Shown: piece by piece, positions 1 through 21,331 of the stretch
Layout of the letters: each line of letters opens with the position of its first letter
Position numbering within the stretch: the stretch's first letter is position 1
IMG/VR virus record: IMGVR_UViG_3300044641_002674
Span: 1-21,331 of that record
DNA from: a virus
Strand: one strand, 5' to 3'
DNA length: 21,331 nt
The notes under the pieces: model-generated
What the model was told of the DNA's origin: nothing
What the model saw: only the letters and a program-made list of their open reading frames with translations
Databases searched by the model: none
Position numbers and translations under genes: made by a program

Positions 1-121
1 ACTCTTTTGCTCTCCAAGTATTGTTATATAGCCAAGGGTCGTCATCTGAATTTATCGTGGTAAGTACAGAATCCAACGCATAAACCATATCATCTACATC
101 AGTGCTAATATAACCTAGCAT
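1..121 (-). CDS. Hypothetical protein, 3' end cut by window
   Basis: The first 40 residues are visible (begins MLGYISTDVDDMVYALDSVL); the frame runs off the left edge. Acidic and soluble-looking. Its ATG overlaps the stop of the upstream gene as TAATG, so it is probably translationally coupled and is the most distal visible gene of the operon read leftward from 688. Family not recognised. Confidence 0.7.
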   Translation of the reverse strand, partial: MLGYISTDVDDMVYALDSVLTTINSDDDPWLYNNTWRAKE

Positions 122-297
122 TACTCAGACTCCTCTATAGGCTCAAACACATTGTCAATAACATCTACATCATCAGGTTCAGTACCCTGAATATCTTTAA
201 GGAATAAGTCTTTAGCCTGTTCAACATCGTCAGCCTCAATTTCTCTGCTCCAGTAGTTGTTTACTCGTTCATAGTAATCAATGTTATAAATAGGCAT
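121..297 (-). CDS. Small acidic hypothetical protein, 58 aa
   Basis: Begins MPIYNIDYYERVNNYWSREI; the C-terminal half is rich in Asp and Glu (ends EPIEESE). Both ends form TAATG overlaps with its neighbours, the usual sign of a real gene in a tightly packed phage operon. No domain recognised; the strong negative charge could suit a DNA mimic or a partner of a basic protein, but that is speculation. Confidence 0.7.
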   Translation of the reverse strand: MPIYNIDYYERVNNYWSREIEADDVEQAKDLFLKDIQGTEPDDVDVIDNVFEPIEESE

Positions 298-458
298 TAC
301 TCACCCCAATACTTTAAGATAGTATTCATAGTCATATGTAGATTACAATCGCAATCCCCACCATTCATATTTTCCATAAAATCAAAGTGTGAGAAATTAT
401 CCTCATAGATTTCCTCTACGAGTTCGTGTATTGTGTAAGGTTTAAAGGTTGTGGTCAT
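297..458 (-). CDS. Hypothetical protein, 53 aa
   Basis: Begins MTTTFKPYTIHELVEEIYED; a central GGDCDC segment gives two closely spaced Cys residues, then CNLHM. The start overlaps the stop of the 455-688 gene by 4 nt (ATGA) and the stop overlaps the next start (TAATG). No family recognised; the Cys/His cluster could bind a metal but has no second CxxC knuckle. Confidence 0.7.
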   Translation of the reverse strand: MTTTFKPYTIHELVEEIYEDNFSHFDFMENMNGGDCDCNLHMTMNTILKYWGE

Positions 459-688
459 TGTTCAAACCAACTACCTGATGTAGGGTCATATACATTTTCA
501 GCAATTTCCCAATCGGCTTCGTGCCAACGGATTTGGTCGTCCATAATTACGGCAATCTCATCTATGAACTTTTGCATAATTGCTTCTGCGTGTTGCTTGC
601 TTTTTGCCTCAATATTTACAATAGGAATACTAAGGTCGCAAGAGTAGTAGGGTTGTAGCATTGGGTCTGACAGGGTATCTGTGGTCAT
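455..688 (-). CDS. Hypothetical protein, 77 aa
   Basis: Begins MTTDTLSDPMLQPYYSCDLS and contains an alternating IPIVNIEAKSKQHAEAIMQKF stretch typical of small phage alpha/beta proteins in which Ala/Glu-rich helices follow a short strand. A good Shine-Dalgarno (AAAGGAAA) precedes the ATG. A promoter (-10 at 719-724) lies inside the 3' end of the upstream gene, so this gene heads a sub-operon with the three genes to its left. Function unknown. Confidence 0.8.
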   Translation of the reverse strand: MTTDTLSDPMLQPYYSCDLSIPIVNIEAKSKQHAEAIMQKFIDEIAVIMDDQIRWHEADWEIAENVYDPTSGSWFEQ

Positions 689-708
689 TTGATTTCCTTT
701 TCTTTAGG

Positions 709-1134
709 CTATGCTAATATTGTAGCAGGTGCTACTGACATTTTAGATTGCCATAGGGAACAATTACTATCTAATCTATCACCAAAGACACGGATGTATT
801 CTGAGATATCCTCTGTTTGATCTGTTAGACATTCCTTGACTGTATCTACTGATATAAATACTCTGCCATTCCATAGACCCATTTGGCCAATGTTTGTTGG
901 TACTTCTAAGCATCCGTAAGTATCCTGCTCCCAGCCTACTCCTTCTGAGCAAACCAAGGCATACTTGTTGTCGCCAAATACATTTTTTTCTTCAAGGGTA
1001 ATGAACAATAGATTATCTACTGTACATTCACTAAACTCACTACTATACTGTAGATCATATATCTTGTTAGCAATAGTGGCTAACTTCTTACCGTCTACGA
1101 TTTGTCCTACATATCCCTTAGTTCTATCTCTCAT
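709..1134 (-). CDS. Hypothetical protein, 141 aa
   Basis: Begins MRDRTKGYVGQIVDGKKLAT. Mixed alpha/beta composition, with two Cys-containing segments (SSEFSECTVDNLL and VCSEGVGWEQDTYGCLEV) and a C-terminal hydrophobic tail (APATILA). It is the only gene between promoter P2 and internal promoter P1. An AAGGAAA Shine-Dalgarno precedes the ATG, and the -10 of P2 is 34 nt upstream. No family recognised. Confidence 0.75.
   Translation of the reverse strand: MRDRTKGYVGQIVDGKKLATIANKIYDLQYSSEFSECTVDNLLFITLEEKNVFGDNKYALVCSEGVGWEQDTYGCLEVPTNIGQMGLWNGRVFISVDTVKECLTDQTEDISEYIRVFGDRLDSNCSLWQSKMSVAPATILA
719..740 (-). promoter_or_regulatory. Internal promoter P1 with TGTC-16-(-10) element
   Basis: -10 TACAAT (719-724) with extended TGC; TGTC at 737-740 begins 16 nt before the -10. 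The -35 (TCTAAA, 741-746) is poor. It lies within the last codons of the 709-1134 gene and serves 455-688. No CRP-type box is near it. Confidence 0.6.
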
Positions 1135-1167
1135 TGGGTTTCCTTACTGTTTGGTGGTTTATATTTA

Positions 1168-1196
1168 ATTTTACCGTAATGTGGTTCATAAAGCAA
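1168..1196 (-). promoter_or_regulatory. Promoter P2
   Basis: -35 TTGCTT (1191-1196), 17-bp spacer, -10 TAAAAT (1168-1173). Drives 709-1134. It lacks the TGTC element of most leftward promoters, but has two CRP-type boxes upstream. Confidence 0.75.
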
Positions 1197-1211
1197 GTCT
1201 ACGTAATCGTA

Positions 1212-1224
1212 AAATGTCCGATTT
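1212..1224 (+). promoter_or_regulatory. AAATGTCCGATTT box
   Basis: Copy of the dispersed AWATGTCCGWTTT motif. It lies between promoter P2 and the two CRP-type boxes. This copy points rightward, unlike most others, which point leftward. Confidence 0.6.
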
Positions 1225-1248
1225 GTGAGGTTTGGTACGTAATCCAGG

Positions 1249-1264
1249 TGTGATTTCACTCACA
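1249..1264. promoter_or_regulatory. CRP/GlxR-type box TGTGA-N6-TCACA
   Basis: TGTGATTTCACTCACA, perfect half-sites. Its centre is 83.5 bp from the first base of the P2 -10. Confidence 0.65.
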
Positions 1265-1271
1265 TCGTAAA

Positions 1272-1287
1272 CGTGATTTGGGTCACA
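1272..1287. promoter_or_regulatory. Second CRP/GlxR-type box
   Basis: CGTGATTTGGGTCACA, one mismatch in the left half-site; lies 23 bp (about two helical turns) from the box at 1249. Confidence 0.55.
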
Positions 1288-1300
1288 CCGTTCGAAAAAA
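1288..1300 (-). terminator. T-tract with CGAACGG tail after the tRNA
   Basis: On the minus strand the tRNA is followed by CAAGATTTTTTCGAACGG. The same T-run plus CGAAC(C/G)G follows hairpins at five other leftward operon ends. The hairpin that would belong to this T-tract lies on the other side of the tRNA. Confidence 0.6.
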
Positions 1301-1305
1301 TCTTG

Positions 1306-1379
1306 CGATTCCAACGGGACTTGAACCCGCAGCCTCTACCGTGACAGGGTAGCGATCTAACCAATTGATCTATGGAATC
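1306..1379 (-). tRNA. tRNA-Asp (anticodon GTC)
   Basis: 74 nt including the discriminator base. The acceptor stem GATTCCA/TGGAATC pairs perfectly, the D-arm GATC/GATC encloses a loop with GG, and the anticodon stem CTACC/GGTAG encloses loop CTGTCAC with anticodon GTC at 1343-1345. The T-arm carries TTCAAGT. The 3' CCA is not encoded (CAA follows the discriminator). The gene sits between a terminator-like hairpin (1382-1408) and the T-tract/CGAACGG tail (1288-1300) that elsewhere directly follows such hairpins, and is bounded by 10-bp direct repeats AATCTTGCGA (1299-1308 and 1376-1385). Confidence 0.95.
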
Positions 1380-1381
1380 TT

Positions 1382-1408
1382 GCGAGCAGTTTTTATTCTT
1401 GCTCAGGA
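1382..1408 (-). repeat. GAGCA...TGCTC hairpin, copy F
   Basis: Minus-strand arms GAGCA and TGCTC with an AAAAAC-rich loop, about 10 bases after the DUF932 gene stop. A member of the seven-copy hairpin family. On the plus strand it is followed by a run of seven T, so it may terminate in both directions. Confidence 0.65.
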
Positions 1409-1417
1409 ATTTTTTTG

Positions 1418-2434
1418 CTATGCTAGTTGCATAACATTCTGCACAACTTTCAGCAGACGATTTTTCTCTGCGTTGATAGCAGGGTCAAATCCGCTTGCGC
1501 TTGCGAGAATAGACTCGTTATTACCACCACGAGCAGAACGGTACCAGTCAAGACGCTCAGTAAGTGCATTGAACGCACCCCACGCATTACCAGCAATCAT
1601 TCCGTTAAATTCGCCAGTATAAATGTCGTTGATAACATCTATCTTGTTTTCCCACTTCTTTAGCGAACCCTTAGAATCTTTCTCTGGCTTAGGATAAGCA
1701 GCGAGAATGATATCGTTGAATTGTTGAGCAGATACTTCTGCCTGAATCATAGCGTTAGCCATAACGTCAAAAGAATCCATATACTTATGAGCAAGCCCAA
1801 GAGTCTCACGAGCAACGGCAACCTTACCGCTTGCAGTTTGTGTATGACGAATCTTGAATGATTGCTTCACGCCACCCTTTTTTCGGGTAGTGTTAAGTGC
1901 AAGATTGAGAGTGTTAGCGCACACTACACGAACGGGTGTAATGCTTGCCTGAATAGCGATTGAGCCGTCGTGTGATGTGTTGATGAGCAAATAAGTCTTT
2001 ACCTTATCTGCAACGCCAGTAGGGTCAAGAATTGTCTCACGCTCTAGTGCTAATGCACCGAACACGACACGTCCACCCTTGATTGAGCCAGCGGTTTCCC
2101 AACGTCCACCACCGTCAAGAATGTTATCACCGAATGAAAATAAATCCTCATTCTGCATAACGTGATAACGCTCACCGACTACGCCAAGAACATCGGTTTG
2201 TGTGTTGTCGGTAGGATTAGTACGCAAGACATATTGGTAGTTCTTGTCGCTTGTTAAGTGTGATGGAATTGGCATATCCTCAAGACGGACATTCCAATTA
2301 GAAAGGCTTGCTAGGTCTAGCATTTCTTGTGTAGTTTTTTCCTCGGTAAATACGGTTCCCAATCCGTGCCAAGCAGGTTCTCTGAATGAGGCGAATGAGG
2401 TTTTACCGTTTTGTGTTTCTAAGTCGTGAGCCAC
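1418..2434 (-). CDS. DUF932 / TIGR03299 phage-plasmid-like protein
   Basis: A 338-aa protein of the DUF932 family (TIGR03299), common in actinobacteriophages and plasmids, with no established biochemical role. The family hallmarks are visible: N-terminal HDLETQNGK and an FREPAWHGLG motif (residues about 17-26), a VVGERYHVMQNEDLF segment, and a C-terminal GNAWGAFNALTERLDW block (about 282-297). I place the start at the GTG at 2432-2434: it has an AGAAGGAAAA Shine-Dalgarno, and the in-frame ATG further upstream lies inside or before the promoter -10 (2466-2471) and so cannot be on the transcript. It is transcribed alone from P3 and ends in a hairpin just before the tRNA. Confidence 0.93.
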   Translation of the reverse strand: MAHDLETQNGKTSFASFREPAWHGLGTVFTEEKTTQEMLDLASLSNWNVRLEDMPIPSHLTSDKNYQYVLRTNPTDNTQTDVLGVVGERYHVMQNEDLFSFGDNILDGGGRWETAGSIKGGRVVFGALALERETILDPTGVADKVKTYLLINTSHDGSIAIQASITPVRVVCANTLNLALNTTRKKGGVKQSFKIRHTQTASGKVAVARETLGLAHKYMDSFDVMANAMIQAEVSAQQFNDIILAAYPKPEKDSKGSLKKWENKIDVINDIYTGEFNGMIAGNAWGAFNALTERLDWYRSARGGNNESILASASGFDPAINAEKNRLLKVVQNVMQLA

Positions 2435-2465
2435 GATTTTCCTTCTTTCTTTTGTTGTTAATCTA

Positions 2466-2494
2466 ATCATACACCACCCCACCGACATATGCAA
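2466..2494 (-). promoter_or_regulatory. Promoter P3 with TGTC-16-(-10) element
   Basis: -35 TTGCAT (2489-2494), 17-bp spacer, -10 TATGAT (2466-2471); TGTCGGT begins 16 nt before the -10. Drives the DUF932 gene. Confidence 0.8.
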
Positions 2495-2516
2495 ATCAGG
2501 CTAGTTAGATATGGGG

Positions 2517-2529
2517 CAAATCGGACATT
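2517..2529 (-). promoter_or_regulatory. AATGTCCGATTTG box
   Basis: Leftward-pointing copy of the dispersed AWATGTCCGWTTT motif, between P3 and its CRP-type box. Confidence 0.6.
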
Positions 2530-2535
2530 CCTTAA

Positions 2536-2551
2536 TGTGATTAAATTCACA
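2536..2551. promoter_or_regulatory. CRP/GlxR-type box
   Basis: TGTGATTAAATTCACA, both half-sites perfect. Its centre is 72.5 bp from the first base of the P3 -10. Confidence 0.7.
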
Positions 2552-2575
2552 CTGATCTTAACGGCGTGTCGTAAG

Positions 2576-2595
2576 TTATCCACAGGTTATCCACA
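2576..2595 (+). promoter_or_regulatory. Pair of TTATCCACA (DnaA-type) boxes
   Basis: Two exact copies, 2576-2584 and 2587-2595, starting 11 bp apart (one helical turn). The sequence equals the classical DnaA-box consensus. Confidence 0.7.
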
Positions 2596-2597
2596 AG

Positions 2598-2640
2598 CGG
2601 TTCGAAAATTTTGTTGAGCAGTTTTAGGACGTGCTCAGGT
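2598..2640 (-). terminator. Terminator: hairpin copy E plus CGAACCG tail
   Basis: Minus-strand hairpin TGAGCA...TGCTCA (2614-2640), then CAAAATTTTCGAACCG. It lies 19 nt beyond the stop of the 2659-3090 gene. The T-run is short, so termination may be weak. Confidence 0.6.
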
Positions 2641-2658
2641 CCATTTAGTAGCCCCCTA

Positions 2659-3090
2659 CTAAAAATCAATCCTATCAACTGAAGCGCTAAGCCAAGTGAT
2701 GTTGTCAGAATTATAAGACACTGATTCAAAATCAATATCGTTTACAACTGATTCTGTATCTTCATTGTGTGGTACCTGCACTGTTAAATTGTAGGTCACG
2801 GAAACCTCAACTTCAACTTCCTTGGTTAACTCAAAGCCACAAAGGTCCGCAAGTATCTCTGCGACTGTATCGGAGATTTCGTCATTTGATAAAGATTCAA
2901 GTACATAGTCCTTGATTTCATTGATAAGGTTTCCACGTTCAATCTGCAGTGTGGTTGCACGGGTTGACATATTAGATAAGTCTTCTTGCATACGAGCAAT
3001 GTACTCATCCTTCTTTTGAATTACTTCTTGCAAGGCAGAAATCTGTGTCTTAAGAAATTCTGTTGTTGCATTCATTACCGACTGGTCCAT
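2659..3090 (-). CDS. Coiled-coil hypothetical protein, 143 aa
   Basis: Residues about 8-65 form a heptad-like coiled coil (EFLKTQISALQEVIQKKDEY and onward), followed by an acidic linker and a beta-rich tail with alternating hydrophobics (VEVEVSVTYNLTVQVP, about 91-107). Proteins with this plan are frequent among actinophage early genes, with no known role. It is the single gene between promoter P4 and terminator copy E. The Shine-Dalgarno GAGG lies 9 nt before the ATG. Confidence 0.8.
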   Translation of the reverse strand: MDQSVMNATTEFLKTQISALQEVIQKKDEYIARMQEDLSNMSTRATTLQIERGNLINEIKDYVLESLSNDEISDTVAEILADLCGFELTKEVEVEVSVTYNLTVQVPHNEDTESVVNDIDFESVSYNSDNITWLSASVDRIDF

Positions 3091-3126
3091 TGGGGGCCTC
3101 TTTCTGTTAGGTTGTTTATATATTCA

Positions 3127-3156
3127 ATTGTACTACTGGCGACTGACATTTGTCAA
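3127..3156 (-). promoter_or_regulatory. Promoter P4 with TGTC-16-(-10) element
   Basis: -35 TTGACA (3151-3156, consensus), 18-bp spacer, -10 TACAAT (3127-3132); TGTCAGT begins 16 nt before the -10. The -35 and this element form a TGACA-AA-TGTCA palindrome. It lies at the junction with the previous gene's stop and has no CRP-type box. Confidence 0.8.
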
Positions 3157-3654
3157 CTACCAAGATGATGAGTAATAGAATGATAACTTATCAACTTCGT
3201 CTAGAGCAAAGATACGCTCTAACTGACTGACAGTATCCTTTAGGTCATTCCAGTACCATTCGTCAATATCTGTTCCACCAAAGAAAAATCCTTCTTGTGG
3301 TGGGAATAGGCTAGGGTCTTTAGTTTCTAATGCGTGCTTGCATAGTGCTAGCAACTCTATTAGTTTATCTTGTGATACATAGTAGTCTCCACAGTTATCA
3401 TTACCACCTTGCACTTCTCTTACGAACCAAGAATGTATCTGATTAGCCTTGCGCCAGTAGGCACAGGTTACAGATACTTCTGCTCCATAGATATCTGTTG
3501 CAACATCTGATAGTTGTGTCAGTTCCAGTAGGTCATTAAATTTTGGGTATACCGCTTCAGGAGATAAATAAGATAGTTCACTATTATCCTGTAAGGCTTT
3601 CCAGTTGATTTTTTCTAGGTGCTTCTTAGCGCTGAGATACATATCTAATCCCAT
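3157..3654 (-). CDS. MGLDMYL-type conserved phage protein, 165 aa
   Basis: A conserved but uncharacterised phage/bacterial family recognisable by its N-terminus MGLDMYLSAK, the aromatic block AYWRKANQIHSWFV (about 65-78), the NCGDYYVS segment (about 87-94), EGFFFGG (121-127) and DEWYWNDL (131-138). It is full length by comparison with remembered relatives, and the conserved aromatic and acidic residues are present. Expressed alone from P5. The role is unknown; the aromatic conservation suggests a binding protein rather than an enzyme, which is inference. Confidence 0.82.
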   Translation of the reverse strand: MGLDMYLSAKKHLEKINWKALQDNSELSYLSPEAVYPKFNDLLELTQLSDVATDIYGAEVSVTCAYWRKANQIHSWFVREVQGGNDNCGDYYVSQDKLIELLALCKHALETKDPSLFPPQEGFFFGGTDIDEWYWNDLKDTVSQLERIFALDEVDKLSFYYSSSW

Positions 3655-3690
3655 TGGGGGCTTCCTTCTTTCTGTTTTGATATTAATATA

Positions 3691-3720
3691 ATTCTAGCAG
3701 GTTGGACCGACAAATGCCAA
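3691..3720 (-). promoter_or_regulatory. Promoter P5 with TGTC-16-(-10) element
   Basis: -35 TTGGCA (3715-3720), 18-bp spacer, extended -10 TGCTAGAAT (hexamer 3691-3696); TGTCGGT begins 16 nt before the -10. Drives 3157-3654. Confidence 0.78.
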
Positions 3721-3759
3721 TCGTAAGCCCAGAGATCTTAAATAGTGAGACGTAAAGCA

Positions 3760-3775
3760 TGTGAGAAAGATCACA
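3760..3775. promoter_or_regulatory. CRP/GlxR-type box
   Basis: TGTGAGAAAGATCACA, centre 71.5 bp from the first base of the P5 -10. It directly abuts the CGAACCG tail of the upstream terminator. Confidence 0.68.
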
Positions 3776-3817
3776 CGGTTCGAAAAATTTTTGAGCAGTT
3801 TATCAACTTACTCAGGT
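3776..3817 (-). terminator. Terminator: hairpin copy A plus T-tract and CGAACCG
   Basis: Minus-strand hairpin (3791-3817) with a nine-pair stem TGAGTAAGTT/AACTGCTCA (one bulge, one G-U), then AAAAATTTTTCGAACCG. It is the last of three tandem hairpins after the 3973-4401 gene. Confidence 0.7.
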
Positions 3818-3961
3818 TGTTTGCCTCGTGGCACCTTCGTGCATCTTGCAAAGTTATGTGAGCAGTTTATACACTTACTCAGGTGATGCAGAGGCAGGTA
3901 CCTTAGTCTGGAACCCCTGCAATTATTAAATTGTGTGAGCAGTTTAGCGACTTACTCAGGT
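3791..3961 (-). repeat. Three tandem hairpin repeats (copies A, B, C)
   Basis: The gene-free stretch 3655-3972 holds P5, a CRP-type box and three copies of a 23-bp core at 3791-3817, 3857-3884 and 3933-3961. On the minus strand each reads CCTGAGTAAGT-N3-TAAACTGCTCA. Both stem and part of the loop are conserved, beyond what a plain terminator needs. The 39-48 nt between copies have little in common beyond short GGTACC/GGTGCC words. Only copy A has a T-tract. No credible ORF lies here. Confidence 0.75.
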
Positions 3962-3972
3962 CGTTTATCTAA

Positions 3973-4401
3973 TTAAAGATAACGGGCTACCGCATTGTAG
4001 GTAGAAGTATTTACGACTTCCTCGTCGGTCATCTTTAGGATACGAATTGCATTTGCAATTTCCTCTTTCTGACTACGATATTCGTGCTGACCCATCATCT
4101 CAAAATCACGCTCAGGAGATGTTGGAAGGTCTGACTCTGAAAGACCTGTTAGGTCAAAGTCAATGTTTAGTGTTCCGTTCCAAGAACGAAATGATGTGCG
4201 GAAGTTTTCTGCCTTCTTGATGTTTGCAATCGCATAGGCAATCATTTCCTTCTTGTACTTCTCGTTAGCCTTCTGAAACTTTGCTTCATTGGCTTCTTGT
4301 GATGTGTAGTCAAGTTCTAGTTTAGCAAGTGCTGACTCTAGTGCCTTGATTACTTTGGTCGTTGCGATTTTTACGCTAATTGCTTTTCCTTTTGTTGCCA
4401 T
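3973..4401 (-). CDS. Lys/Ala-rich hypothetical protein, 142 aa
   Basis: Residues about 10-75 are a long amphipathic helix rich in Lys, Ala and Glu (ALESALAKLELDYTSQEANE and onward), then a short beta segment (GTLNIDFDLTGL), and a C-terminal helical part (EEIANAIRILKMTDEEVVN). Probably coiled-coil and soluble. The Shine-Dalgarno is only AAAGAAAAGAG. Upstream is hairpin copy D and the 54-aa gene, with no clear promoter of its own, so it is likely cotranscribed from P6. Function unknown. Confidence 0.78.
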   Translation of the reverse strand: MATKGKAISVKIATTKVIKALESALAKLELDYTSQEANEAKFQKANEKYKKEMIAYAIANIKKAENFRTSFRSWNGTLNIDFDLTGLSESDLPTSPERDFEMMGQHEYRSQKEEIANAIRILKMTDEEVVNTSTYNAVARYL

Positions 4402-4446
4402 TGTGTTTTCTCTTTTCTTTGGTGGTTGATTTTTTTAGGGGGATTT

Positions 4447-4474
4447 AGTGAGCCTTTTTACAACTTGCTCAGGT
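4447..4474 (-). repeat. Hairpin family copy D
   Basis: Minus-strand TGAGC...GCTCA with loop AAGTTGTAAAAAG; the most diverged copy (GGCTCA in place of CTGCTCA). Lies between 4538 and 4401 without a T-tract, so it may be an attenuator or processing site within the operon. Confidence 0.55.
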
Positions 4475-4518
4475 TGTCCCACTCTATTTATTTAGACACG
4501 CATTTCTGTGGGGCGTGT

Positions 4519-4537
4519 ATTTAGCGTTATGCTAAAA
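4519..4537 (-). terminator. Small hairpin after the 54-aa gene
   Basis: TTTAGC/GCTAAA stem (4520-4525 and 4531-4536) with 5-nt loop, directly after the stop. Weak: only six pairs, no long T-run. Confidence 0.35.
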
Positions 4538-4702
4538 TTACTTGGCTGTCCAAGTTGTGTAGCGTGTAGAACCTGCTACATCTAACTTCACACGCACATT
4601 ACCATTTGCGAGTGGCTTGATTTCCTGAATTGTGCCAGTTACCTTTGACTTCTGTGAAGTGTAAGTGTCGCCGACCTTGTATGTTGCTGTTGATACGCTC
4701 AT
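4538..4702 (-). CDS. Small beta-rich protein, 54 aa
   Basis: Begins MSVSTATYKVGDTYTSQKSK, then VTGTIQEIKPLANGNVRVKL. This alternating pattern (strand, Gly turn, strand) looks like a small five-stranded SH3/KOW-like barrel, and similar VGDTYTS..VTGTI proteins occur in actinophages as best I recall. A strong AAGGAGAAA Shine-Dalgarno precedes the ATG. It is the first gene after promoter P6. Function unknown; nucleic-acid binding is possible by fold analogy only. Confidence 0.78.
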   Translation of the reverse strand: MSVSTATYKVGDTYTSQKSKVTGTIQEIKPLANGNVRVKLDVAGSTRYTTWTAK

Positions 4703-4738
4703 TTGTTTCTCCTTTGTAGTTGTTTTTGCTTATATCTA

Positions 4739-4767
4739 AGTTTAGCAAAAAATCTAAGAAATATCAA
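4739..4767 (-). promoter_or_regulatory. Promoter P6
   Basis: -35 TTGATA (4762-4767), 17-bp spacer, -10 TAAACT (4739-4744) with extended TGC. Its spacer (TTTCTTAGATTTTTTGC) is nearly identical to that of P7, so the two are related copies. It lacks the TGTC element. Confidence 0.75.
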
Positions 4768-4807
4768 ATCCTACCCCTAGATTTCTCACTATTTGAGACG
4801 ATTTGTG

Positions 4808-4823
4808 TGTGATTTAGGTCACA
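4808..4823. promoter_or_regulatory. CRP/GlxR-type box
   Basis: TGTGATTTAGGTCACA inside a longer GTGTGA...TCACAC palindrome; centre 71.5 bp from the first base of the P6 -10. Confidence 0.68.
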
Positions 4824-4826
4824 CGC

Positions 4827-4892
4827 CTAGTGTCCCGACCCTGCTATCACTAGGATAGTCAGTAATAGGGCTATTACATATAGGATTTCCAT
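4827..4892 (-). CDS. Single-span membrane micropeptide, 21 aa
   Basis: Begins MEILYVIALLLTILVIAG and ends GSGH: almost wholly one hydrophobic helix. A strong Shine-Dalgarno GAGGGG overlaps the stop codon of the upstream GP88-like gene, with 5-nt spacing to ATG, which supports real translation. It ends four bases before the CRP-type box at 4808-4823. One of several tiny hydrophobic peptides in the leftward arm. Role unknown; membrane perturbation, host exclusion or complex assembly are all possible. Confidence 0.6.
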   Translation of the reverse strand: MEILYVIALLLTILVIAGSGH

Positions 4893-4901
4893 ATAGACCC
4901 C

Positions 4902-5624
4902 TCATTTTTTGGTTGCACTAAACACTATATCAGATTTCTCATAAATACACAACTTGCAGGTTGCACACGCTGAGCCTTTCTGTGATATAAGTGGAATAGA
5001 CTTTTTATTCTCAGGGCATTTAGCCCCAGGGCGTGAGGTTAGTTCTTTCATATCTGCCTGACCTAGTGCAAAGTTTTTGGCAAGATATGCGAGAGATATT
5101 CCGTGATCTGTTTTAAGACCAATTCCAATAGCCTTGTTCTCGCTATCAGTAGAATAATATAGAGATAGATTTTCAATACCCTTTAGCATTAAGGCGGATG
5201 ACTTAACACGGGTATATACCCAGAATTGAATATCAGGGTTATTAAGGATTACATTCTGCCAGGCTAGTGTATAGGTATCATTAAAAAAATCGCCGTCCCA
5301 GTGGATACGGAATTGCATAGGCGCATTGCGCTTAACACAATCATTTCTAAATTCTTCAATCATTTCTGATAGCAATACTTGCATAGTATCAAAATCTGCA
5401 TTGCGTAGTAGATCCCAGTTATGCAATAAGTTTTTCTTTACTGTTGGGAATACCTTTTCCAGTTTTCCTGCGTAGCAAACCGACTCACACACACTGGTTG
5501 CACCAGGGCACGAGTAAGCCTTTCCAGCAGGTAATCCAAAAGTGTTGGCGATACTTGCTTGTTTTCCGTTAGGTGTGACGGCATTAGCGACCTTTCTATC
5601 TTTTGAGCGTAGTAGTTTAGTCAT
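4902..5624 (-). CDS. GP88-like Cys-rich phage protein
   Basis: A 240-aa protein resembling the actinophage 'gene product 88' family. N-terminal Cys motif CPGATSVCESVCYAG (C39, C46, C50), a central RIHWDGDFFND motif (R106-D116), VYTRVKSSALML (136-147), and a C-terminal cluster C203 plus C220-x2-C223-x2-C226. Seven ordered cysteines suggest a metal or Fe-S site, and the RxHxDGDF motif a catalytic or structural acidic patch. No enzymatic role is established. The Shine-Dalgarno GAGGG precedes the ATG. Its start overlaps the stop of the 50-aa gene upstream by 8 nt, and promoter P8 lies within that gene. Confidence 0.85.
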   Translation of the reverse strand: MTKLLRSKDRKVANAVTPNGKQASIANTFGLPAGKAYSCPGATSVCESVCYAGKLEKVFPTVKKNLLHNWDLLRNADFDTMQVLLSEMIEEFRNDCVKRNAPMQFRIHWDGDFFNDTYTLAWQNVILNNPDIQFWVYTRVKSSALMLKGIENLSLYYSTDSENKAIGIGLKTDHGISLAYLAKNFALGQADMKELTSRPGAKCPENKKSIPLISQKGSACATCKLCIYEKSDIVFSATKK

Positions 5625-5769
5625 ATATTGACCCTCTTTCTTTTCTTAATTCTAGCATTTGGCTCTGACATTTTTTTCTGTCGTACTTCTTTTTATTTGG
5701 TACGGCTGAGGCAGCGTTGCTACGGCGTAATTCCATAAGCCTACGTAATTCCTCAGATGTTTTTTTCAT
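5617..5769 (-). CDS. Basic small protein, 50 aa, leaderless
   Basis: Begins MKKTSEELRRLMELRRSNAA; strongly basic (KKKYDRKKC) and helical, with one Cys. The ATG starts 7 nt after the -10 hexamer of P7, so the mRNA is probably leaderless. Its end overlaps the GP88-like start by 8 nt. The basic charge suggests nucleic-acid contact. The alternative is that it is an untranslated leader, but the promoter and overlap geometry favour a gene. Confidence 0.65.
   Translation of the reverse strand: MKKTSEELRRLMELRRSNAASAVPNKKKYDRKKCQSQMLELRKERGSIYD
5649..5670 (-). promoter_or_regulatory. Internal promoter P8 with TGTC-16-(-10) element
   Basis: -10 TAGAAT (5649-5654), extended TGC; TGTCAGA begins 16 nt before it; the -35 region is only an A-run. 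Drives the GP88-like gene from within the 50-aa gene. Confidence 0.6.
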
Positions 5770-5775
5770 ACCTTA

Positions 5776-5804
5776 ATCATACCAAAAAATCTAGAAAATA
5801 TCAA
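5776..5804 (-). promoter_or_regulatory. Promoter P7 (leaderless)
   Basis: -35 TTGATA (5799-5804), 17-bp spacer, -10 TATGAT (5776-5781) with extended TGG. The predicted start site coincides with the ATG at 5769. Sister of P6. Confidence 0.75.
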
Positions 5805-5831
5805 ATCCTGGAGAATCGGGATAGTCTACGT

Positions 5832-5844
5832 AAAACGGACATTT
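5832..5844 (-). promoter_or_regulatory. AAATGTCCGTTTT box
   Basis: Leftward copy of the dispersed motif. A second half (TGTCC) follows directly, as in the copy at 8355. Confidence 0.6.
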
Positions 5845-5851
5845 AGGACAA

Positions 5852-5884
5852 CGGTTCGAAAAAATCTTGGGGGATACCCAAGAT
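5852..5884 (-). terminator. Rho-independent terminator
   Basis: Perfect eight-pair stem ATCTTGGG/CCCAAGAT (5864-5871 and 5877-5884), 5-nt loop, then six T and CGAACCG. The stem begins at the stop codon of the 5884-6129 gene. It ends the operon that starts at 7156. Confidence 0.85.
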
Positions 5885-6129
5885 CAATCCTCATCTCTTT
5901 CTATAAATACATATAGTTTAAACATTTCTTCATAGGTGCAAGAGTAATCATATTCCTCACCATATTCGTTACGATGAGTGATTACATAGTTATCACCTGT
6001 AGCGTCATCTGTAATTGCAATTACTTCTACAATATCCATATCAATATTGATTAAGTCGCCTTCCATTAATTGGCTAGGTGTAAGTAAGTCTGCATATACT
6101 AGTTCCATACGGGTTATTGTATCAGTCAT
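5884..6129 (-). CDS. Acidic hypothetical protein, 81 aa
   Basis: Begins MTDTITRMELVYADLLTPSQ, then LMEGDLINIDMDIVEVIAIT and DDATGDNYVITHRNEYGEEY. The pattern 'ADLLTPSQLMEGDLI...V.V.AI.DD.TGDNY' is one I recall in small actinophage proteins of unknown function; it looks like a compact beta-barrel with a helical tail. Last gene of the 5884-7156 operon, one base after the preceding stop, and directly followed by the terminator. Confidence 0.78.
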   Translation of the reverse strand: MTDTITRMELVYADLLTPSQLMEGDLINIDMDIVEVIAITDDATGDNYVITHRNEYGEEYDYSCTYEEMFKLYVFIERDED

Positions 6130-6130
6130 T

Positions 6131-6415
6131 TTAGTCCTCCCAATCAGGTAGCCAGAAAGATAGGTGGTGCTGGTCTACAATAGCCCTTGCAGGTGCTTGC
6201 GTACTTCCACGATATAAAATCTGAAAGTCTCCAACCTTTGGCATATCAATCATTCGGTCATAGTCCTCATCATAGTATGCGTCAATAGCCTCAATACAAG
6301 GTGCTACCATTTCTGCGGGTACTGGTGGATAGTGATTACCTTTAAGGTGATATAGTATCTGAGTTTCTAAATCTAAAACTGTGTCCTGTAGTCCTAGGGC
6401 TGTTACGCTTCCCAT
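6131..6415 (-). CDS. Hypothetical protein, 94 aa
   Basis: Begins MGSVTALGLQDTVLDLETQI and contains YHLKGNHYPPVPAEMVAPCI, then an acidic IDAYYDEDYDRM stretch and the tail HHLSFWLPDWED. The GNHYPPVP...CIEAIDAY block appears in phage hypothetical proteins as I remember it. Probably helical and soluble. TAC/TAATG-type close packing with its neighbours; internal gene of the operon. No function assigned. Confidence 0.75.
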   Translation of the reverse strand: MGSVTALGLQDTVLDLETQILYHLKGNHYPPVPAEMVAPCIEAIDAYYDEDYDRMIDMPKVGDFQILYRGSTQAPARAIVDQHHLSFWLPDWED

Positions 6416-6416
6416 A

Positions 6417-6557
6417 TTAGTATGCTCCTTCTGTTAGTGGTGGTGTTAAGTTTAGTGCATATACGCACTCTTGGCAAATCGGTGAGTCAAATCGGTAATC
6501 AAACTTAGTATCATCTAAGTTCTCATAGCATTCCTCGCAATAGGTTAGATCGCTCAT
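6417..6557 (-). CDS. Zinc-ribbon-like miniprotein, 46 aa
   Basis: Begins MSDLTYCEECYENLDDTKFD, with knuckles CEEC (7-10) and CQEC (28-31): a CxxC-x17-CxxC arrangement typical of small zinc ribbons. The gene overlaps its upstream neighbour by one base (TAATG). Likely binds zinc and may contact nucleic acid or protein; the partner is unknown. Confidence 0.7.
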   Translation of the reverse strand: MSDLTYCEECYENLDDTKFDYRFDSPICQECVYALNLTPPLTEGAY

Positions 6558-6697
6558 TAGTTACCCCAATCTACAAGTACGCCGTCAATAGCGTCCTGTA
6601 TATCTGCCTCAAATATTGCTAATTCATCTTGGCTCAATTTTCTAACAAAAGAATTTTTATCATTAGACTTCCAAATAATTATCTCTGCGTTTATCAT
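6557..6697 (-). CDS. Hypothetical protein, 46 aa
   Basis: Begins MINAEIIIWKSNDKNSFVRK, then LSQDELAIFEADIQDAIDGV: a short strand followed by an acidic helix. TAATG overlap at its 3' end and ATGA overlap at its 5' end show translational coupling. No family recognised. Confidence 0.68.
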   Translation of the reverse strand: MINAEIIIWKSNDKNSFVRKLSQDELAIFEADIQDAIDGVLVDWGN

Positions 6698-6909
6698 TTT
6701 GCTACTACCTCTCCGTTACGATAAAAAGTTTTAGTATGCATTTTGCCTGACGGCTCTGATAAATTGACGACTCTGTATTCATTAGCGTCTCCATAGTCAA
6801 TAAAACTATTAAAGACATTTACTGCGTCAAGGGCATTGGCATAGCGACCAACCCAATTAGGGCTAGTGGCACTATCGTTGGTGCTGGTTACTGCGTATAG
6901 ATATTCCAT
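6694..6909 (-). CDS. Hypothetical protein, 71 aa
   Basis: Begins MEYLYAVTSTNDSATSPNWV, with GRYANALDAVNVFNSFIDYG and a C-terminal VVNLSEPSGKMHTKTFYRNG. Looks like a small alpha/beta protein (strand, helix, two strands). ATGA overlap downstream and TAATG upstream. Function unknown. Confidence 0.75.
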   Translation of the reverse strand: MEYLYAVTSTNDSATSPNWVGRYANALDAVNVFNSFIDYGDANEYRVVNLSEPSGKMHTKTFYRNGEVVAK

Positions 6910-7010
6910 TAGTTATAACTTCCTTTACATTCTGAACATAGATAGTTTAATTTGCAATAGCAACCTAGTTGGATAGGTGCTGGGTTTTCATAGTAGTCAT
7001 CATAGGACAT
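6909..7010 (-). CDS. Cys-rich miniprotein, 33 aa
   Basis: Begins MSYDDYYENPAPIQLGCYCK and ends NYLCSECKGSYN: CxC followed by CxxC, a possible single zinc knuckle. Coupled on both sides by TAATG overlaps. One of at least six Cys-rich miniproteins in the leftward arm. Confidence 0.62.
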   Translation of the reverse strand: MSYDDYYENPAPIQLGCYCKLNYLCSECKGSYN

Positions 7011-7156
7011 TAGTTGTTCTCCTTAGTTAAAAATAGTTGGTGGGTATTAGCATATTCTATCATCGCTTCTGCCTCTCGGTCAAGGTAGCAAGTGAAACAA
7101 TATAGAGTAGTTATGTCTACTGAGTTTTCATTACATTGTAAGCATAGGTCGGTCAT
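7010..7156 (-). CDS. Zinc-ribbon-like miniprotein, 48 aa
   Basis: First gene of its operon. Begins MTDLCLQCNENSVDITTLYC, giving CLQC (5-8) and CFTC (20-23), then an acidic helix (YLDREAEAMIEYANTHQ). The AAGAAGG Shine-Dalgarno lies 6 nt upstream, and promoter P9 31 nt upstream. Likely binds one zinc; role unknown. Confidence 0.72.
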   Translation of the reverse strand: MTDLCLQCNENSVDITTLYCFTCYLDREAEAMIEYANTHQLFLTKENN

Positions 7157-7187
7157 TGGGAGCCTTCTTTCTTAAGTTGATATAAAT

Positions 7188-7217
7188 ATCCTATCATATG
7201 GGGGAGACAAAAGATAA
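7188..7217 (-). promoter_or_regulatory. Promoter P9 with TGTC-16-(-10) element
   Basis: -35 TTATCT (7212-7217), 18-bp spacer, -10 TAGGAT (7188-7193) with extended TGA; TGTC begins 16 nt before the -10. Drives the seven-gene operon 5884-7156. Confidence 0.65.
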
Positions 7218-7230
7218 TCCGTAAAGGGGT

Positions 7231-7243
7231 AAATCGGACATTT
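7231..7243 (-). promoter_or_regulatory. AAATGTCCGATTT box
   Basis: Exact consensus copy, leftward, between P9 and its CRP-type box. Confidence 0.65.
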
Positions 7244-7247
7244 GGAG

Positions 7248-7263
7248 TGTGATAAATCTCACA
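7248..7263. promoter_or_regulatory. CRP/GlxR-type box
   Basis: TGTGATAAATCTCACA inside GTGTGA...TCACAC; centre 62.5 bp from the first base of the P9 -10. Confidence 0.7.
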
Positions 7264-7273
7264 CGTAAAGGCC

Positions 7274-7303
7274 TGTGGATAACTTAATCCAGCCTGTGGA
7301 TAA
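7274..7303 (-). promoter_or_regulatory. Pair of TTATCCACA (DnaA-type) boxes
   Basis: Two exact copies on the minus strand (7274-7282 and 7295-7303), starting 21 bp apart (two helical turns), each followed by GG. Confidence 0.7.
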
Positions 7304-7305
7304 CT

Positions 7306-7346
7306 CGGTTCGAAAAAACTTAAGCAGTTTTGAATCTTGCTTAGGA
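7306..7346 (-). terminator. Terminator: hairpin copy G plus T-tract and CGAACCG
   Basis: Minus-strand stem TAAGCA/TGCTTA (7320-7346), then AAGTTTTTTCGAACCG. The TAAGC/GCTTA stem carries a compensatory change relative to the TGAGC/GCTCA of other copies. On the plus strand the hairpin is followed by seven T. Confidence 0.75.
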
Positions 7347-7354
7347 TTTTTTTA

Positions 7355-7420
7355 TTATGTTCCAGAGATCATTAGGAATGCAAGAAAACAAATCCCAAGA
7401 ATGATTAGCGTTATAGTCAT
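7355..7420 (-). CDS. Single-span membrane micropeptide, 21 aa
   Basis: Begins MTITLIILGICFLAFLMI and ends SGT: one hydrophobic helix, as long and as placed (last gene before a terminator) as the 21-aa peptide at 4827-4892. Its start overlaps the stop of the 7417-7587 gene (ATGA), which supports coupled translation. Role unknown. Confidence 0.62.
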   Translation of the reverse strand: MTITLIILGICFLAFLMISGT

Positions 7421-7587
7421 TTCATACACGCCTCTCTAAATATTTCGTGTTTGAAGTTTGGGTTATCCTCTGAAAACATTCCAGAGAAATCCTCTACCAA
7501 ATCCTCAAAAGTAAATTCATCACCGATTAAATCTTTATACGATGAAAGAATTTCTGCAACGGCTACATAGTCTTTACGGGTCATCAT
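7417..7587 (-). CDS. Conserved small phage protein, 56 aa
   Basis: Begins MMTRKDYVAVAEILSSYKDL and continues EDLVEDFSGMFSEDNPNFKH. The layout MTRKDYV..A.IL, followed by an acidic segment and 'DNP.F....F', is common in small phage proteins I recall from several aquatic and actinobacterial phages. Two consecutive ATG codons; either could start it. TAATG overlap upstream, ATGA downstream. Confidence 0.75.
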   Translation of the reverse strand: MMTRKDYVAVAEILSSYKDLIGDEFTFEDLVEDFSGMFSEDNPNFKHEIFREACMK

Positions 7588-7793
7588 TATTCGGCCACCT
7601 TTAGAATTGCATAAGAGCCGTTTTCGTTTAGGTGGTCAATTGCTGGCTGAATAGCAGGCGCAAGCAATTCTTTTAGCATTGACTCAAGCATAGCAATTTG
7701 CATTTCTTGAGGTAGTGATAGCAAGCGAATGCCTACTGGGTGGGTTTCGTCTACTTCTGTGATGAAGTTTAGTGAGTGTTGAATTTGTACCAT
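7587..7793 (-). CDS. Hypothetical helical protein, 68 aa
   Basis: Begins MVQIQHSLNFITEVDETHPV, then an amphipathic helix (LPQEMQIAMLESMLKELLAP) and the tail NGSYAILKVAE. The Shine-Dalgarno AAAGGACAG precedes the ATG and promoter P10 lies 54 nt upstream. First gene of a three-gene operon ending in the 21-aa membrane peptide. Family not recognised. Confidence 0.75.
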   Translation of the reverse strand: MVQIQHSLNFITEVDETHPVGIRLLSLPQEMQIAMLESMLKELLAPAIQPAIDHLNENGSYAILKVAE

Positions 7794-7846
7794 TTTTATC
7801 TGTCCTTTGTTAGTTGTTAGTTTGGCATTTGCATTTTGTTATTTTA

Positions 7847-7877
7847 ATTGTATCACCTTCCACCGACAAGGTGGCAA
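7847..7877 (-). promoter_or_regulatory. Promoter P10 with TGTC-16-(-10) element
   Basis: -10 TACAAT (7847-7852) with extended TGA; TGTCGGT begins 16 nt before it. -35 TTGCCA (7872-7877) is 19 bp away, long for sigma-70-type spacing. No CRP-type box nearby. Confidence 0.65.
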
Positions 7878-7910
7878 GTGTGTTGCAAGAGTCGCAGATG
7901 AATATTTCCA

Positions 7911-8075
7911 CTAGTGTTGTTCCTCGCAATTTTTGTCGTAGTCAAATCCACAATAGTAGCAACCCATAAATTCTGAGTGTTCAATGCAATAGTATTTAAA
8001 TTGACTTGAGTCGCAGCAGAAGTGTTGCTCGTCTATGATTTCATAGAATTCTGTTTTATCAACGACTGCACTCAT
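7911..8075 (-). CDS. Cys-rich miniprotein, 54 aa
   Basis: Begins MSAVVDKTEFYEIIDEQHFC, with C20, C21, C30, then GCYYCGFDYDKNC (C39, C42, C49) and His residues between. The spacing allows a zinc site such as CC..C..CxxC. TAATG/ATGA-type overlap with 8075-8287 upstream. Ends shortly before P10. Role unknown. Confidence 0.7.
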   Translation of the reverse strand: MSAVVDKTEFYEIIDEQHFCCDSSQFKYYCIEHSEFMGCYYCGFDYDKNCEEQH

Positions 8076-8287
8076 TATTCACCAACCTTTACTGCAACGG
8101 TGCGGTAAGTGTTACGCCAAGCGCCCCAACCGCTATTAGGTGCAACCTCTACAAGATAGGTTTCACAACCTTCATACCAAATTGGCTGAGGGTGCGGTCT
8201 TGCGCTTACGATTTCTCCACGCAAGGTTTTAGATACATATTGTTTTCCCACTAGTAGGGACTGGACTGAGTATACATTTGCAGACAT
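8075..8287 (-). CDS. Beta-rich hypothetical protein, 70 aa
   Basis: Begins MSANVYSVQSLLVGKQYVSK, then TLRGEIVSARPHPQPIWYEG and NTYRTVAVKVGE: alternating strands with a Trp-rich turn (GWGAWRNTY), reminiscent of small SH3-like barrels. First gene of a two-gene operon under P11, with AAAGTGAG as a weak Shine-Dalgarno. No family recognised. Confidence 0.75.
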   Translation of the reverse strand: MSANVYSVQSLLVGKQYVSKTLRGEIVSARPHPQPIWYEGCETYLVEVAPNSGWGAWRNTYRTVAVKVGE

Positions 8288-8321
8288 AAGTTTGTCTCAC
8301 TTTCTTTTTCTTTATATTCTA

Positions 8322-8350
8322 AGTGTACCAGTTTGGACCGACATTATCAA
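8322..8350 (-). promoter_or_regulatory. Promoter P11 with TGTC-16-(-10) element
   Basis: -35 TTGATA (8345-8350), 17-bp spacer, -10 TACACT (8322-8327), extended TGG; TGTCGGT begins 16 nt before the -10. Confidence 0.78.
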
Positions 8351-8354
8351 ATCC

Positions 8355-8368
8355 AAATTCGGACATTT
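8355..8368 (-). promoter_or_regulatory. AAATGTCCGAATTT box
   Basis: Leftward copy of the dispersed motif, with an added TGTCC half directly upstream (as at 5832). Confidence 0.58.
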
Positions 8369-8381
8369 AGGACATATTTTT

Positions 8382-8397
8382 TGTGACTTTCGTCACA
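8382..8397. promoter_or_regulatory. CRP/GlxR-type box
   Basis: TGTGACTTTCGTCACA; centre 62.5 bp from the first base of the P11 -10, the same distance as at P9. Confidence 0.7.
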
Positions 8398-8490
8398 CTG
8401 ATTTATGGACTTATTTAATTTTATAAGATAATACTAGCATACAAAATCCAAAAAGTCAAGCCGACACGCCGTAAATCAGGGAATATTTCG

Positions 8491-8506
8491 TGTGACCTTA
8501 ATCACA
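8491..8506. promoter_or_regulatory. CRP/GlxR-type box without an adjacent promoter
   Basis: TGTGACCTTAATCACA, perfect half-sites, flanked by two copies of CGACACGCC (8462-8470 and 8518-8526). It is 171.5 bp from the P11 -10. Confidence 0.6.
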
Positions 8507-8532
8507 AACGTAAATAGCGACACGCCCGACCG

Positions 8533-8549
8533 CGTTCGAAAAATTCTTG
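8533..8549 (-). terminator. T-tract with CGAACGCG after the 32-aa gene
   Basis: Minus strand GCAAGAATTTTTCGAACGCG directly after the stop codon: same tail as the other operon ends. I could not find a convincing hairpin of the GAGCA family before it, so the termination call rests on the tail alone. The stretch 8288-8549 holds no gene. Confidence 0.4.
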
Positions 8550-8648
8550 CTACTCCCTTGCGTGCAAATAGAAAGAATAAATTAGTGTGATCATTGAAAA
8601 CCATAGAAGTGCATTACCACTTACGAAAAAGGTTTGATAAAAACTCAT
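8550..8648 (-). CDS. Membrane micropeptide, 32 aa
   Basis: Begins MSFYQTFFVSGNALLWFSMI, continues TLIYSFYLHARE: one membrane-spanning helix with a short basic C-terminus. Strong Shine-Dalgarno GAGGAGAAA. ATGA overlap with the gene upstream. Last gene of the long operon starting at 9974, again next to an operon end like the two 21-aa peptides. Confidence 0.65.
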   Translation of the reverse strand: MSFYQTFFVSGNALLWFSMITLIYSFYLHARE

Positions 8649-8791
8649 TGTTGTTTCTCCTCAATTTCTGCGACATATACATCTCCTCTTTCAATGTTTC
8701 CATATTTTAATTTAAAATCAAAATTTTCAATTGCTTCATCATAGTTATCTGCTTCAATATTTATGAAGGTAGTAAATTCAAAGATAGCCAT
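8645..8791 (-). CDS. Acidic hypothetical protein, 48 aa
   Basis: Begins MAIFEFTTFINIEADNYDEA, then IENFDFKLKYGNIERGDVYV. The pattern 'strand, ADNYDEAIENF helix, strand' is common in small phage alpha/beta proteins whose role is unknown. ATGA overlap with the next gene. Confidence 0.68.
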   Translation of the reverse strand: MAIFEFTTFINIEADNYDEAIENFDFKLKYGNIERGDVYVAEIEEKQQ

Positions 8792-8792
8792 A

Positions 8793-8966
8793 TTATTTTT
8801 CTCCCATCTCGTCAAGGTCTGCCTTGAACAATTTATAGATTCTTTCTTTTTCTTTATCTGGCGTGTTAGCCCATAGATAACCTAGCAGATAGTGTGTTCC
8901 ACTATCTCGGTCATTGTTACGAATTTGACGGCATATAGCCAATGTATCTTGTAGTTCAAGGCTCAT
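8793..8966 (-). CDS. Hypothetical helical protein, 57 aa
   Basis: Begins MSLELQDTLAICRQIRNNDR, then an LLGYLWANTPDKEKERIY segment and a charged helical tail. One base before the next start; TAATG with the gene upstream. No family recognised. Confidence 0.68.
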   Translation of the reverse strand: MSLELQDTLAICRQIRNNDRDSGTHYLLGYLWANTPDKEKERIYKLFKADLDEMGEK

Positions 8967-9070
8967 TAGTTATTTTCCTTTTCCAATCTAGTTAGTGAAA
9001 TATAGTCATAGATATTTACATAGACTATGTATGCGACATATAGCGATAATAAAATAAAAATTGTTTTCAT
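8966..9070 (-). CDS. Membrane micropeptide, 34 aa
   Basis: Begins MKTIFILLSLYVAYIVYVNI, followed by a charged tail YDYISLTRLEKENN: N-in or signal-anchor-like single span. TAATG overlaps at both ends. One of five hydrophobic micropeptides in this window. Confidence 0.65.
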   Translation of the reverse strand: MKTIFILLSLYVAYIVYVNIYDYISLTRLEKENN

Positions 9071-9249
9071 TACTTTCCCTCATTCTCTTTAGCGATCATC
9101 TCTTTTAGATAGTCAATCGCTACTTGTCTACCATTCTTGTAGCCAGTACCTACAATAGTGCGAGGTGCAACCTCTTTTGCCATTAGTGCATCTAGCATCT
9201 CTTGGTGAGTCATTGTGGCGGTATCGCCTAGATCATATTTATATCTCAT
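9070..9249 (-). CDS. Hypothetical protein, 59 aa
   Basis: Begins MRYKYDLGDTATMTHQEMLD, then ALMAKEVAPRTIVGTGYKNG and a basic/acidic helical end. The middle (EVAPRTIVGTGYKNGRQVAI) resembles a small helix-turn-helix-like arrangement but I cannot confirm one. TAATG overlaps at both ends. Confidence 0.68.
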   Translation of the reverse strand: MRYKYDLGDTATMTHQEMLDALMAKEVAPRTIVGTGYKNGRQVAIDYLKEMIAKENEGK

Positions 9250-9383
9250 TAGTTTTTCTCACTTTCTTTTTGAGAATGGATAATTTCGTTTTGCTTAGCG
9301 GCGTTTTCAAGAATTGCCATAGCGTCAATGCGTGAGAATAAGCGTTTATCGCTTACGAATTTTTTATATTCATCAAGGTTCAT
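9249..9383 (-). CDS. MNLDEY-type helical protein, 44 aa
   Basis: Begins MNLDEYKKFVSDKRLFSRID; helical and charged. The first residues match those of the 31-aa rightward gene at 10715-10810 (MNLDEYRAHVEAQRK), which also lies in a cluster with related neighbours. TAATG overlaps with both neighbours. Function unknown. Confidence 0.68.
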   Translation of the reverse strand: MNLDEYKKFVSDKRLFSRIDAMAILENAAKQNEIIHSQKESEKN

Positions 9384-9559
9384 TATTTGTTTCCTTTCAA
9401 GTGACCTGATATTCCAAGAGTATCGCAAGATACTTGCAACACTACCGACTTAGGTAGTGCATTACTTAGTGCGCTGATATAGTTACGCACTTCTGACGGG
9501 GTACTGAAAGACATAGCCTTAGTAGTACCATTGAACGAAGTTAGTTTAAGCGTTATCAT
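9383..9559 (-). CDS. LTS-G-T paralog, 58 aa
   Basis: Begins MITLKLTSFNGTTKAMSFST and ends SCDTLGISGHLKGNK. It aligns along its length with the rightward protein at 10982-11161 (LTSMAGNTRNINLSTKQEV... TCDLLGIDGYLQGENK): shared LTS, G-T, ST.xEV, LP, V(S/T)CD.LGI.G.L.G. A duplicated gene family flanking the divergent hub. Role unknown. Confidence 0.72.
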   Translation of the reverse strand: MITLKLTSFNGTTKAMSFSTPSEVRNYISALSNALPKSVVLQVSCDTLGISGHLKGNK

Positions 9560-9723
9560 TACTTAACCCCCTTATATAGAAAATCCCAAGCCTTACGGCA
9601 GATTAGAATGCTTTCGCAATTATCGCAACAAATAGACCCTTCAGGGTTAAGGTTAATATCATATGCATCTACATATGAAGTTTTGTTTCCGCAGACGGAA
9701 TCAAGTGGATATAGTGTACTCAT
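9559..9723 (-). CDS. Cys-rich miniprotein, 54 aa
   Basis: Begins MSTLYPLDSVCGNKTSYVDA; C11, then ICCDNCESILICRKAWDF with CxxC and further Cys. It resembles the rightward protein at 10539-10718 (VCKEHT... FCENCENNIERWYND) in the order VC, then C(D/E)NCE, then a Trp-containing tail. Probable zinc-binding protein; TAATG overlaps at both ends. Confidence 0.68.
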   Translation of the reverse strand: MSTLYPLDSVCGNKTSYVDAYDINLNPEGSICCDNCESILICRKAWDFLYKGVK

Positions 9724-9974
9724 TAGTTAGTACCAACTTTCTTTAGTAGTGAAGTGATAGCGACATATCGCTTAGCGATTAGTACCGCTTTAGGGTTAGG
9801 GGTAGAATAGAATCTACCTTGTGAGTAATCGCTAGGATATTTTTCAGCAATACGCTGAGCGATACGGATAGGGAGAGTGTTAGTAGTAGGTGCATATCCA
9901 CCTGCTTCTAATCCAAATTCTTTAGCGATATCGCTACGAATTTCTGAGTAGTAGTTATTTATTGAGTGAGTCAT
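9723..9974 (-). CDS. Hypothetical protein, 83 aa
   Basis: First gene of the leftward operon that starts at the divergent hub. Begins MTHSINNYYSEIRSDIAKEF, then GLEAGGYAPTTNTLPIRIAQ and a basic C-terminus (KAVLIAKRYVAITSLLKKVG). The central RIAQRIAEKYPSDYSQGRF could be a DNA-contacting helix but is not a recognised domain. AAAGGGG Shine-Dalgarno; P12 lies 56 nt upstream. Confidence 0.75.
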   Translation of the reverse strand: MTHSINNYYSEIRSDIAKEFGLEAGGYAPTTNTLPIRIAQRIAEKYPSDYSQGRFYSTPNPKAVLIAKRYVAITSLLKKVGTN

Positions 9975-10029
9975 ATTTGACCCCTTTCTTTAGCGGATTT
10001 CTTTACCGCTTGTTTTTCTTTATATAGAT

Positions 10030-10058
10030 ATTATAGCAGGGGGGTACGACATTGACTC
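10030..10058 (-). promoter_or_regulatory. Promoter P12 with TGTC-16-(-10) element
   Basis: -10 TATAAT (10030-10035, consensus) with extended TGC; TGTCGTA begins 16 nt before it; -35 GAGTCA (10053-10058) at 17 bp. Drives the nine-gene operon 8550-9974. Confidence 0.75.
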
Positions 10059-10095
10059 ATATTATGTAAAGTAAATTATCACCATAAACTAGGTC

Positions 10096-10108
10096 AAAAC
10101 GGACATAT
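10096..10108 (-). promoter_or_regulatory. ATATGTCCGTTTT box
   Basis: Leftward copy of the dispersed motif, between P12 and a CRP-type box. Confidence 0.58.
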
Positions 10109-10114
10109 GGGATA

Positions 10115-10130
10115 TGTGAAGTGCGTCACA
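10115..10130. promoter_or_regulatory. CRP/GlxR-type box
   Basis: TGTGAAGTGCGTCACA; centre 87.5 bp from the first base of the P12 -10, slightly off the phase of the others. Confidence 0.62.
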
Positions 10131-10138
10131 TTTATAGA

Positions 10139-10206
10139 CATGACTGATCATGAGCCTATGCGCCTATGACTGGTCATGAGCAGGGGTGCACAAGACTGGT
10201 CATCTG
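10139..10206. repeat. Three iterons with 26-bp period
   Basis: Near-palindromic units ATGACTGATCATGAGC (10140-10155), ATGACTGGTCATGAGC (10166-10181) and AGACTGGTCATCTG (10193-10206). The shared GACTG word begins at 10142, 10168 and 10194, exactly 26 bp apart. They lie between the leftward and rightward promoters, directly beside a DnaA-type box pair. Candidate operator array or replication-initiator site. The region 9975-10355 has no convincing gene. Confidence 0.72.
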
Positions 10207-10225
10207 TGGATAACCCTGTGGATAA
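10205..10225 (-). promoter_or_regulatory. Pair of TTATCCACA (DnaA-type) boxes
   Basis: Exact copies at 10205-10213 and 10217-10225, starting 12 bp apart, followed rightward by an AT-rich T-run (TTTTTTTCGATTTTTTT). The first overlaps the third iteron. Confidence 0.7.
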
Positions 10226-10244
10226 CTTTTTTTCGATTTTTTTG

Positions 10245-10260
10245 TGTGGTCTAAATCACA
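10245..10260. promoter_or_regulatory. CRP/GlxR-type box
   Basis: TGTGGTCTAAATCACA (one mismatch); centre 62.5 bp upstream of the first base of the rightward -10 at 10315, the same distance as for P9 and P11. Confidence 0.65.
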
Positions 10261-10264
10261 CTAG

Positions 10265-10277
10265 AAATGTCCGATTT
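10265..10277 (+). promoter_or_regulatory. AAATGTCCGATTT box
   Basis: Exact consensus copy pointing rightward, followed by a second TGTCCG. It lies between the CRP-type box and the rightward promoter, the same order as at leftward operons. Confidence 0.62.
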
Positions 10278-10291
10278 GTCCGTGTCTAAAC

Positions 10292-10320
10292 TTGACTTTT
10301 TGACATTTTTGTGCTATACT
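10292..10320 (+). promoter_or_regulatory. Rightward promoter 1
   Basis: -35 TTGACT (10292-10297), 17-bp spacer, -10 TATACT (10315-10320) with extended TGC. Confidence 0.78.
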
Positions 10321-10355
10321 TACAGTATCAAAAATTAAATAAGGTTAAAAGGTCA

Positions 10356-10406
10356 ATGAGCCTACCAAATAAACCGAACAAATGTTCGGGTGAGCGTAGC
10401 AAATAA
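10356..10406 (+). CDS. Possible 16-aa leader peptide
   Basis: MSLPNKPNKCSGERSK, with AAGG just upstream (3-nt spacing, short). It lies at +28 or so from promoter 1, and its codons span the SOS-type palindrome. May be a leader peptide or simply non-coding leader; evidence is thin. Confidence 0.35.
   Translation: MSLPNKPNKCSGERSK
10375..10388. promoter_or_regulatory. SOS (LexA)-type box
   Basis: CGAAC-AAAT-GTTCG, within a 16-bp palindrome CCGAACAAATGTTCGG (10374-10389). This is the Gram-positive/actinobacterial LexA consensus form. It lies 55 bp downstream of the promoter 1 -10, where a bound repressor could block elongation. As RNA it could also form a seven-pair hairpin. Confidence 0.55.
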
Positions 10407-10421
10407 GTGACCTATATCACA
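10406..10421. promoter_or_regulatory. CRP/GlxR-type box
   Basis: AGTGACCTATATCACA (one mismatch); centre 71.5 bp upstream of the first base of the -10 at 10485, the same distance as for P5 and P6. Confidence 0.62.
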
Positions 10422-10452
10422 AGTCCCACGCTCCATATAGTGAGACTACTAG

Positions 10453-10464
10453 CCAGTATACTGG
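10453..10464. promoter_or_regulatory. 12-bp palindrome overlapping a -35
   Basis: CCAGTATACTGG, perfect palindrome; its last three bases are part of the -35 of rightward promoter 2. Likely operator for a dimeric repressor. Confidence 0.5.
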
Positions 10465-10490
10465 ACAGTACGGGTTTTGTGTGTTACACT
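10462..10490 (+). promoter_or_regulatory. Rightward promoter 2
   Basis: -35 TGGACA (10462-10467), 17-bp spacer, -10 TACACT (10485-10490). Followed by TACAGGGTAAG, similar to the start region after promoter 1. Drives 10539-11161. Confidence 0.65.
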
Positions 10491-10538
10491 TACAGGGTAA
10501 GAAAATAAATATTAGCAAAAAAAGAAAGGTGGTCTAAA

Positions 10539-10718
10539 ATGACTACACTAACAAACACAGTATGCAAAGAGCATACCCCTCATCTATCCGCTATCTCATC
10601 TATCAACGATGAGCAATTTACCTTTTGCGAAAATTGCGAAAATAACATTGAGCGTTGGTATAACGATACCGACCCAGAGCGTCTACCTATGTGGACAGAT
10701 TGGAAGGTTTCACGATGA
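10539..10718 (+). CDS. Cys-rich miniprotein, 59 aa
   Basis: Begins MTTLTNTVCKEHTPHLSAIS, with C9, H12, H15, then FCENCENN (C30, C33) and a Trp-rich tail (ERWYNDTDPERLPMWTDW). The Cys/His spacing suits one zinc. Resembles the leftward gene 9559-9723. AAAGGTGG Shine-Dalgarno; ATGA overlap with the next gene. First gene of the rightward early cluster. Confidence 0.72.
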   Translation: MTTLTNTVCKEHTPHLSAISSINDEQFTFCENCENNIERWYNDTDPERLPMWTDWKVSR

Positions 10719-10810
10719 ACCTTGACGAATACAGAGCGCATGTAGAAGCGCAACGCAAGGAGAGCCTTGCACAAGCCCTAGCCCTACTAAATAAAAAGGA
10801 AAATAAATAA
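10715..10810 (+). CDS. MNLDEY-type peptide, 31 aa
   Basis: Begins MNLDEYRAHVEAQRKESLAQ and is entirely helical and charged. Its first residues match the leftward gene 9249-9383. Internal AAGGAGAG words in both this gene and its neighbours provide Shine-Dalgarno sites. ATGA overlap upstream; the next ATG follows its stop immediately. Confidence 0.62.
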   Translation: MNLDEYRAHVEAQRKESLAQALALLNKKENK

Positions 10811-10981
10811 ATGAAAACTTGCAAAGTTATACACTGTGAGAACACAGAACTAGTCTATAGCGGTATCTCCGCTCTCATGCTCGGCGGTATACCTACCGAG
10901 ACATATTGCTACGATTGCGGTAACGCATACAATCAAATCCAAATTGCTATGGCAGAACTATTAGAAAGTGTAGGAAACTAA
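10811..10981 (+). CDS. Cys-rich miniprotein, 56 aa
   Basis: Begins MKTCKVIHCENTELVYSGIS; C4 and C9, then TYCYDCGNAY (C33, C36), the two-knuckle arrangement of a zinc ribbon, and a helical tail (IAMAELLESVGN). Starts directly after the previous stop (TAAATG) and ends one base before the next ATG. Confidence 0.7.
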   Translation: MKTCKVIHCENTELVYSGISALMLGGIPTETYCYDCGNAYNQIQIAMAELLESVGN

Positions 10982-11161
10982 ATGAAAGTAACACTAACCT
11001 CAATGGCGGGGAATACTCGCAATATCAATCTCTCAACAAAGCAAGAGGTCTATGACTTTATAGAATTGTTTAAGAGTACGCTACTACCTACACAGCGCAT
11101 GAAAGTAACATGCGACCTACTAGGTATAGACGGATACCTGCAAGGAGAAAATAAAATTTAG
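10982..11161 (+). CDS. LTS-G-T paralog, 59 aa
   Basis: Begins MKVTLTSMAGNTRNINLSTK and ends TCDLLGIDGYLQGENKI. Paralog of the leftward 9383-9559 protein (shared LTS, EV, LP, V-T/S-CD-LGI-G-L motifs). Last gene of the rightward early cluster; its stop overlaps the first of three 24-bp repeats. Confidence 0.72.
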   Translation: MKVTLTSMAGNTRNINLSTKQEVYDFIELFKSTLLPTQRMKVTCDLLGIDGYLQGENKI

Positions 11162-11220
11162 CGGGTACTACTCGCAATAATTTTGCGGGTACCAGTACAA
11201 TTAACTTAGTGGGTACTACT
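11161..11220 (+). repeat. Three direct repeats, 24-bp period
   Basis: GCGGGTACTACT, GCGGGTACCAGT and GTGGGTACTACT start at 11161, 11185 and 11209. The intervals are exactly 24 bp; only the first 12 bp are conserved. No start codon gives a gene here. Confidence 0.7.
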
Positions 11221-11232
11221 ACATAGAGAGAT

Positions 11233-11278
11233 CGTCGTAGTGTGCTCACTATTTATTTTTATTTATTTTTTACAAAGT
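11233..11278 (+). terminator. Possible terminator after the rightward cluster
   Basis: TAGTG-TGCT-CACTA short stem followed by a T-rich run (TTTATTTTTATTTATTTTTT). A perfect palindrome ATGTATCATACAT follows at about 11279-11291. Confidence 0.4.
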
Positions 11279-11289
11279 ATGTATCATAC

Positions 11290-11320
11290 ATCTGAACAAA
11301 ATATTCAGATTTTTGCTATT
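11290..11320 (+). terminator. Rho-independent terminator
   Basis: ATCTGAA (11290-11296) pairs with TTCAGAT (11304-11310), 7-nt loop, then TTTTGCTATTTT. Separates the early rightward cluster from the next unit. Confidence 0.6.
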
Positions 11321-11351
11321 TTGGTTTTTACAAAATTTTTCAGATTTGGGG

Positions 11352-11357
11352 TATAAT
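11352..11357 (+). promoter_or_regulatory. -10 for leaderless gene at 11365
   Basis: TATAAT preceded by GGGG; the ATG begins 8 nt after it. A poor -35 (TTTACA, 19 bp). Confidence 0.6.
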
Positions 11358-11364
11358 GGACGGT

Positions 11365-11502
11365 ATGGGAATATTAGACAATTTTGAAAATGCCTGGGAT
11401 CCAGAATTCCAGTATGAATCTACACCTATAGTAGCAATCAACAATATGGGTGAACCTATGCCCATAGAACAAGGTTTGGACGAAGAGGTTTTAGATATAT
11501 AA
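11365..11502 (+). CDS. Acidic hypothetical protein, 45 aa
   Basis: Begins MGILDNFENAWDPEFQYEST; acidic, with Pro-Met repeats in the second half (GEPMPIEQGLDEEV). I choose the ATG at 11365 because an alternative ATG at 11356 lies in the -10. The mRNA would be nearly leaderless. Its end converges with the 3' end of the 11510-12262 gene (7-bp gap, no terminator between). Function unknown. Confidence 0.62.
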   Translation: MGILDNFENAWDPEFQYESTPIVAINNMGEPMPIEQGLDEEVLDI

Positions 11503-11509
11503 CGGTTTG

Positions 11510-12262
11510 TTACAAAGTCATATAATCTTCGTCAATAAGGTTTTTATTAATTTCAGTCAAAACCTTTTCACGCATACCAATAGACCTAAATTTTTCGTAT
11601 CTAGATCTTAGGCTTAATCCAGCACCAAATAGATCACTAGTTCCTATGTTGGCCTCAGAGTATTTTACAAGCAATTGGTTTTGCTGGTATCTTTTAAGAA
11701 TTATCGGTCTATCTGTTTTAAATTCAGCATAGATCAATGCCTCACCTTCAACAAAGTTTATTGATCCTTTATCTGACCAGGTTTGGACTTCAAAACTATA
11801 TGGTCGATACCATTCTCCAATATTAAAATTTCCAGGTATGGTAGAACAATTTTCCATATATTTTGCTTTATGAAAAAATGGGGAAGTAAAAGAAACCTCT
11901 AAACTCTCATCAGCAAACATAGCATATCCTAGTGCAAGTTTAAAGTTTGGACCAATACTTAGCATGTTATCTCTTATGCTATTCATAGCAATTCCATTAT
12001 CAGTATTTAAGTTTAACATTTTTTCATCTCCAGAGAAATCATAGTCGTAGCCAAATGTCATTGGGCACTTAAAAACCAATGTTTTCTTTATTTTTGAAGA
12101 TGTGGCGGGGCATTGAAAGAAGTGGTTTTTGCTGGACTTATCTTTATTTTTTAAATGATCAGAAAAAACACTCACTGGCTTAGGATATAAAAATGACCAA
12201 TCGGGTGAATTTTCATTATGAACATATGGAGACCAATATACTGTTATAGGTTTCTTGCTCAT
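11510..12262 (-). CDS. Uncharacterised phage protein, 250 aa
   Basis: Begins MSKKPITVYWSPYVHNENSP. Motifs: HFFQCPATSSKIKKTLVFKC (47-66), IPGNFNIGEWYRP (142-154) and EGEALIYAEFKTDRPIIL (172-189), followed by a basic C-terminal helix. This layout recurs in marine and cyanophage hypothetical proteins as I remember them, and overlaps in style with the two rightward proteins at 18466 and 19213 (short aromatic-rich beta segments; 'P..I.GTP/EGEAL' strand). Possibly the DUF6065-like group; unverified. It is cotranscribed with the zinc-ribbon gene one base upstream. Confidence 0.72.
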   Translation of the reverse strand: MSKKPITVYWSPYVHNENSPDWSFLYPKPVSVFSDHLKNKDKSSKNHFFQCPATSSKIKKTLVFKCPMTFGYDYDFSGDEKMLNLNTDNGIAMNSIRDNMLSIGPNFKLALGYAMFADESLEVSFTSPFFHKAKYMENCSTIPGNFNIGEWYRPYSFEVQTWSDKGSINFVEGEALIYAEFKTDRPIILKRYQQNQLLVKYSEANIGTSDLFGAGLSLRSRYEKFRSIGMREKVLTEINKNLIDEDYMTL

Positions 12263-12263
12263 A

Positions 12264-12461
12264 TCACCATTTCCCTACTGGACAAGCAGCCTTGTCGATC
12301 AAAGTTTTTAACTTCATAAAACACCCACATTTCTTACAACTCTGGTTTCCTTTGCGAAAGAACTCGCATCCTTTGCATATCGCCAAACGCTCAGCAGCAA
12401 TTTCTTCTGGTGCTCTCTTAGATCCATTAATAAGATCCCATGGCTTTGCATCATCCGACAT
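12264..12461 (-). CDS. Phage zinc-ribbon-like protein, 65 aa
   Basis: Cys motifs in order CKGCEFF, CKKCGCFMKLK and CPVGKW, seen widely in aquatic phage small proteins as 'C..C...C..CGC.M..K...CP.GKW'. It should bind zinc with two to three knuckles; role unknown. The ATG at 12461 is preferred; a TTG at 12467 is an alternative. The 5' end overlaps the upstream membrane peptide by 11 nt. It precedes the 250-aa gene, a pairing that suggests joint function. Confidence 0.78.
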   Translation of the reverse strand: MSDDAKPWDLINGSKRAPEEIAAERLAICKGCEFFRKGNQSCKKCGCFMKLKTLIDKAACPVGKW

Positions 12462-12531
12462 TTTCAAACATCCACATCACTAAGGCTGCTACGATAATAA
12501 TCGGAGAAACGAATACTAAGAATATATCCAT
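12451..12531 (-). CDS. Membrane micropeptide, 26 aa, leaderless
   Basis: Begins MDIFLVFVSPIIIVAALVMW and ends MFENVG: one membrane span. The ATG lies 6 nt after the -10 TATAAT (12538-12543), so it is probably leaderless; an upstream ATG at 12549 would precede the start site. First gene of the leftward island 11510-12531. Confidence 0.6.
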   Translation of the reverse strand: MDIFLVFVSPIIIVAALVMWMFENVG

Positions 12532-12537
12532 AGATCT

Positions 12538-12566
12538 ATTATAGCCCATATAAGGGTTTGAAGCCA
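12538..12566 (-). promoter_or_regulatory. Promoter for leftward island
   Basis: -35 TGGCTT (12561-12566), 17-bp spacer, -10 TATAAT (12538-12543). Confidence 0.6.
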
Positions 12567-12580
12567 CTTGTAGACATATT

Positions 12581-12657
12581 TGGGAGTGTCTCCCATGTGT
12601 TGTCTAGGGGAGGGTTTATATAACCTCTATTTTCGGCTTTGTTGTATACCGCCGAAA
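12581..12657. other. Inverted repeats between divergent genes
   Basis: Three inverted repeats: TGGGAG-TGT-CTCCCA (12581-12595), GAGGGTT...TAACCTC (12609-12626), and TTTCGGC/GCCGAAA (12631-12637 and 12651-12657). None has a long T-tract; they may be operators or transcript structures between the leftward island and the gene at 12696. Confidence 0.45.
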
Positions 12658-12682
12658 TTAAGGATCGTATCTTAAATAATGA

Positions 12683-12688
12683 TATAAT
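12683..12688 (+). promoter_or_regulatory. -10 for leaderless gene at 12696
   Basis: TATAAT, then 7 nt to the ATG. Confidence 0.6.
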
Positions 12689-12695
12689 AATCTTT

Positions 12696-12908
12696 ATGAC
12701 TCCACAAGACTGGGCTGGACTTGCTTTAACTTGTTTGACAATTTTTGGTATTCTTGTCGGCGGAGTTAAATTTCTCGTAAAACATTATTTGAGCGAACTT
12801 AAACCCAATTCTGGGTCTAGTATGAAAGACTCTGTTAATCGGCTTGAAGAAAAAACTGACAAGATGTTTGATCTATTGATCGAGCATATTAAAGATCATA
12901 ACAAGTAA
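12696..12908 (+). CDS. Membrane plus coiled-coil protein, holin-like
   Basis: 70 aa. An N-terminal transmembrane helix (WAGLALTCLTIFGILVGGVK, residues 6-25) is followed by a basic turn and a coiled coil (MKDSVNRLEEKTDKMFDLLI). Short proteins with this plan in phages are often holins or lysis accessories; I infer but cannot prove that here. The start at 12696 is chosen because the -10 TATAAT ends 7 nt before it; an upstream in-frame ATG at 12639 precedes the promoter. Confidence 0.68.
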   Translation: MTPQDWAGLALTCLTIFGILVGGVKFLVKHYLSELKPNSGSSMKDSVNRLEEKTDKMFDLLIEHIKDHNK

Positions 12909-13120
12909 CTACTATATAGAAGATATACTATATATAAGTATATTACTTTTACAGTATATTCTTTTCTTTATATATTTTAAGTATACACTATCAATACCCT
13001 GGCCTAATAGGATAAAACGGACATATAGTATGAATCCATTTATAACTCTTTTATAACGATATTAATATATAACTTTTTGTTATCAATCCGTGTATACCTG
13101 GCTTATTTAAAATAATCAGA
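12909..13120. other. AT-rich gene-free stretch
   Basis: Very AT-rich. Holds an ATATACT-N7-AGTATAT inverted repeat, a repeated AGTATATT, and a leftward AAAACGGACATAT-type box (13014-13026). No coding ORF is supported. Could hold a terminator for the 12696 gene, but none has a clear T-tract. Confidence 0.5.
13014..13026 (-). promoter_or_regulatory. ATATGTCCGTTTT box
   Basis: Eighth copy of the dispersed motif; the only one in the late half, identical to the 10096 copy over 13 bp. Confidence 0.55.
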
Positions 13121-13126
13121 TATAAT
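13121..13126 (+). promoter_or_regulatory. -10 in front of a 5'-terminal hairpin
   Basis: TATAAT; predicted start lies at about 13133, where the hairpin begins. A TGGCTT -35 lies 16 bp upstream. Confidence 0.55.
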
Positions 13127-13133
13127 CTAAATT

Positions 13134-13183
13134 GCTGGCACTCAAGATCTTTCTACCCACCCCACTGCTCTTGAGTGTCCAGC
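13134..13183 (+). ncRNA. Long hairpin at a predicted transcript 5' end
   Basis: GCTGGCACTCAAGA (13134-13147) pairs with TCTTGAGTGTCCAGC (13169-13183): 14 pairs with a single bulged base; a 21-nt loop almost free of G. It lies between one promoter and the leaderless promoter of the next gene, and could be a small RNA, a transcript-end protector or a strong block. No U-tract follows beyond ATTATTATT. Confidence 0.5.
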
Positions 13184-13194
13184 ATTATTATTAT

Positions 13195-13202
13195 GGTATA
13201 AT
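13195..13202 (+). promoter_or_regulatory. GG-TATAAT leaderless late promoter
   Basis: TATAAT (13197-13202), extended TGG; 7 nt to the ATG at 13210. Confidence 0.65.
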
Positions 13203-13209
13203 CATTGAT

Positions 13210-13626
13210 ATGTGCACACCAACAACAGAAAAATTTGGGGCCACCCCAGCAAATATTCAGTGGGCTGTTGTCCGTGGAGACTATGCCTCATTTACAGTCT
13301 CATTTCTTGAAAATGACGAAGTTACAGAATTTGATACAGATGGATGGGAGTTTTCTGCTACAGCCTATGATCCAACCACAGACGTGCTTGACGAACTAGA
13401 AGTTTCCGTTGATGGCTCTGTTATAACTGTAAGCGCTCCAGCATCTATAACTGAAAACTGGGGAACTAAATACAGATCAGTAGTTGCAGAATTATCTTTT
13501 GACCTACAGGCAGTAATCCCAGATGGATTATCGACAATTACCTGGACTCCAGTAATTGGAACAATCTGTGTGCTTGGAGATGTTACCCCAGTATCTGCAA
13601 GGGGTACAATCGGAGGAGTATCCTAA
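13210..13626 (+). CDS. BppU-N-like virion protein, 138 aa
   Basis: Contains IQWAVVRGDYASFTVSFLEN and a string of strands (WEFSATAYDP, ELEVSVDGSVITVSAP, STITWTPVIGTICVLGDV). The RGD(T/Y)A(S/Q)F motif also occurs in the proteins at 14484 and at the right edge, and resembles the N-terminal beta-sandwich of phage baseplate/fibre proteins (BppU-like). Likely a virion-surface or baseplate component. The start at 13210 is chosen because the longer frame from 13132 crosses the hairpin and the promoter. Confidence 0.72.
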   Translation: MCTPTTEKFGATPANIQWAVVRGDYASFTVSFLENDEVTEFDTDGWEFSATAYDPTTDVLDELEVSVDGSVITVSAPASITENWGTKYRSVVAELSFDLQAVIPDGLSTITWTPVIGTICVLGDVTPVSARGTIGGVS

Positions 13627-13710
13627 ATGATAATTAAGATTAAAGATATTAACCCTAAACTTCCACCACTTATAAAAGTTAATGGTACTGTTTTTAAAGT
13701 AAAGAAATAA
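13627..13710 (+). CDS. Basic micropeptide, 27 aa
   Basis: Begins MIIKIKDINPKLPPLIKVNG and ends TVFKVKK. The Shine-Dalgarno GGAGGAG lies in the last codons of the upstream gene, 8 nt from the ATG, which starts right after that stop. Short basic peptides at such points are common in phage tail-fibre operons. Role unknown. Confidence 0.6.
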   Translation: MIIKIKDINPKLPPLIKVNGTVFKVKK

Positions 13711-13713
13711 ATT

Positions 13714-14457
13714 ATGGCCATATCAAAAAATATGGATGCTCCAAAAACCAGATATTCTGAAGTAATTAAATCAACAAAGACCACAGACTCAAGTGGTGCT
13801 GAATATATTGCTGTTCCAGGCATTCAAGGAGAAAAGGGCGAAGTCGGTCCACCAGGACCAGCAGGCCCCGAAGGTCCTAGAGGCGAAAGAGGCATTCCAG
13901 GTAAAGACGGAAAGGATGGCCCACAAGGTCCTCAAGGCCCCAAAGGAGATCCTGGCAGAGGCGGGGGAGAAGGATATGAAAGTCCTTCAGGTCAATACCC
14001 AGGATGGGCATACTATCAGAATAAAAACAAAAAACCATTATTTCTAGGACCTGATAGAGGAGACGATGGTTGGGTTAATATATTAATGGATGATGATGAG
14101 AACAATAATATTTTAAGGTTTCTTCCAGAAGGATCTGTTTCACTATGGAGTCCAGTTACCCAAAGAATTAACTTTAAGCAACTTAAGGTGGGAGCCAAGG
14201 TAGATATTAGATATGATATAGCCTTAACTACCGACACAAATAGCACAGAGGCATGGATAAGGACATATATACCAAAAGTAGAGTCACCTACTGGATATAT
14301 AGGAATGCTCAAGTATAGGTATCCATATGAAATGTCTATTCACCAAACCCTATATGTCGATTTATTAAAGATCAGATCAGAGGGCGCAATCATACAAGCA
14401 AGGGCAGATAACGAAAGTACTATTTTCTTAAAAGGTATGTATATTTCAGTTTCTTGA
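13714..14457 (+). CDS. Collagen-like tail fibre protein, 247 aa
   Basis: A 35-residue N-terminal part is followed by 16 uninterrupted Gly-X-Y triplets (residues about 36-83, beginning [20 protein letters not shown]), then a Gly-rich hinge and a 150-residue beta-rich C-terminal domain ([20 protein letters not shown] ... [10 protein letters not shown]). Phage collagen-like stretches form trimeric rods in fibres; the C-terminal domain may trimerise or bind the host. The Shine-Dalgarno before 13714 is weak. Confidence 0.85.
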
Positions 14458-14458
14458 T

Positions 14459-14466
14459 GGTATAAT
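14459..14466 (+). promoter_or_regulatory. GG-TATAAT promoter at gene junction
   Basis: TATAAT (14461-14466) with extended TGG, just after the collagen-like stop; followed by an AGGAGG Shine-Dalgarno. Confidence 0.65.
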
Positions 14467-14483
14467 GGATCAGGAGGATAACA

Positions 14484-14840
14484 ATGGCATTTCCAAGCAC
14501 TTATGATTTTAACTATTACCGTGGTGACACTGCTCAATTTGTAGTCCGTCCTAAAAATGCAAACGATGGATCTTCTTTTGATTTAGCAAACTATTCTGCA
14601 ATTTTTACCATTGCAAACCAGAGGGGTTCTGCTGGAACACAGTATGCGGCTTCTGCAGTTGTTAATACAACAACTGACATTGTTACGTGTACAATTACAC
14701 CAACTGTTGGACGAACACTCGCTGCTGGATCATATGTCTATGATGTTCAAATTACAGATGTATCGCCAACTCCAGACGTTATTTACACAATACTCACTGG
14801 AACAATAACAGTAACAGACGATATTACTGGAGCAGTTTAA
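14484..14840 (+). CDS. BppU-N-like virion protein, 118 aa
   Basis: Begins MAFPSTYDFNYYRGDTAQFV; the YYRGDTAQF motif and the following strands match the beta-sandwich of the proteins at 13210 and 21208. A complete short domain ends in GTITVTDDITGAV. Strong AGGAGG Shine-Dalgarno and a TGG-TATAAT promoter upstream. Likely a baseplate or fibre accessory. Confidence 0.75.
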   Translation: MAFPSTYDFNYYRGDTAQFVVRPKNANDGSSFDLANYSAIFTIANQRGSAGTQYAASAVVNTTTDIVTCTITPTVGRTLAAGSYVYDVQITDVSPTPDVIYTILTGTITVTDDITGAV

Positions 14841-15418
14841 TGCCAGATGTTTTGATATCAAATGATGATATTACCGTTTTAGGACCTCCAGAGTTAGTAG
14901 AAGTTCTAGTTGATATTGGTCCAACAGGACAACGTGGCAGTAAATTTTTTGTTGGAACTGGAGAGCCAAACTCTTTAACAACAAGTGGTACTATTTTTAG
15001 TGAAACAATAAACCTATACGATATGTATATTAATTCTGCACCAGGTGTTAACTATGGATATATGTATCAATACATTTCTGAGGTTGGAGGAAATACTTGG
15101 GTTCAGGTTTTAAAAATTTCTCCAACCTTATACTCTAAGAGACACACAGTAACCTTTGCTTCAGGAGAAGCATCAATATCTATTCCTATAGCCAACATAG
15201 TAACAGTTTCTGGAACGCCCCTTACTGCATCTAATTTTAATATTCAGTATAGTATTGAGAATACGGCTCCAATTGCTTCTTCAGTTGAAATACCCGCACT
15301 TGCAGGCGCTGGAACAAATCTTGTAGTTAATTTAAATGCTGCTAGATATGCAAGCAGCACCTGGTCTAATCTAACAGGAGAGGTAACGGTACATCTGTTT
15401 ATATCTGTAGTTATCTAA
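14840..15418 (+). CDS. Tail fibre-type protein, 192 aa
   Basis: Starts in a TAATG overlap with the previous gene. The N-terminal part has PELVEVLVDIGPTGQRGSKF, a short GPTGQRG remnant of the collagen type, followed by FVGTGEP and beta-rich repeats (SGTIFSETINLYDMYINSAP; SSVEIPALAGAGTNLVVNLN). Fits a fibre/decoration protein of the virion; no enzymatic motif seen. Confidence 0.7.
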   Translation: MPDVLISNDDITVLGPPELVEVLVDIGPTGQRGSKFFVGTGEPNSLTTSGTIFSETINLYDMYINSAPGVNYGYMYQYISEVGGNTWVQVLKISPTLYSKRHTVTFASGEASISIPIANIVTVSGTPLTASNFNIQYSIENTAPIASSVEIPALAGAGTNLVVNLNAARYASSTWSNLTGEVTVHLFISVVI

Positions 15419-15422
15419 TTAT

Positions 15423-15430
15423 GGTATAAT
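15423..15430 (+). promoter_or_regulatory. GG-TATAAT promoter at gene junction
   Basis: TATAAT (15425-15430), extended TGG, starting 5 bp after the preceding stop; followed by GATGAGGTG Shine-Dalgarno. Confidence 0.62.
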
Positions 15431-15447
15431 CTTGATGAGGTGAAAAT

Positions 15448-16113
15448 ATGGCAGCAGAGTCAATAGGCAGTTTAGTTCCAACAAAAATTCCAGGTCTAGC
15501 AGACCAAGCAGACATTCAGGCTGCCCTACGTGTTTACCATTATGGATCATACACATTTGATACAGCAGAAACAGACCCCGCAGAATTAGTAAATCCATCT
15601 ATAGCGTATACAATAAATGATCTTCAAGATCAGATTGATACCTTATCTGGTGGAACCGCAATTTCTGCAACAAGTTTTAATGCTAAGGGAGATCTATTAT
15701 CTGCCTCAGCAAATGACACCCTGAGTGTTTTGTCTGTTGGATCAAACGGAAGAGTATTAACAGCAAATAGTGCTACAGCAACAGGTCTTGAGTGGGTAGC
15801 GCCAGAAGTAACTCTGTCTAATTCTGTAACTTTAAGCGGAAAAACATTAACTGCTCCAAAATTTGCAGATCTTGGCTTTATTGCAGATGCTAATGGAAAT
15901 GAGATTATCGTTATGGATACCGTGGCTTCTGCGGTAAACGAAATCAAAGTTGCAAATGCCGCAACAGGTGGAAACCCTTCTATTGCAGCACAAGGTGGGG
16001 ACACAAACATATCTTTAAATCTAGTTTCAAAGGGCAGCGGAGAAGTGCAGTCAAACGGTGTAAGAATTGCCACGAATGATGATATTTTATTGTCTTTGAT
16101 CGGTGGACTATAA
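15448..16113 (+). CDS. Tail fibre protein, 221 aa
   Basis: Begins MAAESIGSLVPTKIPGLADQ. Contains the widespread phage fibre segment FNAKGDLLSASANDTLSVLS...VGSNGRVLTANSATATGLEW (about residues 76-115), then beta-helical repeats (NEIKVANAATGGNPSIAAQG; TNISLNLVSKGSGEVQSNGV). Such 'AKGDLL...GLEW' proteins form trimeric beta fibres. The N-terminus (DIQAALRVYHYGSYTF) may attach to the particle. Confidence 0.8.
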   Translation: MAAESIGSLVPTKIPGLADQADIQAALRVYHYGSYTFDTAETDPAELVNPSIAYTINDLQDQIDTLSGGTAISATSFNAKGDLLSASANDTLSVLSVGSNGRVLTANSATATGLEWVAPEVTLSNSVTLSGKTLTAPKFADLGFIADANGNEIIVMDTVASAVNEIKVANAATGGNPSIAAQGGDTNISLNLVSKGSGEVQSNGVRIATNDDILLSLIGGL

Positions 16114-16120
16114 TATGCCG

Positions 16121-16126
16121 TATAAT
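16121..16126 (+). promoter_or_regulatory. TATAAT element before 16152
   Basis: CCG-TATAAT shortly after the fibre stop, followed by an AAGGAG Shine-Dalgarno (16139-16144). Confidence 0.55.
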
Positions 16127-16151
16127 GATATGGACAGCAAAGGAGTAATTT

Positions 16152-16454
16152 ATGGCAACAACAATTAAGGCTTTTGGGCGTGGGGCATTTGCTACTTCTT
16201 CTGCAACCTTATACACAGTTCCAGCATCTACAACATCTTTAGTTACGAATATTATAGTAACTAATGAAAATGCAGCAGAACAAACGTTTACAATAACACT
16301 TGATTCTGTTAGTATTTTTTATCAAACTGCTATTGCAGCAAACTCAACAGCGACGCTTGACCTAAAGCAAGCACTTGCCACCACAAAAATTATATCTGGC
16401 TATGCAAGTAGCACAGATGTAAAATATCATATTACTGGAGCAGAAATTGCATAA
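16152..16454 (+). CDS. Small beta-sandwich virion protein, copy 1
   Basis: 100 aa, repeated in order as the next gene: ATSSATLYTVPASTTSLVTN, then IIVTNENAAEQTFTITL, then AIAANSTATLDLKQAL and a C-terminal VKYHITGAEIA. Polar, Thr/Ala-rich strands suggest a jelly-roll-like capsid decoration or fibre tip. Own TATAAT element and Shine-Dalgarno. Function by homology not proven. Confidence 0.72.
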   Translation: MATTIKAFGRGAFATSSATLYTVPASTTSLVTNIIVTNENAAEQTFTITLDSVSIFYQTAIAANSTATLDLKQALATTKIISGYASSTDVKYHITGAEIA

Positions 16455-16463
16455 AATATGTGA

Positions 16464-16469
16464 TATAAT
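16464..16469 (+). promoter_or_regulatory. TATAAT element before 16491
   Basis: TGA-TATAAT followed by an AGGAGG Shine-Dalgarno (16476-16481). Confidence 0.55.
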
Positions 16470-16490
16470 TCTATCAGGAGGAACAAACTA

Positions 16491-16793
16491 ATGCCTACAT
16501 TGACCAAAGCACTAGCACGCACTGCAGCAGCAACATCTAGCACAACGCTATACACAGTGCCATCAGCAACTACCACAGTTATAACAAACATTGTTGTAAC
16601 TAATTCTGCAGCAACTGCTGCTACATTTACAATAACAGTCAACTCTGTTGATATGTTTAAAGATGTTTCTATTGCAGCAAACTCAACAGCAATGTTTGAC
16701 CTTAAGCAAGTTGTTGCTGCTACACAGGTTGTCGCTGGTCTTGCATCAGCAACAACAGTTAGATTTCATATTAGCGGAGTGGAGATCTCATAA
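16491..16793 (+). CDS. Small beta-sandwich virion protein, copy 2
   Basis: 100 aa, same length as copy 1 and clearly a tandem duplicate (LYTVPSATTTVITNIVVTNS; SIAANSTAMFDLKQVV; VRFHISGVEIS). About half the residues match by eye. TAATG overlap with the next gene. Diversification of the two copies may give different surface properties. Confidence 0.75.
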   Translation: MPTLTKALARTAAATSSTTLYTVPSATTTVITNIVVTNSAATAATFTITVNSVDMFKDVSIAANSTAMFDLKQVVAATQVVAGLASATTVRFHISGVEIS

Positions 16794-16990
16794 TGTCAAA
16801 TTTTGCAGTTATTCTTAATAATAAAGTTTATAACTTAATTGTTGCAGACTCAAAAGAAGATGCAGAATTAGCAACTGGACTAGATTGTGTTGAATATGAT
16901 AACAATACAACAGTCTGGATAGGTCAATCCTATGATGAGAATGGTTTTGAGCAAGAAGAAATACCAGAATTTACCGTAACTCCAGAATAA
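16793..16990 (+). CDS. Small phage protein, 65 aa
   Basis: Begins MSNFAVILNNKVYNLIVADS and continues KEDAELATGLDCVEYDNNTT. The pattern 'FAVI.NN.V.N.IVADSKEDAE..TG..CVEY' is recurrent in small proteins of tailed phages, usually beside fibre genes; I cannot name a function. Translationally coupled to copy 2. Confidence 0.75.
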   Translation: MSNFAVILNNKVYNLIVADSKEDAELATGLDCVEYDNNTTVWIGQSYDENGFEQEEIPEFTVTPE

Positions 16991-17012
16991 ACTATTAAAA
17001 AGGAATAAAACT

Positions 17013-17603
17013 ATGGGATACTCAATCTTTCCACTACCAAGTTCAGCAGCATATTCTACAACTGCTACTATTCGCCATCAATTTGATACAACAACAAATA
17101 GCCCAGGCATACCTTCTGGAACAAACCTAGTTTACGCTGCCGTTTACGGTGGTGGAGGCGGTGGTGGTGGCGGTGGTGGAAGTTGGCAAAATACAGCAGG
17201 TGGTACAGGTGGTACAGGTGGTCGTGGTGGTCTTTCTTTTGGACAAACATCAATTGGTGCTTCAGTAGTAATCGGTGCAGGTGGAAACGCAGGTACTGGA
17301 GGACTAAGCCAGCAGTTTGGTTGTACCTATAGAGGCACAAGCGGTGCTGGCGGTGCAGCAGGATTTTCTCAGTTTGGAGGATTCCTTTCTAATGGTGGAT
17401 CAGGTGGCGGTGGCGTAGGCCAAGGTGGTACAGGGAGCACAGGATCACGTGGCACCCCAGATTCACCATATAACATGACTATTCCAGGTGTAAACGGTAC
17501 ACCAGGGTTTGCTGGTAACGGTGGTGGCGGTGCAGGCCCAGGCGGTGGCGGTGGTGCAGGTGGTGGCGCTGGAAGTGCAGGAAAAGTTGTAATATGGTAT
17601 TAA
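17013..17603 (+). CDS. Glycine-rich fibre-tip protein, copy 1
   Basis: 196 aa: an N-terminal beta part (residues 1-45), an 11-Gly run (46-56), many GGTGG, GGAGG and GGGG motifs, and a C-terminal strand KVVIWY. This resembles the polyglycine-II-sandwich adhesins of phage tail fibres (S16 gp38-type), in which glycine loops display variable receptor-binding turns. A GC-richer, Gly-codon biased stretch in an AT-rich genome. AAGGA Shine-Dalgarno. Confidence 0.78.
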   Translation: MGYSIFPLPSSAAYSTTATIRHQFDTTTNSPGIPSGTNLVYAAVYGGGGGGGGGGGSWQNTAGGTGGTGGRGGLSFGQTSIGASVVIGAGGNAGTGGLSQQFGCTYRGTSGAGGAAGFSQFGGFLSNGGSGGGGVGQGGTGSTGSRGTPDSPYNMTIPGVNGTPGFAGNGGGGAGPGGGGGAGGGAGSAGKVVIWY

Positions 17604-17648
17604 TTAATAATAAGTTTTATATTATTCTAACAAGAAAGGGTATTTAAT

Positions 17649-18239
17649 ATGGGATATTCAGTATATCCACCAGCATCTTCTGGAGGACCTTTTCCATCAA
17701 CAAATATTAGACACGAATATACAACAACAACAAATAGCCCAGGCATCCCTGCTGGAACAAACCTAGTTTACGCTGGAGTTTGGGGCGGCGGTGGCGGTGG
17801 CGGTGGCGGTGGCGGAAGTTGGCAACATACAGCAGGTGGTACAGGAGGAACAGGTGGCCGTGGTGGTTTTGTTTTTGGACAAGTAGCAAAGCCTGATTCT
17901 GTAGTAATCGGTGCAGGTGGAACCGCAGGCAATGGAGGACTAAGCCAGCAGTTTGGTTGTACTTATAGAGGCACAAGCGGTGCAGGCGGTGCAGCAGGGT
18001 ATTCTCAATTTGGATATCTCTGGGCAAATGGTGGATCAGGTGGCGGTGGCGTAGGCCAAGGTGGTACAGGTTCAACGGGTGCTCAAGGAACTCCAGCAGT
18101 AAACACTACAATAGCATTTCCTGGTCAAAACGCTAATTCTGGAACACCTGGATCAGGTGGCGGTGGAGCAGGCCCAGGCGGTGGCGGTGGTTCTGGTGGT
18201 GGCGCTGGTGAGGGCGGAAGAGTCATTGTCTGGTACTAA
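17649..18239 (+). CDS. Glycine-rich fibre-tip protein, copy 2
   Basis: 196 aa, same length and architecture as copy 1. The Gly framework and GLSQQFGCTYRGTSGAGGAA are nearly identical; the insert segments between Gly runs (residues about 75-85, 125-130, 145-165) differ. This is the expected pattern for a duplicated receptor-binding protein with diversified loops. Shine-Dalgarno AAGAAAGGG. Confidence 0.8.
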   Translation: MGYSVYPPASSGGPFPSTNIRHEYTTTTNSPGIPAGTNLVYAGVWGGGGGGGGGGGSWQHTAGGTGGTGGRGGFVFGQVAKPDSVVIGAGGTAGNGGLSQQFGCTYRGTSGAGGAAGYSQFGYLWANGGSGGGGVGQGGTGSTGAQGTPAVNTTIAFPGQNANSGTPGSGGGGAGPGGGGGSGGGAGEGGRVIVWY

Positions 18240-18438
18240 CAAAGAAAAACTTTTTGCTATCATTGATAAAGATGGTATAGTTGTAGATGCATGGATGGCT
18301 TTGTCTTATGAAGAGGCAGAAAAAGATAATCCAGGAAAAACTATTATAGAAACAACTGTAGAAAATTCTCCATTTGTTATTGGTGAAAGACGGACTAAGG
18401 GGCTGGGGCAAAATGAAAAACAAGGAAGCATATCTTAA
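18226..18438 (+). CDS. Small phage protein, 70 aa
   Basis: Proposed TTG start overlapping the previous gene by 14 nt; body SGTNKEKLFAIIDKDGIVVD, AWMALSYEEAEKDNPGKTII, ETTVENSPFVIGE. The 'KLF.IID.DGIVV..WMA.S.EEA...P' layout with a final 'ENSP..IG' recurs in small proteins encoded after phage fibre genes. Start is uncertain (alternative ATG at 18291). Confidence 0.62.
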   Translation: MSGTNKEKLFAIIDKDGIVVDAWMALSYEEAEKDNPGKTIIETTVENSPFVIGERRTKGLGQNEKQGSIS

Positions 18439-18461
18439 AAACACTATAAAAGAAGTGTTTT
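18438..18461 (+). other. Hairpin just before the 18466 start
   Basis: AAAACACT/AGTGTTTT eight-pair stem, 8-nt loop, containing the only nearby AGAAG Shine-Dalgarno-like word. May sequester the ribosome site or end the upstream transcript. Confidence 0.5.
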
Positions 18462-18465
18462 AAAA

Positions 18466-19203
18466 ATGAAAATTATTTTTACAAATACTGTTTCTTTTGA
18501 TGGATTAGAAAGACCACAGCCTGCCTATAAACTAGTACCTGAATGGTATAAAAAAACTGATTCTTACATTGGAAAAACAAAAAAACCTCCTTCTAAAGGA
18601 TCTACAGATGCAACAATTAAAAGATGTATGCCAGTTTTTGATGCTATAATTTCAGGGTATATAATTACACTGCCAGCAGATGTATATGTTTCTTTAGTAG
18701 AGCAACATCCATACGACAGTGAAACTGGAAAACGTATAGAGGATATTCCAAGTAAAAAAGTACAATATTTTCAATGGTCAAATTTAGGTTTGGTATCTTT
18801 CCATCCAATTGAGCAGGCCCCACTGCATCCAGCAAAAAATGAGTATTCCTATCCAAAATGGATAAACCCCTGGTCAATTAAAACACCAAAGGGGTATTCG
18901 ACATTATTTATACAGCCAATGCATCGAGAATCAGTTTTTACAATTCTTCCAGGAATTGTAGATACAGATAAATATTCATCGCCAGTTAACTTCCCTTTTG
19001 TTATTAATGATCCAAATTTTGAAGGATTAATACCAAAAGGAACTCCAATTGCACAGGTAATTCCATTCAAAAGAGATGACTGGGAAATGGAATTTGGAAA
19101 AGATAAAGAATTTAAAGAACAGTTAGAAACTACAAATATGTTGTCTACAGTTTTTTTTGATGGGTATAAGAGTATGTTCAGAACAACAAAAGAATATAAA
19201 TAG
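18466..19203 (+). CDS. Uncharacterised phage protein A, 245 aa
   Basis: First of a tandem pair. Motifs in order: VPEWYKK (24-30), IKRCMPVFDAIISGYII (51-67), PYDSETG, INPWSIKTPKGYSTLFIQP (133-151), GIVDTDKY (163-170) and IPKGTPIAQVIPFKRDDWEM (189-208). Proteins with 'KRCMPVFDA...NPWSIKTPKGYS...GIVDTD...IP.GTPI.QVIPFKR' are common in marine phages, probably Pfam DUF6065-like (from memory). The GIVDTD..GTPIAQVIPF strand order is faintly dUTPase-like, but dUTPase motifs are not complete. Soluble; role unknown. Confidence 0.78.
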   Translation: MKIIFTNTVSFDGLERPQPAYKLVPEWYKKTDSYIGKTKKPPSKGSTDATIKRCMPVFDAIISGYIITLPADVYVSLVEQHPYDSETGKRIEDIPSKKVQYFQWSNLGLVSFHPIEQAPLHPAKNEYSYPKWINPWSIKTPKGYSTLFIQPMHRESVFTILPGIVDTDKYSSPVNFPFVINDPNFEGLIPKGTPIAQVIPFKRDDWEMEFGKDKEFKEQLETTNMLSTVFFDGYKSMFRTTKEYK

Positions 19204-19212
19204 GGGGATAAG

Positions 19213-19914
19213 ATGGCAAAGATAGTATTTACAGATATAGAAAATCCAGAAGGTGTTTTACAAAAACCAAAACCAGCAAGCGAATATATACCTCAGTGGT
19301 ATAAGGATGCTAAGGGATATACATCCCCAACTGGAAAAAAAGAGCCTAGGCTAGATGGTGCTAGTCCAACAACAGTAAAGAGATGTATGCCAGTATGGGA
19401 CATGATGACTGCTGGGTACATAATTGAAACACCATACGATATTTATGTAACACAAACTCCAGACGGCCCATATTTTCATTGGGGAGAAATGACTGCTGTT
19501 GTTTTTCAAAATATGGAACAAACGCAAAATCATCCATATTTTAGAGACATTAACTATGCAGTTAGGATTATTCATCCTTGGAGTATTAAAACTCCAAAGG
19601 GGTGGTCAATAATGGTTATAGAACCACAACATCGTGAGCCAGGTCCCATAATTGTTTCTAGTGGGATTGTTGATACAGATGATTGCCCCATGACTTTTAA
19701 CGTTTTTCTTAAATTAAGAGATCCAAACTTTGAAGGCATGATTCCCCAGGGAACCCCACTTGTACAGGTTATACCATTTAAGCGTGAATCTTGGACTTCA
19801 GTATTAGGTGGAGAAAAAGAAAAAAAGCAGTATGCTTCCGACTTAAGAAAGTTTACCATCCTTCTTCTTGATAGTTATAGGAGACTCTGGTGGAAAAGAA
19901 AAGAATATAAATAA
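19213..19914 (+). CDS. Uncharacterised phage protein B, 233 aa
   Basis: Paralog of the preceding gene: IPQWYKDAKG, VKRCMPVWDMMTAGYII (55-71), HPWSIKTPKGWSIMVIEPQH (121-140), GIVDTDDCP (151-159), IPQGTPLVQVIPFKRESW (177-194). A GGGGGATAAG Shine-Dalgarno precedes its ATG, 9 nt after the previous stop. The strong bidirectional terminator follows directly. Same reading as protein A. Confidence 0.78.
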   Translation: MAKIVFTDIENPEGVLQKPKPASEYIPQWYKDAKGYTSPTGKKEPRLDGASPTTVKRCMPVWDMMTAGYIIETPYDIYVTQTPDGPYFHWGEMTAVVFQNMEQTQNHPYFRDINYAVRIIHPWSIKTPKGWSIMVIEPQHREPGPIIVSSGIVDTDDCPMTFNVFLKLRDPNFEGMIPQGTPLVQVIPFKRESWTSVLGGEKEKKQYASDLRKFTILLLDSYRRLWWKRKEYK

Positions 19915-19954
19915 AAAAATACCCCTACCGATTAAAGTAGGGGTTATTTTTTTT
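19915..19954. terminator. Bidirectional rho-independent terminator
   Basis: ACCCCTAC (19921-19928) pairs with GTAGGGGT (19937-19944), with A-runs on the left and eight T on the right, so it serves the rightward gene ending at 19914 and the leftward gene ending at 19959. Confidence 0.92.
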
Positions 19955-19958
19955 ATAT

Positions 19959-20531
19959 TTAATTGTGTTGGCTAGGGAACTTTTTTAGCCATCTTTTTAC
20001 AGGAGCAGTCTTAGCATATTTCCAAGACTTCCAGTCTGTTCCACCCTTAGTCATATGAAATGCAATCTCTGCATTCTTGACAGGGCTAAACAACTCAGCG
20101 TTAGTGTCTAGATTAAACTTATCTCTACGATCAGGTCCTAGATTACCGATCATATTTATTTGGAATACTCCGTAAGAACTGTCACCAGTCTTAGCATTTC
20201 CATTGAAAGCAAGTGGTCTTCCGTTTGATTCTGCCTTGGCTACAGCCCAAGCAGTCTTTAGACCATTTCCATTAAAGCCTACAGCCTTTAATAATTTAAT
20301 CAAGTCGTAGTCTGTCAAAGTAGTTGCATTCATATACTTTTGCAAGACAACCTGTTTATTTGGCTTAGAAACCAAAAAAGCCGACTTATGGTCGGCAGGG
20401 GTAGTCAAGGACTTATTACTCAATAAATTATTTTCAGTTGTATTTGTTATAGCATTGGCAGTATTACTTATGGGTGCAAGTAGTCCAACCAACGATAGGA
20501 TTCCAATCCAAGCCATCTTGTCTCTTCTCAT
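19959..20531 (-). CDS. Secreted lysozyme/SLT-like transglycosylase
   Basis: 190 aa. Signal peptide: basic MRRDKM, hydrophobic AWIGILSLVGLLAP, cleavage likely after ANA (residue 27). A low-complexity linker follows. The SLT-like lysozyme domain begins about residue 75: AWAVAKAESNGRPLAFN with candidate catalytic Glu101, the motif SSYGVFQINM (118-127), a GPDRRDKFN segment, and DWKSWKYAK near the end. Expected to cleave peptidoglycan outside the cytoplasm. It is the only leftward gene of the distal half, with its own promoter; strong AGGAGG Shine-Dalgarno. Confidence 0.85.
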   Translation of the reverse strand: MRRDKMAWIGILSLVGLLAPISNTANAITNTTENNLLSNKSLTTPADHKSAFLVSKPNKQVVLQKYMNATTLTDYDLIKLLKAVGFNGNGLKTAWAVAKAESNGRPLAFNGNAKTGDSSYGVFQINMIGNLGPDRRDKFNLDTNAELFSPVKNAEIAFHMTKGGTDWKSWKYAKTAPVKRWLKKFPSQHN

Positions 20532-20556
20532 AAAATAAACCTCCTAGAAACAAAAG

Positions 20557-20572
20557 CACCAGTTGTCTGGTG
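20557..20572 (-). promoter_or_regulatory. 5'-leader hairpin of the transglycosylase mRNA
   Basis: CACCAG/CTGGTG stem with 4-nt loop, near the predicted 5' end of the mRNA; may stabilise the transcript or mark a regulatory site. Confidence 0.4.
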
Positions 20573-20581
20573 TTACTACCA

Positions 20582-20587
20582 AGTATA
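20582..20587 (-). promoter_or_regulatory. -10 of the transglycosylase gene
   Basis: TATACT preceded by TGT (extended -10); no good -35 at 17 bp. Confidence 0.5.
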
Positions 20588-20659
20588 ACATGTTTTTGCC
20601 CCAAAAGTCCAACTTTTGATATTTTTTATTAAACTGTTATAAAACCTTGTGTATGAAGT

Positions 20660-20667
20660 GGTATAAT
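20660..20667 (+). promoter_or_regulatory. GG-TATAAT promoter
   Basis: TGG-TATAAT; the ATG at 20678 is 10 nt beyond it and no clear Shine-Dalgarno precedes it. Confidence 0.55.
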
Positions 20668-20677
20668 GGTAAATACT

Positions 20678-21208
20678 ATGGCTACAGGTGCAACTACTAA
20701 TTATGACATTCCTTATCCACTATCAAGTGATCCAGTAAATGTCCACGAAGATATTCAGTCATTGGCTGAGACTATTGAATCGCTACTTGGTACTGTTGGT
20801 CCTGCATACCACACGCTTGATGTAACAAATAGCAGTGGATCATCTATTGCTAAAGGAGACCCAGTTTATATTTCTGGCTATGGAACATCAAAACCAACAG
20901 TAGCAAAATGTGACTCTGATGACCTAACAACATTTCCAGTAATTGGTTTAGCATCAACTGCTATATCTAACAGTTCTGATGGAGTCATCATTTTGTCTGG
21001 AGTATTTTCAAATATTAATACAAATGCTTATACCGTTGGAAATAAACTATATGTTGCAAATGGCGGGGGATTGACTGCAACAATTCCAGCAACAGGTTCT
21101 GGAGTAGTGGCGGTAGTGTTAAAGAAAAATGCCTCAACAGGTATATTACTAGTTGGACAACCAAAGGGTAATGGCTCTTGGGGATCACTGAAAGCAGGGT
21201 TATCATAA
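20678..21208 (+). CDS. Tail fibre / minor tail-type protein, 176 aa
   Basis: Begins MATGATTNYDIPYPLSSDPV, then NVHEDIQSLAETIESLL: the 'NY..PYP...D.VNVH.DI..LA..IES' N-terminal segment is widespread in minor structural/fibre proteins of actinophages. A beta-rich domain follows (SSIAKGDPVYISGYG; TVGNKLYVANGGGLTATIP; GILLVGQPKG), resembling the repeat of capsid-fibre-like tails. I start at 20678 because the ATG at 20666 overlaps the -10. TAATG overlap with the next gene. Confidence 0.78.
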   Translation: MATGATTNYDIPYPLSSDPVNVHEDIQSLAETIESLLGTVGPAYHTLDVTNSSGSSIAKGDPVYISGYGTSKPTVAKCDSDDLTTFPVIGLASTAISNSSDGVIILSGVFSNINTNAYTVGNKLYVANGGGLTATIPATGSGVVAVVLKKNASTGILLVGQPKGNGSWGSLKAGLS

Positions 21209-21331
21209 TGGCAGTTTATAGAGGTCAAGGCGCATCTACATACGATATTGGGGAAGCACCACCATTTGTTAATTGGACCATTGTAAAAGGCGACACAGCC
21301 TCTTTTAGGATTTATTTAACAGATGATGCTA
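21208..21331 (+). CDS. BppU-N-like protein, 5' part
   Basis: Runs off the right edge; 41 residues visible. Begins MAVYRGQGASTYDIGEAPPF, then VNWTIVKGDTASFRIYLTDD: the KGDTASF motif matches the beta-sandwich proteins at 13210 and 14484, so this is a third member of the family. Starts in a TAATG overlap with the previous stop. Confidence 0.7.
   Translation, partial: MAVYRGQGASTYDIGEAPPFVNWTIVKGDTASFRIYLTDDA

Follow-up and report, generated by a model that had tools for sequence, protein, structure and literature searches.

T4-type phages carry mobile intergenic regulatory cassettes that combine a promoter with a stem-loop. In phage λ, DnaA binds DNA near pO and stimulates ori-λ transcription (PMC3985674), and clusters of DnaA boxes can titrate the protein (PMC5835720). 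Here we describe a viral genome segment in which tandem pairs of exact DnaA boxes lie in three intergenic cassettes. On balance, we lean towards reading these pairs as sites that would capture host DnaA, tune early operons and act as a DnaA sink, with the replication origin elsewhere.

The window, meaning the whole stretch of DNA analysed, is a 21,331-base IMG/VR virus record. Its left half holds short minus-strand genes, a DUF932 protein, a GP88 protein and a tRNA-Asp; its right half encodes collagen-like and glycine-rich proteins, a lysozyme-like protein and a match to a cement protein. The nearest annotated phages by the DUF932 protein are Streptomyces phages of the BE cluster (54.5% identity). 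The relatives are 80 IMG/VR records with a DUF932 protein at 84–93% identity, of which 66 remained after removal of redundancy; the long relatives are ten records of 77–118 kb. The phage is presumably a freshwater actinophage, its host likewise presumed.

The first-pass annotation had singled out pairs of boxes at 2576, 7274 and 10205 spaced by 11, 21 and 12 bp, and exact copies of TTATCCACA, matching the 9-mer consensus of the DnaA box, do stand at those coordinates. Pair I (2576–2584 and 2587–2595, plus strand, 11 bp start to start) lies upstream of the DUF932 gene, pair III (7274–7282 and 7295–7303, minus strand, 21 bp start to start) upstream of a short early operon, and pair IV (10205–10213 and 10217–10225, minus strand, 12 bp) in a divergent region flanked by leftward and rightward operons. 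Dinucleotide shuffles of the window gave 0.28 expected copies against these six (maximum 2 in 100 shuffles). Boxes with one mismatch show no enrichment in the window (10 in total, 7.6 expected), so the signal is confined to the exact boxes. All three pairs are intergenic; small open reading frames that overlap two of them are mechanical calls that fall in no family common to the relatives.

The 66 non-redundant relatives contain 301 copies of TTATCCACA against 16.8 expected; neither the Streptomyces-type TTGTCCACA (8 against 11.8 expected) nor a reversed control (8 against 14.2) is enriched in them. Together with the shuffles, this enrichment rules out a chance origin of the boxes, and they are not part of a longer repeated element, as their flanks vary while the spacing stays. 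Spacing by whole helical turns, also proposed at first pass, is borne out: neighbouring boxes less than 60 bp apart share the same orientation in 114 of 115 cases and are separated only by 11–13, 21–23, 33–34, 41–45 or 53–55 bp, although many of these 115 distances derive from one inherited syntenic cluster and hence are not independent. The single opposed pair is 25 bp apart. Without the most conserved cluster, 42 same-orientation distances remain (related loci included), and these take only the values 11–13, 21, 41–42 and 53 bp. Boxes are intergenic in 287 of 307 cases, with about 68% of the sequence called as coding.

Each pair belongs to a composite cassette whose parts follow one order along transcription: in some cases a pseudoknot RNA, then the DnaA pair, a CRP-type palindrome, a TGTCCG element and the promoter. 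A recognisable promoter follows two of the pairs; after the third, only a −10 element can be made out. In cassette I the predicted minus-strand promoter (2466–2494; −35 TTGCAT at 2494–2489, 17-bp spacer, −10 TATGAT at 2471–2466) is also readable in many relatives; the box centres lie at about −121 and −132, the palindrome (TGTGA-N6-TCACA, 2536–2551) at −84.5 and the TGTCCG element (2522–2527, minus strand), between palindrome and promoter, at −65.5. Cassette III has a probable −10 TATGAT on the minus strand (7193–7198), read from the sequence with an unclear −35, boxes at about −92 and −113, a palindrome (7248–7263) at about −69.5 and a TGTCCG element (7235–7240, minus strand). Cassette IV faces both ways. 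Its predicted rightward promoter (10292–10320, plus strand; −35 TTGACT, 17-bp spacer, −10 TATACT) has boxes at about −106 and −118, a one-mismatch palindrome (TGTGG-N6-TCACA, 10245–10260) at about −74.5 and a TGTCCG element (10268–10273, plus strand); on the leftward side, relative to a predicted −10 TATAAT (10030–10035, minus strand), the boxes lie at about −186 and −198 and the palindrome (10115–10130) at about −99.5, with TGTCCG at 10100–10105 (minus strand). Three GACTGNTCAT repeats at exact 26-bp steps (10142–10203, plus strand) adjoin pair IV. Positions of −92 to −132, occupied in either orientation, are unlike a classical activator site, a point against the reading we favour.

The accompanying elements are themselves strongly enriched. 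The exact palindrome occurs eight times in the window, including in a cassette without DnaA boxes (1249–1264) and at 3760–3775, 4808–4823, 8382–8397 and 8491–8506, and 290 times in the 66 relatives against 1.4 expected; in the ten long records it is restricted to the early block. Of 298 cases, with related loci counted separately, 57 have a −10-like hexamer exactly 49 bp past the start of the palindrome, 19 have one at 70 bp and 11 at 81 bp. TGTCCG[AT]TTT occurs 131 times in the relatives (2.2 expected). The RNA element is a compact H-type pseudoknot, present upstream of pair I (2616–2643, minus strand) and at 1384–1411, 3793–3820, 3860–3887, 3937–3964 and 7322–7349, none of these window positions matching Rfam. 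We counted 247 sense-strand copies against 2 on the opposite strand; 235 of the 247 are intergenic, at a median of 22 bases from the preceding stop, and one stem-1 pair forms in 177 of 178 unique copies through four Watson–Crick types, a sign of covariation.

Reading the early genes from left to right, clusters of boxes recur at four places, I to IV. Of 63 loci, 11 (the window and 10 of the other 62) have a pair at place I, before DUF932; 8 have one box there and 44 have no box. The pair occurs in either orientation, and as so few loci have it, pair I is not essential for its promoter, which also counts against the reading we favour. At place III, pairs occupy the corresponding gap of L034, L060, L064, L077 and others, and at place IV the comparable first-gene gaps of relatives often show a spacing of 41–42 bp. 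Pairs thus recur at the same gaps, some with the orientation flipped and the spacing unchanged. We read the three pairs of the window as lineage-specific, extra and optional modules upstream of early promoters.

The best match to a bacterial genome is a DUF932 gene of 79% identity on a 4.7-kb contig of the metagenome-assembled genome Actinomycetota bacterium WB8_2xO_007. This contig may be mis-binned, which makes the host probable rather than proven; that the assignment comes from one such contig also counts against our reading. The genomes of about 1–2 Mb and the likely habitat point to small-genome, Nanopelagicales-like freshwater Actinomycetota as the probable host family. The tRNA-Asp is uninformative as host evidence, reaching at most 83–84% identity over about 50 bases. 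It had been cautioned at first pass that host DnaA might prefer a different box. In the inferred host family this is not so: 30 dnaA loci contain 90 copies of TTATCCACA and 4 of TTGTCCACA, the tandem TTATCCACA spacing there is mostly 10 or 12 bp, and a G precedes the box in 73% of host cases and 79% of phage cases. Since the boxes are identical to that of the host, phased and conserved, DnaA binding at these sites is likely. The host family also has a CRP/GlxR-like protein with an RETV helix. Exact palindromes number 3 in its 31 genomes, with little or no excess of one-mismatch forms, and we therefore rejected a host CRP regulon as their source. Neither a DnaA nor a CRP gene was found in the ten long relatives.

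The pairs may serve as docking sites, optional upstream parts of composite early-operon promoters, at which two DnaA molecules would sit side by side on the same face of the helix. Locally, this could make early operons respond to the level of free DnaA; in total, joined by the remaining boxes and by replication of the phage genome, the pairs could draw DnaA away from the few host boxes. Sequence alone does not tell regulation from titration, and the division between them is inferred. Optional occurrence, distance upstream and variable orientation are more in keeping with a sink that also influences operons locally than with a strict activator or an origin. The box numbers can be large enough to matter beside those of the host: the ten long relatives have 1–13 boxes per genome, with at least 7 in five, and six host chromosomes of 1.2–1.6 Mb have 5–13 each, so a single phage genome with up to 13 boxes is comparable to the whole chromosome of the host. 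Some long relatives are box-poor (one box in G010, three in G008), which is a further point against our reading.

These numbers, together with orientation flips and turnover among relatives and the nearly exclusive intergenic placement, would also suit boxes that only soak up DnaA against new host rounds of replication and lie near promoters simply where non-coding DNA exists. We regard this as unlikely: it does not by itself explain why box pair, palindrome and promoter recur in one order, and the extra conserved sequence of the constant cluster described below and the few boxes of some relatives also speak against it. That same repeated order upstream of promoters, and the λ precedent (PMC3985674), could instead indicate that DnaA at the pairs does no more than switch the neighbouring early operon in response to the fall in free DnaA in infected cells, titration being negligible. 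Because distance and orientation vary and most homologous promoters lack a pair, this seems to us quite improbable.

An origin-like cluster, the most constant of all, is found outside the window. Place II is a gap about 4–7 kb past DUF932 that closes the early block on its downstream side; there, 44 of 53 loci have a close box cluster with all boxes in the same orientation. Its layout comprises three CTCCACT repeats spaced in 10-bp steps, AT-rich DNA containing ATCAGTAAGATT, and two boxes 11–12 bp apart, often with a third 33–34 bp further; the neighbouring called genes vary, converging on the gap in many loci and not in others. Conserved boxes, repeats and AT-rich DNA are the sequence criteria of a DnaA-dependent origin, and place II is a likely candidate for the phage replication origin, at which DnaA would help to start replication. 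DnaE-, DnaB- and RecA-type genes in the one relative examined for them, and the absence of DnaA from the ten long relatives, would be in keeping with a phage replisome that host DnaA starts at this place. GC skew, which the first-pass annotation had put forward as a check on origins, does not single out place II and is uninformative here, as it tracks the coding strand.

Several start points, with each of the three pairs a secondary origin alongside the constant cluster, are very unlikely: the case of pair IV is equivocal, as the 26-bp repeats and T-rich DNA adjoin it, but pairs I and III lack repeats and any clear melting region, only the constant cluster has the extended origin-like context, and GC skew lends no support. 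That the 9-mer is the site of some putative phage-encoded binding protein and resembles a DnaA box incidentally is hardly credible, even for phages with many unknown proteins, given its identity to the dominant box of host dnaA loci, the similar tandem spacing of 10–12 bp there and the shared preceding G. Of the roles suggested at first pass, operon regulation and titration thus gain from boxes that are exact, phased, under selection, matched to the inferred host box and followed by promoters; the suggestion of origins fares poorly for the pairs of the window, with an origin-like cluster elsewhere.

The BE-cluster phages offer a view of how this arrangement may have arisen. The homologous early block of Riptide forms a direct terminal repeat, with its opening 10 kb found again at the right end, which agrees with the repeats of about 11 kb reported for cluster BE1 (PMC5764925). 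Clusters of two to four TTATCCACA boxes sit in the gap that precedes the right terminal repeat of Riptide (121358/121382), NootNoot (120207/120229), LilMartin (121191–121274) and EGole (124219–124255), about 70–95 bp before the repeat start in Riptide and NootNoot; the corresponding gap of Coruscant has no such cluster. This box-bearing stretch is matched by 47 Streptomyces records, and of eight further Streptomyces records examined, six contain two or three exact boxes and two a single one, the spacers having diverged. The early blocks of three BE phages hold TGTCCG[AT]TTT, and neither box pairs nor exact CRP palindromes were found in them. Given these end clusters and the lack of pairs in the three early blocks, it may be that the genome-end cluster is ancestral and that the freshwater group later added the promoter pairs; we take place II and the BE clusters to be homologous by position rather than by alignment. 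A bolder proposal, which we put forward tentatively and consider doubtful, is that freshwater actinophages spread host DnaA sites from the ancestral end cluster into early promoters, so that the phage both reads the replication state of the host and drains its initiator and, with host CRP-type sites, would have its early programme wired to host regulators of replication and nutrients.

In the literature searched, outside which many subscription papers fall, no account was found of DnaA boxes beside the early promoters of phages of this kind, and the main text of some freshwater actinophage papers does not contain the term DnaA. If our reading is right, these phages use the bacterial initiator as both sensor and target, which would tie their early expression to the cell cycle of hosts that rank among the most abundant bacteria in lakes. 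It would also provide a testable case of viral initiator titration, along with a candidate origin of phage replication whose layout is conserved.

Set against known systems, the cassettes show both likenesses and differences. First, the BE-cluster phages (Stanwilliamsviridae) share the homologous DUF932 and GP88 early genes, the box cluster near the terminal repeat and TGTCCG, but the three examined lack early-block pairs and exact CRP palindromes. Second, as in λ, where transcription and replication are coupled in this way (PMC3985674), host DnaA is predicted here to bind phage DNA close to promoters; the DnaA-box-like sites of λ lie downstream of pO, whereas here exact tandem pairs lie about 90–130 bp upstream of several operons. 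Third, the putative ability of clustered boxes to withdraw DnaA recalls E. coli datA (PMC5835720), although here the clusters are smaller, sit on a replicating phage genome and show no sign of an IHF-type partner or of ATP hydrolysis. Fourth, the exact TTATCCACA, tandem arrangement, helical spacing and preceding G are those of the R-type 9-mers at bacterial oriC and dnaA loci, but here the sites are viral, several and separate, and placed at early promoters, pairs I and III lacking origin structure. Finally, like the cassettes of T4-type phages, these repeat promoter elements and an RNA structure between genes; they differ in also containing DnaA boxes and CRP palindromes and in having a pseudoknot as the RNA, and presence and absence can be seen among loci.

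Perfect CRP-type palindromes, TGTGA-N6-TCACA, occur in the window at 1249, 2536, 3760, 4808, 7248, 8382, 8491 and 10115. Across 66 non-redundant relatives carrying a DUF932 gene, we counted 290 such palindromes against 1.4 expected; in ten long records they are confined to the early block, which in the window is the region of short genes in the left half. The inferred host family, small-genome freshwater Actinomycetota assigned from one MAG contig, encodes a CRP/GlxR-like protein; when this family was searched for TGTGA-N6-TCACA, sites were nearly absent.

The minus strand also carries a compact H-type pseudoknot RNA at 1384-1411, 2616-2643, 3793-3820, 3860-3887, 3937-3964 and 7322-7349, with the pattern NNNC-CT-GAGCA-W-GNNN-..AAAC-TGCTC and pairing that covaries. 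Its copies number in the hundreds among the relatives, on the sense strand and mostly immediately 3' of genes, and a comparison with Rfam returned no match. Six window cassettes, the intergenic promoter modules of the early operons, carry TTCGAAC immediately 3' of T-runs (1290-1296, 2600-2606, 3778-3784, 5854-5860, 7308-7314 and 8534-8540); in the relatives this motif is not enriched (37 versus 73 expected).

Adjoining DnaA pair IV, two exact DnaA boxes between divergent operons, is a threefold GACTGNTCAT repeat in steps of exactly 26 bp (10142-10203). For the palindrome TGACYRGTCA, the sequence set yields 13 copies where composition predicts roughly 3. Three AATTTAGCGGGTACTACT-type 18-base repeats follow one another in 24-bp steps at 11155-11220. 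Outside the window, an origin-like conserved non-coding element (6140-6260 of the relative L165, and matching places in other relatives) contains two to three DnaA boxes and three phased CTCCACT repeats. Close to this cluster in that one relative (L165:6844-12742) lie two side-by-side glutathione-peroxidase-like genes, a 2OG-Fe(II) oxygenase gene and a JmjC-like gene.

Upstream of early promoters, the window has TGTCCG[AT]TTT at 2522, 7235, 10100 and 10268. The early blocks of three Streptomyces BE phages (L177-L179) lack the box pairs and palindromes despite carrying this element, which is common to them and the window phage.

Follow-up and report, generated by a model that had tools for sequence, protein, structure and literature searches.

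A 28-nucleotide H-type RNA pseudoknot behind stop codons of phage genes, a candidate mRNA 3'-end element

Introduction

The gene 32 mRNA of phage T4 has a pseudoknot in its 5' leader that nucleates the binding of gp32. Viral frameshift and readthrough pseudoknots are of the H type, have an A-rich loop 3 and are located 5–8 nt from the codon concerned, and the preQ1-I riboswitch is a tiny H-type pseudoknot, also with an A-rich loop 3. There are also the intercistronic RNase III sites of phages (e.g., T7), long hairpins between genes that define stable mRNA ends. A frameshift pseudoknot is treated in PMC5506516, and ToxI has been described as a 36-nt pseudoknot arranged in repeats, with a pseudo-ToxI carried by phage PhiTE (PMC3475682).

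The window studied here is the whole stretch of 21,331 nt that forms positions 1 to 21,331 of the IMG/VR virus record IMGVR_UViG_3300044641_002674. An earlier note on this DNA had pointed to three tandem hairpins behind a 142-aa gene, and had proposed for them a small RNA, a sponge or a graded terminator. We have compared these elements with their counterparts in 160 related or pattern-matched viral loci, which together with the window make up 161 loci and 1.54 Mb of sequence.

Results and Discussion

The array behind the 142-aa gene

The features of the window that bear on the array and on the other copies of the element are collected in Table 1. The three elements are indeed related and lie, on the minus strand, in the untranslated 3' region of the 142-aa gene, and in the order of transcription only the last copy is followed by a T-tract, both as first described. 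Their spacings had been given as 66 and 76 nt, figures which have to be raised by one each (67 and 77 nt, start to start), the family relationship itself being sound. What had to be abandoned is the plain hairpin: the elements are pseudoknots made of two interleaved stems; the inverted repeat TGAGYA...TGCTCA forms just the second of these, and the first one covaries (see below).

Table 1. Positions of the pseudoknots and neighboring features in the window
Feature	Position	Strand	Sequence and context
142-aa gene, with the array in its 3' UTR	3973..4401	-	No Pfam or PHROG match
Pseudoknot 1	3936..3963	-	Stem 1 CGAC/GTCG, stem 2 TGAGTA/TGCTCA, loop 3 CTAAAC; 9 nt past the stop of the 142-aa gene
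Spacer between pseudoknots 1 and 2 (49 nt)	3887..3935	-	Hairpin TGCAGGGG...CCTCTGCA, pairing read by eye
Pseudoknot 2	3859..3886	-	Stem 1 TCAC/GTGT (3 of 4 pairs), stem 2 TGAGTA/TGCTCA, loop 3 ATAAAC
Spacer between pseudoknots 2 and 3 (39 nt)	3820..3858	-	Hairpin TTTGC...GCAAA / GCAC-GAAG-GTGC, pairing read by eye
Pseudoknot 3	3792..3819	-	Stem 1 CAAC/GTTG, stem 2 TGAGTA/TGCTCA, loop 3 ATAAAC
Tract past pseudoknot 3	3783..3791	-	AAAATTTTT: AAAA, then TTTTT (3787–3783); CGAACC comes next; terminator-like transcript end
Promoter-like site, 3' of the T-tract	3691..3720	-	TTGGCA-18-TAGAAT, TG before the second hexamer; consensus match only
Variant pseudoknot between the 54-aa and 142-aa genes	4449..4476	-	Stem 1 CAAC/GTTG, stem 2 TGAGCA/GGCTCA (5 of 6 pairs)
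Pseudoknot behind the 143-aa gene	2615..2642	-	Stem 1 GGAC/GTCC; followed by ACAAAATTTTCGAAC
Pseudoknot between the DUF932 gene and tRNA-Asp	1383..1410	-	Stop 7 nt upstream, tRNA 3 nt downstream
tRNA-Asp, directly 3' of pseudoknot 1383–1410	1305..1379	-	
Pseudoknot with stem 2 altered yet paired	7321..7348	-	Stem 2 TAAGCA/TGCTTA; followed by AGTTTTTTCGAAC

The triple array is not conserved as an array, and three copies are unusual among the relatives: among the 61 loci with at least 450 nt downstream of the 142-aa gene, one copy is found there in 44, two in 9, three in 2 and none in 6. The array region of 197 nt has a minimum free energy of −47.3 kcal/mol (z −2.13), as computed by a folding program that cannot draw pseudoknots. 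Sites that resemble promoters like the one past the T-tract show no excess (38 found, 36.8 expected in shuffled sequences).

The hairpin of the 49-nt spacer recurs, with compensatory changes judged by eye, in the related locus L149. More generally, hairpin modules of 35–72 nt that separate the pseudoknots recur shuffled among relatives (the window at 3887–3935 and L149; L034, L066, and L074), some of them with compensatory changes. The possibility that the knots frame small-RNA cassettes was considered and set aside: some spacers do recur, yet a second copy follows within 160 nt for only 9 of 300 distinct copies. Nor did the small RNA or sponge of the earlier note gain support: in unrelated phages the element is usually present once, a few nucleotides past a stop codon.

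In total the window family (D4) has seven members, six with the full stem 2 and one variant. The string TTTTT(T)CGAAC recurs on the minus strand (window positions 7317, 5863, 3787, 1299, and 8543), behind pseudoknots, behind an ordinary terminator hairpin (5863) and behind tRNA-Asp; CGAAC past the T-tract is conserved, as if it were part of the termination site or of the next promoter. Directly past a pseudoknot and its T-tract there are also TTATCCACA stretches, in the window (7290–7310 and 2590–2620) and in relatives (a cluster of 40), which resemble the consensus of DnaA boxes and may mark an origin region in these phages. Palindromes similar to TGTGA-N6-TCACA, which resemble CRP-type sites, are found past T-tracts (about 3757–3776 and 1270–1290 in the window, and in many relatives). 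Elsewhere in the window, a glycine-rich 196-aa gene is duplicated in tandem (17013–17603 and 17649–18239; the first 300 nt are 81% identical), and the adjacent genes at 18466–19203 and 19213–19914 have similar lengths and similar N- and C-termini, the first one matching phrog_7084.

Consensus, fold and covariation

On the minus (coding) strand the consensus is NNNC-C-UGAGYA-W-GNNN-NNAAAC-UGCUCA, with a length of 28 nt, and the element is almost certainly an H-type RNA pseudoknot in which the stem NNNC/GNNN is interleaved with the stem UGAGYA/UGCUCA. Stem 1 comprises 4 bp whose sequence is free except for the last C-G pair, pairing being kept, and stem 2 comprises 6 bp of the UGAGYA/UGCUCA type. 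Loop 1 is a single C, loop 2 has 1 nt, and loop 3 ends in AAAC and is usually 6 nt long (236 of 285 distinct sequences, with 8–10 nt in another 44); among the seven copies with a 9-nt loop 3, three have three additional stem-1 pairs. Across 150 distinct sequences stem 2, loop 1 and the AAAC are near-invariant and stem 1 varies freely. Two interleaved covarying stems and a short loop 1 with a longer A-rich loop 3 place the element in the H-type class. Taken singly, the stems have median folding energies of −0.2 (stem 1) and −5.4 kcal/mol (stem 2).

The strict motif finder retrieved 358 copies from the 161 loci and none from the same sequences reversed. When the rule on the sequence of stem 2 was lifted, the copies rose to 377, against 9 in the reversed sequences, and further stem-2 types came to light. 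In the search pattern the C-G junction pair of stem 1 was prescribed and its other three pairs were unconstrained; among the 285 distinct sequences, selected on stem 2 and loop 3 alone, all four stem-1 pairs are formed in 231 (mean of 34 with shuffled partners), three pairs in 52 and one pair in 2. An alignment of 150 distinct copies, out of 175 available, gave a stem-1 covariation score of 0.855, compared to 0.174 in the shuffled control and no more than 0.123 in the slid one, and 214 of the 600 stem-1 cells are altered on both sides, against 71 in the shuffled set. Covariation across both stems reaches 0.443 (0.147 in the control). Stem 2 had been required to pair in the selection, so that only double changes are informative there, and such double-sided changes are present as well. 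At the orthologous site before tRNA-Asp, stem 1 appears in several fully paired forms.

One of the stem-2 pairs is G-U in 39 of the 150 copies, and as G-U pairs become A-C mismatches on the opposite strand, the structure belongs to the RNA of the coding strand. The search rules were fixed (a C as loop 1, a loop 3 ending in AAC), and more divergent copies are therefore missed.

Placement relative to stop codons, T-tracts and tRNAs

Altogether 288 distinct copies were placed relative to ORFs called by a simple greedy caller, 231 of them outside any called ORF and 228 of these intergenic with an upstream gene called (3 without); copies inside an opposite-strand ORF (48 of 288) or a same-strand ORF (9) were left out. 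The upstream gene is on the same strand for 217 of the 228, and the gap is 20 nt or less in 151 of those 217. Between the stop of upstream ORFs of at least 40 aa and stem 1 there are 4 nt in 3 copies, 5 nt in 40, 6 nt in 26, 7 nt in 14 and 8 nt in 25, and never fewer than 4. The element lies downstream of a gene, on the coding strand and mostly 5–8 nt past the stop codon, and what comes next is a further gene, a U-tract or a tRNA. Of the 146 stop codons within 12 nt of a copy 128 are UAA, compared to 387 of 722 long ORFs in the same records, which speaks against read-through, and the next in-frame stop is often found within 9 codons. A signal for stop-codon readthrough or frameshifting was rejected on account of this preference for UAA and of the shortness of the in-frame extensions.

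A tRNA begins within 20 nt downstream of 57 of the 288 copies, and none (0/288) was found within 150 nt upstream; after removal of near-duplicates 53 of 274 copies precede a tRNA, with gaps of 2–13 nt. A CCA-like, tRNA-mimicking tail was also considered and discarded, since CCA stands behind the knot in only 33 of 274 copies, too few for a rule.

Among the 221 copies not followed by a tRNA, 66 have TTTT within the first 14 nt past the knot, compared to 14/221, 12/221, and 10/220 in control stretches, and the other 155 have no T-tract. The T content of 75 T-tract copies peaks at positions 4–8 past the knot, the tract usually starting 1–4 nt past the stem. If there is a T-tract, the next ORF on the same strand is farther away (median of 142 vs. 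75 nt). A pattern scan for intrinsic terminators did not list the three copies of the array.

The flanking genes are diverse (SSB, RNR, Hsp20, portal, capsid, DUF932). Those upstream genes that could be named, an SSB or ssDNA-binding-like protein (L116), Hsp20, ribonucleotide reductase (RNR) and a major head protein, are often ones expected in large amounts. In the Hsp20-linked contigs the copy is closer to the downstream start than to the upstream gene.

Distribution among phages

Annotated carriers include phages of Arthrobacter, Mycobacterium, Lactobacillus, Roseobacter-group bacteria and Synechococcus, together with crAss-like phages. In the Arthrobacter phages Molivia and Amigo the copy lies 6 and 8 nt past the SSB gene and 2 nt before tRNA-Gly, in the crAss-like cr124_1 it is 4 nt before tRNA-Val, and in Mycobacterium phage Labelle it follows a hypothetical gene adjoining a RecA-like gene. 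SIO1 has a copy 9 nt past its RNR gene, and Lentibacter phage ICBM3 has one behind the corresponding gene, annotated as hypothetical. Copies are also found in cyanophage S-RIM4 and Paracoccus ParMal1. In Lactobacillus phiAQ113, phiEF-1.1, Bacillus poppyseed and Staphylococcus StB12 the copy separates the portal or minor-head genes from those for scaffold and capsid, and in several Firmicutes phages 19–73 nt separate it from the gene before it, with the scaffold and capsid genes lying downstream. Within two gut phages (L222 and L224, region 1500–1685) the knot ends at 1527 and a match to the DUF2800 RNA (RF02960) starts at 1528, and the two may act jointly there. The pairing is less complete in Chaseviridae (E. 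coli EcoM1 and Erwinia Berlingot), whose stem 1 is imperfect with only two contiguous bases paired, and in Vibrio D456, phiAQ113, phiEF-1.1, poppyseed, and StB12, which miss one stem-2 pair.

All 35 viral records of 30–318 kb obtained by the pattern search contained 1–5 strict matches each, a figure that reflects copy number and not prevalence, since the records were chosen as carriers. In six phage genomes (four complete and two large parts) the single strict match was in each case the known copy, and looser matches were no more numerous than in the reversed control. The motif is rare in bacterial genome contigs: a scan covering 84,980 species gave 14 stretches, five of which (L209, L213, L216, L218, and L219) have at least three stem-1 pairs, the one in L213 lying inside an ORF. 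One query against plasmids gave no full match. Among seven sequences (the four complete phage genomes, the two large parts and the window) we found no shared phage-encoded partner; the widest protein cluster covers three of the seven, and no protein is common to the six phages and the window.

A possible role at mRNA 3' ends

The placement of the pseudoknot suggests, with moderate confidence, an mRNA 3'-end element of many phages that marks or protects the ends of messages. The knot would fold once the last ribosome has left, and would from then on be the structure in which the preceding message ends. Next to a U-tract it would replace the terminator hairpin; ahead of a tRNA it would come to lie at the new 3' end of the mRNA once RNase P has cut; and within an operon it would halt 3'-to-5' exonucleases that follow an internal cleavage. 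The 142-aa mRNA of the window would end in three copies, the last one with its U-tract. All three contexts (U-tract, tRNA, next gene) would leave the knot as the last structure of the message, and a 5' role is inapplicable where a terminator follows, as is a tRNA-specific role where there is no tRNA, all of which argues for a 3'-end element. As no common phage-encoded partner was found among the sequences compared, the knot probably works by being stable in itself or with the help of a general host enzyme. Against this reading, the scaffold-capsid and Hsp20 positions would be equally compatible with a 5' element belonging to the gene downstream, and the majority of copies not preceding a tRNA have no T-tract. 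By their energies the stems are also rather weak for a roadblock, unless the knotted fold contributes further stability. The weightiest objections are the copies that have no T-tract, the scaffold-capsid position in Firmicutes phages and the fixed sequence of stem 2.

A pseudoknot-type intrinsic terminator, with the knot in place of the GC-rich hairpin, copies devoid of T-tract as weak attenuators and the array as a graded terminator, seems unlikely to us. It would account for the excess of T-tracts and their peak at positions 4–8, and also for the third window copy, which ends a unit and has a promoter-like site next to it. Still, 155 of 221 copies have no tract, others abut tRNAs, which must be transcribed, and the tract is usually 1–4 nt away from the stem and not directly joined to it; since most copies are without a T-tract and stem 2 is weak, termination is unlikely to be the common role. 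The graded terminator of the earlier note survives in part, in the U-tract of the third copy and the roughly fivefold enrichment of T-tracts in the family, and is weakened by those same two points. The near-constancy of stem 2, on the other hand, exceeds the needs of a bare roadblock and hints at recognition by some factor. A conserved host factor (ribosome, RNA polymerase or RNase) or a small ligand could bind the constant stem 2 and loop 3 and control the processing or expression of the neighbors, and the near-invariant stem 2, loop 1, and AAAC beside a free stem 1, kept in the same form across phages of several bacterial phyla that share no common protein, point in that direction. The flanking genes are diverse, no candidate partner emerged among the sequences compared, and the helix junction, holding only the 1-nt loops 1 and 2, would leave little room for a riboswitch pocket, which makes recognition, as the main function, somewhat less probable still.

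A translation insulator would have the knot sit at the mRNA entry of the terminating ribosome and bar ribosomes from downstream tRNAs, structured RNAs or starts. The stop gaps peak at 5–8 nt, the spacing typical of frameshift pseudoknots, and the knot abuts tRNAs (2–13 nt) and also the DUF2800 RNA of two gut phages, but array copies 2 and 3 are far from any called stop and the enrichment of T-tracts is left unexplained, so that we give this idea only a small chance. Much more improbable is an antitoxin-like RNA that would act, similarly to the pseudo-ToxI repeats of PhiTE, as a decoy for a type III toxin (ToxN/AbiQ). The window does carry three copies of a small phage pseudoknot RNA, and PhiTE is evidence that such decoys occur in phages (PMC3475682). 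Instead of the adjoining repeats of about 36 nt expected of a type III antitoxin, however, the unit has 28 nt, the spacers of the array have 49 and 39 nt, most copies are single and placed by stops, and stem 1 varies freely. The reading with the least to recommend it, barely credible in our view, is a DNA operator in which a repressor binds the inverted repeat TGAGCA...TGCTCA; the repeat does recur in intergenic regions, but the covariation of the interleaved stem 1, the strong strand bias and the retained G-U pairs fit an RNA made from one strand, and on the last two grounds the operator was rejected.

The broader version of the 3'-end reading is more tentative than the role itself, and we consider it rather doubtful: one 28-nt knot may be a general phage signal that defines mRNA 3' ends via a universal host machine, behind stops and before tRNAs, in phages of Actinobacteria, Firmicutes, Bacteroidetes, Cyanobacteria and Proteobacteria. 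If true, it would be the knotted counterpart of terminator and REP-type hairpins, used by phages and scarcely by their hosts. An element that defines or protects mRNA 3' ends would explain segmented expression in compact phage operons (capsid vs. portal, mRNA vs. tRNA) and could provide a small portable part for stabilizing bacterial transcripts. Carriers infect tractable hosts such as Mycobacterium smegmatis, Arthrobacter sp. ATCC 21022, and E. coli (Chaseviridae, with the imperfect stem 1).

Comparison with known systems

With the 4227 covariance models of Rfam 15 at the gathering score, only the tRNA was detected in the window; at E up to 10 the region 3760–3980 gave just two unrelated weak matches, and 16 phage loci gave tRNA and the DUF2800 RNA only. 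We found no earlier description of the motif in the open-access PMC literature. A covarying motif present in phages of several phyla, scarce in bacterial contigs and absent from Rfam suggests a common problem met with the same solution.

ToxI and pseudo-ToxI resemble the present element in being short pseudoknot RNAs, phage-borne and repeated in PhiTE, but they form 36-nt repeats, in contrast to a 28-nt element that is mostly single (44 of 61 relatives have one copy), close to stops and endowed with a covarying stem 1 (PMC3475682). The viral frameshift and readthrough pseudoknots share with it the H type, the A-rich loop 3 and the gap of 5–8 nt; ours stands behind UAA (128 of 146) and before tRNAs or T-tracts, and implies no slippery site or read-through product. 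The preQ1-I riboswitch is likewise a tiny H-type knot with an A-rich loop 3, whereas here loops 1 and 2 are of 1 nt, there is no obvious pocket and Rfam gave no match. Like the pseudoknot of T4 gene 32, this is a small H-type knot in phage mRNA, and it is linked to SSB in Molivia, Amigo, and L116 (ssDNA-binding-like), but it is found behind genes of many kinds in unrelated phages. The RNase III sites of the T7 type are also intergenic phage structures, and differ in being long hairpins where the element described here is a 28-nt pseudoknot of two short stems.
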